Assembly: GCA_017431005.1 (NCBI GenBank)
Contig: JAFRLY010000024.1
Coordinates: 25,860-89,859 of the forward strand
DNA: 64,000 bases
Origin: Clostridia bacterium
Lineage (GTDB): Bacteria; Bacillota; Clostridia; Christensenellales; Aristaeellaceae
Reading direction: 5' to 3'
Of this stretch, positions 1 to 64,000 are shown piece by piece (the stretch's first letter is position 1; each line of letters starts with the position of its first letter). The translations under genes were made by a program, and so were the position numbers. The notes beneath the pieces are model-generated. The model was not told the DNA's origin. It ran no database searches and was given only the letters and a program-made list of their open reading frames with translations.

Positions 1-751
1 ACAGGAAGATGGCTTTCAGGGCAATAATCAGCAGCAGGTGGACAGGATACAGCATGTAGCCTGTCCCTTTCGGTATTTTCAGGTCCTCCCTGATCGGAAT
101 CAGGATGAAGGGCAGGGAAAGCAGGCCGTAGGTCTCCATCCGCAGGAAAGCGGACAGCGGCTCCGAAAGAAAATTCGGCAGTGCTGACAGTGTAATCGGG
201 ATGCCGAAAAGGCTTCGTGTCACGCTGTAGGAGGTGCCCCAGAAAAGGAAAAAGGCTACCATGACCGCGGCAATTCCACTGCGGCTGTCCTGCACGGCAT
301 ACAGCAGGATAAAGAACACGATGGCCCGCCACCCGTAGTCCGCGCCGAGCACCGTCGCCAGGCAGATTGCCGCCGCCGGTGCCCAGAACTGGCTGCCCCA
401 GCGTTTTTCCCGGATTCCCCACAGAGCGCCGAGCCCCAGGAGCAGGGTCAGAAAGATATTGGGCTTCGTAAGCGGGTGGTTCATGGCTATGGCATAGAGC
501 GGCTGGGAGATCAGCCCCACCAAAAGAATCCGCAGCATGTATTTCGGCACGCTGTGGGTATAGTGGAAGCCCACCACAAGGCACCAGGCATAGATCGGAA
601 AAGCGATCCGCCCGATGATGCGCATTTCCGGCACCTGGCGTAGCAGCACGACGCCGCAGTGATCGATTATCATGAACACCAGGGCAATCACCTTCAGCCA
701 GCTGGTGGCCGTATTGCCTGCCGGGGTGCGGGAACGTTCGTTCGGGATCAT
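1..751 (-). CDS. TraX-family membrane protein (C-terminus off window)
   Basis: The first 250 residues of a multi-pass membrane protein are visible; the gene runs off the left edge. The N-terminal motif WLKVIALVFMIIDHCG, followed by alternating hydrophobic segments, is typical of the TraX family. TraX was named for F-pilin N-acetylation, but chromosomal Firmicutes copies are integral-membrane acyltransferase-like proteins of unproven substrate. The start is the ATG at 749-751, preceded on the minus strand by AAGGAG (758-763) seven bases away. No conjugation genes are nearby, so a role in conjugation is unlikely here. The promoter region is shared head to head with rnpB: the rnpB -35 box overlaps this start codon. 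The family call rests on motif recognition only. Confidence 0.8.
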   Translation of the reverse strand, partial: MIPNERSRTPAGNTATSWLKVIALVFMIIDHCGVVLLRQVPEMRIIGRIAFPIYAWCLVVGFHYTHSVPKYMLRILLVGLISQPLYAIAMNHPLTKPNIFLTLLLGLGALWGIREKRWGSQFWAPAAAICLATVLGADYGWRAIVFFILLYAVQDSRSGIAAVMVAFFLFWGTSYSVTRSLFGIPITLSALPNFLSEPLSAFLRMETYGLLSLPFILIPIREDLKIPKGTGYMLYPVHLLLIIALKAIFL

Positions 752-779
752 TGACAAACTCCTTCAGGTAGCGTAAAAT
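751..779 (+). promoter_or_regulatory. rnpB promoter (TTGACA-N17-TAAAAT)
   Basis: TTGACA at 751-756 and TAAAAT at 774-779 are separated by 17 bases. Transcription would start near 786, where the first helix (P1) of RNase P RNA begins. The -35 box overlaps the start codon of the divergent TraX-like gene. Confidence 0.85.
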
Positions 780-784
780 GCGTG

Positions 785-1138
785 CCGCGCAAGGTGAACA
801 GACGGCCGCGTGCCCTTCGGGCATGAGGAAAGTCCGGGCACCGCAGGGCAAGGGTGCCGGCTAACGGCCGGTGGAGGCGACTCCAAGGAAAGTGCAACAG
901 AAAGAAACCGCCGCGCGGTGTTTCGGCTCCGTGCGGTAAGGATGGAAAGGCGAGGTAAGAGCTCACCCGCGGCCTGGCGACTCGTCCGCGCTGTAAACCC
1001 CACCCGGTGCAAGATGCCAACGGAGGCAAGCCGGCTGCCCGCCGCGTCCTCCGGCAATCGCTCGAGCTCCGCGGTAACGCGGAGCCTGGATAGATGGCCG
1101 TTTCATACAGAACCCGGCTTACGGTCACGCTTGCGCGT
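785..1138 (+). ncRNA. rnpB: RNase P RNA, class A
   Basis: This is the catalytic RNA of ribonuclease P, which removes tRNA 5' leaders. Diagnostic conserved pieces occur in order: GAGGAAAGTCCGGGC (825-839), GTGCAACAGAAA, GGTAAGAGCTCACC-like core, GGTGCAAG, and the 3' conserved ACAGAACCCGGCTTAC (1107-1122). The ends are set by helix P1: CGCGCAAGGTGA (786-797) pairs with TCAC-CTTGCGCG (1125-1137) with one bulged G. A short T-run follows P1, so P1 may also serve termination. The length of about 353 nt is normal for class A. Reading frames crossing it are spurious. It converges on tadA, whose stop is only three bases away. Confidence 0.97.
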
Positions 1139-1140
1139 TT

Positions 1141-1608
1141 TCAGAGTGCGTCTTCGGACGTGCTTTTTTCTTTTCCCCGGCGTTCTCTGAAGAATGACGC
1201 CAGGAGATTTCCGCACGCTTCCCGTCCGTCCTCTTTCCACCGGGTGATACCGCCCAGGGCCGGATCAGCCGGCAGGTCATAGACACTGCCGCAGCAGCCC
1301 TTTTCCGGGTCCGCCGCGCCGAATACGCACCTGCCGACCCGGCTCATCAGCAGAGCGCCGGCGCACATGGGACAGGGCTCCAGCGTCACATACAGCGTGC
1401 AGTCGCTGAGCCGCCAGCGGCCCAGCTTTTTTGCGCCTTCGCGCAGACAGAGCATTTCCGCGTGGGCGGTGGGATCCTGATGCTGCTCCCGGCGGTTATG
1501 ATCCGCCCAGACCAGTTCTTCCCCGCAGTACAGAGCAGCGCCGACCGGCACCTCTCCCTCCCGCATGGCCTCTTCCGCTTCCCGCAGGGCTGTTTCCATT
1601 CCGTCCAT
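1141..1608 (-). CDS. tadA: tRNA-specific adenosine deaminase
   Basis: TadA deaminates A34 to inosine in tRNA-Arg(ACG), allowing wobble decoding. The cytidine/deoxycytidylate deaminase zinc site is intact: HAE at residues 49-51 (zinc His and catalytic Glu) and PCPMC with Cys79 and Cys82. At 155 residues it has the usual TadA length. I chose the ATG at 1606-1608 because GGGAG lies about 7 bases upstream; the longer in-frame ATG at 1665 has no ribosome-binding site and adds residues not typical of the family. The C-terminus is Lys/Glu/Ser rich and ends against the 3' end of rnpB. It is cytoplasmic, and the assignment is secure. Confidence 0.95.
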   Translation of the reverse strand: MDGMETALREAEEAMREGEVPVGAALYCGEELVWADHNRREQHQDPTAHAEMLCLREGAKKLGRWRLSDCTLYVTLEPCPMCAGALLMSRVGRCVFGAADPEKGCCGSVYDLPADPALGGITRWKEDGREACGNLLASFFRERRGKEKSTSEDAL

Positions 1609-1703
1609 GACGCGCTCCCGCTTCTGCCCGTTTTGCTCTTCGGGCTGTTTGCTGCATGATACCATATGCGGCAGGCGGTTTCAATGCTGAAATCGCGCCA
1701 CTG

Positions 1704-1749
1704 AAAAGGCGGTTTCACCTTTGGCATGAGCGCCGCCGGTGAAACCGCC
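1704..1749 (-). terminator. Terminator of the FMN-binding/reductase operon
   Basis: GGCGGTTTCACC (1708-1719) and GGTGAAACCGCC (1738-1749) form a 12-bp stem with an 18-nt loop. On the minus strand the stem is followed by TTTT. It lies just downstream of the FMN-binding repeat protein and upstream of tadA, separating the two. Confidence 0.7.
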
Positions 1750-1772
1750 GTGTTGATTTTGAGAGTGATTGC

Positions 1773-3221
1773 TCAGAATGCAGGCCGTTCGCGCATCATA
1801 CGGGATGCGTCGGATTCAGCGGAAGCGTCCGCTTCCTCCGGTTCAGCCGGGGCCTCAGGTTCCGCTTCTGCCGTTCCTGCTTCCGGGGCTTCCGCCGCTG
1901 TAAAGTCAGGCCGCACACGCATCAGCGTTGCCGGGTCGGTCGCAGCCGGTGCTTCAGCCGGTTCAGGTTCTGCCGGCGCTTCCGGTTCCGCCTCTTCGGG
2001 CTCAGCCGGGGCTTCGGGTTCCGCTTCTGCCGGTTCCGCCGCTTCCGGGGCTTCCGCCGCTGTAAAGTCGGGCCGTTCGCGCATCAGCGTCATCGGATCA
2101 GTTTCCGCCGGTGCTTCCGCCGGTTCGGGTTCAGCCGGAGCTTCCGCTTCTGCTGCTTCAGGCTCTGCCGGAGCTTCGGGCTTCGTGAAGACCGGCCGTT
2201 CGCGCATCAGAGCTGCCGGATCGGTTTCCGCCGGTTCGGGTTCAGCCGGAGCTTCCGCTTCTGCTGCTTCAGCCGTTTCCGGAGCCTTGATCTCCGTGAA
2301 GACGGGCCGTTCACGCATCAGCCTTGCCGGATCGGTTTCCGCCGGTGCTTCCGCCGGTTCGGGTTCTGCCGGAGCTTCCGCTTCAGCTGCTTCAGCATTT
2401 TCCGGAGCCTTGATTTCCGTGAAAACCGGCCGTTCGCGCATCAGCCTTGCCGGATCGGTCTCCGCCGGTGCTTCAGCCGGTTCGGGTTCAGCGGGAGTTT
2501 CCGCTTCTGCTGTTTCTGCCGTTTCCGGAGCCTTGATCTCCGTGAAGGCCGGCCGTTCACGCATCAGCCTTGCCGGATCGGCTTCCGCCGGTGCTTCGGC
2601 CTCTGTTTCCGCTGTTTCAGCCGTTTCCGGAGCCTTGATCTCCGTGAAAGCCGGCCGTTCGCGCATCAGCCTTGCCGGATCGGTCTCCGCCGGTGTTTCC
2701 GGGTCCGCCTGTTCAGGTTCGGCCTGTTCCGGGGCTTCCGTCACAGGTTCAGCTTCCGGTGTTTCCGCTTCGGCCTGTGCCGGCTGGGCAGGAGCCGGAT
2801 CCTCTATGGGTTCCGGTTCCTTCTCGCCGACCGCCTGGGCCATAATGTCCTCGATTGCTTCCTTGACGGATTCAGCCGAGTAGGTCAGGGATGCGCTTGT
2901 GATGGCGTCAGGAGCGATATCCTGATTCTCCACAACCGCGTTTGCCCACGCCGTCCGGATATCATCCGTCATCAGATCGCCGGCGCCGGAGGAGCTGATC
3001 GTGCAGTCCTTGATCGCCCGGTTTTCAATCGTCATATCCACCCGGACCGTGCTGAAGTTGTTCGTCTTCTGCGCGCTGTAGGTGCCGTCCTGCACTCTCG
3101 GGTCGATTTTGGGAATCTCATAGACCAGCTCCTTGCCCGCAAACAGGCCTGAGGCATAGACGGTCAGTCCGATCGCCGCGACCCCCGCCGCGCAGAGCTT
3201 GATCCATTGCTGCTTATTCAT
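1773..3221 (-). CDS. Membrane-anchored FMN-binding protein with eight MRERPxF repeats
   Basis: The protein has 482 residues. Residues about 7-28 form an uncleaved signal anchor with no lipobox. Residues about 40-130 are an FMN-binding domain ending in DAITSAS (105-111), which fits the ApbE flavinylation pattern D-x-x-[ST]-x-A-[ST]; Ser111 would carry the FMN. From about 131 to the C-terminus is an acidic Pro/Ala/Glu-rich region with eight copies of an (L/M)MR(E/V)RPxF motif. The first is at 185-192 and the last, MRERPAF, is the C-terminus itself. The gene starts 24 bp after the flavoprotein reductase gene and is very probably co-transcribed with it. By context it could be a surface electron carrier comparable to PplA of Listeria, but anchored by a helix rather than a lipid. 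The repeat function is unknown to me. Confidence 0.85.
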   Translation of the reverse strand: MNKQQWIKLCAAGVAAIGLTVYASGLFAGKELVYEIPKIDPRVQDGTYSAQKTNNFSTVRVDMTIENRAIKDCTISSSGAGDLMTDDIRTAWANAVVENQDIAPDAITSASLTYSAESVKEAIEDIMAQAVGEKEPEPIEDPAPAQPAQAEAETPEAEPVTEAPEQAEPEQADPETPAETDPARLMRERPAFTEIKAPETAETAETEAEAPAEADPARLMRERPAFTEIKAPETAETAEAETPAEPEPAEAPAETDPARLMRERPVFTEIKAPENAEAAEAEAPAEPEPAEAPAETDPARLMRERPVFTEIKAPETAEAAEAEAPAEPEPAETDPAALMRERPVFTKPEAPAEPEAAEAEAPAEPEPAEAPAETDPMTLMRERPDFTAAEAPEAAEPAEAEPEAPAEPEEAEPEAPAEPEPAEAPAATDPATLMRVRPDFTAAEAPEAGTAEAEPEAPAEPEEADASAESDASRMMRERPAF

Positions 3222-3245
3222 GGCTTCACCAGGCCCTTCAATTCC

Positions 3246-6047
3246 TTACTGATTGTCCGCGGTGACCGCCTTGGCAGCGGTCCGGCCGGAAACGAAGATC
3301 TCCACGATGGCATTGCCGCCCAGGCGGTTGCCGCCGTGAATACCGCCGGTCACCTCGCCCGCCGCGTACAGGCCGGGGATGATTTCGCCCGCCGCGTTCA
3401 GCACATGGCGGTCAGTGTCCACCACGACGCCGCCCATGGTGTGATGGGTGGAAGGCGCCATGAGACGGATGGTCAGCAGGGCGTTGTCCAGATCATATGT
3501 ATCCGGCAGATAGTTGCCCTTCTCATCCTTCTGTACGTTACCGACGGTGCGGGAAGCGATGGCCTTGCCCACGTCCGGATATTCACCCTGGCCCATGACA
3601 GCCGCGTCATAGTCCCGGATGGTTTTAATGACGACTTCCGGATCCGCTTCGATGCCCAGCTCCTTGAAGAGCTCCGGCAGCTGTCCGATGGTCCGGCGAT
3701 AGTAACGGCCTTCATAGTCGCCGTCCGCCAGCTGCATCGGAGCGGGCATCATCTGCTCGGCGTTGTAGAACTCCAGGAACACGCCCTTGGTGCCGTTGAC
3801 CTCGATGCCGTTGCGGAACTCAGCCAGGCTCAGCACGTCGCGCTCGGAGCCTTCATCCACGAACCGGTGGCCGGTGGTGGGGTTGATCCAGCAGGCGTAG
3901 TTGCCGCCGCCGAAGGCCAGGTTGCCGTTGTCGACCCAGGAGATGGGCATCATCTGGGTGAAGCCCAGGCCGGTTGTCGCCGCGCCGACAGCTTCCGCCA
4001 TGGTGATGCCGTCGCCCTTCAGGGAGGAGCGGTTGGTGGTCTTGGTGGCCTTGGAGATGTACTCGGTGGACCAGTAGATGTTGTTGTTCAGCACCATGTC
4101 CAGGTTCGCGGCATATCCGCCGGTGGCCAGGATAACGCCCTTGGAGGCCTTCACGGTCACAGGCGTTCCGTCATAGTGCACTGCCTTCACGCCCGTTACG
4201 CGGCCGTCTTCGACGATCAGGTCGGTCACGGTGGTACGGATCATGATGTTGTTCTTCTCGTTGGCAGTATACAGGGTCTTCATGGGAGCGGCAAAGTAGC
4301 TGCCCCAGCGGCCCATTTCGGGAGCGCCGTCGCCGTCCAGGTCGATATTGGAGCCGACGAACTCGTTTTCACGATACCAGAGCGCGCCTATCAGCGTGGG
4401 CTGTGAATCCTCCTTAAAGGAAGCTCCCTGCTCCTCGAGCCACTCCTTCAGGCCCTGGCCGTCCCGGATGAACTGGCTGACCAGGTCCACGTCGCCGTAG
4501 ATCCACTGGCTCTTGTCCGCGCTCTGGCGCAGACCGCCGTAGTAGGTCTGGAAGATATGCAGGTTCAGGGTGGAGAAGAGGGTCAGCTGGCCCTCGGCCA
4601 GTCCTTCGTCCAGCTTGGGCTGCGCCCAGTCGAGATAGGCCTGGATTTCCTTCTTCAGTTCCTGCAGGATGGGCAGATACTCAGCATGCACGCCGTGCTT
4701 GCTCAGCTCGGCCGCGTCGCCCGCCACAAACTCGTTTTCCTTGTAGAATTCTTCATCAAAGGGCTCTTCAGACCAGTTCAGAATCATCTTCAGCTCGTCG
4801 ATGCAGCCCTGCACGGACTTGACCTTCGGATAGGTTTCGCCGGTGAAGGCATAAACGCCGGTCTCCGCGTCCGGATCTGCCGGATCCCAGACCAGATAGG
4901 GCATCACAGACTGATACTGACCGCCGGAAACCAGGGTGTTGCCGCCGACTTCCGCGTTCTTTTCAATGACCAGCACGGTGTGGCCGTCCTGTGCCGCCTG
5001 TGCTGCTGCAGCCATGCCGGCGCCGCCCGCGCCGACGACCACCACGTCATATTCGAGCTCCACGGGAGCGCCCGCGGGATGCTCCACCTTGGCAGCCTTG
5101 AAGGCGTCCAGATCGGAGCAGCCGGCCTGCTCAGCGGTGTCAAGCACGCAGCTGCGCAGCGCACGGGTGGAGAAGGTCGCGCCGGAAACGCCGTCCACGC
5201 CGGCGCCGTTGCAGGCCAGCATGTCCGGAATCATGATATCAAACGCCACATCGCCCACATGCGCGGTTTCAACGCTGGAGACGATTTCAACATTCTCGAT
5301 CGCGGAATCGCTGTAAGTCACCTTCACAGTCAGGGGCCCGTTGTAGCCTTCCGCCGTGGCTGTATATTCGCCGGCTGTAAAGCTCAGCGCCACGTCCTCC
5401 GCCGGGGCGGCGCCTTCGCCGCGGGCCGCGGCCAGAGCGGCTTCAACCGCTTCCTTCACACCGTCACGGGTCATGGTCGCGCCGGCCGCGGCGTCGATGT
5501 CGCCGTCCGCGCGGCCGATCAGAGCCGCCGCATAGGCCTCAAACTGCGGGATGCCGAAGGGCTCCTCACCGGCGCCTTCGATCTCAGCCGCGGTGATTCC
5601 TTTTTCGTCCACGGTGATTTTCACGGTTACCGGGGTCGTCTCGCTGAAGCCCTTTCCGGAGCCTTCATAGGTGCCGGGAATCAGCGCGCCGCTGTTTCCG
5701 CCGCCCTGCGCGGCAGCCAGAGCAGTCTCAACCGCTTCCTTCACGCCGTCACGGGTCATGGTCGCGCCGGCCGCGGCGTCGATGTCGCCGTCCGCGCGGC
5801 CGATCAGAGCCGCCGCGTAAGCCTCAAACTGCGGGATACCGAAGGGTTGCTCACCGGCGCCTTCGATCTCAGCAGCAGTAATCCCGTTCTCATCCACGGT
5901 GATTTTGACCGTCACCGGGGTTGTTTCACTGAAGCCTTTTCCGGAGCCTTCATAGGTTCCGGGAACAAACGTGCCGCCCTCCGCGACACAGACAGCGGAG
6001 CCCAGCACAAGGCACAGGCAAAGTAACCATGCGACAATTTTCCTCAT
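3246..6047 (-). CDS. Secreted FMN/FAD fumarate-reductase-like flavoprotein, three FMN-binding domains
   Basis: The protein has 933 residues. A signal peptide (about 1-22) is followed by three FMN-binding domains at about 28-120, 123-212 and 220-305. An FAD_binding_2 domain starts at VVVVGAGGAG (about 335). Domain 3 has the classic flavinylation motif DGVSGAT (285-291); domains 1 and 2 have DAAAGAT, ending at Thr96 and Thr191. FAD-domain active-site signatures of the fumarate reductase/urocanate reductase family are present: GHRFVDE, HHTMGG and HGGNRLGG. In this family electrons pass from ApbE-attached FMN to FAD, which reduces an enoate such as fumarate or urocanate; the substrate cannot be read from sequence. 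I chose the ATG at 6045-6047 for its GGAGG and clean signal peptide. Domains 1 and 2 differ at only 5 of 88 residues, so the duplication is recent. Confidence 0.93.
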   Translation of the reverse strand: MRKIVAWLLCLCLVLGSAVCVAEGGTFVPGTYEGSGKGFSETTPVTVKITVDENGITAAEIEGAGEQPFGIPQFEAYAAALIGRADGDIDAAAGATMTRDGVKEAVETALAAAQGGGNSGALIPGTYEGSGKGFSETTPVTVKITVDEKGITAAEIEGAGEEPFGIPQFEAYAAALIGRADGDIDAAAGATMTRDGVKEAVEAALAAARGEGAAPAEDVALSFTAGEYTATAEGYNGPLTVKVTYSDSAIENVEIVSSVETAHVGDVAFDIMIPDMLACNGAGVDGVSGATFSTRALRSCVLDTAEQAGCSDLDAFKAAKVEHPAGAPVELEYDVVVVGAGGAGMAAAAQAAQDGHTVLVIEKNAEVGGNTLVSGGQYQSVMPYLVWDPADPDAETGVYAFTGETYPKVKSVQGCIDELKMILNWSEEPFDEEFYKENEFVAGDAAELSKHGVHAEYLPILQELKKEIQAYLDWAQPKLDEGLAEGQLTLFSTLNLHIFQTYYGGLRQSADKSQWIYGDVDLVSQFIRDGQGLKEWLEEQGASFKEDSQPTLIGALWYRENEFVGSNIDLDGDGAPEMGRWGSYFAAPMKTLYTANEKNNIMIRTTVTDLIVEDGRVTGVKAVHYDGTPVTVKASKGVILATGGYAANLDMVLNNNIYWSTEYISKATKTTNRSSLKGDGITMAEAVGAATTGLGFTQMMPISWVDNGNLAFGGGNYACWINPTTGHRFVDEGSERDVLSLAEFRNGIEVNGTKGVFLEFYNAEQMMPAPMQLADGDYEGRYYRRTIGQLPELFKELGIEADPEVVIKTIRDYDAAVMGQGEYPDVGKAIASRTVGNVQKDEKGNYLPDTYDLDNALLTIRLMAPSTHHTMGGVVVDTDRHVLNAAGEIIPGLYAAGEVTGGIHGGNRLGGNAIVEIFVSGRTAAKAVTADNQ
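5418..5966 (-). repeat. Tandem duplication of an FMN-binding domain, 285-bp period
   Basis: The segments 5703-5966 and 5418-5681 encode 88-residue copies differing at five positions. They are direct repeats inside the reductase gene and a potential site of unequal recombination. Confidence 0.85.
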
Positions 6048-6107
6048 TTTCTTTCCTCCTCCGGATCTCTGTCTGGGAATATAAGAAAGGAATACCGATA
6101 GAATACC

Positions 6108-6144
6108 TTGGTAAAATAATACCAAAAACAGCCCTCATCGTCAA
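6108..6144 (-). promoter_or_regulatory. Reductase operon promoter with palindrome over the -10
   Basis: On the minus strand TTGACG (6139-6144), a 17-base spacer and TATTAT (6116-6121) form a good sigma-A promoter. TTGGTA (6108-6113) and TACCAA (6120-6125) form an inverted repeat with a 6-base spacer that covers the -10 box, as expected for a repressor operator. Two GAATACC direct repeats lie just downstream. The regulator is not identifiable. Confidence 0.7.
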
Positions 6145-6172
6145 TCATCTGTCTGTTTCGGAAATCAGATTG

Positions 6173-6201
6173 TTGAACCGGTGCGCCCAATGGGTTATAA
6201 T
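6173..6201 (+). promoter_or_regulatory. Promoter of the EetA/EetB-like operon
   Basis: TTGAAC (6173-6178), a 17-base spacer and TATAAT (6196-6201) face right, back to back with the reductase promoter. The first gene starts at 6274 after AAGGAG (6261-6266). Confidence 0.8.
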
Positions 6202-6273
6202 CTCCTCATCTTACCGTCCCCCGAACGCGAAGGGTTCCCGGGCGGTATGCCTCAGCTGCGAAGGAGAAGACCG

Positions 6274-6711
6274 ATGAAAACAATCCGCGGGTGTACCCTG
6301 TGTCTGGTGCTGCTGTCCGTATTGCTCCTGCTGACCGCATGTGCGCCCCGTTCTGAAGTGCCTGAATCCGGCAGCCTGCGGGTGCTGGTGGACGGAAAAC
6401 CGGTGCAGGCCGGAACGCGGAAAGCGTCGGCCGAAGAAGCGCAGGTGTGGTTCACCCTGGAGGGGAACCTCCTGCTGACCCTGCCCTTTTCCGAAGCGCA
6501 CGAGGTGTCCATCCTGCAGGAGGACGGCAGCGAAAACACAGTCCGCATGACCGGTTCCGCTGTCTATATGGAAAAAGTGAACTGTCCGCACGAGGACTGC
6601 GTGCAGATGGGTGAAGTGACGCTGGAAAACCTGGAGTACCGGCCTCTGGGCGGTTTTCTTGTCTGCCTGCCTCACAGGCTGACCGTGGAGGTGCGGGAAC
6701 ATGCGGACTGA
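6274..6711 (+). CDS. NusG domain II lipoprotein, EetA-like
   Basis: This 145-residue lipoprotein has a hydrophobic signal ending in the lipobox LTAC (Cys23). It is followed by a NusG domain II fold, recognisable from VNCPHEDCV and the ending LVCLPHRLTVEV. Proteins of this type are encoded beside Gx-type membrane proteins in Gram-positive electron-transfer loci, where the pair is called EetA/EetB and is thought to move electrons across the membrane. The start ATG at 6274 has AAGGAG seven bases upstream; longer in-frame starts lack the signal peptide arrangement. It overlaps the next gene by 11 bp. Conserved cysteines in CPHEDC could bind a cofactor or form a disulphide. NusG-II proteins without electron-transfer roles also exist, so the role comes from context. 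Confidence 0.85.
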   Translation: MKTIRGCTLCLVLLSVLLLLTACAPRSEVPESGSLRVLVDGKPVQAGTRKASAEEAQVWFTLEGNLLLTLPFSEAHEVSILQEDGSENTVRMTGSAVYMEKVNCPHEDCVQMGEVTLENLEYRPLGGFLVCLPHRLTVEVREHAD

Positions 6712-7246
6712 TGCCATGAAAATCGCGCGGTTCGCCATGCTGACCGCGCTGGCCCTCGTGCTGGGTTATTTTGACCGGGCCATTCCCCTGAGCGCGGTGC
6801 TGGGAGGCGCCGTGCCCGGGATCAAGCTGGGACTGGCCAACACGGTCCTGCTTTACGGCGTTTATATGCTGCGTCCCGGGGCCTGCGTCCTGCTGATGCT
6901 GGCCAAGGTGCTGCTGTCCGGATTCCTTTTCGGCTCCCTGAGCGCGATTCTCTACAGTCTTTCCGGCGGCGTGCTGAGCCTGGCCGTCATGCTGGCTGTA
7001 TCCGCCCTGACCGGTCACCGCAAAGGCTTTGCTGTCATCATCACCTCGCTGGCCGGCGCTGTATTTCATAATGTGGGGCAGATTCTGGCCGCTGCCGCTG
7101 TGCTGCGCACGCCCCGTCTGCTGGTCACCTATCTGCCTGTGCTGGTGGCTGTCGGCGCCGTGGTGGGATGTCTGACAGGTATCATTGCCCGGCTTGTTTT
7201 CCGTGCACTACAAAAAACCCCGGCTGCCGCCGGGGATAAGCGCTGA
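6701..7246 (+). CDS. Gx-type membrane protein, EetB-like (Hpre_diP_synt_I family)
   Basis: This 181-residue protein has about five membrane segments. Its N-terminal region ALALVLGYFDRAIP and the segment GAVPGIKLGLANTV match the family annotated as Gx transporter or heptaprenyl diphosphate synthase component I, which is related to ECF S-components. It overlaps the NusG-II gene by 11 bp, so the two are translationally coupled. In Listeria-type loci the equivalent protein (EetB) is needed for extracellular electron transfer. The last codons contain a GC-rich hairpin that works as a terminator for the opposite strand. A prenyl synthase function is unlikely. Family assignment is confident; the electron-transfer role is inferred from the neighbouring flavinylated proteins. 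Confidence 0.87.
   Translation: MRTDAMKIARFAMLTALALVLGYFDRAIPLSAVLGGAVPGIKLGLANTVLLYGVYMLRPGACVLLMLAKVLLSGFLFGSLSAILYSLSGGVLSLAVMLAVSALTGHRKGFAVIITSLAGAVFHNVGQILAAAAVLRTPRLLVTYLPVLVAVGAVVGCLTGIIARLVFRALQKTPAAAGDKR
7212..7234 (-). terminator. Minus-strand terminator inside the 3' end of the EetB-like gene
   Basis: On the minus strand CCCCGGC-GGCA-GCCGGGG is followed by six T residues. It lies 23 bp beyond the stop of the secreted protein gene ending at 7257 and overlaps coding sequence of the opposite strand. Confidence 0.85.
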
Positions 7247-7256
7247 AGCTGGTGGA

Positions 7257-7832
7257 TCAGTCCATCAGCTTTTTTACTTCCCTGCAGTATTGCAGGTATT
7301 TCTTCTGATGATAATTGAATTTCGGATATTCCTTTCCCAGATGGTCGTAGCCGATCCAGCCCAGCACGGAAAGGAGGACCCGGGTGTCCCCCTTCAGATC
7401 CTCCTGAATACTCAGAGGCTCGCCGAACTGGTATTTTGTCCGGTCGATGGTCTCAACGTCCTCCACGCTCTTCAGATCCGGCAGGAAGGTGAACGCCATG
7501 GACTGCTCCGTCACATTGGGAAGGAATTCGTAGCTAAGCGTCACCGCGTCCCCCTCCACCTTCACGGTGCAGGTACCGATGTAGTGCATGTTCGCGGCAA
7601 TCATATCCAGGACATATTCCCCGTCCTCGCTGAGATCCATCGGGGTGAACATGTACCACCGGTTTGTCTTTTTGCCGATCTTGCTGTTGTGGTTCCGGAA
7701 CATGGGGCCCATTGTGCAGACGCTCTGATCCGGGTGCCAGGTCGTCTCCTTTTCCGCCAGCGCGGTCACGCAGGAAAGGGCAAGGACTAGCACCAGTGTC
7801 AGAGAGGTCAGCCGCAGCATCATCTTTCTCAT
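7257..7832 (-). CDS. Secreted protein of unknown function
   Basis: This 191-residue protein has a clear signal peptide (MRKMMLRLTSLTLVLVLALS, cleavage after about TALA). The mature part is unrecognised; it contains WYMFTPMDLSEDGEYVLDMI and several Tyr-rich stretches and lacks membrane helices. I chose the ATG at 7830-7832, with GGGAG about 10 bases upstream; a GTG at 7841 overlapping the previous stop (GTGA) is the alternative. It is last in the Lgt-like/PIG-L-like operon, with a strong terminator 23 bp after its stop, so a joint role at the cell surface is possible. No catalytic motif is visible. Confidence 0.75.
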   Translation of the reverse strand: MRKMMLRLTSLTLVLVLALSCVTALAEKETTWHPDQSVCTMGPMFRNHNSKIGKKTNRWYMFTPMDLSEDGEYVLDMIAANMHYIGTCTVKVEGDAVTLSYEFLPNVTEQSMAFTFLPDLKSVEDVETIDRTKYQFGEPLSIQEDLKGDTRVLLSVLGWIGYDHLGKEYPKFNYHQKKYLQYCREVKKLMD

Positions 7833-7837
7833 TTCAT

Positions 7838-9043
7838 TCACTCTCCCGTTTCAATATTTTCCAGAAAATCTCCTCCGGTTGTGTCCGGCCCCACCTCTGT
7901 GCGGGTCAGGCCGAAAATCCGGTTGTCGTACCGCTTCCCGGTTTTGGTCACGGACATGGAGGTCTCCTGCTGGGATACATGATAGGTATAGGCCCTTACC
8001 GCCGCCTCCAGCCCCGTAATCCCTCCCAGGGAGGCCAGGGGAACGTCCCAGTCCATCTCGATCCGGTTCGTCTTTCCGAGGTGGTGATACAGCTTCTGTA
8101 CCTGCCAGAGACCGTACTTTTCCGCGGAGGCCGCGTCATACGCCGCGTCCGCCGCCCGGTCGTAGGCGATCTCCGCCGCATCCGCTGCCACCCGGTGCTG
8201 GTAATGACCGTATTCGCCCTTTTTGTCGTGGGTAACCACAACCTTTGGCTTCAGCCGCCGGTACAGGGCCGTAACCCAGTTCAGCACCTTTTCTTTCCCG
8301 CCCATGACCTTGTATTCCCTGCTCATGGATTTTTCATGCTTGTCCGGGAAATCCGAGATCACCGGATAATTCCGCACGCCCATGGACCAGAGACCGTCCA
8401 GCAGCTCATTCCGTCGTCTGGGCCCGCAGTTGGCCAGGTAGGCCACGGCCACCTTCTTCTGTCTTTCCGAAGCGTATGTGGGGATGCCGCCTCCGAAAAA
8501 GATCAGCTCGTCATCCGCGTGTGCGGACAGAAACAGAATGTCCGCCTCTTCCACCGTCGGCAGCCATTTCTGAGCGCCGGCCGGGAAGGCGCCTTCCCCG
8601 TACAGCCGCAGCTCGGCCACCTGCACCTTTGCGTCCCTGTCCGGAGAAAGGAAACGCAGCTCCTCCGCCGGTTCCTCCAGCTCCACCCAGGCATGCAGAA
8701 AATCATTGCCGCCGGTATATACGGTCCGCCAGTTCTCCCCCTCCGGCACCTGAATGACCCATTCCTCCGGCACGATGTCAAAGCAGAAGTAGAGGCCGGC
8801 AATCGGCTTTCCCGGGCTCGCGGCCGTGAACCAGGCCGATCCGTATTTCTGCCTGACCCATCGGGTGGCATAGTCTCCGTCTGTCAGGCGTTTCACGGTT
8901 TTTTGCGGCTTGCTGGCGGAAGAAAAGGTAAATGTACAGGAAACGGTAAGATCCTCTGCCTCGGGCATTTCCTCCGCGGAAGCCCGCTCCCCCGCCGGGA
9001 GCAGCAGCAGAATCAGCAGCAGCGCCAGAATCCGTTTCATCAT
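7838..9043 (-). CDS. Secreted PIG-L (LmbE-like) deacetylase
   Basis: The protein has 401 residues with a signal peptide (MMKRILALLLILLLLPAGERASA). An N-terminal jelly-roll-like region (about 30-165) resembles a carbohydrate-binding/F5-8 type domain (KTVKRLTDGDYATRWV, ELRLYGEG). The PIG-L fold follows: SAHADDELIFFGGG corresponds to the usual AHPDDE zinc site with Pro changed to Ala, and HDKKGEYGHYQHR gives the second zinc-ligand region (GHxxHR). PIG-L enzymes remove N-acetyl groups from sugars, so a wall or exopolysaccharide substrate is plausible. The ATG at 9043 overlaps the stop of the Lgt-like gene by four bases (ATGA), indicating translational coupling. The longer in-frame upstream extension lacks a signal and is the shadow of the Lgt-like gene. 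Confidence 0.87.
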   Translation of the reverse strand: MMKRILALLLILLLLPAGERASAEEMPEAEDLTVSCTFTFSSASKPQKTVKRLTDGDYATRWVRQKYGSAWFTAASPGKPIAGLYFCFDIVPEEWVIQVPEGENWRTVYTGGNDFLHAWVELEEPAEELRFLSPDRDAKVQVAELRLYGEGAFPAGAQKWLPTVEEADILFLSAHADDELIFFGGGIPTYASERQKKVAVAYLANCGPRRRNELLDGLWSMGVRNYPVISDFPDKHEKSMSREYKVMGGKEKVLNWVTALYRRLKPKVVVTHDKKGEYGHYQHRVAADAAEIAYDRAADAAYDAASAEKYGLWQVQKLYHHLGKTNRIEMDWDVPLASLGGITGLEAAVRAYTYHVSQQETSMSVTKTGKRYDNRIFGLTRTEVGPDTTGGDFLENIETGE

Positions 9044-10137
9044 CCAGGAATCCTTTCTACCGCGGTCTGTTCTCCCGCCGCGCACCGGGCCACAGCGATG
9101 GCCATGCCTGTCAGCGCCCAGCCCATGAAAGCATAGAGCAGCAGCCGGTCCGTTTCCCACTCTCCCAGGGCATGAAGCAGAAACAGCAGCAGTCCCGTCA
9201 TGGCAAAGAGTGCAGCAGGCAGGCGGCCCGTACCGGGCTCCGTGCGGATAAGCAGCCCTGCGGCAACGGCCGCCGTCACACCGGTCATAATATACAGCCA
9301 AAGGGTATGCTGCGGCTTGTCAAACACAAACTCAGCCGCGATAACCACGCCTGCGGCGGCAATCAGGGTCAGCAGACTCCAAAGTACTGCCGCCTTTTTC
9401 GGCTTCCGGTCCCTGATCAGGAAAACCCAGGCGCCCAGCAGGAAGATCAGCGCCGCAATCTGTGTGAACCGCACAAATTCGTTGATCCTCAGATAATCAT
9501 CCGCCCGGAACTGTTCCAGCCAGATCTGGCTGAGTCCCAGCGCCGTCAGGAAAAACACCGTCCGGCTGCCCCGCCGGGCTCCGGAAAATGCAGCCAGCAG
9601 CACTGCCAGGATGATCAGAGCGGCGCAGGCCTCCCAGAACCAGACGGCATAGGCCCATTCCAGATAATCCTCCTCCCGGGCGGTCACGTACGCCAGGGGG
9701 AAGAACTGATGTCCTTCGTTTTCGGCGATACTGCCGAAGCCCTGGCCGGAGAAGTACTCTCCCAGCCTGCCCAGGCAGATTGCCGCGGCTGCTCCCGGCG
9801 TCAGCGCGTCCAGGGCGGCAGCGAAGTCCGTTTTGTTGATCCGTGCGCCGATCCAGGCGCCGAGCATCCCGCCGGCCAGCGCGCCGTAAAGGGTATAGCC
9901 GCCTTTCCAGGGCATCAGGTAGATCAGCCCCGGTTCCTCCTCCCCGGCATAGGTGTCCAGGGCCAGCAGGCACCAGCAGATGTGTCCCAGAATCAGCGCG
10001 AACCCGATCACCCAGGGCAGCAGCGGCCGCACTTCCTTCTTCCGGATGCACAGCGCTGTGCCCAGCAGTGCGCCGAGGAAAATCAGCAGGCTGTAGGGTG
10101 TGATCTGAAAGGGTCCCGCTTCAGCAACAGGCGTCAT
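9040..10137 (-). CDS. Divergent prolipoprotein diacylglyceryl transferase (Lgt) homologue
   Basis: This 365-residue multi-pass membrane protein has Lgt landmarks in order: GGYTLYGALAGGMLGAW, then GRLGEYFSGQGFG in the position of the R-x-G-N-F-x-N-x-E signature, then LEQFRADDYLR matching the E-x-F-R-x-D segment. The signature Arg is kept, but the usual Asn and Glu are replaced (Glu and Gln here). The protein is longer than typical Lgt (about 260-290) because of about four extra C-terminal helices. Canonical Lgt transfers diacylglycerol to the lipobox Cys. The changed residues and the coupling to a PIG-L enzyme suggest a specialised paralogue or altered substrate. It is first in its operon, separated from the upstream gene by a terminator at 10156-10184. 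Confidence 0.8.
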   Translation of the reverse strand: MTPVAEAGPFQITPYSLLIFLGALLGTALCIRKKEVRPLLPWVIGFALILGHICWCLLALDTYAGEEEPGLIYLMPWKGGYTLYGALAGGMLGAWIGARINKTDFAAALDALTPGAAAAICLGRLGEYFSGQGFGSIAENEGHQFFPLAYVTAREEDYLEWAYAVWFWEACAALIILAVLLAAFSGARRGSRTVFFLTALGLSQIWLEQFRADDYLRINEFVRFTQIAALIFLLGAWVFLIRDRKPKKAAVLWSLLTLIAAAGVVIAAEFVFDKPQHTLWLYIMTGVTAAVAAGLLIRTEPGTGRLPAALFAMTGLLLFLLHALGEWETDRLLLYAFMGWALTGMAIAVARCAAGEQTAVERIPG

Positions 10138-10155
10138 GTTTCCAACCTTCTTCCG

Positions 10156-10184
10156 AAAACGGAGCCCGTCTTACGACGGCTCCG
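10156..10184 (-). terminator. Terminator overlapping a stop codon
   Basis: CGGAGC-CCGTC pairs with GACG-GCTCCG around a TTAC loop (10160-10184), with one bulged base. On the minus strand it is followed by TTTT (10156-10159). The loop contains the stop codon of the upstream gene (10171-10173). Confidence 0.7.
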
Positions 10185-11163
10185 CTGTAGCAAAGTACAG
10201 GATGTCCTGGACAATCCTGAAATTTTTGGTTTTCATCGTGTTGATCCGTTCGTCGTTCAGCACCAGCCAGGTGGAGGAGCCGCCGTCCAGGTTGAAGGCC
10301 TGCTTCGCTCCGATGGCGTAGGTCAGCCAGGACATCTCGTCGATGGAAAGTCCTGTGCCCTTTTTCTGCTCCGGTCCCTCAGAGGTGATGATCAGATAGC
10401 TCAGCGGACCCATCTGGCACAGGACATTGCGCTGCGCTCCGTGCCAGCCCTCGCAGTGGCGGATCATCGCGTCCTCCATCTTTTTCTTCCTGTCCACGGT
10501 CACCTTTTCCCCGTCGATAACCAGCGCAGGTCCGAAAACGAAGCTGTGCAGGATATTTCCTTCGTAGGCTGCGTAATCCGCTTCCGCCGCGTGGCGGATA
10601 ATATGGAAATCTCCGGCCATGTCGATAATCAGGGAGTCATAGCGCTCGCAGTCCTTTTTGCGGATCAGGTCGCCGTTGCGGACCACCAGCCCGTGTTTGC
10701 GTTTTTCCTTGCTGGCCGGCCAGTCGCCGTTGATGGCCACCACCGCGCCCTGTACCTTCCTGGAGATCATTGTCGCCTTGGCCCGGCTGTCCGACGTAAA
10801 GGATCTGTAAGGCGCGCAGCGCATCTGGGAAGGATCCGCGATCCGGATCCAGGTAAACTGCATCCGGGTATCCTTGATCACCCGGGACTCTATGCGCACG
10901 GAAAGGGTGGAATCCAGATAGCCTGCGTTGTCCGGCAGGAAACCGTCCGCCCGGGGCTTATAAACCGCCTTGTCCCCCAGGGGCAGCGGCTCGGCATCCG
11001 GATTTTCCAGTTCCACCGGCTCATATACCGGCAGGTCTGCCTCCTTCAGCCAGTCCGGCAGCTCCTCCGCCACCGCGGAAGGCACCAGCAGCGGCAGGCA
11101 CAGAAGCAGCAGCGTCAAAGGAATCAGCCATTTTAAATCCTTTTTCTGAAAGTGAAAACCCAT
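10171..11163 (-). CDS. Phosphodiester glycosidase (NAGPA-like) domain protein, secreted
   Basis: The protein has 330 residues. A signal peptide or anchor (about 12-33, rich in Leu) is followed by a domain of the phosphodiester glycosidase family (DUF2233/NAGPA), recognised by GAVVAINGDWPA, FGPALVIDGE and AFNLDGGSSTWLV. Characterised relatives cleave N-acetylglucosamine-1-phosphodiesters, and bacterial members often act on wall or exopolysaccharide glycans. The ATG at 11161-11163 is preferred because GGAGG lies about 10 bases upstream; a longer ATG at 11193 has no ribosome-binding site. The gene is monocistronic as judged by its own terminator. The exact substrate is unknown. Confidence 0.85.
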   Translation of the reverse strand: MGFHFQKKDLKWLIPLTLLLLCLPLLVPSAVAEELPDWLKEADLPVYEPVELENPDAEPLPLGDKAVYKPRADGFLPDNAGYLDSTLSVRIESRVIKDTRMQFTWIRIADPSQMRCAPYRSFTSDSRAKATMISRKVQGAVVAINGDWPASKEKRKHGLVVRNGDLIRKKDCERYDSLIIDMAGDFHIIRHAAEADYAAYEGNILHSFVFGPALVIDGEKVTVDRKKKMEDAMIRHCEGWHGAQRNVLCQMGPLSYLIITSEGPEQKKGTGLSIDEMSWLTYAIGAKQAFNLDGGSSTWLVLNDERINTMKTKNFRIVQDILYFATAEPS

Positions 11164-11263
11164 TCCGTTCCTTCCTCCGTTTTCCAGGTTCATAACCGTT
11201 TTATTTTACCCGATCCGCTTCTTTACGTCAACCGGAAAAGCCCCTTCTCCCTTTCGGTTTCTC

Positions 11264-11293
11264 TTGACACCGGAGGGAAAAACGGGGCATTAT
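11264..11293 (+). promoter_or_regulatory. Possible promoter of the serine hydrolase gene
   Basis: TTGACA at 11264-11269 is followed by CATTAT at 11288-11293 with an 18-base spacer; an alternative -10, TATACA, lies at 11291. The -35 is perfect and the -10 only fair. Confidence 0.5.
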
Positions 11294-11329
11294 ACAGGTA
11301 CTCTGGTTTTTCGGATGGAGGAATGGAAA

Positions 11330-12505
11330 TTGAGGCTTTTTCTGAAGGTGCTTCGTCGTTTTTTCTGCCTGCTTGCAGCTCTGATGCTGCTTGCTCCCGC
11401 TCTTTCCGGGGCTGAGGAGGCGAATCCCACTGACGAGGCATTCCGGAAGATACTGCGGGCAAACCGGGCCTCCGGAGCCGCCATTGTCATTGCGAAGGAC
11501 GGGGAAATCGTTTATCAGTATCATTACGGCTTCGCTGTCAAGCGCGGCCAGGAGCGGATCACGGATCAGACATATTTCCGTATTGCCTCCGTCACCAAGC
11601 TCGTCAGCGCCATCCATGTCATGCAGCTTGTGGAGCAGGGAAAGCTGTCCCTGGATGCGGATATCAGTGATACCCTGGGCTTCCGCGCAGGCAATCCCTA
11701 TGAGGAGGATACGCCCGTAACCCTGCGGATGCTGATGACCCATACCTCCTCCATCAGTGACAACGGACATTTTCCCAACCGCCGGAGAAGTCTGTCCTCC
11801 CTGATCACGCTGGACCGGTTCAACAAGGGCAACTGGCACCGGGAGGTCCCCGGTTCAAAGTACCGCTACTCCAATTTCGGCGCAGGCATCATGGGCAGCC
11901 TCATTGAGTCCGCCACCGGTCTGAACGTCAACGACAGCATCACTGAATCTCTTTTCCGTCCCCTGAATATTTCCGCCGCCTATTCCGCCGGTCTGCTGCC
12001 GGACCCGGAAAATGTGCCGGATCTGTATAATGCCTCCGGAGCCATGTACAGCTCCAGGAACCAGAACCTGACAAAGGAATGGGATCCCGGCGTTGACCCG
12101 GAATTCCATTTCCGGATCACCGTGGGATCCCTGTGGATCCGTCCGACGGATCTGTGCCGCCTGGGCATGATGCTCTGCGACGGCGGGATGCTGGAGGGCC
12201 GCCGGGTGCTGCAGCCGGAAACCGTGGCAGAGATGATGGCGCTGCAGCAGGGCCGCGGCGCTGTCACGGCGGACACGCCTTACGGGCTGTGCGTCCACCA
12301 CGAAAGCACCCTGGTAAAGGATAAAATGCTCTATGGTCACCAGGGCCGCAGCGAAGGCATTCTCTGCAATCTGTATTATGATCCGGAAACCCGCTTTGTC
12401 TTTGTCTTCTGCACCAACGGCTCCAGCAATAATAATGACAACCGGGTCGTCAAGCTGACCCGCCACATCTTCAAGGTCGCCTGGGAAACCTTCTCAGGCA
12501 TCTGA
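11330..12505 (+). CDS. Secreted beta-lactamase-fold serine hydrolase
   Basis: The protein has 391 residues. A signal peptide is followed by a class C beta-lactamase/penicillin-binding-protein-like domain. The nucleophile motif S-x-x-K is SVTK in FRIASVTKLVSAIHVMQL, and YSNFGAG matches the Y-x-N motif. HQGRSEG near the C-terminus corresponds to the HxG-type third motif. The family includes D-aminopeptidases, esterases and wall carboxypeptidases; the substrate cannot be told. The start I prefer is TTG at 11330, because GGAGG (11317-11321) sits eight bases upstream and the signal peptide then begins at once (RLFLKVLRRFF). An in-frame ATG at 11315 would have no ribosome-binding site. It converges on the heparinase-like gene with only 11 bp between stops. 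Confidence 0.85.
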   Translation: MRLFLKVLRRFFCLLAALMLLAPALSGAEEANPTDEAFRKILRANRASGAAIVIAKDGEIVYQYHYGFAVKRGQERITDQTYFRIASVTKLVSAIHVMQLVEQGKLSLDADISDTLGFRAGNPYEEDTPVTLRMLMTHTSSISDNGHFPNRRRSLSSLITLDRFNKGNWHREVPGSKYRYSNFGAGIMGSLIESATGLNVNDSITESLFRPLNISAAYSAGLLPDPENVPDLYNASGAMYSSRNQNLTKEWDPGVDPEFHFRITVGSLWIRPTDLCRLGMMLCDGGMLEGRRVLQPETVAEMMALQQGRGAVTADTPYGLCVHHESTLVKDKMLYGHQGRSEGILCNLYYDPETRFVFVFCTNGSSNNNDNRVVKLTRHIFKVAWETFSGI

Positions 12506-12516
12506 AAGCCATCCTG

Positions 12517-14355
12517 TCAGGCCCTGCGGCAAAGGAATTCAGTCCGGAAGGAGGACGCTTCCCGCGCGGTGAGGCAAACCCGCCAGAGGCTGCCCGGATA
12601 ATTCCGGGCCATCCGGAGATCCGTCACCTTCACCTCTTCGCAGCTGAAGCGCAGCGCCTCCGGGAATGCCATTTCCAGCCGCCCGGCCGAAAGCATATTC
12701 CTTCCGGCCTCCGGCTTATGCCGCAGCAGGAACACCCAGGTCACCGGCCTGGGGTTTTTTAATGTCACTTCATCTGTCAGCCGCAGGCCTTCCTCTTCCA
12801 GCGTCATCTGCCGGCGCAGGGAAACCAGTCCCGCCTCCGGCGGATATGCCGCCGCCAGCTCCAGGGAAATTCCGTTCTCCCCGGGACAGACCTCCCGGGC
12901 CCGGAAATCCGGTCCGGCCTGCTGCTCCGTGTTTCCGATCAGGGGCAGGTTGTGGTATCCGGACCGCGTATTCCAGAGCGTGTAGCGCTCACCGGAAAAT
13001 GTTTTGGCGGTATAGGTCATGTTTCCCGCGTCCACAATTTCCGGTTCCCCGTCGATATACAGCATAAAGGAGCCCACGTCGTTATGATTGTGGCTTTCCC
13101 CGTTGTGGCCGCCTTTGCAGCACAGGGTCAGCGCTTCCCGCCGGAACATCCCGGCCTGCAGGTCCGGAAGCCAGCAGCTCCGGCTGTCGGAAACCGCCCG
13201 GCCGTCTGCCGCCTGTTCCCTTTTCCCCTCCGGATGGAACAGCAGCTGCAGCGCCCGGCTCAGGTGCGGCACGTCCGACAGCTGTTCGTTCAGCGTTCCC
13301 CGAAGCCGCATTCCCATTTCCGTCAGTTCCGGCATCTGCAGCTTCTCCCCTGCAGCCTGCAGGCGTTCCCCGCTGATAAACGGACGGGCGTCGCAGTCCG
13401 CAAAGTTCAGGAACCAGCCGTTGCCGATCTCGGCGCGCAGCGGAAACAGCATGATATTCCGGATTTTTTCCTCCTGCCAGAAGACGGCTTTTCCCCCTGT
13501 CACCCGGTCCAGCAGCTCCAGGCAGTCCATGAACGCGCCGCCGGCCATGTTCCAGTAGCCGGCGCCTTCATCGCAGCCCCCGTCCGCCGGCACGCAGTCC
13601 AGCCACCTGTCGAGCATGCCGCAGCCCCGTTCCAGCAGCGCGCCGAGCTTTGCCGCCTCCATGGGGCTCATCACCGCGCAGTACATGACATTGGATACGA
13701 TCCATGGTGTCCAGTTGCACAGGTCCTTCCGCCGAAAGCCCATCCACCAGAAGTCATCGTTTTCCATAAAGGGTTCCAGAATCCGGCCCTGTATCTCCCG
13801 CCGGATCCGGGGAATGATCTCTCCCGATACCTGTCTGAGCGCTTCCCCAGCCAGCGCCGCGGTAAAGGAAAGAATCATGCCGGTCTGCGCGCTGAACAGA
13901 TCCACATACGGCCTGCGGGTATCCGGCAGCGGATAATCCGCCGGGGACGGAGCTCCCGGGATGGCATTGACATTGTGTGCGCTGATCACCCAGCTGCTTT
14001 CCTCGCAGATGCACCAGATGCCGTCCACAATATCATCCAGGAGCTGCGAAGAGGCTTTCGCCGCTCCGTCCGCGCAGTATCCCAGCACCGCCGCGCACAG
14101 CTTCCGCCGGCGGAAGAAGTAAGGATCCTCGTCCGCCTTCCGGCTGCCCTCCCGCACAAAAGCCAGAAAGCCGGTAGCAGTCCGCATGGGATAAGCCTGC
14201 TGCCCGTAGTTTTCCGCCAATGCCTGAATTTCTGCCCGATGCTCCGGCCGGATGCTTTCCCAGGCCTTCCTGTCCTCCGCCGCCGGCACCAGCCTGCGGC
14301 CCGGTTCTGTCAGCATCGGTGCGACGGGATGATTTCTGATCCATTCTGTCAGCAT
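12517..14355 (-). CDS. Heparinase II/III-like protein
   Basis: This 612-residue protein has no signal peptide. The N-terminal half is an alpha/alpha-toroid-like helical region (for example WVISAHNVNAIPG and FWWMGFRRKDLCNWTPW). The C-terminal half carries the heparinase II/III signature GHNGESHNHNDVGSFMLYID, followed by beta-rich sequence. Characterised relatives are polysaccharide lyases acting on uronic-acid glycans. A cytoplasmic form would handle imported oligosaccharides, or the protein could be a hydrolase-like paralogue. I chose the ATG at 14353-14355 because AAGGAG lies eight bases upstream; a GTG at 14364 is too close to that site. No uptake system for the glycan is adjacent. Confidence 0.85.
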   Translation of the reverse strand: MLTEWIRNHPVAPMLTEPGRRLVPAAEDRKAWESIRPEHRAEIQALAENYGQQAYPMRTATGFLAFVREGSRKADEDPYFFRRRKLCAAVLGYCADGAAKASSQLLDDIVDGIWCICEESSWVISAHNVNAIPGAPSPADYPLPDTRRPYVDLFSAQTGMILSFTAALAGEALRQVSGEIIPRIRREIQGRILEPFMENDDFWWMGFRRKDLCNWTPWIVSNVMYCAVMSPMEAAKLGALLERGCGMLDRWLDCVPADGGCDEGAGYWNMAGGAFMDCLELLDRVTGGKAVFWQEEKIRNIMLFPLRAEIGNGWFLNFADCDARPFISGERLQAAGEKLQMPELTEMGMRLRGTLNEQLSDVPHLSRALQLLFHPEGKREQAADGRAVSDSRSCWLPDLQAGMFRREALTLCCKGGHNGESHNHNDVGSFMLYIDGEPEIVDAGNMTYTAKTFSGERYTLWNTRSGYHNLPLIGNTEQQAGPDFRAREVCPGENGISLELAAAYPPEAGLVSLRRQMTLEEEGLRLTDEVTLKNPRPVTWVFLLRHKPEAGRNMLSAGRLEMAFPEALRFSCEEVKVTDLRMARNYPGSLWRVCLTAREASSFRTEFLCRRA

Positions 14356-14523
14356 ATGCAACACTCCTTTTTCTCTGCTGTCAGTTTATCCCCTCCCCGT
14401 TGCAGCGTCAAGGTCAAACCCGGAGACGGATCCCGTTTTTAAAAACAGAGTATAATTGAGATTTTTTTAGAATATTTTTGTTTTTTGTAGTTTTATATCG
14501 ATTTCTATCATGTCCTTCCATAA

Positions 14524-14540
14524 TTTGACCTTTTCTGACT
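14524..14540. promoter_or_regulatory. CtsR-type operator, upstream copy (one mismatch)
   Basis: Read on the minus strand the site is AGTCAGA-AAA-GGTCAAA. It matches the CtsR consensus (A/G)GTCAAA-NAN-(A/G)GTCAAA except for one base. Its centre lies 26 bp from the centre of the second box. Confidence 0.6.
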
Positions 14541-14549
14541 TTTAAATAG

Positions 14550-14566
14550 TTTGACTATCTTTGACT
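14550..14566. promoter_or_regulatory. CtsR-type operator overlapping the hsp20 -35 box
   Basis: Read on the minus strand the site is AGTCAAA-GAT-AGTCAAA, an exact match to the CtsR heptad consensus (A/G)GTCAAA-NAN-(A/G)GTCAAA. It covers the -35 hexamer of the hsp20 promoter, so bound CtsR would block RNA polymerase until heat or protein stress. Confidence 0.85.
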
Positions 14567-14578
14567 TTAGAATATAAT
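14551..14578 (+). promoter_or_regulatory. hsp20 promoter (TTGACT-N16-TATAAT)
   Basis: TTGACT (14551-14556) and TATAAT (14573-14578) are 16 bases apart. The leader of about 105 nt contains a short inverted repeat, CGTTC-GGGA-GAACG, near the transcription start. The surrounding gene-free stretch 14356-14690 holds only this promoter, the two CtsR-type boxes and the leader. Confidence 0.85.
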
Positions 14579-14690
14579 ATAATTGTCGTTCGGGAGAACG
14601 GGGGTTGAGGAACCGCGGAACAGCATCCCGGGGTTCCGCCCTGAGCATCCCGGCCGGCACTGAATAAAAGATTGAACGGAGGTTTGCAAT

Positions 14691-15152
14691 ATGAGTACTT
14701 ATCTTCCTACCCTCTTTGGCGAGAATCTGATGGATGTTTTCAATGACTTTGACCGTGATTTCTTCCGCGGCTTCTGGCGCCCGGAGCACGCCCTGTACGG
14801 CAAGAACGCTGCTCACATGATGAAGACCGATGTGAAGGAAACCGAAACCGGCTATGAACTGGATGTGGATCTGCCCGGATTCAAGAAGGAGGATCTGCGT
14901 CTGGAGCTGAACAACGGCACGCTGACCATTTCCGCTGAGAAGAACATGGAAAAGAACGAGGAGAACAAGGAAGGCAAGGTTCTGCGCCAGGAGCGTTATT
15001 CCGGCGCGATGTCCAGAAGCTTCTATGTCGGGGATCAGATGACCGAGGAGGACATCAAAGCCCGCTATGAGGACGGTGTGCTGCACCTGAGCATCCCGAA
15101 GAAGGACGAGCGGAAGGTTCCTGAAAAGAAAACCATCTGCATTGAAGGATAA
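14691..15152 (+). CDS. Hsp20 / alpha-crystallin small heat-shock protein
   Basis: This 153-residue cytoplasmic holdase binds unfolding proteins without ATP. The alpha-crystallin domain spans about residues 42-135, with typical strands DVDLPGFKKEDLRLELNNGT and YEDGVLHLSIPKKDE. The short N-terminal arm (MSTYLPTLFGENLMDVFNDF) is usual for the family. The start ATG has GGAGG nine bases upstream. The gene is alone between its own promoter and a strong terminator. Two CtsR-type boxes place it in the class III heat-shock regulon. In many Firmicutes CtsR controls clp genes and some hsp genes; no ctsR gene is in this window. Confidence 0.97.
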   Translation: MSTYLPTLFGENLMDVFNDFDRDFFRGFWRPEHALYGKNAAHMMKTDVKETETGYELDVDLPGFKKEDLRLELNNGTLTISAEKNMEKNEENKEGKVLRQERYSGAMSRSFYVGDQMTEEDIKARYEDGVLHLSIPKKDERKVPEKKTICIEG

Positions 15153-15185
15153 CTTCACTCCGCCGGCACAGTCCGGCAGGATGTA

Positions 15186-15219
15186 AAAGAGGTCCGGCTG
15201 CATACAGCCGGGCCTCTTT
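15186..15219. terminator. Bidirectional terminator, hsp20 / MATE
   Basis: A 15-bp stem (AAAGAGGTCCGGCTG with CAGCCGGGCCTCTTT, one G-T pair) around a CATA loop has A-rich and T-rich flanks. It can end both the rightward hsp20 and the leftward MATE transcripts. Confidence 0.85.
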
Positions 15220-15237
15220 CTATGCACTTTTTTTGTA

Positions 15238-16659
15238 TCAGGCAGCCTTCCGGAACCGCAGGAGCTGTGCGTGCTTCTTCTCCGCTCCGTGGTATTCCGG
15301 CGTACCGGGCAGCAGCCTGCCCTGAAGTCCTCTCATAATCCGGATATAGCAGGGAATCAGAAAGACATCCGCCATAATCCATGCGGCAGGATTCGCCAGG
15401 CAGGCCCCGGTAAAGCCCAGGGCGGGCACCACAAGGACCGCCACCACTGTCCGGGCCACCATTTCAAACATCCCGGCAATCATTGCAACCCGGGTGTATC
15501 CCATACCTTGAATACACAGGCGCACAATGTTGACAAACAGCAGCGGAATATAGAAGGAAGCGTTGATCCGCAGGAACCGGGCGGCCATCTCCATCACTTC
15601 CGGCGCCGCCGCGCTGTCCACAAACAGACTCAGCATCGGCCTCACAAAAAGCAGTACGATGCCCAGCGCTGTCAGGCAGTAGCCGGTGCCCAGCACCGCG
15701 GCCGCCTTCAGGCCCTGGTTCACCCGCTCCAGCTTCCGTGCGCCGATGTTCTGTCCCGCGAAGGTCGCCATGGTGGACGCCAGGGCATCGAACACGGATG
15801 CGAAAAACGCGCTGATTTTGGTCGCGGCGCTGATCGCCGCCACGGCGTTCACACCCAGTCCGTTGACAGACCACTGCACCATCACGGAGCCGATGGCGGT
15901 AATGGAAAACTGCAGGCCCATCGGCAGGCCGATACCCAGCATATGCTTTGCCCGGTTCAGGGAAAGCTGACGGTCTTCCTTCCGCAGCCGCAGGATTGGG
16001 AACTTTCTGATCATGACGATGACGCAGCCGATCCCCGACAGCAGCTGGCTGACCGCCGTCGCGACAGCCGCGCCGGCCACGTCCATGCCGCAGGCGATGA
16101 TCAGGAACAGGTCCAGCGCAATGTTGATCAGGGAGGCCATGACCAGGAAAAGCACCGGTGTCCGGCTGTCCCCCAGGGAACGCATGATGCCGCTGGCCAT
16201 ATTGTACAGCACGCAGCAGGGAATTGCCGCGAAAATGATGCTGATATAGCGGGCGGAATCATTCAGGATTTCCTCCGGCGTGTTCATCAGCCGGAGCATG
16301 GGCCTGCACAGCAGTGTCGCCGCCAGGGCAAACAGAAGGCTCATCCCGCCGCTCAGCACAACAGCGTGCCATACGTTCCGGCGGACCTCCCCTTCGTCCT
16401 TCGCGCCGAAGGCCTGTGCGATCGGAATGGAAAACCCGGAGCAAAGTCCCAGGCAAAGCCCGATTACCAGAAAGTTTACAGACCCGGTGGCGCCGACCGC
16501 CGCCAGCTTCTCCGCTCCGAGATACCGGCCGACGATGGCCGTATCCACAAAGCTGTAGAACTGCTGAAAAAGCACCCCGAACAGCAGGGGCAGTGCGAAG
16601 GAAATCACCAGCTTCATGGGACTTCCTTCGGTTAAATCGCGTGTCATCGTCCGGGACAT
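15238..16659 (-). CDS. MATE-family efflux transporter
   Basis: The protein has 473 residues and twelve predicted membrane segments in two related halves. The N-terminal half begins GSPMKLVISFALPLLFGVLF followed by FYSFVDTAIVGRYLG, the usual MATE helix 1-2 signature. The second half opens with LSLNRAKHMLGIGLPMGLQF. MATE transporters export drugs, organic cations or flavins using Na+ or H+ gradients; specificity is not evident. I chose the ATG at 16657-16659, with AAAGGA 11 bases upstream; ATGs at 16647 and 16731 are alternatives. The gene is monocistronic, bounded by the hsp20 terminator and divergent from the tRNA genes. Confidence 0.93.
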   Translation of the reverse strand: MSRTMTRDLTEGSPMKLVISFALPLLFGVLFQQFYSFVDTAIVGRYLGAEKLAAVGATGSVNFLVIGLCLGLCSGFSIPIAQAFGAKDEGEVRRNVWHAVVLSGGMSLLFALAATLLCRPMLRLMNTPEEILNDSARYISIIFAAIPCCVLYNMASGIMRSLGDSRTPVLFLVMASLINIALDLFLIIACGMDVAGAAVATAVSQLLSGIGCVIVMIRKFPILRLRKEDRQLSLNRAKHMLGIGLPMGLQFSITAIGSVMVQWSVNGLGVNAVAAISAATKISAFFASVFDALASTMATFAGQNIGARKLERVNQGLKAAAVLGTGYCLTALGIVLLFVRPMLSLFVDSAAAPEVMEMAARFLRINASFYIPLLFVNIVRLCIQGMGYTRVAMIAGMFEMVARTVVAVLVVPALGFTGACLANPAAWIMADVFLIPCYIRIMRGLQGRLLPGTPEYHGAEKKHAQLLRFRKAA

Positions 16660-16793
16660 AGGTGTACCCGTCCTTTCCGCGGCTTCCGTGAAACCGCCGC
16701 GCATGTTATAGCACCATTTGCCTCCCGGCACAACGGTCTCTTTCGGGAAGCTTTTCCGCGTAAAAACACAGGAAATTTTTCACCAAAAAATGC

Positions 16794-16822
16794 TTGACAC
16801 AAACCCTCATCTTTGATAATAT
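16794..16822 (+). promoter_or_regulatory. tRNA operon promoter
   Basis: TTGACA (16794-16799), a 17-base spacer and TAATAT (16817-16822) lie 26 bp before the mature 5' end of tRNA-Gln. The run of A/T upstream of the -35 could act as an UP element. Confidence 0.75.
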
Positions 16823-16848
16823 ACCTCCTGCGCGGTTAAGACCGCTGA

Positions 16849-16919
16849 TGGGGAATGGTGTAACGGCAGCACCTACGACTCTGACTCGTATTGTCTAGGT
16901 TCGAATCCTAGTTCCCCAG
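16849..16919 (+). tRNA. tRNA-Gln (CTG anticodon)
   Basis: Acceptor TGGGGAA pairs with TTCCCCA. The anticodon arm TACGA-CTCTGAC-TCGTA gives CTG, and the T arm is CTAGG-TTCGAAT-CCTAG. The discriminator is G, and CCA is not encoded (GCA follows). Confidence 0.96.
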
Positions 16920-16931
16920 CATTTTTTGTTT

Positions 16932-17004
16932 GGCTCCGTTGTCTAGAGGCCTAGGACGCGGCCCTCTCAAGGCTGAAACACGGGTTCGAATCCCGTCGGA
17001 GCTG
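16932..17004 (+). tRNA. tRNA-Glu (CTC anticodon)
   Basis: Acceptor GGCTCCG pairs with CGGAGCT (terminal G-U). The anticodon loop CTCTCAA gives CTC. The T arm is ACGGG-TTCGAAT-CCCGT, and CCA is not encoded. It lies 12 bp after tRNA-Gln and is co-transcribed with it. Confidence 0.95.
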
Positions 17005-17011
17005 CTTGCGG

Positions 17012-17039
17012 ACCCGCCGGCAGATGCCGGCGGGTTTTT
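17012..17039 (+). terminator. tRNA operon terminator
   Basis: ACCCGCCGGCA and TGCCGGCGGGT form an 11-bp GC-rich stem followed by TTTTT, seven bases after the tRNA-Glu 3' end. Confidence 0.92.
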
Positions 17040-17079
17040 GTTGTCCGGAATTGTTCACGAAGCGTTCACAGGCGCTCGG

Positions 17080-17108
17080 TTGAAGTCCACTTCCCCGGGG
17101 TGTATAAT
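17080..17108 (+). promoter_or_regulatory. Promoter of the parvulin gene
   Basis: TTGAAG (17080-17085), a 17-base spacer and a perfect TATAAT (17103-17108) lie 75 bp before the start codon. Confidence 0.82.
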
Positions 17109-17182
17109 ACGGTCAGGCCGGTTTGCCGGCCGGATTACCGTCCGGGGCATCTGTTCCCGCGACGAAACAGGAGGATCCCATC

Positions 17183-18616
17183 ATGAAAAAACGCCTGATA
17201 TCCCTGCTGCTGGCCCTGTGCCTGACAGCTGTCAGCTTTGCCGCCCTGGCGGAAGCTGCTGAAAATACCGAAACCGCTGAGCCGGCGGAGGTGACGGAGG
17301 CGGCGGAGCCTCAGCTGCTGGCCACCATCAACGGAACGGAGATCTATGATAACGATTCCGATCTGCAGTACTGGATTTCCTACTATATGTATCAGCTGTC
17401 CTCCAGCGGATATGACACCACGAATCCCGATCTGCTGAGCGATGTGAACAAATATTCTCTCTACAATACCCTGAACTTTGCTGTTCTGCGCCAGAAGGCA
17501 TCGGAGCTGGGGCTGGCCGATTTCACGGATGAAGAGATCGCGGCGATGGAAGCCGAAGCGCGTGAAAGCTGGACTTCCGTGCTGGAAAACTATGAAACCA
17601 ACTATTTCAGCATCACTGATGAATCCTCCGAGGAGGACCGCACTGCCGCCCGCGCGGATGCGCTCGCCATGCTGGAGGGGATGGGCTACACCGAGGAGAG
17701 CTATGTGGCTGAAATGGTGGACGGCTCCGTTACGAACGAGCTGATCGGACGGGTACAGAAATATGCTTCCGAAGGGCTCGCGGTGACGGATGACGAGGTC
17801 GTCGCCTATTATGACGAACTGGCGCAGGAGGACGAGGAGCAGTTTAAGGAGGATGTATCCTCCTACGAGTTCATGACCCAGTATTACGGCCAGGATTCCT
17901 ATTACGTTCCCGAAGGCTACCGGGGAATCGTTCATATCCTGCTGAAGGTGGACCAGGAACTGCTGGACGCCTGGAAGGATCTGACTGCCCGCTTCGAAGA
18001 GCAGCAGGCAGATACCGCTGAAGACGGCGCGGATACTGCGGAGGCAACCGCTGATCCCGAAGCGACGCCGGAACCCACGGAGGAGCCTGTGACCCAGGAT
18101 ATGGTGGATGCCGCCCGCAAGGCTATTCTGGACAGTGTTTCCGCCACCGTGGATGAAATCATGGCCAAGTATAACGAAGGCACTTCCTTCGAGGATCTGA
18201 TCAGGGAATACGGCACCGATCCCGGCATGCAGGATGAAGCCACCGTCGCCGAAGGCTATCACATTCATCCCGACAGCATCCTTTACGACAGCGATTTCGT
18301 GAAGGGCGCCATGGGTCTCGAGAAGATCGGCGATGTTTCCGAGCCCATCGTCAGCCAGTTCGGCGTGCATATCCTGCAGTACCTGAAGGATATCCCCGGC
18401 GGCGTCATGGAGCTGACCGACAGTCTGAAGGAAGAGCTGCGCGACGCCCTGCTGCAGGAAAAGCAGCAGGATGCCTTCACCTCCCTGCTGGATCAGTGGA
18501 TGGCGGAATCCGACATTCAGTATACTGAAGCCGGCGAAGCCTGGAAGCTTGATGAGGACGCAGCCGCTGAGGACGCAGCTGCTGAAGAACCGGCTGCTGA
18601 AGAACCGGCTGAATAA
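17183..18616 (+). CDS. Secreted parvulin-type peptidyl-prolyl isomerase (PrsA/SurA-like)
   Basis: The protein has 477 residues. A signal peptide (MKKRLISLLLALCLTAVS, cleavage after ALA) is followed by an acidic N-terminal SurA-like helical domain with two Tyr-rich helices, then a parvulin domain. The domain begins YRGIVHILLKVD and ends GDVSEPIVSQFGVHILQYL. It is split by about 70 residues, rich in Asp/Ala/Glu/Pro (ADTAEDGADTAEATADPEA), between strand 1 and the first helix. The C-terminus is a Glu/Ala/Pro tail. PrsA-type foldases help exported proteins fold outside the membrane; most are lipoproteins, but no lipobox is seen here. The start at 17183 follows CAGGAGG. It has its own promoter and terminator. 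Confidence 0.88.
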   Translation: MKKRLISLLLALCLTAVSFAALAEAAENTETAEPAEVTEAAEPQLLATINGTEIYDNDSDLQYWISYYMYQLSSSGYDTTNPDLLSDVNKYSLYNTLNFAVLRQKASELGLADFTDEEIAAMEAEARESWTSVLENYETNYFSITDESSEEDRTAARADALAMLEGMGYTEESYVAEMVDGSVTNELIGRVQKYASEGLAVTDDEVVAYYDELAQEDEEQFKEDVSSYEFMTQYYGQDSYYVPEGYRGIVHILLKVDQELLDAWKDLTARFEEQQADTAEDGADTAEATADPEATPEPTEEPVTQDMVDAARKAILDSVSATVDEIMAKYNEGTSFEDLIREYGTDPGMQDEATVAEGYHIHPDSILYDSDFVKGAMGLEKIGDVSEPIVSQFGVHILQYLKDIPGGVMELTDSLKEELRDALLQEKQQDAFTSLLDQWMAESDIQYTEAGEAWKLDEDAAAEDAAAEEPAAEEPAE

Positions 18617-18637
18617 TCCCCCCTGCGCAGTATGCAG

Positions 18638-18673
18638 AACGCCCATCGGAGCCGAAACTCCGATGGGCGTTTT
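18638..18673. terminator. Bidirectional terminator, parvulin / typA
   Basis: AACGCCCATCGGAG pairs with CTCCGATGGGCGTT around CCGAAA, a 14-bp stem with a T/A-rich flank on the right. It lies between two convergent genes. Confidence 0.85.
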
Positions 18674-18686
18674 ATATTATTACTTC

Positions 18687-20513
18687 TCAGGCTTCCTCTC
18701 CCCGGCTCCGGGCCTTTGCCCGCAGGGAGTGATCCAGCTGGCGCTTGCGCATCCGCAGATGCTGGGGTGTAATCTCCAGCAGCTCGTCATCATCGATGAA
18801 CTCCAGGCATTCCTCCAGCGTCAGGGGATGCACGGAAATCAGCCGCATGGCATCCTCAGAGGCGGAAGCGTTGCGCATGTTGGTCACGTGCTTCGCCTTG
18901 CAGACGTTGACCACCAGGTCACCGGGCCGCGCGTTCTGCCCGCAGATCTGGCCCATATACACGTTCTCGCCGGCGCCGATAAACAGCGTGCCGCGCTCCT
19001 GGGTGTAGAACAGGCCGTAGCTTGTGGAAACACCGGTTTCAAAGCAGACCAGCGCGCCGGCGTTGCGGTGCGGAATATCGCCCTTCACAGGCTCATACCG
19101 CTCAAAAACGGAGGACATGATGCCCTCGCCGCGGGTATCCGTCATGAACTCGCTGCGGTAGCCGAACAGGCCTCTGGAAGGCACCAGGAACTCCAGACGC
19201 ACACGCTCAAGCCCGCTCATGTGCTCCAGCGTGCCGCGGCGCCGGCCGATCTTTTCGATCACCGCGCCTGCCGTGGCCTGGGGAGTATCCACGATCAGCC
19301 GTTCCACAGGCTCGCACTTGACTCCGTCAATCTCCTTGTAGATGACCTGAGGCTTGCTGACGGCAAACTCGTAGCCCTGGCGCCGCATGTTCTCAATCAG
19401 GATGGACAGGTGCAGCTCGCCCCGGCCGCAGACCTCAAAGGCGTCCGTGCTGCCGGTATCGTTCACCCGCAGGGAAACGTCCGTCTGCAGCTCGCGCATC
19501 AGCCGGGCCCGCAGGTGGCGGCTGGTCACGAACTGACCTTCCCGGCCGGCAAACGGGCTGTCGTTGACGGAGAAGGTCATGGTCACCGTGGGCTCGCTGA
19601 TCTTGACGAAGGGCAGCCCTTCCACGCAGGAAGGATCGCATACCGTATCCCCGATGGAGATATCCTCCGCGCCGTACAGGGCGACGATGTCCCCCATACC
19701 TACCTCGGAGGCGTTGACGCGCTTCAGGCCGTCATACTGGAACAGGCCGCCCAGCCGCCAGACAGGGCTGGTCGCGCCGGTTTCCAGGTTGGTATGCACA
19801 ACGTTCATGCCCTCGGTGAATTTGCCGCGCACCACACGGCCGACGCCGATCCGGCCCACATATTCGCTGTAATCGATCGTGGAAATCAGCACCTGGGCGG
19901 GGCCCTCCGCATCGCCTTCCGGCGCGGGAATATAGTTCAGAATCGCGTCAAACAGCGGGCGCAGATCCTGCCCCGGCTTCTCCAGATCCAGAGTGGCGGT
20001 TCCCTTCCGGGCGGAAACATAAAGAATCGGATTCTCAATGGTGGTCTCGTCCGCCTCCAGATCGATCAGAAGGTCAAGAATTTCATTCACAACCTCGTCA
20101 CACCGGGCATCCGGCCTGTCCACCTTGTTGATGACGATCAGGACCTTCAGCTTCAGCTCCAGCGCCTTCCGCAGCACGAATCGGGTCTGGGGCATCGGGC
20201 CTTCGAAGCTGTCCACCAGCAGCAGCACGCCGTCCACCATCTTCAGCACCCGTTCCACCTCGCCGCCGAAGTCGGCGTGGCCGGGCGTGTCAACAATGTT
20301 GATCTTGTGTCCCTGGTAATGCACCGCGGTGTTTTTGCTCAGAATCGTGATGCCGCGCTCCCGCTCCAGATCGTTGGAGTCCATCACCCGGTCCACCGTC
20401 TGCTGGTTTTCGCGGTATACGCCGCCCTGTTTCAGCATCTGGTCCACCAGGGTGGTCTTGCCATGGTCGACATGGGCGATGATTGCAATATTCCGAATGT
20501 CTTCCCGAATCAT
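18687..20513 (-). CDS. typA: Ribosome-associated GTPase TypA/BipA
   Basis: This 608-residue translational GTPase of the EF-G superfamily binds the ribosome and assists 50S assembly and stress adaptation. The G domain opens with [20 protein letters not shown] (P-loop) and continues with ERERGITI (switch I), [12 protein letters not shown] (switch II) and NKVDRPDAR (NKxD). Domains III and V (for example [20 protein letters not shown]) and the BipA-specific C-terminus follow. Length and order are normal. The start ATG has GGAGGAAA 10 bases upstream. It sits downstream of the RF3 gene on the same strand with a 56-bp gap. Confidence 0.97.
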
Positions 20514-20569
20514 GCCGGTAATTTCCTCCTGTATGCCCGCTTCCGGGCTTCCCTGTTCCGTATAATATA

Positions 20570-22186
20570 TTATCTGTCAGCGGTTTCCGTCAGCTCCAGG
20601 CCCTCGTTGTTCTCACAGGCCAGCCGGATGCTCCATTCGTTCTCAAACAGCAGCACATCCCGCCCGTGGCTGTCCTTCGCCCTGCCTGACGTGGAGGTCA
20701 GCTTCAGGTTTTCCACAGGCTTCGGGGTTTTCACCACCCAGCGGACAAACCGGAAGGGCATGCCCTCCATAACGATTTCCGTCTGATATTCCGTGCGCAG
20801 GCGGTGCTCGAGCACCTCAAACTGCAGCACGCCGACAACGCCGACCATGAATTCCTCCCGGCCGGTTTCCGTCCGGATAAAGGTCTGGATCGCGCCTTCC
20901 TCCGCCAGCTGGCTGATGCCCTTCTGGAACTGCTTCCGCTTCATACTGTCCGCCGGGCGCACCCGGTTGAAGAACTCCGGCGCAAACACCGGGATGTTGG
21001 CGTAATGCATCTTCGGTCCGGTGGACAGGGTGTCCCCCAGCCTGTATATCCCGGGATCAAACAGTCCGATGATATCCCCGGCCCAGGCCTCCTCCACCGC
21101 CTCCCGCTCGTCCGCCATGAACTGCTGGGGCTGCTTCAGGGCCACCACCTTGCCGGTGCCGGAATGCCAGACCTCCATCCCCTTCTCGAAGGCGCCGGAA
21201 ACGATGCGCATAAACGCCAGCCGGTCCCGGTGCGCCGGATTCATATTGGCCTGGATCTTGAAGATGAATCCGGAAAAGTAAGGCTCCTCCGGCTGAATCA
21301 TCCCCATGTCGCTTTCCCTGGGCAGGGGCGGCGGCGTAAAGGACAGGAACCGGTCCAGGAAAGGCTCCACGCCGAAGTTGGTTACCGCGGAGCCGAAGAA
21401 CATGGGCGTCAGTTCCCCGCGGCGCACCTTTTCCAGATCAAAGGCGTCCCCGGCCTCATCCAGCAGCTCGATCTCCTCGTTCAGCCGGTCCCTGTAATGC
21501 TGCTCCAGGACTTCCTTCAGCGCCGGATCATCCAGGGAAATGTCGGTTTTTTCCACCATTTTCCTGCCGTGATCCCCGCCGGTGTACAGCTCCACTGTCC
21601 GGGTGTCCCGGTGATACACGCCCTGGAAATCCCCGTCCACGCCGATCGGCCAGTTGATGGGGCAGGAACGGATGCCCAGCACCTGCTCCAGCTCCTCCAT
21701 CAGGGCGAAGGGATCCTTGGCGGCCCGGTCCATCTTGTTCACAAAGGTAAAGATCGGAATGTTCCGCATCCGGCAGACCTTGAACAGCTTGATCGTCTGG
21801 GCCTCAACGCCCTTGGCCGCGTCCAGCAGCATGACCGCCGCGTCCGCCGCCACCAGCACCCGGTAGGTATCCTCGGAGAAATCCTGGTGTCCGGGGGTGT
21901 CCAGAATATTGATGCGGTATCCGTCGTAAACAAACTGCATGGCGGAGCTGGTCACGGAGATGCCGCGCTGCTTCTCAATTTCCATCCAGTCCGAAGTGGC
22001 GTGCTTGTCGGTCTTCCGGGCCTTGACGCTGCCGGCGCTGCGGATCGCTCCGCCGTAAAGCAGCAGCTTCTCCGTCAGGGTCGTCTTGCCGGCGTCGGGA
22101 TGGGAAATGATCGCGAAAGTCCGCCGTTTGTCCACCTGTTCGTGCAGCATTGTCCGGAATTCCCGAGTATCGTTGGCGGGCAGCAT
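20570..22186 (-). CDS. prfC: Peptide chain release factor 3
   Basis: RF3 is a GTPase that recycles RF1/RF2 from the ribosome after termination. The protein has 538 residues. The N-terminal region RRTFAIISHPDAGKTTLTEK holds the P-loop; EKQRGISVTSS, DTPGHQDFSEDTYR and NKMDR complete the GTP-binding set. Domain II/III segments such as AEEGAIQTFIRTETGREEFM are characteristic of RF3. I chose the ATG at 22184-22186 because GGAGGAG lies just upstream, and the longer ATG-less extension is not family-like. Its pairing with typA makes this a small translation-factor cluster. RF3 is patchily distributed among bacteria. Confidence 0.95.
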   Translation of the reverse strand: MLPANDTREFRTMLHEQVDKRRTFAIISHPDAGKTTLTEKLLLYGGAIRSAGSVKARKTDKHATSDWMEIEKQRGISVTSSAMQFVYDGYRINILDTPGHQDFSEDTYRVLVAADAAVMLLDAAKGVEAQTIKLFKVCRMRNIPIFTFVNKMDRAAKDPFALMEELEQVLGIRSCPINWPIGVDGDFQGVYHRDTRTVELYTGGDHGRKMVEKTDISLDDPALKEVLEQHYRDRLNEEIELLDEAGDAFDLEKVRRGELTPMFFGSAVTNFGVEPFLDRFLSFTPPPLPRESDMGMIQPEEPYFSGFIFKIQANMNPAHRDRLAFMRIVSGAFEKGMEVWHSGTGKVVALKQPQQFMADEREAVEEAWAGDIIGLFDPGIYRLGDTLSTGPKMHYANIPVFAPEFFNRVRPADSMKRKQFQKGISQLAEEGAIQTFIRTETGREEFMVGVVGVLQFEVLEHRLRTEYQTEIVMEGMPFRFVRWVVKTPKPVENLKLTSTSGRAKDSHGRDVLLFENEWSIRLACENNEGLELTETADR

Positions 22187-22309
22187 TCCATTCTCCTCCC
22201 TGTTCCCGAAAGTCCGCAAAAAAGCGGCGCTGCGTGATACGCAACGCCACATTTTATATCTGTGTCGGAATACTTGTCAAGAAATTTCCTGTATCCGCAG
22301 CTATAAGCT

Positions 22310-23332
22310 TCAGAGGCTTTCCAGCGCTTTCTGCTGCGCCGCGATCACCCTGTCGCACCAGGCGTCAAACTCCGGATCCTCCTTCTGCAGCTCCGGATGG
22401 GCCAGAATATAGTCCAGCGCCTTCCGCACGCCGATACTGAAGGGTACGGTGGTCCGCAGGTCAGGCGCCAGGCGCTTCACCTTGCTGTTGTCAAAGACCA
22501 CGGATACCGATTTGTCGCCGATCACGCCGCCCTCGAAGTCGTAGCCCATCTTTTTCCCTGCCTCAGCCAGGAAAGCGGAAGAGACATATACGGCGTTCAG
22601 CTTTACATTCAGCGCATCCGCAATCGTCTGATAAATCTGATTCCAGGTCAGCACCTCGTCTCCCGTAATATGGAAGGCTTCGCCGATGGCGTGCCGGTTG
22701 CCCATAAGCCCGATGAAGCCGATGGCAAAGTCCGTATTGAAGGTCAGGTGCCACAGGGAGCTGCCGTCGCCATGGATAATAACCGGTTTGCCCTCCATCA
22801 TCCGTCTGATGACCTGCCAGGAGCCTCCGTTTCCGTGAACACCCATGGGGATACTGCGCTCGTCATAGGTGTGGCTGGGCCGGACGATGGTAACCGGGAA
22901 GCCTTCTGTCCGGTACTTCTCCATAAGGAATTCCTCGCAGGCAATCTTGTTGCGGGAGTATTCCCAATAGGGGTTGGACAGGGTTGTGCCCTCGGTGATG
23001 ATATAGCTGGCTGCCGGCTTGTGATAGGCGGAAGCGGAGCTGATATAGATGTATTGCCGGGTCTTTCCCTTAAACAGCCTGTAATCCCGCTCCACCTGGT
23101 TTTTCGTGAAGCCGATGAACTCACAGACCGTGTCAAAGAACTGATCCTTCAGGATTTCCGCGGTCGCCTTTTCATCCGAGATATCCGCCTGAATCTGGTG
23201 CACGCCTTCCGGAACCTCCGCCCTGCGGTTTCCGCGGTTCAGCAGCCAGACCTCCCAGTCCGTCTCCGCCGCCAGGCGTCTGACAATGCCCATACTGATG
23301 GTACCCGTACCGCCGATAAACAATGCCTTCAT
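22310..23332 (-). CDS. NAD-dependent epimerase/dehydratase (extended SDR)
   Basis: This 340-residue protein has an N-terminal Rossmann motif, MKALFIGGTGTISMGIVRRL (G-x-x-G-x-x-x-x-G). SSASAYHK supplies the active-site Ser region, and the catalytic Y-x-x-x-K is YSRNK in YWEYSRNKIACEEFL. RPSHTYDE and a C-terminal substrate domain match the extended SDR class that includes nucleotide-sugar epimerases and reductases. The start has AAAGGAGG nine bases upstream. The neighbours are not sugar-nucleotide genes, so the substrate stays unknown. It is cytoplasmic and normal in length. Related proteins in this subgroup are sometimes annotated as isoflavone-reductase-like or UDP-glucose epimerase-like. Confidence 0.87.
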   Translation of the reverse strand: MKALFIGGTGTISMGIVRRLAAETDWEVWLLNRGNRRAEVPEGVHQIQADISDEKATAEILKDQFFDTVCEFIGFTKNQVERDYRLFKGKTRQYIYISSASAYHKPAASYIITEGTTLSNPYWEYSRNKIACEEFLMEKYRTEGFPVTIVRPSHTYDERSIPMGVHGNGGSWQVIRRMMEGKPVIIHGDGSSLWHLTFNTDFAIGFIGLMGNRHAIGEAFHITGDEVLTWNQIYQTIADALNVKLNAVYVSSAFLAEAGKKMGYDFEGGVIGDKSVSVVFDNSKVKRLAPDLRTTVPFSIGVRKALDYILAHPELQKEDPEFDAWCDRVIAAQQKALESL

Positions 23333-23360
23333 GACTGCGTCCTCCTTTATCTGATTCTTT

Positions 23361-25217
23361 TTATTCAGCGCCTGCCGGCGCCGGGGTTGTCTCGGGAAGA
23401 GCGACCTGTATCGGCTGAATCGCGTCCCACAGGGCGTTCAGCGTCGTCTGGTCAACGACTCCGCTTTGCTTGATGCCGTTTGCCTTCTGGAAAGCTTTTA
23501 CGGCCTTCTTGGTACCCGAAAGGAACTTTCCGGAGCACTTTCCCTTGTAGAAGCCAAGCTCCGCCAGACGGCGCTGCACCCAGTAAACGGTTTCGTTCGC
23601 GCTGTTTTCCTGCAGCGTACCCTTCATTGACGGCTTTTCAGCGGCCGGATAGTCCGGCTCAGCCGTAGGCTCCGGTGTTTCCACCGGCGTCTGGGTTTTC
23701 TCGTTCAGCTTCGGCAGCTTCAGCGCGTCCCGCAGCTCCGGATCCGGATCCATGCCCTCCACAATCGACACCACGGTTCCCGCGCCGACATTGTCGTAGA
23801 TCCATTTCGCGTCCGCCACGCTCAGCCGGATACAGCCGTGGCTGGCCCGCTTGCCCAGCTTGTAATAGCTGGATGTGTTCATGTTCGTGACACTGACAGA
23901 ATAATATATCACGGAATGGAAAGCAATTGAGGAATTGATCCGCGTCCAGTAACGGGCGTAGCTGCCCCACTTGGGGAAATAGCACCAGTTGGCATGCCGG
24001 CCGTTCAGAACCCAGTCCCCCACGTCGCTGGGTGTGGCCTTCAGTCCTGTGGAGCACAGCATCTGGCGTACCACGACGTTGTATTCTCCGTTCTCATCCC
24101 GTCCGTACACCGTGGTGACCTGGTTTGCCACGTCCACGGTGATGGCGAAGGGCACCGGCGTCGGTTCCGGCGTGGGCTTCGGCGTGGCGTCCGGCAGCAC
24201 GATCCGGGAATCGTTGAAAATCAGATTCCAGGTTTCCTCGTCCACGACGCCGGTTGCCTTGACCGCGTTCTGTTCCTGAATTTTCTTTACGGCCCGGGTG
24301 GTGTTCCGCATAAAGTTGCCGCTGACGGGGCCGTCGTAATATCCCAGGTCCGCCATCCGCTGCTGCAGCTGCTTCACCAGCTTTCCGGAGGAGCCGTTCT
24401 TCAGCTTCTTCGTAAACGCGGTATCGCCGTCTGCCACCCGGACGCCGCCGTCCGTCTCGTTCTCATCCACCAGGAATCCGCTCAGATCCGGCACCGGCGT
24501 CGGCACTGCGCCTGCCGCAGCCTTTTTGTCATCCTTTCCCACCGCGCTGCCGGCATACAGGGCATTCTGTGTCTCCGTATCCGCGATTCCGTCGGTGTCA
24601 AGACCGTTCTTTTCCTGGAAGGCTTCCACCGCCTTCTGGGTGGCCTCCAGGAAATTGCCGCTGATCTTGCCCTTATAATAGCCGAGCTCCGTCAGCCGGG
24701 TCTGCAGGTTCTTCACGTCCTCCCCCGCGGAGCCGTACCGGAGCGGGCGGTAACGGACGGAAAACAGCAGGGACTGGGTCTGAATATCCGCGACGCCGCT
24801 TACCTCCAGGTCGAAGTCCTTCTGGAAGGCTTTCACCGCCTCCCGGGTTCCTTCCTTAAAGTTGCCGGAAAGGTTCCCCGTATAGTATTTCAGGTCCTTC
24901 AGGCGGTTCTGCAGGTCCAGCACGTCGTCTCCGGAATCCCCGTACTGCAGGATCCTGGCGTCCTGGATTTCCTCCTCCACCTCGTCCTCTTCCATCATAT
25001 CCACAGGAACCGGCTCCGAGTCATCGCCTTCCCCGGCTTCATCCTCTTCCGCTTCCTCCAGCTGAGAAGCCTCGGAATCGTCCCCGTCCGGCACTTCCTC
25101 CGCTTCCTCGGCAAGGGATGCGCGCACCGGCACGAAGGAAACGCCTCCGGCTGTCAGCACAGCGCCGGCCGCCAGGCAGCAGATGATCAGCAGGCAAACA
25201 ATCCTTTTCATGGACAT
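23361..25217 (-). CDS. L,D-transpeptidase with four peptidoglycan-binding domains
   Basis: The protein has 618 residues. A signal peptide is followed by an acidic linker (about 35-85). Three PG_binding_1 repeats follow, each with a pattern like LKDLKYYTGNLSGNF...VKAFQ, then a YkuD catalytic domain beginning FAITVDVANQVTTVYG and containing the catalytic motif SHGCIRLSVADAKW. A fourth PG-binding repeat (AELGFYKGKCSGKF) is C-terminal. YkuD enzymes form 3-3 peptidoglycan cross-links or attach proteins to the wall, with Cys as nucleophile. Pro/Thr-rich spacers (TPKPTPEPTPVP, TPEPTAEPDY) separate modules. The start ATG at 25215-25217 is preceded by AAAGGA. Its promoter lies at 25284-25312. Confidence 0.93.
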   Translation of the reverse strand: MSMKRIVCLLIICCLAAGAVLTAGGVSFVPVRASLAEEAEEVPDGDDSEASQLEEAEEDEAGEGDDSEPVPVDMMEEDEVEEEIQDARILQYGDSGDDVLDLQNRLKDLKYYTGNLSGNFKEGTREAVKAFQKDFDLEVSGVADIQTQSLLFSVRYRPLRYGSAGEDVKNLQTRLTELGYYKGKISGNFLEATQKAVEAFQEKNGLDTDGIADTETQNALYAGSAVGKDDKKAAAGAVPTPVPDLSGFLVDENETDGGVRVADGDTAFTKKLKNGSSGKLVKQLQQRMADLGYYDGPVSGNFMRNTTRAVKKIQEQNAVKATGVVDEETWNLIFNDSRIVLPDATPKPTPEPTPVPFAITVDVANQVTTVYGRDENGEYNVVVRQMLCSTGLKATPSDVGDWVLNGRHANWCYFPKWGSYARYWTRINSSIAFHSVIYYSVSVTNMNTSSYYKLGKRASHGCIRLSVADAKWIYDNVGAGTVVSIVEGMDPDPELRDALKLPKLNEKTQTPVETPEPTAEPDYPAAEKPSMKGTLQENSANETVYWVQRRLAELGFYKGKCSGKFLSGTKKAVKAFQKANGIKQSGVVDQTTLNALWDAIQPIQVALPETTPAPAGAE

Positions 25218-25283
25218 TCTTTCCGTTCCTTTCCGTTTTCTTATGCCGCCCGTGAGCCGGGCACTCGCATAAAAATTCATTTT

Positions 25284-25312
25284 ATTGTAACATATCTGTA
25301 ATGTAATCGCAA
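25284..25312 (-). promoter_or_regulatory. Promoter of the L,D-transpeptidase gene
   Basis: On the minus strand TTGCGA (25307-25312), a 17-base spacer and TACAAT (25284-25289) face the transpeptidase gene. A TATAAT for the divergent LCP gene is at 25364-25369 with no clear -35. Confidence 0.7.
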
Positions 25313-25457
25313 GCAACACCAGCGTTTTTGTCATTTTCTCTTTTCCTTTTGGTCTTTCTCATGTATAATAAAGTATTATCGCTGCTGTATGATTGGAACG
25401 CCAGCCGGTCAGGTCCGGCGGAAAGCCGCGATATGATTTGAAAGGAGACTGTGTTTC

Positions 25458-26513
25458 ATGCGCATCCGCGGATTGCTTGCTTTTCTGATGGTGCTGTGTC
25501 TGCTGCTGCCCGTTTCCGCCCTGGGGGAGGAATCGGACACCTCCTGGGCCAAGGAATATCTTCCGGCAGTCCGGAATCCGCTGCCCATTGAAGTCGTCCC
25601 TTATGACGAGCTTCCTCCGGTTATCGAGGGACAGCATCATTATCTGATGCTCTGTGTGGACACATGGGAGGTTAAAAAGCGTCCGGAAGGCGCCCCCATG
25701 CCCGTGGATGAGCAGGGCCGCCGGCGGGACCGTTACGGCAACACGGACGGCATCGTCCTTGTCACCCTGGACACCCGGGCCAAGCGCATCATGCTGACCT
25801 CCTTCATCCGGGAGGAGCTGGTGCAGCGTCCGGACGGGAAAATCGGCCGGATTAACCGGATCTACAATGACTACGGCCCGGAAGCCCTGTGCAGAACCAT
25901 CAGCGAGCATATCGGCGTCCGGATTGAGAAATATATTCTCTTCGGCTTCTCCCAGGTCAAGGACATCGTTGACTATCTGGGCGGGGTGGATGTCTATCTC
26001 AACAGTTCGGAGATTGCCTATCTGCACCGTTACCGGGTGCCGTACAACTCCGTGGTCTCCGTGGACGGGAAATATGACCTGTACCGGACCGGCACTGCGC
26101 CGGAGGGTATGTATCATATCACCCGCAGCAGCTCCGTCTACTATATGCGCATCCGGAAAGCCGGCGGCGGCGGGGACTTCATGCGGACCCAGCGGGTGCG
26201 GAACGTGCTGAGCGCCCTGGCGGACAAATGCCGGAACATCGCCTGGGAGGATGTGCAGGCCCTGGTCAATACGATCATGGAGAACAACAACACCTCCAAT
26301 ATCAACCTGGATGAGATGATGCAGGCTGCGGGCTATGCCTACGGGCTCCGGGACTGCACCATCGAGGAGCTCCGCATTCCCCCCAACAACGCCGTGCGTC
26401 CCATCACCTATGCCGGCATGGAGACGGAGGAAGTAAACTGGCCCATGTGCCGTGTCGCCATGGATGATTATCTGCAGAGCAGCTTCCTGGTCATGGATGA
26501 CGAGGACGAATGA
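25458..26513 (+). CDS. LytR-CpsA-Psr (LCP) family protein
   Basis: This 351-residue extracytoplasmic protein has a signal peptide or anchor (MRIRGLLAFLMVLCLLLPVS). The LCP core runs from about residue 55: NTDGIVLVTLDTRAKRIML, then FIREEL (the usual S-x-x-R-D region with the Arg kept), INRIYNDYGPEAL and YLGGVDVYL, ending YYMRIRKAGGGGDFMRTQRV. LCP enzymes transfer polyprenyl-linked polymers (teichoic acids, capsule) onto peptidoglycan. The Arg residues that bind the pyrophosphate are present, but Asp is replaced by Glu next to the first. RBS: AAAGGAG before the ATG. Followed after 40 bp by a secreted DUF3298-like gene. Confidence 0.9.
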   Translation: MRIRGLLAFLMVLCLLLPVSALGEESDTSWAKEYLPAVRNPLPIEVVPYDELPPVIEGQHHYLMLCVDTWEVKKRPEGAPMPVDEQGRRRDRYGNTDGIVLVTLDTRAKRIMLTSFIREELVQRPDGKIGRINRIYNDYGPEALCRTISEHIGVRIEKYILFGFSQVKDIVDYLGGVDVYLNSSEIAYLHRYRVPYNSVVSVDGKYDLYRTGTAPEGMYHITRSSSVYYMRIRKAGGGGDFMRTQRVRNVLSALADKCRNIAWEDVQALVNTIMENNNTSNINLDEMMQAAGYAYGLRDCTIEELRIPPNNAVRPITYAGMETEEVNWPMCRVAMDDYLQSSFLVMDDEDE

Positions 26514-26553
26514 TATCTTTCCCCTGTCCCGGTATTGAAAGGAGCGGAGCCTG

Positions 26554-27330
26554 ATGAACCGACAAGCCCTGATACATCCGAAGCAATGGATATGCGGTCT
26601 GCTGGCCTGCCTTGTCCTGGGGGCTGCCGCATGCGCCGAGCCCCTGCCTCTTGCGGAGGATCTGGCGGACGAAATCGTCATTCCTTATGATGAAGCCGAC
26701 CCGGCAGCCGGCCGGTTCCTTTACAGCTACCGTTATCCCGCCGTGGATCCGTCGCATCCGGACGCGGCCATCGTGAACAGCTTCTTTGAATATGAGGTGT
26801 CCGACACCGTCAACTTCCGGGCGCCTATGGATGCGGAAAACTGGGAAGCCACCGGTGAAAACGTGGAAAAAGTCATTACCTATACGGTCACCTGCAACAA
26901 TGACGAATATTTCTCCGTGCTGGTCTGCACCCGGGAGACCGCGGCCGGGGAAACCTATACCTCCTACGCCGGCAATACCTTCTCCAGGCTGGAGCAGAAG
27001 CCCGGCTACACCACCACCCTGCCCCAGATTCTTGGCATCCTGTCCTCCCATGAGAGCGATACCTGGCTGCAGGACCGGCAGACGGCCAGGGCGGATGACT
27101 TTGTCCGGACCATGATCTGGGAGCATATACAGGAAAACCCGGACAGTCTGCCCTTCCATGAGGATTTTACGAAAGAGAATCTGGATATGATCTTTTACCC
27201 GGAGGAGGATTTCTACCTGGATGAAACCGGGAATCCCGTTTTCTTCATCCAGCCCGGAGATGCCGCTCCCCCGGAGGAGGGTCTGATGATCTTCCCCCTG
27301 TCCCTGGAGGAAATCCTGGACGAAATGTAA
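26554..27330 (+). CDS. Secreted DUF3298/RsiV-like protein
   Basis: The protein has 258 residues. A signal sequence ends around GAAACAEP; both a weak lipobox (AAAC) and signal peptidase I cleavage (ACA) are possible. The mature part has the layout of PdaC/RsiV-type proteins: an N-terminal Tyr-rich strand region (RFLYSYRYPAVDPSHPDAAI) and a C-terminal DUF3298-like segment FYLDETGNPVFFIQPGDAAP...GLMIFPLSL. In RsiV this fold binds lysozyme, and in PdaC it accompanies a deacetylase; neither partner is here. AAAGGAG precedes the ATG. It lies between LCP and a zinc-ribbon membrane protein, probably in one operon. Function is open. Confidence 0.72.
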   Translation: MNRQALIHPKQWICGLLACLVLGAAACAEPLPLAEDLADEIVIPYDEADPAAGRFLYSYRYPAVDPSHPDAAIVNSFFEYEVSDTVNFRAPMDAENWEATGENVEKVITYTVTCNNDEYFSVLVCTRETAAGETYTSYAGNTFSRLEQKPGYTTTLPQILGILSSHESDTWLQDRQTARADDFVRTMIWEHIQENPDSLPFHEDFTKENLDMIFYPEEDFYLDETGNPVFFIQPGDAAPPEEGLMIFPLSLEEILDEM

Positions 27331-27354
27331 TGCGTTGAGGAGTACAAGCCAGCC

Positions 27355-29145
27355 ATGAAATGCCCTGAATGCGGCCAGTGGAACCGCGCTTCCATGCCCC
27401 ACTGTTCCCGGTGCGGCGCCCCGCTGAATATCGACGTCTCCTCCCAGATTCCCTGGAAGGAGAATCTGAAGGACGGTGCGAAACCCGCTGCCTATCTGCG
27501 GGCGGATGAATTCGGCCAGGTGGACAGCCGTCCGGACAGCCGGGATGCTCTGGCCCGGGAAATGCAGGATCTGAAAAGGCGGAAGGAAGAAGGCCTGCGC
27601 CTGCAGCAGCGTCTCCGCAAATCCTCTGAGCAGGATCCCTCCAGTCTGATTGTGGAGGAGATTCCTTCCGAAAGCAGCCAGGACAGGGCTTTCCGGACCG
27701 GCGCCACCCTGATCATGCGCCGGACCTCAGCGGACAGCGCGGCGGAGGAGCGGGAGCGGGAAACCCGGCATCGGGTCCGCTATATGGATGACGCCGGCGT
27801 TTATGTCGACAGCCGCACCTATGATCCTCCCTATCCGCCCGCCGCGGACACCTCCTCCTATACCATTGCCTCCCGTTCAGCCTATATGGATATGCCCGGC
27901 AGCATGCGCAGGCGGCAGAAGCTGCTGCGCGCGCTGATGGTGCTGGCGATTCTGGCTGTGCTGGGTGCCGGTGGTTACTTCGGCTTCCGCTTCCTGCGGT
28001 CCCGCAGAGGGCAGACGGCCGGAGAATCCGCCGCAATCGTCACCGCCAGCATGATGAACGATGTGGCAGCCCACACCATCCTGATTCCGGGTGAGGAGGG
28101 TTCCAACATCTACATCCGCGAGCTGCACGCCAGCTATACGGTGGTGGACGGTTTCGCCACCGTGGAGGTGGAGGACCATACCTGGTATGACAATGTGGAT
28201 ACGACGCTGGATGAAACCATGGACGTCACGCTGACTCCCTTCCTGAAAACGTCCTCCGGACGCCAGACGCCCATGCCGCCGATCACCTATACCATCACCA
28301 TTCCCCTGAGCCCGATCAGGCTGGACTCTCCGGATTCCCTGCGCACCACGGTTTCGACCACCATGGCCGCCATTAAAATCACCGTGCGCCCTGGTTCCCG
28401 GGTCACGGTCAACGGAGAGGACTGCTCCGACACCGTATCCTCTGAGAGCGGTGAAATGAGCAAAAACGTAACCGTGCAGCCGATCGGGGATAATGTGTTT
28501 GAGATCGTGGTCCGTTCCCAGTACTGCCGGGATAACACGCTGACGGTGACCCTGTACCGGGCGCCCCAGGAAATCCCGCTGGACCTTGCGGTCGGCACCT
28601 ACGGCTCCACGGACCAGGATGTCATGAAGGTCACCGCCACAACGCTTCCCGGCGCCTACGTGGAGGTGACGACCCCCCACTCGGATCTGGATATCACGGA
28701 TCTGGATACCACCGGTAAATTCTCCTTCAATGCGCTGTTCAGCAAGATCGGTTACAACACCATCTCCATCAGCTCCTCCTATCCCGGCAAGAAAACCTCC
28801 GTCGTCGATCATACGGTTTATTATCTGCCGCCGCCCGATAAATACACGACCAAGGCGTGGCCTCTGAGCGCGGAGGGCTACAGCGAGCTGCTGAGCAACA
28901 TCAACGTCCGGGCCGCCCGTTCCCAGGTCTATGTGGTGACAGGCGTTGTGCAGCGGGTGGTTTCCGAAAAGCCGCAGCGGGTGGTCATTAACACCAGCGA
29001 GGACGGCAAATCCCAGCCGGTGCTGCTGGAAAACTATACCAGCACCACCTGGCAGGTCGGTACCTATTACCGCATCTACGCCGACGCTTTCTCCACCTAC
29101 AGCGGCATGCCCTGGCTGAACGCCCGGTACACCTATAAGAAATAA
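27355..29145 (+). CDS. Zinc-ribbon membrane protein with extracytoplasmic beta domains
   Basis: The protein has 596 residues. The N-terminal zinc ribbon is C-x2-C (CPEC) and C-x2-C (CSRC) within residues 1-25. A charged, mostly disordered cytoplasmic region (30-185) contains a short coiled-coil-like stretch (LAREMQDLKRRKEEGLRLQQ). One membrane helix (about 190-211) follows, and then a large outside region of beta-rich modules, for example IRPGSRVTVNGEDCSD-like Ig repeats. It ends with a KAWPLSAEG segment and an OB-like tail. I do not recognise a family beyond the zinc ribbon. A second protein at 33.9-35.8 kb has the same plan. Start ATG 27355 has GAGG upstream (TTGAGGAGT). The next gene has a separate TATAAT. 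Confidence 0.75.
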   Translation: MKCPECGQWNRASMPHCSRCGAPLNIDVSSQIPWKENLKDGAKPAAYLRADEFGQVDSRPDSRDALAREMQDLKRRKEEGLRLQQRLRKSSEQDPSSLIVEEIPSESSQDRAFRTGATLIMRRTSADSAAEERERETRHRVRYMDDAGVYVDSRTYDPPYPPAADTSSYTIASRSAYMDMPGSMRRRQKLLRALMVLAILAVLGAGGYFGFRFLRSRRGQTAGESAAIVTASMMNDVAAHTILIPGEEGSNIYIRELHASYTVVDGFATVEVEDHTWYDNVDTTLDETMDVTLTPFLKTSSGRQTPMPPITYTITIPLSPIRLDSPDSLRTTVSTTMAAIKITVRPGSRVTVNGEDCSDTVSSESGEMSKNVTVQPIGDNVFEIVVRSQYCRDNTLTVTLYRAPQEIPLDLAVGTYGSTDQDVMKVTATTLPGAYVEVTTPHSDLDITDLDTTGKFSFNALFSKIGYNTISISSSYPGKKTSVVDHTVYYLPPPDKYTTKAWPLSAEGYSELLSNINVRAARSQVYVVTGVVQRVVSEKPQRVVINTSEDGKSQPVLLENYTSTTWQVGTYYRIYADAFSTYSGMPWLNARYTYKK

Positions 29146-29252
29146 GCCGGTTCTTCGGTTGGTTTTTTGGTGATTTTTCAGATAAAAAGATGGTAATCCC
29201 CGCCTGTTCATCGTATAATAAACCCAGTCTGTAAGAAAGAAGGCGTTTACGC

Positions 29253-30326
29253 ATGTTGGACATCAAGGTTACCCGTTCCGAACATCTGAAGCAGAAGCCC
29301 GCGGATGAGACTGCCCTCGGTTTCGGCCGTCTCTTTACCGACCATATGTTTGTCATGGATTATGAGGAAGGCCGCGGCTGGCATGACGCGCAGATCCTTC
29401 CCTATGGCTGCTTTGCCATGGATCCCGCATCCATGGTCCTGCATTACGGCCAGGCCATTTTTGAAGGCATGAAGTGCTATCGCCGGGCGGACGGGCACCT
29501 GCAGCTGTTCCGCCCCCGTGACAATTTTGCCCGCATGACCCGCAGCGCGCAGCGCATGGGCATGCCCGCGCTGGATGAGGAAACCGCGCTGGAAGGCCTG
29601 CTGCAGCTGATCCGGATCGAGGCGGACTGGGTGCCGCACCGGGACGGAACCTCCCTCTATATCCGCCCCACCATGATCTCCATGGACGTTGGGCTCGGGG
29701 TTCACGCTTCCAGGACATACCGGTTCTTCATCATTCTCAGTCCCGTAGGCGCCTATTATAAAGAAGGGCTGAAGCCTGTCAGCATCTATGTGGAGGATGA
29801 GTATGTGCGCGCGGTCCGCGGCGGTGTCGGCTTCACCAAGTGCGCCGGCAACTACGCGGCCTCCATTCTGGCCGGTGACGTGGCTGAAAAGAAGGGCTAT
29901 TCCCAGGTGCTGTGGCTGGACGGCGTGGAGCAGAAGTATGTGGAGGAAGTCGGCTCCATGAACATGATGTTCGCTTACGGCAACAAAATCGTTACCCCGA
30001 AGCTGAACGGCTCCATCCTCCCCGGCATCACCCGCGACAGCATTCTGAAGCTGGCCCGTCAGCTGGGATATGAAACGGTGGAAGACCGGCTGAATATTCA
30101 TGAGATCTTTGCCGACGCGAAATCCGGCAAGCTGACCGAAGCCTTCGGCACTGGCACCGCCGCGGTCATCAGCCCCGTAGGCGTTCTGGCCATGAAGGAT
30201 GAGAAAATTACCCTGGGGGACGGCGGAATCGGCGTCCTGTCCCAGAAACTGTATGATACCCTGACCGGCATTCAGTACGGCCGTCTGCCGGATGAAAACG
30301 GATGGATCCTGCCGGTCAATGATTAA
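29253..30326 (+). CDS. ilvE: Branched-chain amino acid aminotransferase
   Basis: This 357-residue class IV PLP aminotransferase interconverts Val/Leu/Ile and their 2-oxo acids using glutamate/2-oxoglutarate. The PLP lysine is Lys196 in GFTKCAGNYAAS. The N-terminal segment DYEEGRGWHDAQILPYG and the glycine-rich phosphate site FGTGTAAVISPVG are typical of the longer BCAT type (about 340-360 residues). TATAAT at 29214-29219 gives a likely -10; its -35 is weak. No leader peptide, T-box or other attenuator is seen in the 107-bp upstream gap. It is followed after 15 bp by an unknown gene, probably in the same transcript. Confidence 0.96.
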   Translation: MLDIKVTRSEHLKQKPADETALGFGRLFTDHMFVMDYEEGRGWHDAQILPYGCFAMDPASMVLHYGQAIFEGMKCYRRADGHLQLFRPRDNFARMTRSAQRMGMPALDEETALEGLLQLIRIEADWVPHRDGTSLYIRPTMISMDVGLGVHASRTYRFFIILSPVGAYYKEGLKPVSIYVEDEYVRAVRGGVGFTKCAGNYAASILAGDVAEKKGYSQVLWLDGVEQKYVEEVGSMNMMFAYGNKIVTPKLNGSILPGITRDSILKLARQLGYETVEDRLNIHEIFADAKSGKLTEAFGTGTAAVISPVGVLAMKDEKITLGDGGIGVLSQKLYDTLTGIQYGRLPDENGWILPVND

Positions 30327-30341
30327 AGCAAAGGAGAGTCT

Positions 30342-31394
30342 ATGCTTCGTCGGGAAAACACCCGCTCCCTGCATTGGACGGATAAAACCCTGAGCATGCT
30401 CAGGGCCAGTCAGCTGGAGGCCTGCGAAAAGGAACTCGCAGGCCTTCCTTCACGTTGTCTTTTTGATGATGCCTGCACCAATCTGGATGCGGAGGCCTTC
30501 TTTGAGGCGTCTTTTTACGCCCGGGAGAAACATGCCGAAATGCTCCATACTATCGACGGGCTCAGGGCTCTGGTGCTGGAAAACTTCCCGGCGGAGCTTT
30601 CCCTGCTGTCCCCGGAGGAGCATGATCTGATGGTCCGTCTCTGCCTGGCCGGCGGCCGCCTGCAGCTGCAGAACTGGGAGGAGGTCGCGCCGGCTTCCTG
30701 CCTGGTACGGCGCCTCTGGTGCCGCGTGCAGGGGCAGGGCGAAGGCATGTCCCTGATTCTGGCCAACACGCTGTGGCTTTCCGCCATGCTGCTGCTCGGC
30801 GGGGAAGCGCATCAGAAGGTGCGCGGGCTGGTGGAGGACGTGATGAACATTGTGGAGGACTCCCTGTACCTGCTGGGAGCCACCCCGCTCAGTGCCCCTG
30901 TCAGCCATCTCAGCCGGCTCCTGGAGGATACCTTTCTGAACGATCGGCCGGAAATCACCGCCGCCATGGTGTCCCGGCTCTTTCATGTTGCCTGCGATTA
31001 CATTATCACGCGGGACGGGCAGACCCTGCTGATTCATCCCGGCTTCGCGGAGCCGGACCATCTGTCTCCCGGCTGCTTCCAGGCCTATGGCCTCTATGCC
31101 ATGGACGAGGATGCGCTTACCGCCGCGCTGGAAAGCATGGATGCCATTGAGGAGCCGCTCTGTGTGAGGATGGAAGGCCTGCTGAACGGCGCCCTGCGGC
31201 CCGAGCTGACTGTGGAGGATGCCGTGCAGGATCTGATGCTGCTGGCCAAGCAGAATGTCTCCATGAAGGATATGGAAGCCGTTCTGGGCAGCCAGCTGAT
31301 TCAGCAGCCCACACCGGAGATGCTCATGGCGCTTCGGAGCATTCATGATCTGACGCCCCGCTGGCTCTCCCTGAGCGCCTCTCAGGTGCAGTAA
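30342..31394 (+). CDS. Unknown protein, helical
   Basis: This 350-residue protein has no signal peptide and no recognised motif. It is predicted mostly helical, Leu-rich and slightly acidic. Notable stretches are LRALVLENFPAELSLLSPEE and LANTLWLSAMLLLGGEA, a single hydrophobic segment not long enough for a sure membrane helix. Start ATG 30342 has AAAGGAG seven bases upstream. It lies between ilvE and a pseudouridine synthase (1-bp gap to the latter), so the three are likely co-transcribed. It could be a lineage-specific regulatory or adaptor protein; no evidence supports a specific activity. Confidence 0.7.
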   Translation: MLRRENTRSLHWTDKTLSMLRASQLEACEKELAGLPSRCLFDDACTNLDAEAFFEASFYAREKHAEMLHTIDGLRALVLENFPAELSLLSPEEHDLMVRLCLAGGRLQLQNWEEVAPASCLVRRLWCRVQGQGEGMSLILANTLWLSAMLLLGGEAHQKVRGLVEDVMNIVEDSLYLLGATPLSAPVSHLSRLLEDTFLNDRPEITAAMVSRLFHVACDYIITRDGQTLLIHPGFAEPDHLSPGCFQAYGLYAMDEDALTAALESMDAIEEPLCVRMEGLLNGALRPELTVEDAVQDLMLLAKQNVSMKDMEAVLGSQLIQQPTPEMLMALRSIHDLTPRWLSLSASQVQ

Positions 31395-31395
31395 C

Positions 31396-32259
31396 ATGGG
31401 CAGAGAGATATGGAAGGTCCCTCCCGAAGCAGAGGGACTGCGGGCGGACGCTTTTCTGCGTCTGATGCTTCCGGATCTTCCGGAAAGCGTGCTGCGGAAG
31501 GTCTTTGCCGCGAAGGATGTGCGGATGGACGGCAGAAGGGTCGGACGGCAGGAAACGGTCTCCGCCGGATCGGAAGTCTCCGCGTTTCTGCCCGGGGCCT
31601 CCGCTGCCGAATCCCTGACCGTGGTATATGAGGATGAGGATGTTCTGCTGGTCAGCAAACGCGCCGGGCTCTGCGTGGAAGCAGACGGATCCGGCGTTTC
31701 CCTGACCTCCCTGTGCCGGCAGCATACCGGCGCGGCGGAGAACGATCCCTTCCCTGCCCCCTGCCATCGGCTGGATAACCAGACCGGGGGGCTCTGCCTC
31801 TTCGCCAAAAACGAGCGGGCGCTGAATGTCCTTCTGGAGGTTTTCAGAAACCGTACGCTTGAAAAGTGCTATATCTGCCTGGTCCGGGGCATTCCCAAGC
31901 CGCCGTCGGCAGTCTGCAAAGCATGGCTGATCAAGGACGCGCGTCAGGGAAAGGTCCGGATCACCGATCATCCGGAATCCGGTGCCCGGCCGGTCATTAC
32001 GGGCTATGAAACGCTGGAGGCCGGTCCGGTGTCCAGGCTTTCCGTGGATCTGATCACCGGGCGCACCCATCAGATCCGGGCGCATCTGGCCTCCCTGGGG
32101 CATCCGATCCTCGGGGATGACCTCTACGGCGACCGGCATTTCAACCATGAGCAGAAGGTCCGGTCCCTGCGGCTGTACGCCGTGTCCCTGCGGCTCGATA
32201 CCGGCGGGCGGCTTCCGGCGCTGGACGGCAGGCTTTTCTCCGTTGATCCGCCTTTCTGA
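31396..32259 (+). CDS. RluA-family RNA pseudouridine synthase
   Basis: This 287-residue protein has an S4-like N-terminal part (about 10-80, SVLRKVFAAKDVRMDGRRVG). A RluA/RsuA catalytic domain follows with the motif HRLDNQTGG, in which Asp127 is the nucleophile, and the conserved segment GRTHQIRAHLASLGHPILGD. It converts uridine to pseudouridine in rRNA or tRNA; the RluA-type subgroup cannot be resolved to C or D. The start is directly after the unknown gene's stop. It is the last gene of that cluster before a 101-bp gap. The domain order (S4 then catalytic) is normal. Confidence 0.93.
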   Translation: MGREIWKVPPEAEGLRADAFLRLMLPDLPESVLRKVFAAKDVRMDGRRVGRQETVSAGSEVSAFLPGASAAESLTVVYEDEDVLLVSKRAGLCVEADGSGVSLTSLCRQHTGAAENDPFPAPCHRLDNQTGGLCLFAKNERALNVLLEVFRNRTLEKCYICLVRGIPKPPSAVCKAWLIKDARQGKVRITDHPESGARPVITGYETLEAGPVSRLSVDLITGRTHQIRAHLASLGHPILGDDLYGDRHFNHEQKVRSLRLYAVSLRLDTGGRLPALDGRLFSVDPPF

Positions 32260-32262
32260 TTC

Positions 32263-32291
32263 GTCAGACACAGGGACGGTTCTTTTGTCTT
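32263..32291 (+). repeat. REP-like intergenic motif CAGACACAGGGACGGTTCTTTTGTCT
   Basis: The 101-bp gap (32260-32360) contains the string CACAGGGACGGTTCTTTTG inside partly complementary ends (AGACACAG). Similar GGGACGGTTCT-type intergenic motifs occur repetitively in many Firmicutes. Only one copy is seen in this window, so its repetitive nature is inferred. Confidence 0.35.
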
Positions 32292-32360
32292 CCCTGCTCA
32301 CCGTGGATAAATCAGGCAGCAGTTCTGTTTCTGCCCATGATATAAAAGGAGGTTTTCCCA

Positions 32361-33551
32361 ATGTTGGCACAGCGTCCCCCGCTGGGGTGGAATTCCTGGA
32401 ACACTTTCGGTGAACATATTTCCGAGGCCCTGATTCATGAGATGGCCGACTGCATGGTGGAGCAGGGCTATCTGCAGGCCGGTTATGAGTATCTGGTGAT
32501 CGACGACTGCTGGTCCCTCCGGGAGCGGGATGAAAAGGGCCTGCTGGTTCCGGATCCCGTAAAGTTCCCCAACGGAATGAAGGCTGTCGCTGATTATGTG
32601 CACAGCAAAGGGCTGAAATTCGGCATGTATTCCTGCGCAGGCGTGCTGACCTGTGCCGGTTATCCCTCCAGCTATGATCACGAATTTGTTGACGCGGCCA
32701 CCTTTGCCTCCTGGGGGGTGGATTTCCTGAAATACGATTTCTGCAATTTCCCGGAAACCGGTGATTGCCGCGCCCGCTATCAGACGATGTCCATGGCGCT
32801 GAAGGCCACGGGGCGGGATATTCTGTTTTCCGCCTGCAACTGGGGCCAGAAGGAGCCCTGGAAATGGATGCGCAGCGTGGGCGCCCACATGTACCGCTCC
32901 ACCGGGGATATCATGGACAATTACATTTCCTTCACGGATATTTTCAAGTCCCAGCTTGACAACCTGTGCATGAGCGGAACCGCCTGCTTCAACGATATGG
33001 ACATGCTGACCGTAGGCATGTGCGGCAAGGGCAACGTGGGTCTGGGAAAGGTCTGCACCTATGAGGAATACCGGATGCAGTTTGCGCTCTGGTGCCTGGC
33101 CGGTGTGCCGCTGATGATGGGCGCGGATCTCCGTTCCCTGGCGCCGGAATATAAGGAGCTGATGCAGAATCCGGATCTGCTGCGGATCGATCAGGACGCC
33201 GAATGCCGCAGTCTCTATCTGATCCGGAAGGGCTCCGTCACCACCTCCAATCCGGAGCCCAAAGAGGGCGAATTCCCTTGGAAGCAGCTTCCGGATACAT
33301 CCTACACCTTTATCCGCCACCTGTCCGACCGGGAGTTTGCCCTGGCTTATGTGAACTTCTCCCCTGCGGATGCGCAGATTCACTGCGAAATGGCGGATAT
33401 CGGCCTGCCGGTATCCAGCGGCTATGCCCTGTCCATGCGGGACGTATTCACCGGAGAACAGCTGCCTCCGAAGACGGATTTCTTCAATCCCCGCGTGCCT
33501 GCCCATGACATGAAGCTTTATCTGTGCCGCCTGGTGCCGGTTCATGGCTGA
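32361..33551 (+). CDS. GH27 alpha-galactosidase
   Basis: This 396-residue retaining glycosidase hydrolyses terminal alpha-galactosides such as melibiose or galactomannan side chains. The N-terminus PPLGWNSWNTFGEHI is the GH27 hallmark. The nucleophile is Asp126 in KYDFCN. The acid/base is in NDMDML (residues 211-216), where NDPDML is usual (Pro changed to Met). No signal peptide is present, so it acts in the cytoplasm on imported sugars. RBS AAAGGAGG is eight bases before the ATG. No transporter is adjacent. It overlaps the next small gene by eight bases. Confidence 0.94.
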   Translation: MLAQRPPLGWNSWNTFGEHISEALIHEMADCMVEQGYLQAGYEYLVIDDCWSLRERDEKGLLVPDPVKFPNGMKAVADYVHSKGLKFGMYSCAGVLTCAGYPSSYDHEFVDAATFASWGVDFLKYDFCNFPETGDCRARYQTMSMALKATGRDILFSACNWGQKEPWKWMRSVGAHMYRSTGDIMDNYISFTDIFKSQLDNLCMSGTACFNDMDMLTVGMCGKGNVGLGKVCTYEEYRMQFALWCLAGVPLMMGADLRSLAPEYKELMQNPDLLRIDQDAECRSLYLIRKGSVTTSNPEPKEGEFPWKQLPDTSYTFIRHLSDREFALAYVNFSPADAQIHCEMADIGLPVSSGYALSMRDVFTGEQLPPKTDFFNPRVPAHDMKLYLCRLVPVHG

Positions 33552-33744
33552 AGTGCCTGTCTGCGCCTCCTGCGGGCGCCCGCTGCAGCCGGATGAGACC
33601 GCGCTGACCCGCAAGCTGATTAACCGCGGCGCGGTCCGGTTCTTCTGCCTCTCCTGTCTGGCGGAGCATTTTCAGGTTTCAGAGGATGTGCTGCGCGAAA
33701 AGATCCGGGAATTCCGGGAAATGGGCTGCACTTTGTTTGAATGA
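33544..33744 (+). CDS. Small zinc-ribbon-like protein (66 residues)
   Basis: This 66-residue protein has a CxxC pair (CASC at 7-10) and a second CxxC (CLSC), with the spacing of a treble-clef/zinc-ribbon fold. A charged C-terminal helix (EDVLREKIREFREMG) and a final Cys follow. The ATG lies inside the end of the alpha-galactosidase gene (8-bp overlap) with only a poor ribosome-binding site, so it is probably translated by reinitiation. A terminator follows eight bases after its stop. Function unknown; such small proteins often bind nucleic acid or stabilise partners. Confidence 0.65.
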   Translation: MAEVPVCASCGRPLQPDETALTRKLINRGAVRFFCLSCLAEHFQVSEDVLREKIREFREMGCTLFE

Positions 33745-33751
33745 AATAATT

Positions 33752-33785
33752 ACAGCGTCCGGACCTGTGATCCGGACGCTGTTTT
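33752..33785 (+). terminator. Terminator after the alpha-galactosidase operon
   Basis: ACAGCGTCCGGA pairs with TCCGGACGCTGT around CCTGTGA, a 12-bp stem followed by TTTT. Confidence 0.85.
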
Positions 33786-33859
33786 GCTGTACATTTTGCG
33801 ATCGCCGTTACCAAAGCCCGGTTCGGCTAAGCCTTCCGGCCTTTGACGGCTGTAGCATG

Positions 33860-33895
33860 GGAAGCGTTACCCAAATCAAAGATTTGGACGCTTCC
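33860..33895. other. Strong imperfect hairpin next to a convergent gene end
   Basis: GGAAGCGT (33860-33867) pairs with ACGCTTCC (33888-33895), enclosing CCAAATC-AAA-GATTTGG with a 3-nt bulge. It lies four bases beyond the stop of the minus-strand gene ending at 33899. There is no T-run, so it may be an RNA-stability or processing element rather than an intrinsic terminator. The rest of the gap 33786-33859 shows nothing recognisable. Confidence 0.5.
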
Positions 33896-33898
33896 TCA

Positions 33899-35827
33899 TC
33901 ATGGCTCATACTTCCAGTCCACCGCGAATACGGTGCCGCCTTTGTTCACATAATAATCCAGCTGCTGCATGCGGCTGTCGGCAGTGGAGCAGCGGTAACG
34001 GATAATCTTCGTTCCGTCCTCCTGCAGCCATATTTTCCCGGTTCCCTTGCCTGTATCGTACAAACCGCGGTTGCCGCTGGCGCTTTCCACCTGTCCCATG
34101 TCCCGGAATTTGCCGGTCACATAGGCTTCCGTGTCGCCGATATTTGTATTCCGGGGCAGCTTGAAGCCGCTCGTATTGGTCAGATAAAGCTCCACCAGCA
34201 TCCAGCCGCTGCGGGTCCTGTTCATAACGGCGTATCCCCAGCCGTATTCGTACCGGCGGCATTCGGAGTCGAACTCAGCTGACATATATTCCTCCGCCAG
34301 CGTACCTTCCCCGAATTCCTTCTGGAAATCCATCATGCCTGTCTGATTCAGGTTCAGTCCCTGGATGGGTTCCGTCATATCCCAGGCGGACAGCGGCCAG
34401 GGCTTTGCCTCTATCTTGTATTTGATTTCCATGGTTTTGCTGACCTTGTTGTAACGGTTTACCGCCACAGCCCTCAGGTCCACCCAGCCGGTGGGCAGCA
34501 CGATCGCCTCGCCGTTGTATATCGGGCTGTCCGCGTCCGGAACGGATCCGTCCACCGTGTAGTAGATCACGATGTCGCTGTCGTTCTCGTTATCCTTGCC
34601 GGGTTTCAGCTTCACCCGCTGACGCGTTTTATAGGTGTTCGGCGCCAGCGTGGCCCGAGGCATCTGCGGAGACGGCATGATGATCTTGTAGGTGCCCCGC
34701 AGCTCGTCGGAAACCAGTTCCCCGTTCACTGCCACTGCCCGCAGGTTGTGGATGCCTTCCTCCAGCAGGATTTCTTCCGTAAAGAGGGTGCCGCCGCTGG
34801 GCAGCTCCGCATTATCGTCAAAGGTATAGTAAACCTCAAATCCCTGGTAGGAGGTAATGGACAGTCTCCGCTTCGTCTCATAATAGCCGGCGATCGGCCA
34901 GACCTCCGGAGGCGCCGGCAGCAGGTCGCTCCGCTGGGTGGCAAAGCTGGAATCGCCTGTTTTTTCATAGGCGGTTTTCATCAGTTCTCCCGCTTTGGCC
35001 AGATCCCCGGGGTTCCTGTTGGTCCTGAGAATCCGGATGTGGTTCACATAGGCCTCAGTACGCGAAGGCGTTTCCGTATAGATCTTTTCATACAGCAGCG
35101 CCGCGTCATCCACCCGGCCGGCCGCCTCATAGGCGTTGCCAAGCAGCAGCAGGCCGTCCACATCGATAATTCCGGCGTCCTCGTCCTGCTTCCGCGCCAG
35201 CTCCATGCTGTCAATGGCCCGGAGAACGTCCCCCTCGTCCAGCTGTTCCTCCCCCACAGCCCAGAGCGCTGTGGAATTCGCCTTCTGCCCCAGCCGGACC
35301 AGCACGCGCTGGCCCATGTCGGTATACCGCAGGAAAGCCCAGCCGCCTGCCAGCGCAAATACCAGCACCACCGCTGATATGAAGATCGCTTTCACCCAGT
35401 TTACGCCGTGAACAGACCGATGATGGCTCTGTTCATACCGTTGGGCTGCCCGTTCCGCCTCTTCCTCCTGAAGATTGCTCTCGTCGTAAACCGGCCGGTA
35501 AAGCCGGTCGAATCCCTCCGGTTCGGAAGCTTCCTCCTGCTCTGCCTCTTCTGCGGGAATCATTTCCGGCTGAAGCTCCTCCTGCCGGTTCACCGGCGGA
35601 ACAGCGCCGGTCACGCTCTCCGCGGTCCGGCTGGCATCCCTGCGCCGTCTCCTGGGTTCCGGAGCGGCCGCCGGCTGACGGAGCGCGGCTTCCCGGGCGC
35701 GTTTGCCCTGACGGATGGCCTGGGCGCCTGTCTGCTTCTGCAGTCCTTCCACTGCCAGAACCTCCCCGCACTCCGGGCAGACGATTTCCTCTTTTTCAGA
35801 ATAATATCCGCATTTCGGGCACAGCAT
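33899..35827 (-). CDS. Zinc-ribbon membrane protein with chitobiase-C-like beta domains
   Basis: The protein has 642 residues. An N-terminal zinc ribbon (CPKC...CPEC, residues 3-23) is followed by a basic then acidic disordered region (30-145). One membrane helix (about 152-175, AIFISAVVLVFALAGGWAFL) and a TPR-like helical part with LLLLGNAYEAAGRVDDAALLY come next. Two chitobiase/hexosaminidase C-terminal-type beta domains follow: YYTFDDNAELPSGGTLFTEE and IYYTVDGSVPDADSPIYNGE. A C-terminal domain begins KPWPLSAWDM. It shares the zinc ribbon-disorder-helix-beta plan and the K-x-WPLSA motif with the protein at 27.4-29.1 kb. Start ATG 35825-35827 has GAGGTG upstream. It is last in an hslO-containing operon. 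Confidence 0.78.
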   Translation of the reverse strand: MLCPKCGYYSEKEEIVCPECGEVLAVEGLQKQTGAQAIRQGKRAREAALRQPAAAPEPRRRRRDASRTAESVTGAVPPVNRQEELQPEMIPAEEAEQEEASEPEGFDRLYRPVYDESNLQEEEAERAAQRYEQSHHRSVHGVNWVKAIFISAVVLVFALAGGWAFLRYTDMGQRVLVRLGQKANSTALWAVGEEQLDEGDVLRAIDSMELARKQDEDAGIIDVDGLLLLGNAYEAAGRVDDAALLYEKIYTETPSRTEAYVNHIRILRTNRNPGDLAKAGELMKTAYEKTGDSSFATQRSDLLPAPPEVWPIAGYYETKRRLSITSYQGFEVYYTFDDNAELPSGGTLFTEEILLEEGIHNLRAVAVNGELVSDELRGTYKIIMPSPQMPRATLAPNTYKTRQRVKLKPGKDNENDSDIVIYYTVDGSVPDADSPIYNGEAIVLPTGWVDLRAVAVNRYNKVSKTMEIKYKIEAKPWPLSAWDMTEPIQGLNLNQTGMMDFQKEFGEGTLAEEYMSAEFDSECRRYEYGWGYAVMNRTRSGWMLVELYLTNTSGFKLPRNTNIGDTEAYVTGKFRDMGQVESASGNRGLYDTGKGTGKIWLQEDGTKIIRYRCSTADSRMQQLDYYVNKGGTVFAVDWKYEP

Positions 35828-35861
35828 CCGTCTCACCTCACTTCCGCCGGTTCTGCATCAA

Positions 35862-36695
35862 TTACAAATCTGTTCCCTGAAGCGCCTCATACTCCGGATC
35901 GTTGTCAAATTCCCGCTCCGGGCAGACGCCGCCCAGCATTTCGATCGCGTTGCGGATTTCAATAAAGGTCAGATAGCTCAGATCCGGGTCCTCCGCCGCG
36001 GCCAGCAGCTCCGGCAGCGCACCGTCGTCCCCCAGCTTTGCCAGATATCCGGCAAACAGAGCCCGCTGCTCCTTCCGTTCCCGGAAAAGCTTCAGAGCCA
36101 GCCTGCTGATCTGCGCGTTCCCCGGGAAATGACTCAGCACCTCCATCAGCGCCTCCTGTCCGGCGGCATTGGCCTGTCCGAAAACCTGCAGAATGGGCTG
36201 CACCACCGCCTCGCCCATTTCCGTCAGGCTCTCCAGGGCGTGATCCTTCAGCTCATCCTTCGGAATCCGGTTCAGCTGCCAGTTGATGTACAGCATTTTG
36301 GGCAGCGTGCTTTCCATTTCCCGCAGCAGGGAGACAGCGATCATCCGGGCTTCATCCGGCGCTTCCTCGTCCTCAAGCAGCCGCAGCAGCCGCTTCTCAC
36401 AGGGCTTGCCCACGGTTGTAATCTGTTCCGGCAGCAGGTCCGGCACCGGCACGCCTTCCTCGCAGTATGCCCGCAGCCAGTCCACAAGCACCTTGGGATC
36501 CTCAAACTGCGTAAAGTATGATCCCGGCGTAACGCTGCCCAGCCAGGAGGCCCGGGTGTTCAGGAAGGCCATATAGATTCTTGGCAGGTCTTCCTCCATC
36601 TCGTCAAAATTCGCGTATTGATTCTGATGGGACTTCATCCACTCGGAAGTAAAATCCGCAAAATGCTCATCAAAGTTGATCAGCGGCATGTTCAT
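35862..36695 (-). CDS. HEAT-like helical repeat protein, unknown function
   Basis: This 277-residue cytoplasmic protein is largely helical. The second half shows HEAT/ARM-like repeats, for example ALESLTEMGEAVVQPILQVF, GQEALMEVLSHFPGN and LAKLGDDGALPELLAAAEDP. The N-terminal part (ADFTSEWMKSHQNQYANFDE) is unrelated to known enzymes. The ATG at 36695 overlaps the hslO stop by four bases (ATGA), which decides the start; an ATG at 36689 is possible. Its coupling to Hsp33 suggests a protein-binding or quality-control role, but that is inference only. Confidence 0.78.
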   Translation of the reverse strand: MNMPLINFDEHFADFTSEWMKSHQNQYANFDEMEEDLPRIYMAFLNTRASWLGSVTPGSYFTQFEDPKVLVDWLRAYCEEGVPVPDLLPEQITTVGKPCEKRLLRLLEDEEAPDEARMIAVSLLREMESTLPKMLYINWQLNRIPKDELKDHALESLTEMGEAVVQPILQVFGQANAAGQEALMEVLSHFPGNAQISRLALKLFRERKEQRALFAGYLAKLGDDGALPELLAAAEDPDLSYLTFIEIRNAIEMLGGVCPEREFDNDPEYEALQGTDL

Positions 36696-37615
36696 TCCTG
36701 TTCTTCCCCCTTATCGGCAGCTCTTTCCAGCAGCTGGCGCAGCTCCTCAGTTGTAAAGAAATACTGGCTGTGGCAGAAGTGGCATCCCAGCTCCGCGCCC
36801 TGATCCTCGTCGATCAGGCTCTGCAGATCCTTTCTGCCCAGGGATACCAGCGCCCGCTCCATCCGGTCTCTGGAGCAGGTACACCGGTAGGCGATGGGCG
36901 TCCTCTCCAGAATCCGGGGTTCCATGCCCCGGAACCAGTCCCGGCACAGCTGCTCAGGATCCGCGAAGGTCAGCTCCCGGCTGATGTCCGCGAACATGGG
37001 GCTGCGCAGTTCCAGCTGGTCAATGATCTCATCCGGGCATCCGGGCAGCGGCTGAATCAGCAGCCCGCCGGCCTTCAGCACTGAGTTTCCGCTGACCAGC
37101 ACGCCCAGCGCCACGAGGCTGGGCTGCTGCTCCGACACGGTGAAGTAGTTGGCGAAGTCCATGGCAATCTCGCCGCTGACGATTTCGCTCTGCCCGATAT
37201 AATTCTTTTTCAGTCCCAGGTCCTTGATCACGCTCATCCGGCCGGTATGTCCCACAGCGCTGCCGACGTCCAGCTTTCCGTCCTCCCGCAGCGGCAGCTC
37301 CACCCGGGGATCATCCGCGCAGGCGCGGACAAATCCGTGATCCGCCACCGCGATCAGGGTGCCCATGGGGCCGTCACCTTTCAGGGAAACGGTCACCGAT
37401 TCCTCTTCCCCCTTCATCATGATGCCCAGCATCACCGTGCCGGTCATCAGTCTGCCGAGGGCCGCGGTGCAGACCGGCGTGCTGCCGTGGATATCGGCGC
37501 ACCGCTGCACCGTATTGGTTGTTTCGCAAAGCATCACCCGCACCTGGCCGCTGCACAGATCAATCTGCAGCATTTCATCCCGGGCCGGTGTTTCCATTCG
37601 TTCTTTCTGATTCAT
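36692..37615 (-). CDS. hslO: Hsp33 redox-regulated chaperone
   Basis: This 307-residue holdase is activated by oxidation. The C-terminal zinc switch is present as C-x-C (CTC, about residue 246) and C-x-x-C (CHFC, about 279). The N-terminal segments (TGTVMLGIMMKGEEESVTV, GNSVLKAGGLLIQPLPGCPDE) are typical of Hsp33. In the reduced state zinc is bound; peroxide plus heat causes disulphide formation and unfolding of the linker. Start 37615 has only a weak ribosome-binding site, and an ATG at 37597 is possible. It couples (ATGA) to the HEAT-like gene. A methyltransferase lies upstream in the same direction. Confidence 0.95.
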   Translation of the reverse strand: MNQKERMETPARDEMLQIDLCSGQVRVMLCETTNTVQRCADIHGSTPVCTAALGRLMTGTVMLGIMMKGEEESVTVSLKGDGPMGTLIAVADHGFVRACADDPRVELPLREDGKLDVGSAVGHTGRMSVIKDLGLKKNYIGQSEIVSGEIAMDFANYFTVSEQQPSLVALGVLVSGNSVLKAGGLLIQPLPGCPDEIIDQLELRSPMFADISRELTFADPEQLCRDWFRGMEPRILERTPIAYRCTCSRDRMERALVSLGRKDLQSLIDEDQGAELGCHFCHSQYFFTTEELRQLLERAADKGEEQE

Positions 37616-37672
37616 CCTGATTTTTTCCGTATCCTTTCCCTCACGGTACGCAGCGGGTGTCGCCGCTGTCCC

Positions 37673-38425
37673 TTATTCCTCCTCCGGCGGGCGGGAGGCT
37701 GCCACATGCCAGCGCTGATTGTTTTCCCCCGCGGCATTCAGGGAATGGTCCCCGTAGAAGCATACCGCGCGGAAGCCGGCCTTCCACAGCAGCTCCTTCA
37801 TCGTCTGCATGTCCCAGGCCCGCTGCTTCTGATGCTCCTCCATCCGGCGGTATCTGTCATCCTGCTCCCGCAGGAAAAAGCAAAGGTCCAGGCTCACCGT
37901 CCGGCTTTTTTCATGCCATGTGTTTGTCCAGAGATAGGTGATGTTCTCCCGGTCCTCCCACAGCAGGCTGCTGCACAGGGTATCCCGCAGCTTGTGCGGC
38001 GTGGAAACGTCGAAAATCAGCGCGCCGCCGGGACGTATGGACCTGTGCGCCGCCCGGAAAAAGCTCAGCAGATCCTCCTCCGTCAGCAGATAGTTCACCC
38101 CGTCGCAGGTGGCCAGCACCGCGTCCATCGGGCGGTGCAGGTTCAGCGCCTTCATATCCTGCTGCACAAAGGGAATCGCGATTCCCTGCTTCCGGGATTT
38201 CTGGGCCGCCTGCCACAGCATTTCCCGGCTCAGATCCACCCCGGTCATCCGGAACCCCCGGCGGTACAGCGGCAGTGTCAGACTGCCGGTTCCGCAGGCG
38301 CATTCGCATATTTTCCCGCCGCGGATCCCATAAATGGACAGAAGCCTGCAGTAGTAATCTGCCCAGGCTTCATAGTCCACGTCATTCATCAATTCGTCGT
38401 AGATTTCGGCAAACCCCTGATACAT
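37673..38425 (-). CDS. Class I SAM-dependent methyltransferase
   Basis: This 250-residue protein has the SAM-binding motif I in CECACGTGSLTLPL, an acidic residue after it (GVDLSREML), and motif II around DAVLATCDGVNYLL. The C-terminal half carries WTNTWHEKSRTVSLDLCF, which occurs in the Methyltransf_25 class often annotated as cyclopropane-fatty-acid or ubiquinone-type methyltransferase-like. The substrate is unknown. Start ATG 38423-38425 lies two bases after the DUF624-like stop, so they are translated together. It is cytoplasmic. Confidence 0.87.
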   Translation of the reverse strand: MYQGFAEIYDELMNDVDYEAWADYYCRLLSIYGIRGGKICECACGTGSLTLPLYRRGFRMTGVDLSREMLWQAAQKSRKQGIAIPFVQQDMKALNLHRPMDAVLATCDGVNYLLTEEDLLSFFRAAHRSIRPGGALIFDVSTPHKLRDTLCSSLLWEDRENITYLWTNTWHEKSRTVSLDLCFFLREQDDRYRRMEEHQKQRAWDMQTMKELLWKAGFRAVCFYGDHSLNAAGENNQRWHVAASRPPEEE

Positions 38426-38427
38426 GC

Positions 38428-39471
38428 TTACGCTTCCCCGTTTTCCGTTCCGTCGTTCCGGAGGTCTTCGTCGTCCTCGTCGTCGTCATCCTCCGGATCC
38501 CGGAGACCCTTGTTGATCTTGACGCCTTCCATCCGGGAATTGATAAACTTGTCAAAGACCGCATTGGTATAGCTGGCGGTCACAAAGCGGCTGATACCGA
38601 AACCGATCAGGATATACCAGGCGCCCAGGAACAGAATTCCGTAAATGGGATTCCAGAGGAATGCGACCGCGAAGCTGATCAGCGCTGGCACGCAGTGCAG
38701 CAGGCGGATGCCGACGCTCATGGGCAGCCGGGCCACCGCCAGCAGCAGACCGTTCCGCAGCAGATCCCGGAACTTCAGCTCATAGCTCACCTGCAGCGGA
38801 TGCATATAGGTGATCGCCAGGCTCCAGAGGATCACGATCATCAGAACCAGCACCTGCGGAACCACCATCAGGGCGTTGGTCCGCGCCATATCTCCGTAGA
38901 AGCGCCATCCCACGTAAGCCAGCAGCGGCAGCACGGAGGTGATGCAGCTCAGCAGCAGGGAATGCTTCCAGTTTTCCTTCACCGCGTCCTTGAAATCACT
39001 CCAGATGAAGGCATGCTCATCTCTTGCCCAGTTCCGGGTCACATAGCAGAATCCGGCGGTGAAGGGCCCCGTGATGGCAATGCACGGAATCATCCAGATC
39101 AGCATCCGGAAGATTGTGCTGTTCAGAATCGCCGCAAGGTCTGCCTCCTCCAGCGCCTTCCGCTGCTCCTCTGTCAGGGTGGGGGCTTCCCCTTCCCCGG
39201 CGTTTGCCTGCAGATATTCCTCCAGCGTGCCCTCCTTGGCGGCCAGAATCATGTTGGCGCCCTGCAGGATGTTGAAGGTGTTCGTGGCCAGAACGATCAT
39301 CAGGGGAATGAAAACCAGCATGTACAGCAGATTCAGCCGGCACAGGGCACTGAGGCGGGTCCGCAGCGTATCCCAGAAAAGCTGCCATCTGGTTTCAGGC
39401 ATATCCTCTTTCCGGAAATCACCCTTGCCGCTTTTTCCGTAGTAATAGTTGTTCATCATCCGTCCGAACAT
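38428..39471 (-). CDS. DUF624 (YesL)-like membrane protein
   Basis: This 347-residue protein has about six membrane helices. The region from about 125 to 320 (WMIPCIAITGPFTAGFCYVTRNWARDEHAFIWSDF) matches DUF624/YesL-type proteins. An acidic cytoplasmic tail (RDPEDDDDEDDEDLRNDG) ends the protein. YesL homologues are linked to carbohydrate uptake in some Bacilli, but the function is not established. Upstream, 82 bp away, lies the phosphohexomutase gene; a 14-bp-stem hairpin (39512-39544) separates them. Confidence 0.75.
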   Translation of the reverse strand: MFGRMMNNYYYGKSGKGDFRKEDMPETRWQLFWDTLRTRLSALCRLNLLYMLVFIPLMIVLATNTFNILQGANMILAAKEGTLEEYLQANAGEGEAPTLTEEQRKALEEADLAAILNSTIFRMLIWMIPCIAITGPFTAGFCYVTRNWARDEHAFIWSDFKDAVKENWKHSLLLSCITSVLPLLAYVGWRFYGDMARTNALMVVPQVLVLMIVILWSLAITYMHPLQVSYELKFRDLLRNGLLLAVARLPMSVGIRLLHCVPALISFAVAFLWNPIYGILFLGAWYILIGFGISRFVTASYTNAVFDKFINSRMEGVKINKGLRDPEDDDDEDDEDLRNDGTENGEA

Positions 39472-39511
39472 ACTGATCTTCTCCCTTATTTAAAAAATCC
39501 GGTGTAAATCT

Positions 39512-39544
39512 GCGGCAGGATATCCTCCCGGGATATCCTGCCGC
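39512..39544. other. Perfect 14-bp-stem hairpin between co-directional genes
   Basis: GCGGCAGGATATCC pairs with GGATATCCTGCCGC around TCCCG. It lies ten bases after the mutase stop (minus strand). No T-run follows, so it is either a weak terminator or an mRNA stability hairpin. Confidence 0.65.
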
Positions 39545-39553
39545 GATCAATGA

Positions 39554-41275
39554 TTATCCGTTCAGCAAGGCTTTGCTGGCCTCGCCCAGTTCCCTGTTCA
39601 GGGCTTCGGCCGCCGCCTTGTCCGGGGCGTTGGTGTTGACGTAAAGCTTGATCTTGGGCTCCGTGCCGGAAGGCCGTACGCATACCCAGCAGCCCTTCTC
39701 CAGTTCAAAGTACAGCACATCGGAGGTGGGCAGCCCTGTCGGCTCTTCCCTGCCGTCCGCCGTGCGGATCCCCTTCAGGTAGTCCCGCACTGCTGTCACC
39801 TTCATGCCCGCAATTTCCTTCGGCGGGTTTGTCCGCAGGCCGGCCATGATTTCCTTCATCTTTGTCAGGCCGTCCTTGCCGGGCAGCGTGGTGGAAACCA
39901 CGTTCTCCACGAAGTAGCCGTACTTTTTGAAGATCTCCTGCACCTTGTCGTACAGCGTGATGCCCTCTGCCATGCAGGCGCAGGCCACCTCGCTGATCAG
40001 CAGGCTGGCGTTGACGCCGTCCTTGTCCCGTACGAAGGTGCTGCTCAGGAAGCCGTAGCTCTCCTCAAAGCCGAACAGGAAGGTGTGGTCTCCCTTGTCC
40101 ATGAACTGCTGAATTTTCTCGCCGATGAACTTGAATCCGGTCAGGGTTTCAAACATGGTCACGCCGAAGCTTTCGCAGATGCGGTTGGCCAGGCTGGTGC
40201 TGACGATGCTCTTGACCGCCGCGCCGTCCTTCGGCAGGGTTCCCGCCTTCTGCTTGCTGGACAGGATATAGTACAGCAGCACGCAGCCGATCTGGTTGCC
40301 GGTCAGCAGATGCCATTCGCCCGCTCCGTCCTTCACCGCAACGCCCAGACGGTCGCAGTCCGGATCCGTGGCGAAAATCACGCTGGCGCCGACCTCCTCA
40401 GCCAGCTTAAAAGCCAGGGTGTAGGCGCCGGGATCCTCCGGATTCGGCACCTTGACAGTGCTGAAATTCGGATCCGGCAGCTCCTGTTCCTTCACAACCG
40501 CCACGTTGGTCAGGCCGATCTCCTTCAGCACCCGGCGCACCGGCACGTTGCCGCTGCCGTGAATGGGGGTGTAAACGATGTTCAGCTTGGGGCCTTCCGT
40601 CCGCAGCAGATCCGGATTGATGCTCAGCGTCTTGACCTGGGCGATGTAGTCATCGTCGACTTCCTTGTTGCCGATGATCTTCAGCAGGCCCTTGTCGAGG
40701 GCTTCCTGCTCGTCCATCAGTCTGCAGTCCGTGTATTTTGTGGCCCGGATCACCTGGGTGATGCCTTCAGCCGTCTCGGGGCCCACCTGGGCGCCGTCCT
40801 CGCCGTAGACCTTGTAGCCGTTGTACTGGGGCGGATTGTGGCTCGCGGTGATCACGATGCCGGCAATCGCGTGCAGATGGCGCACCGCGTAGCTGAGGAT
40901 CGGCACGGGGCGCAGCGCGTCAAACAGGCAGGCGGGTACGCCCTCGGCGCAGAGCACGAGAGCCGCGTCCTTCGCGAACTCAGCGCTGCAGCGGCGGCTG
41001 TCGTAGGCGATGACCACGCCGCGCTTCGCCTCTTCCGGATTCTTCAGCAGATGGCCGGCCAGGCCCTTCGTGGCCCGGCGTACGTTGTATTTGTTCATCC
41101 GGTTCATTCCGGCGCCGAGCACCCCGCGCATGCCGGCGGTGCCGAAGCTCAGCTCCGTGTAAAACCGGTCCTCAATTTCCTTCTCGTCTCCCCGGATGGC
41201 CTCAAGCTCTTTGACTGTTTCCTTGTCTTCCGCGAAATCCTTCAGCCACTGTTCATAGTTTTCGTGAATTGTCAT
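39554..41275 (-). CDS. Alpha-phosphohexomutase (phosphoglucomutase/phosphomannomutase)
   Basis: This 573-residue enzyme interconverts hexose 1- and 6-phosphates. The active-site Ser145 is in TASHNPPQYNG, the Mg2+ loop is ATDPDCDRLGVAV, and the sugar-binding loop FGFEESYGF is present. The C-terminal phosphate-binding motif RPSGTEPKIKLYV completes the four-domain fold. Length matches the PgcA/phospho-sugar mutase type of Firmicutes. I chose ATG 41273-41275 (AAAGGCGG upstream); the 15-residue longer form begins in a basic leader without support. The product supplies UDP-sugars for wall polymers or glycogen. It is monocistronic or first in the downstream methyltransferase operon. Confidence 0.95.
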   Translation of the reverse strand: MTIHENYEQWLKDFAEDKETVKELEAIRGDEKEIEDRFYTELSFGTAGMRGVLGAGMNRMNKYNVRRATKGLAGHLLKNPEEAKRGVVIAYDSRRCSAEFAKDAALVLCAEGVPACLFDALRPVPILSYAVRHLHAIAGIVITASHNPPQYNGYKVYGEDGAQVGPETAEGITQVIRATKYTDCRLMDEQEALDKGLLKIIGNKEVDDDYIAQVKTLSINPDLLRTEGPKLNIVYTPIHGSGNVPVRRVLKEIGLTNVAVVKEQELPDPNFSTVKVPNPEDPGAYTLAFKLAEEVGASVIFATDPDCDRLGVAVKDGAGEWHLLTGNQIGCVLLYYILSSKQKAGTLPKDGAAVKSIVSTSLANRICESFGVTMFETLTGFKFIGEKIQQFMDKGDHTFLFGFEESYGFLSSTFVRDKDGVNASLLISEVACACMAEGITLYDKVQEIFKKYGYFVENVVSTTLPGKDGLTKMKEIMAGLRTNPPKEIAGMKVTAVRDYLKGIRTADGREEPTGLPTSDVLYFELEKGCWVCVRPSGTEPKIKLYVNTNAPDKAAAEALNRELGEASKALLNG

Positions 41276-41367
41276 AACCAGACCGCCTTTCTTTGTCTGT
41301 TGTCTCCGGAGGGTATACACGTAATATAGCTATTATAGAAGTTTTCCCGTCTTTTGGCAAGAACCTG

Positions 41368-41739
41368 TCACCCTTCCGCCGGGCTTTCGCGTACGCAGAC
41401 AGCCCCCGCCATGCCGCCGTCGTGGCTGATGCTCAGCAGGAAGCGGTCGCTGCCCGCCAGCTCCGCGGCCCGGCCGGACAGCCGGTACGCCGGGCAGCCC
41501 TCGGCGTCGTGGATGATTTCCACCTCCCGCAGCTCAAAGGCGATGCCGGTGCCCAGCGCCTTGGCAAAGGCTTCCTTGGCGGCGAACAGGCCGGCCAGGC
41601 TCTGTCCGGCGCTCCGTCCGCGCTTCCTGACGTAAGCCGCTTCCGCTTCGGTGAAATACCGTTTCAGGAATCTCTCATCCTCCGCCCTCGGCACCATGCG
41701 GGCCACCTCGCACAGATCCAGTCCGATTCCCCGTATCAT
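41368..41739 (-). CDS. acpS: Holo-[acyl-carrier-protein] synthase
   Basis: This 123-residue enzyme transfers 4'-phosphopantetheine from CoA to acyl carrier protein. The N-terminal motif GIGLDLCEVARM holds the Mg2+-binding Asp, and FAAKEAFAKALGTGI is the conserved W/F-A-x-K-E-A motif. Size and order fit AcpS. The ATG at 41737-41739 is chosen because GGGAGG lies upstream; a longer ATG at 41835 would add 32 basic residues unlike the family. The divergent MoxR promoter is 80 bp away. Cytoplasmic, fatty-acid synthesis. Confidence 0.94.
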   Translation of the reverse strand: MIRGIGLDLCEVARMVPRAEDERFLKRYFTEAEAAYVRKRGRSAGQSLAGLFAAKEAFAKALGTGIAFELREVEIIHDAEGCPAYRLSGRAAELAGSDRFLLSISHDGGMAGAVCVRESPAEG

Positions 41740-41819
41740 AGCCTGCCTCCCGTTCCGTTTCCGCCTGTCCGGAGCGGCCTTTCCGCCGCTTTCCGTCCCT
41801 GTCCCCATTCTACCATGCC

Positions 41820-41848
41820 TTGCGTGTTTTCTCAATCACAGGTATAAT
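41820..41848 (+). promoter_or_regulatory. Promoter of the MoxR operon
   Basis: TTGCGT (41820-41825), a 17-base spacer and TATAAT (41843-41848) lie upstream of GGGAGG (41869-41874) and the ATG at 41884. Confidence 0.75.
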
Positions 41849-41883
41849 AATCAGCATATCCGGATAACGGGAGGTTGATTCCC

Positions 41884-42828
41884 ATGCTGAACCCTGGTCA
41901 TATGCTTCTCGCGCTTCAGCAGGCAGTGGGCAAAGCCATTGTCGGCAAGGAGGAAGCGATTGAATACGCGTTGATCGCCCTGCTCTGCAAGGGCCATGTG
42001 CTGATTGAGGATGTGCCCGGTGTCGGAAAGACAACGCTGGCCAGCGCCCTGGCCCGTTCCCTGGACTGTTCGTTCCGGCGCATTCAGTTTACCCCGGACC
42101 TGATGCCCTCGGACGTTACCGGTTTCACCCTGGTGAATTTCAAAACCGGGGAGATGGAATATAAGGAAGGCGCCGTCATGAGCCAGATCGTTCTGGCGGA
42201 CGAGATCAACCGCACCAGCCCCAAAACCCAGTCCGCCCTTCTGGAGGTCATGGAGGAGCATCAGGTAACGGTGGACGGTGTCACCCATCCCCTGCCCAGG
42301 CCCTTTATCGTGCTGGCCACCCAGAACCCCAGCGAGTTTGTGGGAACCTATCCCCTGCCCGAGGCGCAGGTGGACCGGTTCTTCCTGCGCATCTCCATCG
42401 GTTATCCCACCGTGGAGCAGGAAATGGACGTGCTGGAGCGCTATTCCGGTTCCGTCCGCCCCATGACCACGATTGAGCCTGTCTGCACGGCCCAGGATAT
42501 TCTGGCCATGCAGGAAGAGGTCACCCGCGTCTACTGTTCTCCTGAGGTCCGGTCCTATGTGGCCACGCTGGCTGCCGCCACCCGGAAGGATCCGGCCTTC
42601 CAGCTCGGCGCCTCCACCCGGGCCGCCATCGCGCTGATTCACGGCGCGCAGGCCTGCGCGCTGCTGGATAACCGGGACTTCATCCTGCCGGAGGATGTCC
42701 AGCATATGTTCCTGCCGGTCATGGCGCACCGGATGGTGCTCTCCCCTGAAGCCCGCATGAAGGGCATCGCCCCTGAACAGGTGCTGCTCACCCTGCTGCA
42801 GAACACCTCTGTGCCGATCAAGCTATGA
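41884..42828 (+). CDS. MoxR-family AAA+ ATPase
   Basis: This 314-residue MoxR/RavA-type ATPase acts as a chaperone, often for partner proteins encoded next to it. It has Walker A GVGKTTLASALARS, Walker B VLADEINRT and the sensor-like segment ATQNPSEFVGTYPLPEAQVD. The ATG at 41884 has GGGAGG nine bases upstream; an in-frame TTG at 41875 is too close to it. The stop overlaps the DUF58 start (ATGA). In this widespread arrangement MoxR-DUF58-transglutaminase systems are linked to envelope processes. Confidence 0.95.
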   Translation: MLNPGHMLLALQQAVGKAIVGKEEAIEYALIALLCKGHVLIEDVPGVGKTTLASALARSLDCSFRRIQFTPDLMPSDVTGFTLVNFKTGEMEYKEGAVMSQIVLADEINRTSPKTQSALLEVMEEHQVTVDGVTHPLPRPFIVLATQNPSEFVGTYPLPEAQVDRFFLRISIGYPTVEQEMDVLERYSGSVRPMTTIEPVCTAQDILAMQEEVTRVYCSPEVRSYVATLAAATRKDPAFQLGASTRAAIALIHGAQACALLDNRDFILPEDVQHMFLPVMAHRMVLSPEARMKGIAPEQVLLTLLQNTSVPIKL

Positions 42829-43979
42829 AAGTTCATTTTGCTTTGCCGCTGTGCCTGTTCACAGCGCTGCTGACTGTCGCCCTCAGCACCGGGAGCGTCC
42901 TCTTTTTCATGCTCGCCCTGCTGGTGCTGCTGGCGGTTTTGTCCGGTCTTCTCAGCGTGCTCTGGGCTGCCGCAACCCTGACGGTCACCGCGGAGCTTGC
43001 GGACCGCACCCTGCGCCGCGGGGATCAGACACGCCTGCGCCTGACAGCGCGGCACCGGTGCCTTCTGCCCATCGCTCCGCTGCAGCTGGTCCTGTCCTCC
43101 CCGGCATCCGCCCGGAGGGAAATCCGTCTGCGTGATATACCCGGGCGGCTGCAGACCCTGAACATGCCCATTCACGCGGCCCATGTCGGCGTGTATACGA
43201 CCGGGATTGAATCCTGTGCGGTGGAGGATCTGCTGGGTATTTTTTCAAAAACCCTGCGGCCCGAAGCCGCTCATTTTGAGCTGGTGGTTCTGCCCCGCAC
43301 CTTTGACACTGAACCCCTGACCCTGACTCCGGGAGATCCCGGCAGTGAAATCATGGCCCGGGCCACGGAGGATCTCAGCGCGCCCTCCGATGTCAGAGCC
43401 TATCAGCCGGGTGACGCCATGAAGAAGATTCACTGGAAGCTCTCCCTCCGCAGGGGCGAGCCGACCGTGCGTAAATTTGATGAGCCGATTCTGCAGGATG
43501 TGCTGGTTCTGATGGACTGCTCCCGTCCGCCTTCCTGGGGCCATCCCCAGGCGGAAGCGGATCTGCGGGACTGTCTGCTCGAAACCGCCGCTTCCGTGTA
43601 TACGGATCAGATGCGCGCCGGACATCCGGTCCGCCTGCCGCTCTCCGGCTCCCATCCTGTGGAGCTGGAGCGGGCCATGGGCCTGCCGATCGCTCTGGAG
43701 AACCTGGCCCGGGTGGATTTCTCCGAATCGGACCGGTTTGAGCGTGTGCTGAGTCTGGAAAGCCGCCGTCTGCGGAAGGTGGGCTGCACCGTCGTCATTG
43801 CCGCCCGGCTGACCAGCGCCATGGTGGATATCATGATCCGCATGCGCCGCATGGGCCCGGCCATCCGCCTGTACCTGATCACCTTCGCGCCTGATGACGC
43901 GAACGTTGCTCCGCTGGCCGCCAGGCTGCGCCGTTCCGGCGTCGAGGTGACCTGCGTATCCCCCGAAGCCTCCGCCTGA
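42825..43979 (+). CDS. DUF58 family protein
   Basis: This 384-residue protein has two N-terminal membrane helices (residues about 5-50) and a DUF58 region, with DLSAPSDVRAYQPGDAMKKI and HWKLSLRRGEPTVRKFDEP (the classical D-x-R-x-Y-x-x-G-D and HW-x-x-S motifs). A von Willebrand A-like part follows (LQDVLVLMDCSRP, an incomplete MIDAS). DUF58 proteins are partners of MoxR ATPases. It is translationally coupled to MoxR by four bases and precedes the transglutaminase gene after a 59-bp gap. Biochemical role unknown. Confidence 0.93.
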   Translation: MKVHFALPLCLFTALLTVALSTGSVLFFMLALLVLLAVLSGLLSVLWAAATLTVTAELADRTLRRGDQTRLRLTARHRCLLPIAPLQLVLSSPASARREIRLRDIPGRLQTLNMPIHAAHVGVYTTGIESCAVEDLLGIFSKTLRPEAAHFELVVLPRTFDTEPLTLTPGDPGSEIMARATEDLSAPSDVRAYQPGDAMKKIHWKLSLRRGEPTVRKFDEPILQDVLVLMDCSRPPSWGHPQAEADLRDCLLETAASVYTDQMRAGHPVRLPLSGSHPVELERAMGLPIALENLARVDFSESDRFERVLSLESRRLRKVGCTVVIAARLTSAMVDIMIRMRRMGPAIRLYLITFAPDDANVAPLAARLRRSGVEVTCVSPEASA

Positions 43980-44038
43980 CGTGTGCGGAGCGCGGCTGCC
44001 CGGTTCCCGGAAAAAGTATGTGAAAGGAGGCCGAAAGC

Positions 44039-46369
44039 ATGAATGAAAAGCTGCGCGGCAAGCTGACGCATCTGACGCTGGCGCTGCTTCTTGCCTGTGG
44101 CCTTCTGATGCCGGTTCTCCGTGTGCTTCTGCCGGATGTCAGCCCGGCGCGCCCGCTGCTGATTGCCGCGGGTGTCTGCCTGCTGCTGGAGGCTGCCTCC
44201 CTGCATCGCTTTTCCGCGCTCGGCGCGGCGGTCGCCCTGCCTCTTGCCGCTCTGGTCTGGCTCTTTTCTCCGGGCAGTATGACCCGCCTTTCCGATACGC
44301 TGATCGCGCTGACCCTGCGCCTGCAGGGGCAGCAGGCAGCGCTGCCCCTGGTCCGGTCCGACGCGGTGCTTTTTCTTTCGCTGCTCATCAGCCTGCTCAG
44401 CTGGCTGGCCGCGTGGAAAAAGGCCTCCTATATGCCGGCGCTGATCCTGTGTGTCAGCGTGATCCTCCTTCTGTGGTTCTCCGGCTCGCAGGATCTGATC
44501 CCCTGGCTTCTGCCGGCGCTGATCGCCGTTTTTGCTGCGGTTCTGCTGGACCGGCATCCCCAAAGCAGTCCGCTCCGGCTGACCGCGCTGGCCGCGGTGC
44601 TGGTCGGTCTGGCTTTCCTGCTGGCGCCTTCCGGCGGCGTGACGGTGGAGCCGATGAAGCAGAAGGCTGACGCCTTCCGGCAGATGATCCTGGACCGGCT
44701 GTTCTATACGGAGCCCCGGGATGTCTTTTCTCTTTCCACCGAAGGCTATTATCCCCAGGGAGCCGGCCAGCTGGGCGGCACCCCGGATCTGAATGACCGT
44801 CCGGTGATGCAGGTTTCCGTGCCGAGAACCGCCTATCTGCGGGGTGTTATCCTGAATGAGTATGACGGTCATGCCTGGCGCAACACGGCTGGCGGCCGCC
44901 GGAATCTCTGGCAGTCTCCGCGTCTGGAATCCCTGCGGGATCTGCTTTTTGACCAGTCGCTTCCCGCGGTTGCCCAGTCCGGAACCCTGACCGCGCCTTC
45001 TGCCGTTTCCGTACGCATGCTGTCGGACAGCGCTTCCACGCTGTTCACCCCCCAGCGGGTGCGGGAGCTGAATCCCGGCGGCGGTCTGGTGCCTTATTTC
45101 TCCAATTCTTCTGAAATCTTTGTTACCCGGAATCTGCAGGCCGGGGATACCTGGATGGTCTCCGCCCCGCTGTTTCAGGCAGGCGATCCGGGTCTTTCCA
45201 CCCTGATCGAGGCCGCGTCCGCTCTTCCGGACCGCCGTTGGGAGGAGGTTCAGGAAAGCTATACCCGCCTGCCGGATCATCTGGAGCAGCCGGTCTATGC
45301 GCTGGCGGCTGAGATCACCGCAGGCATGGACGCGCCTTATGAAAAGGCGTTCGCGCTGCAGTCCTGGCTGCGCCGCAACTGCCGTTACACTCTGGAGGTG
45401 CTGCCGCATCCTGCCAACGTGGATTTTGTGACCCGCTTCCTGCTGGATACCCGGGAAGGCTACTGCACCTATTTCGCGTCCGCCATGACGGTGCTCTGCC
45501 GGATGGCGGGCCTTCCTGCGCGGTATGTGGAGGGCTATCTGGCGGAGCCGGACGCCGGCGGCGAAGCCCTGGTGACGGGCAGGGACGCTCACGCCTGGAC
45601 GGAGGTATATTTCCGCGGGTTTGGCTGGCTGACGTTTGACGCGACCCCCCGCCAACGTTCTGAAAGCGGCGGCGCTCCGGAGGAGGAGCCGCCCGCGGAA
45701 GAGCCGCCGGAAGAGGAACCGACAGAGGAGCCGACGGAAGAACCGACAGAAGAACCGGCGGAGGAGCCGGAAACGCCGGAGGAAGAGCCCACGGAGGAAC
45801 CGGAATCCTCAGAGCCGGAGGAAACCGATGAACCGGCCGGTGACGAGCCCACGGAAACGCCCGCGCCGGAGCCCGAACCGGAGGCTCCCGAAACTCCGGC
45901 TCCGGAAAGCACGCCGGAACCGGAGGAGGATCCTTCCGGCAGCCCGCCCTCCTTCCCCTGGTGGATTCTCCCGTTGCTGCTGCTCCTGGCCCTGCTGGGC
46001 CGCGCCCTCTGTACAGCTCCGGATTTCCTGGCCCGCCGGGCCGGCAGTGACGGGGACCGGGTGCGGATCTGGTCCCAGGCGCTGATGGACATTCTGGCAG
46101 CGGAGGGCCTGCGCCGCAGGACAGGCGAAACGATCCTCAGCTTTACCCGCCGGGTGGACGCGTCCGCCCGCTTCGCGGTTCCCCTGGTTCCCGTGGGTGA
46201 ATGTCTTTCCGTGCTGCGCTACGCGAAGGGCGCTGCTGCTCCGGGTGCCGCGGAGCTGCTGCGGAGCACCGCACTGCAGCTGCGGTCCGGGATTTCACGG
46301 CAGGCGCGGCTGAAAGCCCTGCTCCGCCGGGTTTTCCTGCCCCTGTCCCGCCGGGACTGGATGAAATAA
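44039..46369 (+). CDS. Transglutaminase-domain membrane protein (TgpA-like)
   Basis: This 776-residue protein begins with six or seven membrane helices (about 12-205). A periplasm-like outside region with a TgpA-type N-terminal part and a transglutaminase-like core follows: Cys at about 475 (GYCTYFASA), His at about 517 (DAHAWTEVYFRGFGW) and Asp at about 534 (TFDATP). An acidic Glu/Pro/Thr repeat region (541-634, EEPTEEPTEEPTEEP) leads to another helix (about 640-661) and a C-terminal cytoplasmic DUF4129-like tail. The triad is complete. Such proteins accompany MoxR-DUF58 and may modify or cross-link surface proteins. RBS: AAAGGAGG before the ATG. Confidence 0.92.
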   Translation: MNEKLRGKLTHLTLALLLACGLLMPVLRVLLPDVSPARPLLIAAGVCLLLEAASLHRFSALGAAVALPLAALVWLFSPGSMTRLSDTLIALTLRLQGQQAALPLVRSDAVLFLSLLISLLSWLAAWKKASYMPALILCVSVILLLWFSGSQDLIPWLLPALIAVFAAVLLDRHPQSSPLRLTALAAVLVGLAFLLAPSGGVTVEPMKQKADAFRQMILDRLFYTEPRDVFSLSTEGYYPQGAGQLGGTPDLNDRPVMQVSVPRTAYLRGVILNEYDGHAWRNTAGGRRNLWQSPRLESLRDLLFDQSLPAVAQSGTLTAPSAVSVRMLSDSASTLFTPQRVRELNPGGGLVPYFSNSSEIFVTRNLQAGDTWMVSAPLFQAGDPGLSTLIEAASALPDRRWEEVQESYTRLPDHLEQPVYALAAEITAGMDAPYEKAFALQSWLRRNCRYTLEVLPHPANVDFVTRFLLDTREGYCTYFASAMTVLCRMAGLPARYVEGYLAEPDAGGEALVTGRDAHAWTEVYFRGFGWLTFDATPRQRSESGGAPEEEPPAEEPPEEEPTEEPTEEPTEEPAEEPETPEEEPTEEPESSEPEETDEPAGDEPTETPAPEPEPEAPETPAPESTPEPEEDPSGSPPSFPWWILPLLLLLALLGRALCTAPDFLARRAGSDGDRVRIWSQALMDILAAEGLRRRTGETILSFTRRVDASARFAVPLVPVGECLSVLRYAKGAAAPGAAELLRSTALQLRSGISRQARLKALLRRVFLPLSRRDWMK

Positions 46370-46432
46370 ACGGATGGAAATAATCCGTCGGCAGTCCTGT
46401 TCCCTGTTTTCTGAAAGAAGGAGGAGATTGAT

Positions 46433-48007
46433 TTGTACAGCTGTCCTGGCTGCGGTTCCATGATGACCTTTGACATTCAGGGGCAGCAGCTGAAATGCGG
46501 CCGGTGCGACCGCACGGAATCCATCGCTGAGGCTGATGCCCGGGAAGCCCGGTATGCCGGCAGCAGCTTCTCTGTGGACCTGCTGACCTGCCCCACCTGC
46601 GGAGCGGCGATCCGGACGATGAACACGGCCTCCGCCGCTTTCTGCAGCTACTGCGGCGCGTCCGTCATGCTGCAGCAGCAGACGGATGAAATGGAAGCGC
46701 CTTCAACCATCGCGCCGTTCCGGATCACCCGCGAAGCCTGCTTTGAGAAATACCGGCAGATGCTGAAGCGCAGCCTCTGTGTGGATCACCGCCTGAAGAA
46801 GGATGTGCGCCCGGAAAGCTTCCGGGGTATTTATGTGCCGTATCATATCTACTCCGGCATGGTCACCGGCGACGCCTCCCTGGAGGGACATATGACCAGA
46901 GGAAACGACACCTATTACTACAACACCGTCGTTTCCCTGAATCACCAGTATGATGATATTCTGCATGATGCGTCCCTGGAGATGCCGGATACCTTGTCCG
47001 AAAGGATATCCCGCGTTCCCGCGGATGCTTTCCGACCTTTCTCTCCGGCTTATATCAGCGGTTTTTACGCCGATATTCCGGACACGCAGCCGGATGCCTA
47101 TCTTTCCTTCGCCAAAGCAACCGCGGTCCGCACCGGTCTGAAGGAAGTCATTGACGATCTGGACGACGGATGCTCCTATTCCACCGGCGAGGCCGAGAAA
47201 AAACTGACTAAGCTCGCGCATGCCCGGCATACCGGGGAAACCCTGGTGCCGGTCTGGTTCATGTCCATCCGCAGCGGCCGCCGGGTGCTTTACGCCATTC
47301 AGAACGGTGTCACGGGGGAAATGGCTGCGGATGTCCCGCTGGATATTCCCCGTTTCGCCCTGGTGACCCTGCTGGCAGCCGTTCCGCTCTTTTTCCTGTT
47401 CAACGCCTTCCTGACCCTCCGGCCGGAAATGGTGATGGTGCTGGCTATGCTGCTTGCGGTTCTGGCGCAGCTGGTGGTCAATGGCCGCCGCAAGGCTCTG
47501 AAGGACAGGGAAGCCGCGGATCAGGCCTCCGAAGCCCTGCAGGATACGGAGGAAATGCGCCTTCAGCTCCGCCGCAGGAAGCAGCTGGAGCGGAGCGCAA
47601 AGGGCAGCGGGCTGTCCGGTGCGCTTCAGAGCATCGGCGGCATCGGCGGCGCGGCGCTGACTGCCGCCGCCATGTACGGTCTTTCCAGGGTGGATGATAT
47701 CCGTATCTTCCATCTGCTGGCGCTGGGGCTGACCGCCGTCATGTTCTTCCTGGTTCCGGCTTTCAGGAAGGATAAAACCCGGGCGCCGTTCGGCAGCATC
47801 GCCGCGCTGCTGGCCATGATCGCCGGCTGCGTCATTCTGATTCTGAATCCTTTTCGCAGCGCGGACCTCCCGGTCTATCTTGTCAGCTTCCTGTGCATGG
47901 CGGCAGTCATCTGGGAAAGCGTGGACCTCCTGCTGCTGCACAACCGGGAATGCTCCAATCCCCTGCCCCAGTTTGAATCCCATCAGGGAGGTGAGGATCA
48001 TGCGTAA
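46433..48007 (+). CDS. Zinc-ribbon membrane protein (TTG start)
   Basis: This 524-residue protein has two zinc ribbons: CPGC...CGRC (4-26) and CPTC...CSYC (about 53-74). A globular cytoplasmic region (80-300, with FRGIYVPYHIYSG and SFAKATAVRTGLKEVIDD) follows, and then two groups of membrane helices (about 302-345 and 420-510). The start codon is TTG at 46433, because GGAGGAG ends six bases upstream and the protein immediately begins with the zinc ribbon; no ATG fits. It overlaps the TPM gene by eight bases. Its place in the MoxR operon suggests a partner role in membrane-associated processing; function is unknown. Confidence 0.82.
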   Translation: MYSCPGCGSMMTFDIQGQQLKCGRCDRTESIAEADAREARYAGSSFSVDLLTCPTCGAAIRTMNTASAAFCSYCGASVMLQQQTDEMEAPSTIAPFRITREACFEKYRQMLKRSLCVDHRLKKDVRPESFRGIYVPYHIYSGMVTGDASLEGHMTRGNDTYYYNTVVSLNHQYDDILHDASLEMPDTLSERISRVPADAFRPFSPAYISGFYADIPDTQPDAYLSFAKATAVRTGLKEVIDDLDDGCSYSTGEAEKKLTKLAHARHTGETLVPVWFMSIRSGRRVLYAIQNGVTGEMAADVPLDIPRFALVTLLAAVPLFFLFNAFLTLRPEMVMVLAMLLAVLAQLVVNGRRKALKDREAADQASEALQDTEEMRLQLRRRKQLERSAKGSGLSGALQSIGGIGGAALTAAAMYGLSRVDDIRIFHLLALGLTAVMFFLVPAFRKDKTRAPFGSIAALLAMIAGCVILILNPFRSADLPVYLVSFLCMAAVIWESVDLLLLHNRECSNPLPQFESHQGGEDHA

Positions 48008-48773
48008 CAGACTGATCCGGATGCTGGCGCTGCTGCTGTGCGCGGTCTGCCTGATTCCCGGCTGTGTCCGGGCGGAGGACTGGCGCCAGGTGAATGCGGA
48101 AACAGGCTTCTCCGCGGTCATCGAAGACCCGGCGGGGCTGCTGAGCTCCGGCGAAATCGCGGAGGTCGGCGCCGCCATGCTGCCCGTCACCGCTTACGCG
48201 AATACCGCGTTTCTGACAGGCGGCCTGGGCGGCGATTCCGCGACCGTGCTGACCAAGGCCCGCCGCTGGGGCGACAGCTGCTTCGGTGCCTCCGTACCTT
48301 ATACGGTTTTCATGATTGACATGAGCACCCGGCGTCTGGGCATTTATTCCAGCCGGAGCGTCTACTCCCTGCTGAATACTGCCCGCGCCAACACGATCAC
48401 CGACAATGTATACCGGTATGCCACCTTCGGCGAGTACGCGGCCTGCGCGAAGGAGGCCTTTGCGGAGATGGCCGCGGTCATGGCCGGCGAAAAAATCGCC
48501 GAGCCCATGAAGCTGACCAGCAACATCCTGCTGGCGCTGATCTGCGCCATCCTGATCAGCTATCTGGTCATTTCCGCGCGCATGAAAAAAGAGCAGGAGA
48601 TCATCCTGCCCGATGTGGTCAAGGCTGCCGCCGCGGGGATCGGCACGGTTGTCACCGCTCACACCCTGAAGCGGGTTGTTCATCATGAATCCAGCTCCGG
48701 GGGCGGCCACGGCGGCGGCGGACACGGAGGCGGAGGCGGTGGCGGCGGCGGTGGCGGAAGCCACGGCTTCTGA
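48000..48773 (+). CDS. Extracytoplasmic TPM (YgcG-like) domain protein
   Basis: This 257-residue protein has a signal peptide whose end (IPGC, Cys19) could be a lipobox, or it may be cleaved after RA. A TPM domain (about 35-165) contains SAVIEDPAGLLSSGEIAEV and FGASVPYTVFMIDMSTRRLG. A membrane helix (about 180-200) is followed by a His/Gly-rich tail (HGGGGHGGGGGGGGGG), typical of YgcG-like proteins. TPM domains are found with Gly-rich tails and MoxR operons. The start ATG has GGAGG nine bases upstream and overlaps the preceding gene by eight bases. It closes the operon. Confidence 0.88.
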   Translation: MRNRLIRMLALLLCAVCLIPGCVRAEDWRQVNAETGFSAVIEDPAGLLSSGEIAEVGAAMLPVTAYANTAFLTGGLGGDSATVLTKARRWGDSCFGASVPYTVFMIDMSTRRLGIYSSRSVYSLLNTARANTITDNVYRYATFGEYAACAKEAFAEMAAVMAGEKIAEPMKLTSNILLALICAILISYLVISARMKKEQEIILPDVVKAAAAGIGTVVTAHTLKRVVHHESSSGGGHGGGGHGGGGGGGGGGGSHGF

Positions 48774-48775
48774 CC

Positions 48776-49414
48776 TTACAGAACCACCACCCGCGGATGG
48801 CACTTCAGATCCTCCCGGGTCACCCGGAGCGCGTTTCCGTCCTGCCGGATTTCCTCCGGCTGATAAAGGTCCGTAAAAGCCCGTACCCCTTCTATGGGCC
48901 AGTCCGCGTTATATTCTGTCCGGTAATGCATGGGAATGATGATTTTGGCAGCCAGGGACTCAGCGATGTCCCTGGCTTTTTTCGCGTCAATTGTATAGAA
49001 CCCGCCCACAGGGATCATCAGCACGTCCGTGTCCTTCAGCAGGCGGCTCTGCTCCGCTGTCAGGCTGTCTCCCAGATCCCCCAGGTGCGCGATCCGCAGC
49101 CCTTCCGTCTCGATCAGAAACAGCAGCGTTTTCCCGCGCTTGCTTCCCCCGGCGTCGTCATGAAAAGCCGGGATGCCTGTCACCCGGAGATCCCGTTCCA
49201 GGGTGTGAATTCCTTCGGTATCAATGATCCGGGGATGCCCCGTCACGTTTTCCACCGCGTCGTGATCGGAATGATGGTGGCTGACCAGCACCGTATCCGC
49301 GGCAACCGGTGTCACCGGGTAACCGCACGCGGCGTCGTAGGGATCCGTCACGATTCCGGTTCCGCTCTCTGTCAGCAGATGGAACTCCGCGTGTCCGATG
49401 TGTCTGATCAGCAT
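48776..49414 (-). CDS. MBL-fold metallo-hydrolase, UlaG-like
   Basis: This 212-residue protein has the metallo-beta-lactamase zinc motif H-x-H-x-D-H as HHHSDHD, a later Asp/His set (HLGDLGDS, IPMHYRTEYNADWP), and an overall UlaG-like small fold. Related proteins hydrolyse phosphodiester, lactone or nucleotide bonds; the substrate is unknown. The ATG at 49412-49414 is preceded by GGAGGAA. The coding start overlaps the end of the upstream small gene by seven bases, so they are coupled. Convergent with the TPM gene. Confidence 0.9.
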   Translation of the reverse strand: MLIRHIGHAEFHLLTESGTGIVTDPYDAACGYPVTPVAADTVLVSHHHSDHDAVENVTGHPRIIDTEGIHTLERDLRVTGIPAFHDDAGGSKRGKTLLFLIETEGLRIAHLGDLGDSLTAEQSRLLKDTDVLMIPVGGFYTIDAKKARDIAESLAAKIIIPMHYRTEYNADWPIEGVRAFTDLYQPEEIRQDGNALRVTREDLKCHPRVVVL

Positions 49415-49923
49415 GCTGATTCCTCCTTCTGTTGTGCCGTTTCTCTGCCTTCTCCGAAGAAACAGGCGTCCAGCTTCGGAAGGCTTTCCCCTTTCCTCAG
49501 CCGTTCCGCCCATTCTCTGTGCAGCGCGGCGCAGGCCGCTTCATAGGCCTCCGGACCTTCCTCGCCGGCTTTCACCAGCAGAATTCCGGCTCTTTCCGCC
49601 GCGGCCTCCGCATTTTCGGAATCCGGATGCCGGCGCATCAGGCTCAGGCAGCTCCCGGCCTCCGGCCCGAAGGGCCCTGTGTATCCGTTGCCCGGCGCGC
49701 CGGAAAGCGCGGGCTTCAGCTGCAGCCACCCCTGCTGCTCCTCAAGCCTCCAGCCGCGTCTCTCCGCCTGCTCCCGGAAGGCTGCCAGCGCATCCGCATC
49801 TGTCACCGCGGGCAGATCCGTCGCGTAGAGCCAGTCCTCCCGCAGGCTTCTCCGTAAAGCCGCGGGTCTCGTGCAGGGCGCTGCCCGCAGCAGCTCCGTC
49901 AGTTCCTGCCTCCATGCGTTCAT
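49408..49923 (-). CDS. Unknown protein, Ala/Glu rich
   Basis: This 171-residue cytoplasmic protein has no recognised domain. It begins MNAWRQELTELLRAAPC and contains two Trp/Leu motifs (RGWRLEEQQGWLQLKPALSG). Its C-terminal half is mostly helical (EAAAERAGILLVKAGEEGPE). It sits between the CapA-like gene (21-bp gap) and the metallo-hydrolase it couples to, so it is likely in the same transcript. No function is suggested. Confidence 0.7.
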   Translation of the reverse strand: MNAWRQELTELLRAAPCTRPAALRRSLREDWLYATDLPAVTDADALAAFREQAERRGWRLEEQQGWLQLKPALSGAPGNGYTGPFGPEAGSCLSLMRRHPDSENAEAAAERAGILLVKAGEEGPEAYEAACAALHREWAERLRKGESLPKLDACFFGEGRETAQQKEESAC

Positions 49924-49944
49924 TGCTCTCTTTCCTCTGCCGTC

Positions 49945-51270
49945 TCAGGGCTGCTCCGCGATCCGGATTCCGCTGCCCTCCAGAACGTCCGCGATGGTTT
50001 CGGCAGCTTTCGCCATGTTCTTCTGCTGCTCGCTGTCCATCCCGTCCGGCGGCGTCCGGTTGGCCGCCAGGCAGCGGTAATAGTATACCCCGTCCTGCTT
50101 GTAGCGCCAGACGTATGTGGGAATATACTGCAGGTTCTCCGCGGCAGTCATCACCCCACCGTCTTTCCGAAAGGTCACCCGCAGCAGGTAGCCGCTCATG
50201 CGGCTGATCGCCTTGCGGTTATCGCTGATCAGCGTTCCAAGGCTGTAGACGCACAGAACCTGCCGGGTCTGCCCGTCGCTGCCTGTCACCGCCATCCATT
50301 CGGGTGTCTGCGGGATCCGGCTCCCGGCGCCGATGATCAGGTCCGCGCCGGCTTCGGCAATCTTCCAGGCCAGCGCCTTCTGCGCTTTCTCGGGATTTTT
50401 TCCGCCCGTCTTTCCCCAGCTCAGCAGTACGGCAACCGCGTCTGCTCCGGCTTCCCGTGCATGCCGGATATCCGCCGCGATCCGGTCTGCATCAGCCTCC
50501 GGAATGGCTTCGGACGCGTCCTTTTTTGCCATGGTTTTCCGTACAGACGCAGGAACGGTTTCCGTGTACTGCAGCAGCGTCACTGCCAGGTTTCCCTGCC
50601 GGAGGGTCACGGCTGCCGGGCTCTCCGCTTCCGGCCGGATTCCCAGGGTTCGCACACCATAGCCGCTCAGCGCCTGCCGGGTGGCCTGCAGGCCGTCCAG
50701 ACCCTGGTCAAAGGCCTTCGCGAACCCCGCCGCTGCCAGGTTGATACCGGCCTCCGAAAGCATCTCCGCCGCGTTGGCCGGGATCACTGTATCCGTCATT
50801 TTCGCGTTGTCTGTCAGCAGGTTCTCCAGAAAAACGGCAGTGCCTTCTCCCCTGAATTCGTCCCGCATCAGATTCAGCAGAAGTGAAAAATCGTATTTTT
50901 TGCTGTCCGCCGCGTAACAGCTCTTCCGGATTCCGGATTCAACCGCCACTGTGCCCCCGAAGGTCAGCGTCAGGCTGTTCCGGGCCGCGGTGCCGGCGTC
51001 CTCCGCCGCGTCTGCCGGCAGCCCGGCGGGCGCGGTATTTTCAGCGCTGTCCGCTCTCATTTCCTGCGTGTCTGCGGAAACGATCAGGATATCCCCGGTA
51101 TCCGGGACAGCTTCTGTTTCCAGCTTCAGAGCGCTCATCTGCAGCCTGCTCAGATCCGCCCCTTTCCCGGAAAGCCGGTTCATGACAAGGATGAAGCCGA
51201 TAACGGACAGCACCGTTACCGCCAGCATCACCACCGTTCCGGCTGATATACCCCGGATCTGTTTCCTCAT
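49945..51270 (-). CDS. CapA-like (PGA_cap) surface protein
   Basis: This 441-residue protein has an N-terminal membrane anchor (about 8-30) and, after a disordered linker, a CapA/PgsA-type metallophosphoesterase-like domain (SLTLTFGGTVAVES, MLSEAGINLAAAGFAKAFDQ, DAVAVLLSWGKTG, LIIGAGSRIPQTPEW). Family members help export or attach poly-gamma-glutamate and related polymers, but the CapBC partners are absent here. The usual catalytic GDxxxG and HWG elements are altered (FGGTVA, LSWGKTG), so it may have lost metal binding. A 36-residue membrane peptide gene lies just upstream. Confidence 0.82.
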   Translation of the reverse strand: MRKQIRGISAGTVVMLAVTVLSVIGFILVMNRLSGKGADLSRLQMSALKLETEAVPDTGDILIVSADTQEMRADSAENTAPAGLPADAAEDAGTAARNSLTLTFGGTVAVESGIRKSCYAADSKKYDFSLLLNLMRDEFRGEGTAVFLENLLTDNAKMTDTVIPANAAEMLSEAGINLAAAGFAKAFDQGLDGLQATRQALSGYGVRTLGIRPEAESPAAVTLRQGNLAVTLLQYTETVPASVRKTMAKKDASEAIPEADADRIAADIRHAREAGADAVAVLLSWGKTGGKNPEKAQKALAWKIAEAGADLIIGAGSRIPQTPEWMAVTGSDGQTRQVLCVYSLGTLISDNRKAISRMSGYLLRVTFRKDGGVMTAAENLQYIPTYVWRYKQDGVYYYRCLAANRTPPDGMDSEQQKNMAKAAETIADVLEGSGIRIAEQP

Positions 51271-51280
51271 GCTTCCGTCC

Positions 51281-51391
51281 TCACATTCTCAGCAATGCCG
51301 CCAGCAGCACGGAGATAACCATGATCCCCGCCACGGCCAGGGCAAGCACTCTGGTCCATGTTTTTTTCTGTTCCGTTTTCCGGCTGGTCAT
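51281..51391 (-). CDS. 36-residue single-helix membrane peptide
   Basis: The sequence starts MTSRKTEQKKTWTRVLALAV and continues as a hydrophobic helix ending ALLRM. The basic N-terminus would be inside and one helix crosses the membrane. GGGAGG lies seven bases before the ATG at 51389-51391, and the stop (51281-51283) is 10 bp before the CapA-like start. Similar short W-T-R-x-L-A-type peptides occur next to envelope genes in other Clostridia, by my recollection. Whether it is translated needs proof, but the strong ribosome-binding site supports it. Confidence 0.7.
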   Translation of the reverse strand: MTSRKTEQKKTWTRVLALAVAGIMVISVLLAALLRM

Positions 51392-51432
51392 TCAGACGCC
51401 TCCCAAATCATCCTGTAAAACGATTTTCCCCA

Positions 51433-51461
51433 AAAGCCGGCCTCGTGATGAGGCCGGCTTT
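51433..51461 (-). terminator. Terminator after the SH3-repeat surface protein
   Basis: AAAGCCGGCCTC pairs with GAGGCCGGCTTT around GTGAT, a 12-bp stem. On the minus strand it ends with TTTT. It separates the surface-protein gene from the membrane peptide and CapA-like genes. Confidence 0.8.
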
Positions 51462-51548
51462 CGGGGGTAAGCTTTCTTTGCGCTTAACCGGAGCGCAGTT
51501 CACCGCGTTCATCCCGGGAAGGTATTCTCACGTCTTCCCGTTCAGGCG

Positions 51549-54500
51549 TCAGCCCTTCTGCTGGCCGCCGTCCTGCGGGCCTTCGTCCCGGCCCTGATGC
51601 GTTCCGCGGTTCCTTCTCCTGTAAGCGTTCTGGTCATTCCCGTTCTTTCCGGCGGGCTTGAAGGATGCCGTATAGGCATTATCCTCTTCGGCTCCGGTGG
51701 TATACCTTCCGTAAGGATTCTTCACCGCGCTGCCGTAGTTTTTCTGTTCCCCGGCAGTCTTTTCTTCCGTCTGAGCCGGCGTATCCGCTTTTTCCGGAGC
51801 GGGTTTGCCGTTTGCCGGAGGCGCTGACGGCCGCTGGGCTCCGGAGGCATTTCCCCGGGCCTTGTTGGCGTTCTGTGCGGAAACCGCGGAGCTGCCGGCC
51901 TGCTGGCCGCTGCTGCCTCCCTGCTGGGGCATCTGCTGCTTCCGCTGCTGGGCCGCCCGCTTCCGGGCTGCCTCCTGGGCCGCTGCTCTGCGCTTCTTCT
52001 GCTGTGCGGCATACCAGGCATATCCGCCTCCGCCGGCCGCCGCCAGCAGTCCCAGGCCGATCACCCAGCCGACGGCGCTGCCGCCGTTCTCTTCCTGGGG
52101 ATAAACAACCTCGTCCGTTGCCAGCGGAACCACGTCCGGCGTGGCCTCAGGTGTTTCAGTTGCCTTTTCCGCGGTCTTGCCGTGGATGTAGTCCAGCGCG
52201 CTGGCCAGCGTACCTTCCAGGTTGGCTGCGTCACGGTAATAGGATCTCAGGGTCACTTCCAGCTGATCCTCTGTGAGGGTGCCGTTCAGCACCTGCTCTG
52301 CCAGTCCGTCCAGATATTCCGTGTTGATAATCTCGTTTTCCTTCAGGGGTTCCGGCGTGGCAAAGGGATCAAAAGGCTTATAGCTGACCTGAATGGTGCT
52401 GTTGGGATTGACCCAGGTTTCCACCTTCTGGTCTTCCGCGGAGATTATTTCCCCGGTTGTTCCCCTGGAGGACTGTCCGGAGGAACCGCTGCCGGATCCG
52501 CTGTCCGTCTGCGTCGTGTTGTTGATGACGCCCTGCGTGTATTCGGGGGATTTGACAAAGCTTTCCATCTCCGCCAGCGTCATCTGCTTGAAGTAGTTGC
52601 CGCTGACGTAGCCGATCTGCTTGTCATAGCTGACCTTGTACCAGGTCGTGCCGTTCGCCTGTTCCGTACCGAGCACCAGGCAGAACGCGTATTGCTTCAG
52701 CTGACGGATTCTGGTGGACTTGGTGTCAGGCAACGTCCGGAAATTCACCGAGGAAGCGGAAACATATCCATAGCTGCTCAGGCTGTTGGGATTATACGGC
52801 GGTGCCGTGATGACCGCTTCGGTCGGCGCGGGTTCCGGTGTCGCATTGATGTTGTCAAGGTAATCCAGCACTTCCTGGGCGCTCATCATCCGCAGCATAT
52901 CCGCGCGGATATAGCCCTTGTCGGATCCGTCGTACTGAGTATCATGCCAGGCCACCCCGTCCACATAGGTCTGTCCGTTTACATAAACCACCTTGTTGGC
53001 AGGCAGCTCGGCGATGATCACGCTCATGGAGCTGGGCCAGTTGCGCACATAGGCGCCGTCGCCGATTGTGATCGCGTATCCGAACCGCTGAATGGGCTCC
53101 TGGGTCGGCGTCACGGTAACAACAGGCTCGGCGGTCGGTTCAGCCGTCGGTTCTGCTGTCGGCTCGGCTGTGGGTTCCGCCGTCGGTTCAGCTGTGGGCT
53201 CAGCTGTCGGTTCCGCTGTAGGTTCAGCCGTAGGCTCTGCGGTCGGTTCTGCTGTGGGCTCTGCGGTCGGTTCTGCTGTGGGCTCGGCCGTGGGTTCTGC
53301 CGTCGGCTCCGCCGTAGGTTCAGCCGTCGGTTCAGCGGTCGGTTCTGCCGTGGGTTCGGCCGTAGGCTCTGCAGTCGGTTCAGCCGTAGGCTCTGCAGTC
53401 GGTTCAGTCGTAGGCTCTGTTCCGGACCCGTCGTCCAGATCCTCCCAGCTGTAAGGCTTCACAGGATTGTCCAGGGTGTCGGCATAGGCATCGCTGGCCG
53501 CCTGATCCGCGTAAACGCTCAGATATTCGCTCTTGATGAATCCGCGTTCGCCGTTGATGTCAACTTCTGTCCAGTATTCATCGTGATCATTGATGACGTT
53601 GCGGATCAGATAGACGGAGGAACCCTTCTTCAGCTCCGCCAGCATCTTGGTGTTGGTTCCGGCGCCCTTGCGGAAGCGGACCTGGGTCTTGTTCGTTTTA
53701 CCGTAGCGGTTAATCAGCTCATTGGTCGGCATTTCCTCCGCGGAAACGAAGACCGGTTCCGGTGTAGGCTCCGCCGTCGGCTCGGCTGTGGGTTCAGCAG
53801 TCGGCTCAGCTGTAGGCTCCGCCGTGGGTTCAGCGGTCGGCTCAGCTGTGGGTTCAGCGGTCGGTTCGGTGGTCGGTTCGGCTGTCGGTTCAGCCGTGGG
53901 TTCAGCAGTCGGCTCCGCCGTGGGTTCAGCAGTCGGCTCAGCGGTCGGCTCCGCTGTGGGCTCGGCCGTAGGTTCTGCGGTCGGCTCCGCAGTCGGTTCA
54001 GCTGTAGGCTCCGCCGTGGGCTCAGCTGTGGGCATCAGATCCTCTTCCGTATAGATGGGGGCAGGGGTCGGCAGCGTCGCCACATAGGCATCGCTGTCCG
54101 CCTGGCTCATCACGTTCAGGAATTTGCTCATGACGTAGCCGCGCTGGCCGTCAATCTGCACCGCTGTCCAGCTTTCGCCGGAAGCGTCATATTCCTGGCG
54201 GATCATGTAGACCTTCTGGCCCTTGTTCAGCTGCTTCAGCACGTTCTTGCTGCTGCTGGTGTCGGGCGTCGAACGGAAGCGCACCGTGTCGTTGGTGCTC
54301 CCGTAACGGTTGATCATGGCCCCCACCGGGATCGGTGTTTCAGTCACCGGTTCCTCTGTGGGCTCAGCTGTCGGTTCTGCAGTCGGTTCAGCGGTAGGCT
54401 CGGCCGTAGGTTCCGCTGTCGGCTCCGCCGTGGGTTCTGCTGTCGGTTCAGCGGTCGGCTCGGCTGTAGGTTCAGCTGTGGGCTCCGCCGTCGGCTCAGC

Positions 54501-55271
54501 GGTCGGCTCGGCTGTCGGTTCAGCCGTGGGTTCTGCTGTAGGTTCAGCGGTGGGCTCAGCTGTCGGTTCTGCTGTGGGCTCCGCCGTCGGTTCAGCTGTA
54601 GGCTCCGCAGTGGGTTCAGCTGTGGGCTCCGCTGTGGGTTCGGGTGTCGGTTCCGGTGTGGGTTCCGGCGTCGGTTCCGGTGTCGGTTCCGGTGTCGGTT
54701 CCGGCGTAGGTTCGGGTGTCGGTTCCGGCGTGGGTTCCGGCGTGGGTTCCGGTGTCGGTTCCGGCGTCGGTTCGGGTGTGGGTTCCGGCGTCGGTTCGGG
54801 TGTCGGTTCCGGTGTGGGTTCCGGCGTCGGTTCCGGCGTAACCGTCGGCGGTTCCTCGGTCACCGTGGAAATATACAGATAATAAGCCTCCGTCTGATCT
54901 CCTTCCGCAGCCTGGATCAGAACAAAGGAGGTGTCGTCCACCGTGGTGCTGACCGGAACAACCTCCGTAAGCAGGCTTCCGGATTCCGGAATGAAGAAAT
55001 AGGCATGTCCGGGATGAGAAAGGTTAATCGTCAGCTGGTTCAGGGCCTCCGCCGGCACATAGGCCCAGAAGCCGTATTCCATGCCTTCGATCGGCAGGGC
55101 CAGGCTGCTGCCCTGGGTCCCGTCGGCATTGGGCCAGGTCAGTTCAATCTGCAGCTCTGTCCAGTCCTGCGGCGTAGCGGCTGCCAGCGGCAGCCAGGCC
55201 GTCAGCATCAGCAGGGCAGTCAGCAGTGAAATAACCCTGCGCAGACGTCCGCGGTGTTCTCTCTTCATCAT
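51549..55271 (-). CDS. Large secreted multi-SH3 protein with Pro/Thr/Glu repeat spacers
   Basis: This 1240-residue protein begins with a signal peptide (cleavage after about LAAA) and a beta-rich N-terminal domain. A (PEPT)n then (AEPT)n tract (about 155-310), an SH3 domain (FRSTPDTSSSKNVLKQLNKG), a second AEPT tract, a second SH3 (VRFRKGAGTNTKMLAELKKG), a third AEPT tract, and then two more SH3 domains (VRNWPSSMSVI; VNFRTLPDTKSTRIRQLKQY) follow. A final membrane helix (AVGWVIGLGLLAAAGGGGYAW) and a basic Gln/Arg/Lys tail close it. Bacterial SH3 domains bind peptidoglycan, so it likely spans the wall with both ends anchored. Start 55271 follows GGAGGG. Its promoter is at 55316-55345. Confidence 0.85.
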   Translation of the reverse strand: MMKREHRGRLRRVISLLTALLMLTAWLPLAAATPQDWTELQIELTWPNADGTQGSSLALPIEGMEYGFWAYVPAEALNQLTINLSHPGHAYFFIPESGSLLTEVVPVSTTVDDTSFVLIQAAEGDQTEAYYLYISTVTEEPPTVTPEPTPEPTPEPTPEPTPEPTPEPTPEPTPEPTPEPTPEPTPEPTPEPTPEPTPEPTPEPTPEPTPEPTAEPTAEPTAEPTAEPTAEPTAEPTAEPTAEPTAEPTAEPTAEPTAEPTAEPTAEPTAEPTAEPTAEPTAEPTAEPTAEPTAEPTAEPTAEPTEEPVTETPIPVGAMINRYGSTNDTVRFRSTPDTSSSKNVLKQLNKGQKVYMIRQEYDASGESWTAVQIDGQRGYVMSKFLNVMSQADSDAYVATLPTPAPIYTEEDLMPTAEPTAEPTAEPTAEPTAEPTAEPTAEPTAEPTAEPTAEPTAEPTAEPTAEPTTEPTAEPTAEPTAEPTAEPTAEPTAEPTAEPTAEPTPEPVFVSAEEMPTNELINRYGKTNKTQVRFRKGAGTNTKMLAELKKGSSVYLIRNVINDHDEYWTEVDINGERGFIKSEYLSVYADQAASDAYADTLDNPVKPYSWEDLDDGSGTEPTTEPTAEPTAEPTAEPTAEPTAEPTAEPTAEPTAEPTAEPTAEPTAEPTAEPTAEPTAEPTAEPTAEPTAEPTAEPTAEPTAEPTAEPTAEPTAEPVVTVTPTQEPIQRFGYAITIGDGAYVRNWPSSMSVIIAELPANKVVYVNGQTYVDGVAWHDTQYDGSDKGYIRADMLRMMSAQEVLDYLDNINATPEPAPTEAVITAPPYNPNSLSSYGYVSASSVNFRTLPDTKSTRIRQLKQYAFCLVLGTEQANGTTWYKVSYDKQIGYVSGNYFKQMTLAEMESFVKSPEYTQGVINNTTQTDSGSGSGSSGQSSRGTTGEIISAEDQKVETWVNPNSTIQVSYKPFDPFATPEPLKENEIINTEYLDGLAEQVLNGTLTEDQLEVTLRSYYRDAANLEGTLASALDYIHGKTAEKATETPEATPDVVPLATDEVVYPQEENGGSAVGWVIGLGLLAAAGGGGYAWYAAQQKKRRAAAQEAARKRAAQQRKQQMPQQGGSSGQQAGSSAVSAQNANKARGNASGAQRPSAPPANGKPAPEKADTPAQTEEKTAGEQKNYGSAVKNPYGRYTTGAEEDNAYTASFKPAGKNGNDQNAYRRRNRGTHQGRDEGPQDGGQQKG
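53110..53418 (-). repeat. In-frame AEPT repeat tract, copy 3 (12-bp unit)
   Basis: This run of 12-bp units encodes AEPT on the minus strand. Codons vary synonymously, so the protein repeat is kept while the DNA diverges. Two more tracts (about 53755-54035 and 54345-54850) have the same unit; the last switches to PEPT. Confidence 0.8.
53755..54035 (-). repeat. In-frame AEPT repeat tract, copy 2 (12-bp unit)
   Basis: This is the same AEPT coding unit between the first and second SH3 domains of the surface protein; it is flanked by unique coding sequence. Confidence 0.8.
54345..54850 (-). repeat. In-frame PEPT/AEPT repeat tract, copy 1 (12-bp unit)
   Basis: This is the longest tract, about 40 units of 12 bp. 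The first part of the protein segment is PEPT and the later part AEPT, a junction consistent with independent expansion of two unit types. Confidence 0.8.
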
Positions 55272-55315
55272 CTTTAATTCCCTCCCCACTTGAAATGTCA
55301 AGCGTGTACCCGCTC

Positions 55316-55345
55316 ATTCTACGCCTCTTCCGTTTCCCTTGTCAA
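55316..55345 (-). promoter_or_regulatory. Promoter of the SH3-repeat surface protein
   Basis: On the minus strand TTGACA (55340-55345), an 18-base spacer and TAGAAT (55316-55321) lie 45 bp before the start codon. Confidence 0.78.
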
Positions 55346-55441
55346 ATCTGTCCGGCAGGATTTGCGTTTCAGTGCGTCGAAAGAACAAGCTGGTTTGAAC
55401 ACTTAACGTTCCGGCAGTCTCTTTTGTTCCCGGAGGTTTGC

Positions 55442-56074
55442 ATGAAATATAGAATTCTTCGTTTCCTCTCCTTCCCGTCCGTGCCTCCCCGTTCCTCCGG
55501 TTATGCGGAATATTTCAGCCGCCTGCCGGTGCTGGAAACGCCTTCCCTGATTCTGCGCCCCATGGTCATGAAGGACGCGGAGGATATCTATGTCTATTCC
55601 TCCGACCCGGAGGTGGCGCGTTATGTGCTCTGGGAGCCTCACCGGAGCGTGCGGGATACCAGGATGTACATCCGTTACATCCGTTCGCTGTATCATAACG
55701 GGCTGCCCTCCTCCTGGGCTGTTGTGCTGCGGGAAACCGGGCGGGTGATCGGTTCCGTCGGCTTCATGTGGGTCTCGGAGGAGAACAGCTCCGCCGAGGT
55801 CGGTTACAGCCTTTCCCGTCAGTACTGGAACCGGGGATATGCGACGGAAGCGCTTTCCGCGGTGCTGCGGTCCGCCTTCAGCGTGCTGCCTCTGAACCGG
55901 ATCGAGGCCCAGCGGGATCTGCGGAATCCCGCCAGCGGCCGGGTGATGGAAAAATGCGGCATGCACCAGGAAGGAACGCTCAGAAGCCGGATTTACAACA
56001 AGGGGGAATTCATTGATGTGGTTCTCTGCGCCATCCTCCGAAGCGACTGGGAGAACGCCGTCCTCCCCGGTTGA
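55442..56074 (+). CDS. GNAT acetyltransferase (RimJ/RimL type)
   Basis: This 210-residue protein has the RimJ/L-type fold: LILRPMVMKDAEDIYVYSSD in the N-terminus, RVIGSVGFMWVSEENSSAEV, the acetyl-CoA-binding Q/R-x-x-G-x-A segment SRQYWNRGYATEALSAVL, and NPASGRVMEKCGMHQEGTLR at the C-terminus. It probably acetylates a protein N-terminus, an amino acid or an antibiotic; the substrate is unknown. The ATG at 55442 has GGAGG seven bases upstream; the longer in-frame opening has no basis. It is divergent from the SH3-repeat protein. Its stop lies inside the next gene's promoter. Confidence 0.9.
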   Translation: MKYRILRFLSFPSVPPRSSGYAEYFSRLPVLETPSLILRPMVMKDAEDIYVYSSDPEVARYVLWEPHRSVRDTRMYIRYIRSLYHNGLPSSWAVVLRETGRVIGSVGFMWVSEENSSAEVGYSLSRQYWNRGYATEALSAVLRSAFSVLPLNRIEAQRDLRNPASGRVMEKCGMHQEGTLRSRIYNKGEFIDVVLCAILRSDWENAVLPG

Positions 56075-56099
56075 AGAAACCTCCGGAATCGTGTATAAT
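56071..56099 (+). promoter_or_regulatory. Promoter of the metallophosphoesterase gene
   Basis: TTGAAG (56071-56076), a 17-base spacer and TATAAT (56094-56099) overlap the stop codon of the GNAT gene (56072-56074). The -35 and spacing equal those of the parvulin promoter at 17080. Confidence 0.8.
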
Positions 56100-56177
56100 A
56101 TTTGATGTATATGCATTTTGCGGAAAAGCCGTTCCTGCGCTTTCCGCTGCGCATTCCGGAGAGAGGAGGAAGCGGTT

Positions 56178-57116
56178 ATGGATGGATATCGCGGCAAGCA
56201 CACGGCGTCTCAGCCATGGGCTGTTGCCTCCACCGCCTCTGTCAGGACCCGGGGCCGGCATCAGCGGGTCAACCGCCGCAGGCGCCGCTGGGTTTATGCG
56301 CTGCTTGTTCTGTTCCTGCTCTGTCTGCTTTATCCCTTCCTTGAGGCCCATATTCTGAGGACCGACCGGGTCTCTCTGAAGTCTGACAGCCTGCCCGCGG
56401 ATATCGGGCACCTGCATATTGTCTATCTGTCCGATATTCATTACGGCTTCTGGTACTCGGACGCCGATGTGGCCAACCTGATCTCCCGGGTCAATCAGCT
56501 GAAGCCGGACATTGTTCTGTTCGGCGGGGATTACGGCAGCGATAACGCTGCGGCGGTCCGCTTCTTCCAGCGGATGCCTGCCGTTCATGCCCGGTACGCG
56601 GTGCTCGGCGTCATCGGCGAGTCGGACCGCGGGGATACGCCGTTCGACCTGACCCGGCTGACGGACACGATGCGGGAGGCGGGCGTCACGCCGCTGATCA
56701 ACGATGTCTCCCGGGTTCGTGTGGGCACCAGCTCCGTTTACGTCGCCGGTCTGGATGAGCCGGTTGCCGGAACGCCGGACCTTCATTCCGTAGCCTCCCG
56801 GGTTTCCGCTTCCGATTATGTGATTTTCCTGTGCCACAATCCCACCGTCATTCCGGACGCCCAGCTGCTCACGGACAGGAACGGCCATCTGGGCTGGTTT
56901 GACCTGGGGCTTTTCGGGCATACCCACGGCGGACAGCTGGGGCCCTTCTCCTCCCTGATCGGTCTGACGGATGATATTCCCGTCCGGTACCGGGAAGGCT
57001 GGCTGACGGAGAACCGGGTGGATCTGCTGGTTTCCCGCGGCGTCGGAACCTCCGTGATTCCCGCCCGTTTCGCCTGCTACCCGCAGATTCACGATATTGA
57101 TGTTTCCCTGCCGTGA
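56178..57116 (+). CDS. Membrane-anchored metallophosphoesterase (YkuE-like)
   Basis: This 312-residue protein has one N-terminal membrane helix (about 40-60) and a calcineurin-like phosphoesterase domain: HIVYLSDIHYGFWY (D-x-H), DIVLFGGDYGSD (GD), NDVSRVRVG, HNPTVIPD and LFGHTHGGQLG (GH-x-H). The complete dimetal set is kept. YkuE-type enzymes act near the membrane on phospholipid or wall precursors such as UDP-diacylglucosamine in some bacteria; the substrate is unproven. The ATG at 56178 has GAGAGGAGG upstream. It is followed after 48 bp by ecfA1. Confidence 0.9.
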   Translation: MDGYRGKHTASQPWAVASTASVRTRGRHQRVNRRRRRWVYALLVLFLLCLLYPFLEAHILRTDRVSLKSDSLPADIGHLHIVYLSDIHYGFWYSDADVANLISRVNQLKPDIVLFGGDYGSDNAAAVRFFQRMPAVHARYAVLGVIGESDRGDTPFDLTRLTDTMREAGVTPLINDVSRVRVGTSSVYVAGLDEPVAGTPDLHSVASRVSASDYVIFLCHNPTVIPDAQLLTDRNGHLGWFDLGLFGHTHGGQLGPFSSLIGLTDDIPVRYREGWLTENRVDLLVSRGVGTSVIPARFACYPQIHDIDVSLP

Positions 57117-57164
57117 TGCTCCCGCGTCCCTGATCCTGAACTGTTTACGGAGGTCTTCCGATTC

Positions 57165-58022
57165 ATGCAGCAAGACATGCGCATCCTCCTGGAGGATGTA
57201 TCCTATACCTACGAGGAGGCGGCCGCACCGGCCCTCTCCCATGTTTCCGCATCTGTGCGTCCCGGGGAGTTTGTCGCTGTTCTGGGCCATAACGGTTCCG
57301 GAAAGTCCACCATGGCCAAGCTTCTGAACGCGCTGTATATTCCGACCGAGGGCAATGTGATTGTCTGCGGCTATGATACACGGAAGGAAGAGCTGGTCTG
57401 GGAAATCCGCCGCCGCGCCGGCATGATTTTCCAGAATCCGGATAACCAGATTGTCGCCACGGTGGTCAAGGAGGATGTGGCCTTCGGGCTTGAGAACCTC
57501 GGCGTCCCCACCGATGAGATGCTGCCCAGGGTGGAATCCGCTCTGGCGGCGGTCCGCATGAGCCAGTATGCGGATTCCGCGCCGCACATGCTGTCCGGCG
57601 GACAGAAGCAGCGCATCGCGGTGGCGGGCATTCTGGCCATGGAGCCCTCGATTATCATCGCGGATGAGGCTACTGCCATGCTGGATCCCTCCGGCCAGCG
57701 GGAGGTGCTGGAGACCCTGCATGCCCTGAACCGGCAGAAGGGTATCACCGTTGTCTGGATCACCCATTTCATGGAGGAAGCCGCCACTGCCGACCGGGTG
57801 TTGGTTGTTTCCGACGGGGAAATGGTTCTGACCGGGACGCCCCGGGAGGTTTTTGATCAGGTGGACCGTCTGCGGGAGCTGCATCTGGATGTTCCCCCCA
57901 TGACGGCTCTGGCCGCTGACCTGCGGGCTGCCGGTCTGCCGGTTCAGCCCGGTATTCTGACTGTGGAAGATATGGCGAAGGAGGTGGATCGGCTCTTATG
58001 TCCATCGAAATCCGCCACCTGA
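57165..58022 (+). CDS. ecfA1: ECF transporter ATPase A1
   Basis: This 285-residue ABC ATPase of the energy-coupling factor complex powers uptake of vitamins and metals with EcfA2 and EcfT. It has Walker A GHNGSGKST, the Q-loop region FQNPDNQIVATVV, signature LSGGQKQR and Walker B IIIADEATAMLDP. GGAGG lies 11 bases before the ATG. It overlaps ecfA2 by 25 bp. No S-component is adjacent, which is usual for group II ECF systems; the Gx-type protein at 6.7 kb is a distant relative. Confidence 0.96.
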   Translation: MQQDMRILLEDVSYTYEEAAAPALSHVSASVRPGEFVAVLGHNGSGKSTMAKLLNALYIPTEGNVIVCGYDTRKEELVWEIRRRAGMIFQNPDNQIVATVVKEDVAFGLENLGVPTDEMLPRVESALAAVRMSQYADSAPHMLSGGQKQRIAVAGILAMEPSIIIADEATAMLDPSGQREVLETLHALNRQKGITVVWITHFMEEAATADRVLVVSDGEMVLTGTPREVFDQVDRLRELHLDVPPMTALAADLRAAGLPVQPGILTVEDMAKEVDRLLCPSKSAT

Positions 58023-58879
58023 CCCATCGTTATTCTGAGGGAAGCGTCTTCAGCACCGTCGCCCTGGATGATGTCAGCCTGACCATCCAGGACGGGGAGT
58101 TTATCGGCATCATAGGCCACACCGGTTCCGGAAAATCCACCCTGGTGCAGCATCTGAACGGGCTGCTGAAGCCCTCCTCCGGCCAGATTCTGATCGACGG
58201 TCAGGATCTGCACGGGGAGCATGTAAACACCCGGGCCCTCCGCCAGCGGATCGGGCTCGTCTTCCAGTATCCTGAATATCAGCTCTTTGAGGAAACGGTT
58301 GCGAAGGATATTGCCTTCGGTCCCAGAAACCAGGGCCTGTCGAAAGCGGAGATTGACGGGCGGGTTCGCTATGCCATGGACTGTGTGCATCTGGATTATG
58401 ACCGTTTTGCTGAAAAAAGCCCCTTTGAGCTTTCCGGAGGCCAGATGCGGCGGGTTGCCATCGCCGGTGTCCTGGCCATGCGTCCCTCCGTCCTGATTCT
58501 GGATGAGCCGACGGCCGGCCTGGATCCCCGGGGGCGGGACCGGATCCTCACCATGCTGGAGGAGCTGCATCAGAAGGAACATACCACCATCCTGATGGTT
58601 TCCCACAGCATGGATGACATGGCCCGTCTGGCCACCCGGCTCATCGTCATGGCATCCGGCAAGGTTGCCATGACCGGCACGCCCCGTGAGGTTTTCGCTC
58701 AGCAGGAAAAGATGCTTTCCCTCGGGCTGGACGTGCCTGCCGCCGCGCAGCTGTGCCGTGCGCTGCGGGAAAAGGGTTACGATCTGCCGGCTGATCTGTA
58801 CCGTCCGGAGGAACTGCGGGAGCATATTCTCCGGCTCCGGCAGTCCGGCAGTGAAGGGAGGGATCCGGTTGCTGAATGA
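57998..58879 (+). CDS. ecfA2: ECF transporter ATPase A2
   Basis: This 293-residue protein is the second ECF ATPase. It has Walker A GHTGSGKST, Q-loop FQYPEYQLFEETV, signature LSGGQMRR and Walker B VLILDEPTAGLDP. It starts inside ecfA1 with GGAGG about 12 bases upstream. The C-terminal region contains the usual long EcfA2 tail. Its stop lies inside the start region of ecfT. Both ATPases are of normal length, and they act as a heterodimer at the membrane with EcfT. Confidence 0.96.
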   Translation: MSIEIRHLTHRYSEGSVFSTVALDDVSLTIQDGEFIGIIGHTGSGKSTLVQHLNGLLKPSSGQILIDGQDLHGEHVNTRALRQRIGLVFQYPEYQLFEETVAKDIAFGPRNQGLSKAEIDGRVRYAMDCVHLDYDRFAEKSPFELSGGQMRRVAIAGVLAMRPSVLILDEPTAGLDPRGRDRILTMLEELHQKEHTTILMVSHSMDDMARLATRLIVMASGKVAMTGTPREVFAQQEKMLSLGLDVPAAAQLCRALREKGYDLPADLYRPEELREHILRLRQSGSEGRDPVAE

Positions 58880-59672
58880 TATCACCATGGGCCAGTATTA
58901 CCCGGTGGACAGCCCTGTGCACCGGCTGGATCCCCGGATCAAGCTGGTGGATACCCTGCTGTTTATTGTCGCCGTGTTCCTGGCGCAGTCCTTTGTCGGT
59001 TATCTGCTGCTGTTCGGCTTTCTGTACGGAGTGACCCGCCTGGCGCGGGTGCCCTTCAGGATGCTGCTGAAGGGGCTCAAGCCCCTGCGGATCATCCTGA
59101 TCCTGACCTTTCTGCTGAATCTGTTCTTTACACCGGGCGAAAAGACACTCGTTGCTTTCTGGGGCATCCGGATCACCCTGGAGGCGCTCCGGCAGGCAGC
59201 GTTCTACTCCCTGCGTCTGGCCTTCCTGGTGGCCGGCACGTCCCTGCTGACGCTGACAACCTCCCCGGTTGCCCTGTCCGACGGCATTGAGCTGCTGCTT
59301 TCGCCCCTGAAAAAAATACATTTCCCGGTTCATGAGCTGGCCATGATGATGACCATCGCCTTGCGCTTTATTCCCACCCTGTTGGAGGAAACCGACAAGA
59401 TCATGAAGGCCCAGATGGCCAGAGGCGCTGATTTCGAAAGCGGAAATCTGATCGCCCGGGCCAAAGCCATGGTGCCCCTGCTGGTTCCGCTGTTTGTCAG
59501 CGCTTTCCGCAAGGCCGGCGACCTGGCCATGGCCATGGAAAGCCGCTGTTATCACGGCGGTGAGGGCCGCACCCGCATGCGGGTGCTGAAGCTGACCCGG
59601 AATGACGGCCTGGCCCTTGGCGCCATGCTGCTGCTGATTGCCCTGGTCGTGCTGGAGGGCGTGCTGCTGTGA
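58869..59672 (+). CDS. ecfT: ECF transporter transmembrane subunit T (TTG start)
   Basis: This 267-residue membrane protein has about five to six helices. The N-terminus (LLNDITMGQYYPVDSPVHRL) and the coupling motifs ARGADFESGN and AFRKAGDLAMAMESRCY, which carry the Ala-Arg-Gly elements that contact EcfA, are characteristic. The start is TTG at 58869: GGGAGGG is seven bases upstream, it gives the family-typical N-terminus, and it overlaps the ecfA2 stop by 11 bp. The ATG at 58887 would delete that segment. The stop overlaps the truA GTG start. Confidence 0.93.
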   Translation: MLNDITMGQYYPVDSPVHRLDPRIKLVDTLLFIVAVFLAQSFVGYLLLFGFLYGVTRLARVPFRMLLKGLKPLRIILILTFLLNLFFTPGEKTLVAFWGIRITLEALRQAAFYSLRLAFLVAGTSLLTLTTSPVALSDGIELLLSPLKKIHFPVHELAMMMTIALRFIPTLLEETDKIMKAQMARGADFESGNLIARAKAMVPLLVPLFVSAFRKAGDLAMAMESRCYHGGEGRTRMRVLKLTRNDGLALGAMLLLIALVVLEGVLL

Positions 59673-60478
59673 AGCGTATTCTCCTGACTGTGGAATATGA
59701 CGGAACCGGTTACGCCGGCTGGCAGCGCCAGATCACCGGTCTGGCGGTCCAGCAGGTGCTGGAGGAAACCCTGGAAAAAGCCTGCGGCCATCCGGTCACC
59801 GTCACCGGCGCCTCCCGTACCGACGCGGGGGTGCACGCGCTGGGGCAGATGGTCCATTTTGATACGAACTGCACTATTCCTCCGGATAAATTCCCGTTTG
59901 TTCTGAACAATCTGCTGCCTCCGGATATCCGGGTGCATGCCGGCCGGGAAGTGCCGGCTGGTTTTCATGCGCGTTTCCTTTCCGCCGGAAAAACCTATAC
60001 CTACCGGATCATCAACAGCCGCCACGGCAGCGCGATTTACAGAAATACCTTTGTGCATGTTCCGGTGCCGCTGAGCTCCGCCCCTATGCTCGAGGCGGTC
60101 GCCGCCCTGCCCGGAACGCATGACTTCGCGGCTTTTCAGGCCTCCGGCGGTACCGCCCGTACCACCGTGCGCACGCTTTACGAAGCGAACCTCTCCTTCT
60201 GCGAAGCTTCCCGTCAGATCATCCTGACGGTTCACGGAAACGCGTTCCTTTATAATATGGTCCGGATCATCGCCGGAACCCTGATTGAGGTCGGTCTCGG
60301 CAAGCGGGGCCCGGATGCCTTTGACCGGGCGTTCCGTTCCCTCTCCCGGCTGGATCTGGGCATGACCGCTCCGGCCCACGGGCTGGAGCTGACCCGGGTG
60401 CATTATGATCCGGAAGCGTTCATCAACCCTGCCGCCCTGCGCTGGCACAATGAGGAGGCGCAGCCATGCTCCGACTGA
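59669..60478 (+). CDS. truA: tRNA pseudouridine(38-40) synthase
   Basis: This 269-residue enzyme makes pseudouridine at tRNA positions 38-40. The catalytic Asp52 is in GASRTDAGVHALGQMVHF, and VEYDGTGYAGWQRQ opens the protein. Length and order are standard. The start is GTG at 59669, overlapping the ecfT TGA by three bases (GTGA), with GGAGGG upstream. It overlaps the next gene by 13 bp. The ecfAAT-truA arrangement is ancient and conserved in Firmicutes. Confidence 0.97.
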   Translation: MKRILLTVEYDGTGYAGWQRQITGLAVQQVLEETLEKACGHPVTVTGASRTDAGVHALGQMVHFDTNCTIPPDKFPFVLNNLLPPDIRVHAGREVPAGFHARFLSAGKTYTYRIINSRHGSAIYRNTFVHVPVPLSSAPMLEAVAALPGTHDFAAFQASGGTARTTVRTLYEANLSFCEASRQIILTVHGNAFLYNMVRIIAGTLIEVGLGKRGPDAFDRAFRSLSRLDLGMTAPAHGLELTRVHYDPEAFINPAALRWHNEEAQPCSD

Positions 60479-62055
60479 ATAATTTCCCTCAGCCCCTGTC
60501 CTGGACTGAAGCTTCCCTGCGCGCCGCTGTGCTGAAAAAGTGCCGCCTGTCCCCGGATCAGCTGCTGGGCGTACATGTCGTCCGCCGTTCAGTGGATGCC
60601 CGGGATAAGCAGGATGTGCATTTTGTTTTTTCCCTGGATCTGGAGCTCCGGAATGAGTCTGCAGTCCTGAAGCGCTGCCCTTTCCTGTCTCCTGCGCCTG
60701 AAACGATAAAAATGCCGCTGCCCGCCGCAGCCTTCTCCTCTCCGCCGCTGGTGGTCGGAGCCGGGCCTGCGGGTCTTTTCGCCGCGCTGACGCTCGCCCG
60801 GGCCGGTGCACGGCCGGTCCTGATTGAGCGCGGCAGGCCGGTGGATCTGCGCACCGCGGATGTGCGGCGGCTGGAAACCTGCGGCGAACTCGATCCGGAA
60901 TCAAATGTGCAGTTCGGTGAAGGCGGCGCGGGCGCTTTTTCAGACGGCAAGCTGACCTGCGGCATCAAGTCGCCTTATATCCGGGACGTGCTGGAGACCT
61001 TTGTGGCCCACGGCGCGCCGGAGGAGATTCTGACAGATCAGAAGCCGCATATCGGCACGGACCGCCTGAAGGGTGTTGTCGCCGGTATCCGCGGGGAGAT
61101 TCTTTCCCTGGGCGGCGAGGTCCGTTTCGAAACGAAGCTGGAGCGCCTGATCCTCCGGCAGGGGCACCTGGCCGGCGCCGTTGTTTCCTGCCGCGGGGAG
61201 GAATCGGAAATTGAAACCGATACGCTGCTGCTGTGCATCGGCCACTCTGCCCGGGATACCATGCGGCAGCTGTATGCGCAGGGAATTGCGATGACCCGGA
61301 AGCCTTTCGCCGTCGGTGTCCGGATCGAGCATCCCCGGGAGATGATCGACCGGGCCCAGTACGGCCGGTCTGCCGGTCATCCCGCCCTGGGTGCCGCCTC
61401 CTATAAGCTGAATTGCCATACCCCGGACGGCCGGGGTGTCTATACCTTCTGCATGTGTCCCGGCGGCCGGGTGATCGCCGCCGCCTCCGAGCCGGAGGGG
61501 GTCGTTACCAATGGAATGAGTCTTCATGCCCGGGCTGACGTCAACAGCAATGCCGCGCTGCTGGTCGGTGTCCGGCCGGAGGATTTCGCCGGCAGTCATC
61601 CCCTGGCGGGCTTTGATTTTCAGCGGGAGCTCGAGTATGCCGCCTGGCGGGCGGCAGGCGGAGCCTTCCGCGCTCCGGCCCAGCGGGTGGAGGATTTTCT
61701 GGCCGGCCGGGAGACGGTAGCTTTCGGTGAGGTTCAGCCCTCCTATCTGCCCGGTGTGACGCCGGCGGATCTGCGGGCTGTGCTTCCCTCCTTTGTCACA
61801 GACAATCTGAGGCTGGCGATGCCCGCGCTGAATGCGCAGCTGAAGGGCTTCGCCCTGCCGGATGCGGTGCTCACCGGTCCTGAAACCCGTTCCTCCTCCC
61901 CTGTGCGGATTCCCCGCGCGGAGTCCGGGGAGGCGGAATCCCTGCCCGGTCTGTTCCCCGTCGGGGAAGGCGCCGGCTACGCCGGCGGAATCGTCTCCTC
62001 CGCGGTGGACGGGATCGCCGCCGCCCGGAAAGCACTCTCCGTAGCAAACATTTGA
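60466..62055 (+). CDS. FAD-dependent oxidoreductase of the NAD(P)/FAD-utilizing dehydrogenase type
   Basis: This 529-residue protein has a short N-terminal domain (1-85, RSVDARDKQDVHFVFSLDLEL), a Rossmann FAD-binding motif PLVVGAGPAGLFAALTLARAG, and segments VQFGEGGAGAFSDGKLTCG and GEGAGYAGGIVSSAVDGI that recur in this uncharacterised family. It lacks the cysteines of disulphide reductases. The substrate is unknown, although relatives are widespread and often next to housekeeping genes. The ATG lies 13 bp inside truA, so it is coupled. It ends 11 bp before the Mbeg1-like gene start at 62067. Confidence 0.88.
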   Translation: MLRLNNFPQPLSWTEASLRAAVLKKCRLSPDQLLGVHVVRRSVDARDKQDVHFVFSLDLELRNESAVLKRCPFLSPAPETIKMPLPAAAFSSPPLVVGAGPAGLFAALTLARAGARPVLIERGRPVDLRTADVRRLETCGELDPESNVQFGEGGAGAFSDGKLTCGIKSPYIRDVLETFVAHGAPEEILTDQKPHIGTDRLKGVVAGIRGEILSLGGEVRFETKLERLILRQGHLAGAVVSCRGEESEIETDTLLLCIGHSARDTMRQLYAQGIAMTRKPFAVGVRIEHPREMIDRAQYGRSAGHPALGAASYKLNCHTPDGRGVYTFCMCPGGRVIAAASEPEGVVTNGMSLHARADVNSNAALLVGVRPEDFAGSHPLAGFDFQRELEYAAWRAAGGAFRAPAQRVEDFLAGRETVAFGEVQPSYLPGVTPADLRAVLPSFVTDNLRLAMPALNAQLKGFALPDAVLTGPETRSSSPVRIPRAESGEAESLPGLFPVGEGAGYAGGIVSSAVDGIAAARKALSVANI

Positions 62056-62066
62056 GGATTACCTGC

Positions 62067-63776
62067 ATGAATGAAAAAGCGGTTGAACAGAGCAAGGGCA
62101 GCATACTGTCCTATATCTGCTGGCGCGGTGACCTCTCCTTTCAGAGTGATCCCTGGAATGAAATCGACAGCCTGCTCATGGCGGAGGTTGCCTATGTGAA
62201 CTTCGGCGAAAACGAGCGGACCTTTGACAATCCGCAGCGTCTGCTTTTCGCGGACCTGCTGACGACGGATATCCTGAGCCGTTATCCGCTTCGTGTGCCG
62301 TCGAACTCCCTGAAGGATCACAGCCAGCTGATGCCGCTCCTGGCGAAAAGCCGGAGATTCCGGAACATCCGGATTCTGGACCAGGTGAACATAGTGGATG
62401 AAGAAAGGAATATGCAGTTTTCCGCGCTGACGCTTCAGGTGCCTGATGTGGGGACAGTGGTGGCTTTCCGGGGCACGGATCCTACCGTGACCGGCTGGAA
62501 AGAAGATTTCATGATGAGCTACGAATGCCCCGTTCCCGCGCAGGCCGAAGCCGTAAAATATCTGAAGGCTGCCGCGGACAGAACCCGGGGAGATCTCTGT
62601 CTGACCGGCCACAGCAAAGGCGGCAATCTTGCGATCTATGCGGCTGCTCATTCCGGCGCGCCGGTACGTTCCCGCCTGAAGGCCGTATGCTCCTTCGACG
62701 GGCCGGGACTGGATGACGCCACCATGGAGTCTGAAGGCTACAAAGCGATCCTCCCGGTCATCCATTCCGTTGTTCCGGAAAACTCCGTCGTAGGGCTCCT
62801 GATGAATTATCATCCGGTTTACAAAGTCGTCGAATCCGCCGCCATTTCCGTTCTGCAGCACAACCCGTTCAGCTGGATCGTCCTGGGCAAGACATTCTCT
62901 GAGCTGGAGGATGTTTCCATCCAGTCCAGAGTAATCGACCGGACAATGCACGAGTGGCTGAATGCGTGCACGCCGGAGCAGCGCAGAATCTTTGTTCATA
63001 CAGTCTTTTCCGTCCTTGAAAACAGAAAAAGGCTGAAGGCAGGCAGCACGAAGCAGGATAATCCTTCCGGAACGGACAGCGCTGCCATGATGATGACGCT
63101 TCGGCTGTTCAGCAGCCTGTTCCTCCTGCAGGGAAAAAACACATGGTTCACACGTATCGCGAATCCGCTGTCTGAAAGCATGTCTGCGCTGCGGAAAAGC
63201 CTGACAGAAACCGGGGAGCATCATTTTCAGTCTGACAGAATCGCGGTTGACAACCGGGAAAACGGTTTCTCCGCGGTGGAGGATGAAACCAGAAGAATCG
63301 CCCATTTCTGCGGGCTGAACGCGAAGGAAGGGCTGCAGCTGCAGCTGTTTGCGGAAGAAATGCTGAGCATGGTGCATGCCGTCTCCGGGGAAATGCAGGG
63401 AACGTTCTGGGTGGAAAATGAGAAGAGGCGGTATGATCTGCATCTGGAAACCCGGACGGTCATGGACAGAAGCAAACGCGAAATGCTGCTCCTCTCTTCT
63501 TCCTCCCGAAAAAACGCGGCCGCCGGAAGCTTCCTCGGCCGTTTGCGCGACATATTTGAAAAAGCCATGCTCTCCGACTGGGATGAGGATTACTTCCAGC
63601 TCTCCGGGGAAAGGCAGAACCATCCGGGCATTTCCGATCAGGAATGGGACCGGTATGAGCAGTCCGTCCTCCTGCGGCTGGCTGACGACGTGCGGATCGG
63701 AATCCGCGGGAACAAGGTCAGCATGACGGTGACCAAAACGTTCCCTGCCGCCTGCATGGAACCATCTCTGGCCTGA
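62067..63776 (+). CDS. Mbeg1-like alpha/beta hydrolase fused to an HATPase-like C-terminal domain
   Basis: The protein has 569 residues. The N-terminal part (about 15-270) is a DUF2974/Mbeg1-like hydrolase with the nucleophile elbow TGHSKGGNLAIYAA (Ser183) and CSFDGPGLDD supplying a likely Asp. A helical linker follows, and then about 410-560 resembles a GHKL/HATPase domain (FCGLNAKEGLQLQLFAEEML, LETRTVMDRSKREMLLLSSS). Some of the usual N and G box residues are missing, so activity is unsure. Start ATG 62067 has GAGG nine bases upstream. The group II intron end starts nine bases after its stop. Confidence 0.82.
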   Translation: MNEKAVEQSKGSILSYICWRGDLSFQSDPWNEIDSLLMAEVAYVNFGENERTFDNPQRLLFADLLTTDILSRYPLRVPSNSLKDHSQLMPLLAKSRRFRNIRILDQVNIVDEERNMQFSALTLQVPDVGTVVAFRGTDPTVTGWKEDFMMSYECPVPAQAEAVKYLKAAADRTRGDLCLTGHSKGGNLAIYAAAHSGAPVRSRLKAVCSFDGPGLDDATMESEGYKAILPVIHSVVPENSVVGLLMNYHPVYKVVESAAISVLQHNPFSWIVLGKTFSELEDVSIQSRVIDRTMHEWLNACTPEQRRIFVHTVFSVLENRKRLKAGSTKQDNPSGTDSAAMMMTLRLFSSLFLLQGKNTWFTRIANPLSESMSALRKSLTETGEHHFQSDRIAVDNRENGFSAVEDETRRIAHFCGLNAKEGLQLQLFAEEMLSMVHAVSGEMQGTFWVENEKRRYDLHLETRTVMDRSKREMLLLSSSSRKNAAAGSFLGRLRDIFEKAMLSDWDEDYFQLSGERQNHPGISDQEWDRYEQSVLLRLADDVRIGIRGNKVSMTVTKTFPAACMEPSLA

Positions 63777-63784
63777 TATGCATA

Positions 63785-64000
63785 ATAGGGTAGAGGGAGG
63801 GCGTTAGCCCTCGCCCCTCCCGTTGCACCGTACGTACCGGTCAGGTATACGGCGCTACATCGTAGCATGGTTTCAAGTATTTCTCAGGTAATAAGCAAGA
63901 GGATCGATCAAACCCGGTCGGTTCTCTTTCTTATTGGGCATGGAAAGTACTTTCTGGCTTAGCAGGTAGTTGACCACATTCATACCGCATCTGCGGTATA
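63785..64000 (-). mobile_element. Group II intron, 3' end (minus strand, truncated by window)
   Basis: On the minus strand the intron-encoded protein stop is followed by a domain V-like hairpin (GCGCCGTATACC-loop-GGTA-CG-TACGGTGC, with the two-base CG bulge typical of domain V). Then comes a domain VI-like stem (GGGAGGGGCGAGGGC with GCCCTCCCTCTACCC) and the end CTACCCTAT. This matches the layout of bacterial group II introns. The 3' splice site would be at about 63785. The 5' part lies beyond the window. Confidence 0.8.
63873..64000 (-). CDS. C-terminal end of the intron-encoded protein (probable maturase)
   Basis: Forty-two codons are visible, reading YRRCGMNVVNYLLSQKVLSM and ending YYLRNT before TGA (63873-63875). 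I cannot prove a reverse-transcriptase/maturase from this tail alone. The assignment rests on its position directly before the domain V/VI-like structure. The protein continues past the right edge. Confidence 0.6.
   Translation of the reverse strand, partial: YRRCGMNVVNYLLSQKVLSMPNKKENRPGLIDPLAYYLRNT

Follow-up and report, generated by a model that had tools for sequence, protein, structure and literature searches.

The array protein and its locus

The window (the whole stretch of 64,000 nucleotides that was analysed) carries on its minus strand a gene for a protein in which an anchor-like N-terminus and an FMN_bind-type domain are followed by an acidic tail with an array of short motif copies. 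A single occurrence of the array protein was found in the genome of the window (G000). The features of the locus were as follows.

1773..3221, minus strand: array protein, 482 aa, with anchor-like N-terminus, FMN_bind-type domain and acidic tail with eight motif copies
3141..3200, minus strand: putative membrane anchor or signal at approximately residues 8-27 (weak by hydropathy, with a window value of 1.82 at residue 9)
2832..3083, minus strand: FMN_bind-type domain, residues 47-130 (profile matches to PDB 8p2b and 8p2a; iterated profile)
2889..2909, minus strand: flavinylation site DAITSAS, deviating from the Dxx[ST]GA[ST] rule by S in place of G, with S as the final residue
2646..2681, minus strand: motif copy 1, DPARLMRERPAF
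2544..2579, minus strand: motif copy 2, DPARLMRERPAF
2421..2456, minus strand: motif copy 3, DPARLMRERPVF
2298..2333, minus strand: motif copy 4, DPARLMRERPVF
2187..2222, minus strand: motif copy 5, DPAALMRERPVF
2064..2099, minus strand: motif copy 6, DPMTLMRERPDF
1902..1937, minus strand: motif copy 7, DPATLMRVRPDF
1776..1811, minus strand: motif copy 8, DASRMMRERPAF, forming the C-terminus
3246..6125, minus strand: upstream gene after a 24-base gap, fumarate-reductase-like flavoprotein with three FMN_bind domains; signal-like N-terminus, gene probably starting at 6047
6181..7246, plus strand: NusG-domain-II gene and heptaprenyl diphosphate synthase component I gene (Pfam)

The tail comprises 347 residues (136-482), chiefly A, E, P and T, and has a net charge of -71 (97 D/E vs 26 K/R). 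All 21 arginines and all eight phenylalanines of the tail are contained in the motif cores. The first-pass annotation had described eight copies of [LM]MR[EV]RPxF in this acidic tail, with the last copy as the extreme C-terminus. Both claims were borne out: all eight copies match, with E in seven and V in one at the [EV] position, the coordinates of the minus-strand reading frame are exact, and the protein sequence ends with copy 8. The [LM] residues are located at positions 185, 219, 260, 301, 338, 379, 433 and 475, giving a spacing of 34-54 residues. Each copy had also been described as preceded by D-x-x or D-x-x-x; D was found exactly four residues before [LM] in all eight copies, and the shorter form was never seen. 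When residues 136-482 were shuffled in 20,000 rounds, the pattern occurred 0.00005 times on average and once at most, against the eight copies observed. By hydropathy, the putative anchor or signal segment has a similar placement in the proteins of G037, G228 and G247.

A Pfam scan of the window protein did not reach FMN_bind (PF04205), and NCBIfam gave the protein no name. However, when a profile of 69 relatives (A4) was compared with solved structures, the FMN_bind structures 8p2b (E 3e-15) and 8p2a (1.2e-7) were matched, and an iterated search from the window domain arrived at the FMN_bind domains of the adjoining reductase, which are themselves recognised by Pfam. The relative in G037 scored 19.1-22 bits towards PF04205 in two scans (cut-off 22). 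The ApbE flavinylation site, given as Dxx[ST]GA[ST] in the available portion of PMC12052999, is present in the G037 relative (DAVTGAT), but was altered in the window protein (DAITSAS) and in G228 and G247 (DVISSAS). According to the same portion of that article, a change of Gly to Ala in the site lowers flavinylation to about half and Ser is usable, and partial flavinylation function is therefore possible. The structure-profile match, together with DAITSAS instead of Dxx[ST]GA[ST], indicates that by domain sequence similarity the window protein is a member of the FMN_bind family in which flavin attachment is uncertain. The earlier label of an FMN-binding protein thus stands for the family, whereas Pfam alone falls short of it and the flavinylation site is altered. 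The window domain is a relative of SaFMN3 and CbFMN4 (Tong et al. 2023, PMC10339131; PDB 8p2a, 8p2b). In the available text of that paper, the domains are set apart by unstructured linkers of small residues; flexibility is mentioned, and no repeated motif.

Distribution and conservation of the motif

A profile search of other genomes, as proposed in the first-pass annotation, revealed that the motif recurs. With motif profile A3, arrays were found in 23 of 308 family genomes, namely in 3 of the 45 genomes of the window's genus (the first genus) and in 20 of the 28 genomes of a second genus. At E 0.005 the profile matched 26 of the 308 genomes, and three of these were set aside as chance, each having one copy in a short frame of 47-77 aa. 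At threshold, one array protein was found in each of the 23 genomes, G231 aside, where the gene is seemingly split over two contigs. Most of the genomes searched were incomplete MAG-like assemblies. Within the window's genus the nearest relative is a 382-aa frame in G037, with four DGSRFMRER[PL] copies and a degenerate fifth copy at the C-terminus. Early DNA patterns, with Met fixed at +1, missed most members and found 9 array genomes, in which the motif already turned up on other proteins. With profile A2 the count rose to 14 for the second genus, comprising 13 profile matches and the separately found G236, and to 3 for the first. Reading of the linkers revealed motif forms with Thr, Val or Ala replacing Met.

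In a sample of 391 genomes from the class, the window's genome alone had an array. When the narrower profile A2 was run on 396 genomes sampled from the order, it detected four members of the family and, apart from these, three lone copies, among them one in a frame of 905 aa. A species collection was searched with the full-length protein as query, resulting in 393 pattern stretches, none of which was confirmed as a relative. A two-copy DNA pattern gave 117 stretches in the collection, and array-like frames (at least two MRxRP with acidic spacers) were seen in RUG14645, S12M_St_22, RUG12338, RUG311 and RUG13043 only. These five MAGs are Clostridiales or Clostridia and were already counted among the family array genomes; four of them belong to the RUG series, which we take to be of rumen origin. 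The remaining frames with at least two copies were arginine-rich, resembled shadow frames or unrelated repeats, and were rejected. The same DNA pattern matched seven viral contigs, none with an array; since it requires ATG and CGN codons, it would miss other codon choices. Lone copies outside the two genera, in G390 (73-aa frame), G379 (NNIETLMREKPAVAK, L297, at the C-terminus of a 148-aa frame), G180 (DITRMVRPRP, L383:1680-1856, 59-aa frame) and G058 and G177 (frames of 47 and 77 aa) were taken as chance. A match in G474, DIERFMRTRP in a 905-aa frame with a CxxC motif, was not considered an array.

Among 120 genome-weighted units, D was found at -4 in 77%, R/K at -1 in 87%, Met at +1 in 76% (Thr in 17%), P at +5 in 97% and A or V at +6 in 76%, with F, Y, L or M at position 0, R at +2 and R/K at +4. 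The expression used to define a unit fixes [LMFY] at 0, [MTVAF] at +1, R at +2, [RK] at +4 and [PLAF] at +5, and leaves D-4 and R/K-1 free; end limits in unit counting cost one unit each in G225 and G238. The F part of the motif is weak, as F+7 was present in 27% of the weighted units. In G225, G231, G233, G238 and G243, Met+1 was swapped for Thr, Val or Ala in all units read.

Within arrays, pN/pS was 0.17 at R+2, R+4 and P+5, 0.78 at -3, -2 and +3 and 0.63-0.71 in the flanks, and between genomes the corresponding values were 0.19, 1.07 and 0.82-0.90, a contrast that is inflated because the units were chosen by an expression fixing the conserved positions. In the window array alone, 35 synonymous and no non-synonymous differences were observed at R+2, R+4 and P+5, with a pN/pS of 0.40-0.44 in the flanks. 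The location of arginine depends less on the expression: in the 18 arrays with at least three units, 292 of 298 arginines lie inside the cores, which make up 25-64% of the length. Acidic spacers were present in all 18. The 13 C-terminal arrays all end in a copy, with the Pro position (Phe in G037) 0-7 residues from the C-terminus. Copy number ranged from 1 to 11 and spacing from 14 to 135 residues across arrays, and in G236 a full copy is accompanied by a degenerate one. In G244, nine of the ten intervals follow a period of 19 residues, which points to frequent duplication. In the acidic FMN-protein linkers of 20 loci, the motif was seen in the locus of G037 only. A conserved motif was thus found in a variable chain that looks disordered, as judged from composition. 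The first-pass annotation had held that a motif missing from orthologues, or varying freely at R, P and F, would be drift in a low-complexity tail. R, R and P, positions that the expression partly or wholly fixes, persist throughout the 23 genomes, in both genera and on several kinds of host, and D-4 and R/K-1 are retained although the expression leaves them free. The motif behaves as a selected unit and not as composition drift; the F was not kept in this way, and 42 of the 45 genomes of the window's genus showed no array.

Host proteins and gene neighbourhood

Four host types were observed. All are FMN_bind-type and/or NrfA-like where the host module was seen (22 of 23 genomes), and in the genomes searched the array is confined to this pathway. 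Hosts with a single FMN domain and a C-terminal array are found in G000 (window), G037, G228 and G247, and RnfG-type hosts, in which two or three FMN domains precede a C-terminal array, in G230, G239, G242, G244 and G245. In G223, the contig of which begins inside the array, the frame immediately precedes rnfC-, D-, E- and A-like genes and so occupies the place of rnfG. TIGR01947 scores of 136.2 (G230), 149.4 (G239) and 117.6 bits (G242) all passed the cut-off of 102, and rnfC- and rnfD-like genes following the array-bearing rnfG were found in G230 and G239. NrfA-like pentahaem hosts with a C-terminal array occur in G004, G236 and G237. FMN-array-NrfA chains, with the array as a linker, occur in G222, G224, G225, G229, G231, G233, G234, G238, G243 and G246; in G233 one motif copy is located between FMN domains. 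In those FMN-array-NrfA proteins that were read (L348, L349, L350, L351, L352, L378-L381), a short stretch resembling a coiled coil (IAELEARVAELEAAA) is usually located just ahead of the array. Pfam matches to PGM_PMM_IV and PARP on the tail of G037 were ascribed to low-complexity matching.

The NrfA-like proteins are of the pentahaem cytochrome c552 type by PF02335, which was above cut-off in 24 of 45 first-genus and 27 of 28 second-genus genomes. Five haem motifs, CxxCK first, were present in 50 of 51 NrfA frames, and the remaining frame is interrupted by a contig end. For one G000 protein, the NCBIfam NrfA models were below cut-off (197.8 of 595 and 162.2 of 692.5). The array was located on the fused chain in all 12 array genomes with NrfA fused to FMN domains, G237 and G231 being scored as fused from broken or contig-split frames. 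Where NrfA stands alone, the array was on an FMN or RnfG protein in 10 of 11 genomes, the exception being G004 with the array on NrfA itself. In G237 (L109:3559-5385) the NrfA host gene is broken upstream into several frames that contain FMN_bind pieces, due to assembly error or decay. The idea that the array substitutes for covalent fusion fits the first genus, in which 3 of the 5 genomes with an unfused NrfA, but none of the 19 with a fused one, carry arrays (in one of the 19, G020, NrfA is fused to a reductase). The second genus had no such trend (8 of 12 unfused vs 12 of 15 fused) and the idea was therefore not adopted.

When array location was scored with five labels (one being 'none') on a tree of 50 NrfA domains, 12 changes were needed, compared to a shuffled mean of 21.4. 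The well-supported branches alone force three changes for FMN tails and two for RnfG tails, in a tree of domains and not of species. The location of the array is clustered, yet the array has changed host more than once. A deeply separate NrfA-like clade with a 100/100 branch was observed for G000, G037, G010 and G005 (L414:7636-8826, L417:5175-6377, L260, L261); in G000 and G037 its members have a signal-like start, and no rnf-like gene was present in the stretches read.

Except for proteins scored with NCBIfam models, the assignment of anchors, signal peptides, maturation genes, apbE and several rnf genes was made by eye. In the window, G228 and G247 the array gene is next after the fumarate-reductase-like flavoprotein gene, with NusG-II-like and heptaprenyl diphosphate synthase-like genes nearby. 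In related loci, look-alikes of the latter two were seen (by eye) in the vicinity of array, apbE-like and rnf genes. The gene set of G230 and G239 comprises an apbE-like gene, the array-bearing rnfG, rnfC and rnfD, and in G004 and G228 rnfC-D/G-E-A-B-nrfA-like genes are followed by two cytochrome c maturation-type genes. None of the FMN_bind matches in the window's genome (85% complete) resembles RnfG, and the link to Rnf is therefore drawn by analogy there. NrfA of the window's genome lies beside two maturation-type genes and its start resembles a cleavable signal, as in G037, while that of G228 has an anchor-like start (both by eye). Net charge is -21 to -36 for the NrfA domains and -68 for the window reductase; genomes with and without arrays do not differ in the acidity of NrfA. 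Downstream of the array gene, a deaminase-like gene (tadA type) adjoins an RNase P RNA of class A (790-1137, plus strand of the window; Rfam RF00010, 239 bits).

Possible role of the array

The same motif on several extracytosolic electron-transfer proteins of some gut-type Clostridia suggests a docking device. As it is found as tail or linker on different members of the pathway, its job would likely be to hold the pathway together and not to serve one enzyme. A possible explanation, which we favour tentatively and which the first-pass annotation had raised in the form of a docking array, is that the tail serves an extracytosolic electron-transfer chain as a putative multivalent docking segment. 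Each unit would form a short helical turn with D as N-cap, then Pro/Ala, Ser/Ala, Arg/Lys and a bulky hydrophobic residue (usually Met), followed by R-x-R-P. At helix N-termini, D followed by Pro/Ala and Ser/Ala fits an N-cap, and this residue order suggests such a turn. The unit would be nearly the sole cationic, sticky element of a long extended acidic chain, held outside the membrane by the host. Acidic redox partners would be bound weakly and many at once, with fumarate-reductase-like flavoproteins (the upstream gene of the window encodes a candidate client), NrfA-like cytochromes and other members of the Rnf-FMN-NrfA wire as candidates. The reductases would thereby be kept within electron-hopping distance of the anchored FMN domains. 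The array is not bound to one host, as it forms the C-terminus of FMN, RnfG or NrfA proteins in some genomes and an FMN-NrfA linker in others. Electrostatic multivalent docking is suggested by the presence of cationic elements among strongly acidic partners. In the window's genome, the signal-like starts of both NrfA and the reductase (by eye) and the position of the reductase gene, 24 bases upstream of the array gene, speak for docking. Counting against docking, no partner domain was found, the FMN-array-NrfA chains already link their redox modules, NrfA is no less acidic where arrays are missing, and 8 of 28 second-genus and 42 of 45 first-genus genomes showed no array, many of the genomes being incomplete. 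Array-less genomes with unfused NrfA are G003, G010, G220, G221, G226 and G241.

A neutral or structural repeat, in which the spacer has grown by tandem duplication and the arginines balance charge or prevent collapse without specific binding, appears rather unlikely. The free variation in copy number and spacing, the regular period of G244 and the motif-less acidic linkers that serve as linkers in genus mates would all fit, but one motif on different hosts in two genera, the retention of R, R and P while -3, -2 and +3 vary, the spacers nearly without arginine and the copy terminating every C-terminal array do not. The arginine motifs could also bind teichoic acids, peptidoglycan carboxylates or the S-layer and thereby fix the height of the protein in the wall. 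Polyanions suit basic motifs, the hosts are extracytosolic, and SLH, Rib, FIVAR or LysM wall-binding proteins occur in other multi-flavinylated clusters described in the available text of PMC8238504. A Pfam scan of 7 of the 23 array proteins found no SLH, Rib, FIVAR or LysM domain, and another wall device could therefore be needed. We nevertheless regard a wall tether as unlikely: hosts whose start was seen have an anchor-like N-terminal segment (by eye), the spacers render the tail strongly negative overall, arrays are found in linkers and not in tails alone, and the kept D-4, hydrophobic residue at 0 and Met+1 exceed the needs of a polyanion binder.

The redox protein hosts and the common Met+1 could point to a cofactor array, in which R-x-R-P, Met and the aromatic residue bind free flavins (phosphate plus ring), haem or quinone as a relay or flavin store. 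This is very improbable, since all units read in five genomes have Thr, Val or Ala instead of Met+1, the aromatic residue at +7 is weak, and the support for it is chemical. We know of no flavin or haem site that resembles an R-x-R-P array unit. The repeated units, acidic spacers and C-terminal last copy are also features of multi-core peptide precursors, from which proteolysis at arginines would free several near-identical peptides. Such a precursor is the least probable of the explanations and hardly credible for redox protein hosts: cleavage would halve the FMN-array-NrfA chains, and inspection by eye of the gene starts in eight loci revealed no enzyme for modification or export.

No description of the motif was found in open-licence full-text literature searched with pathway terms, docking/disorder terms and motif strings, and to our knowledge it is unlike any short linear motif. 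Short conserved stickers, soluble acidic spacers and variable copy number and spacing are shared with sticker-and-spacer motif arrays, whereas the array described here is bacterial, located outside the membrane and carried by electron-transfer proteins. It is conceivable, though decidedly speculative, that one array protein per genome condenses secreted reductases around Rnf into a surface electron-transfer cluster, the array having moved between RnfG, FMN and cytochrome proteins as a non-covalent alternative or supplement to fused multi-flavin, multi-haem wires. A motif recurring on different links of one chain gives a direct handle, as a peptide that can be synthesised, mutated or used as bait. 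Should the array indeed dock reductases, it would represent a modular connector in the extracellular electron transfer of nitrite/fumarate-type respiration, a process that competes with methanogenesis for the reducing power available in the rumen.

Multi-flavinylated extracytosolic proteins, including RnfG with multihaem domains in Christensenellales, have been described (Meheust et al. 2021, PMC8238504). The hosts in that study are likewise proteins with several FMN_bind domains, Rnf, multihaem modules and fumarate-reductase-like partners; its main text, in contrast, does not contain the words linker or disordered, and its available parts report no motif array, whereas a conserved motif is present in the linkers and tails described here. 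Fast-evolving repeats that add disordered segments are also known from the tandem-repeat regions of Borgs (PMC9879509), but in the available text of that article the repeats arise independently, whereas one motif in one pathway is seen here.

Fused chains of other kinds were observed as well. In G020 (L039:1764-4688), a 974-aa ORF consists of a fumarate-reductase-like flavoprotein (FMN_bind and FAD-type domain) fused to an NrfA-like pentahaem cytochrome; it adjoins a multi-FMN protein and was named, by eye, a two-acceptor reductase. Giant anchored chains of 999-1152 aa were found in genus g1 (L033, L035, L036, L037 and L044), and the four that were read contain two FMN_bind types and a pentahaem NrfA module in varying order, joined by acidic P/A/E/K linkers without the motif.
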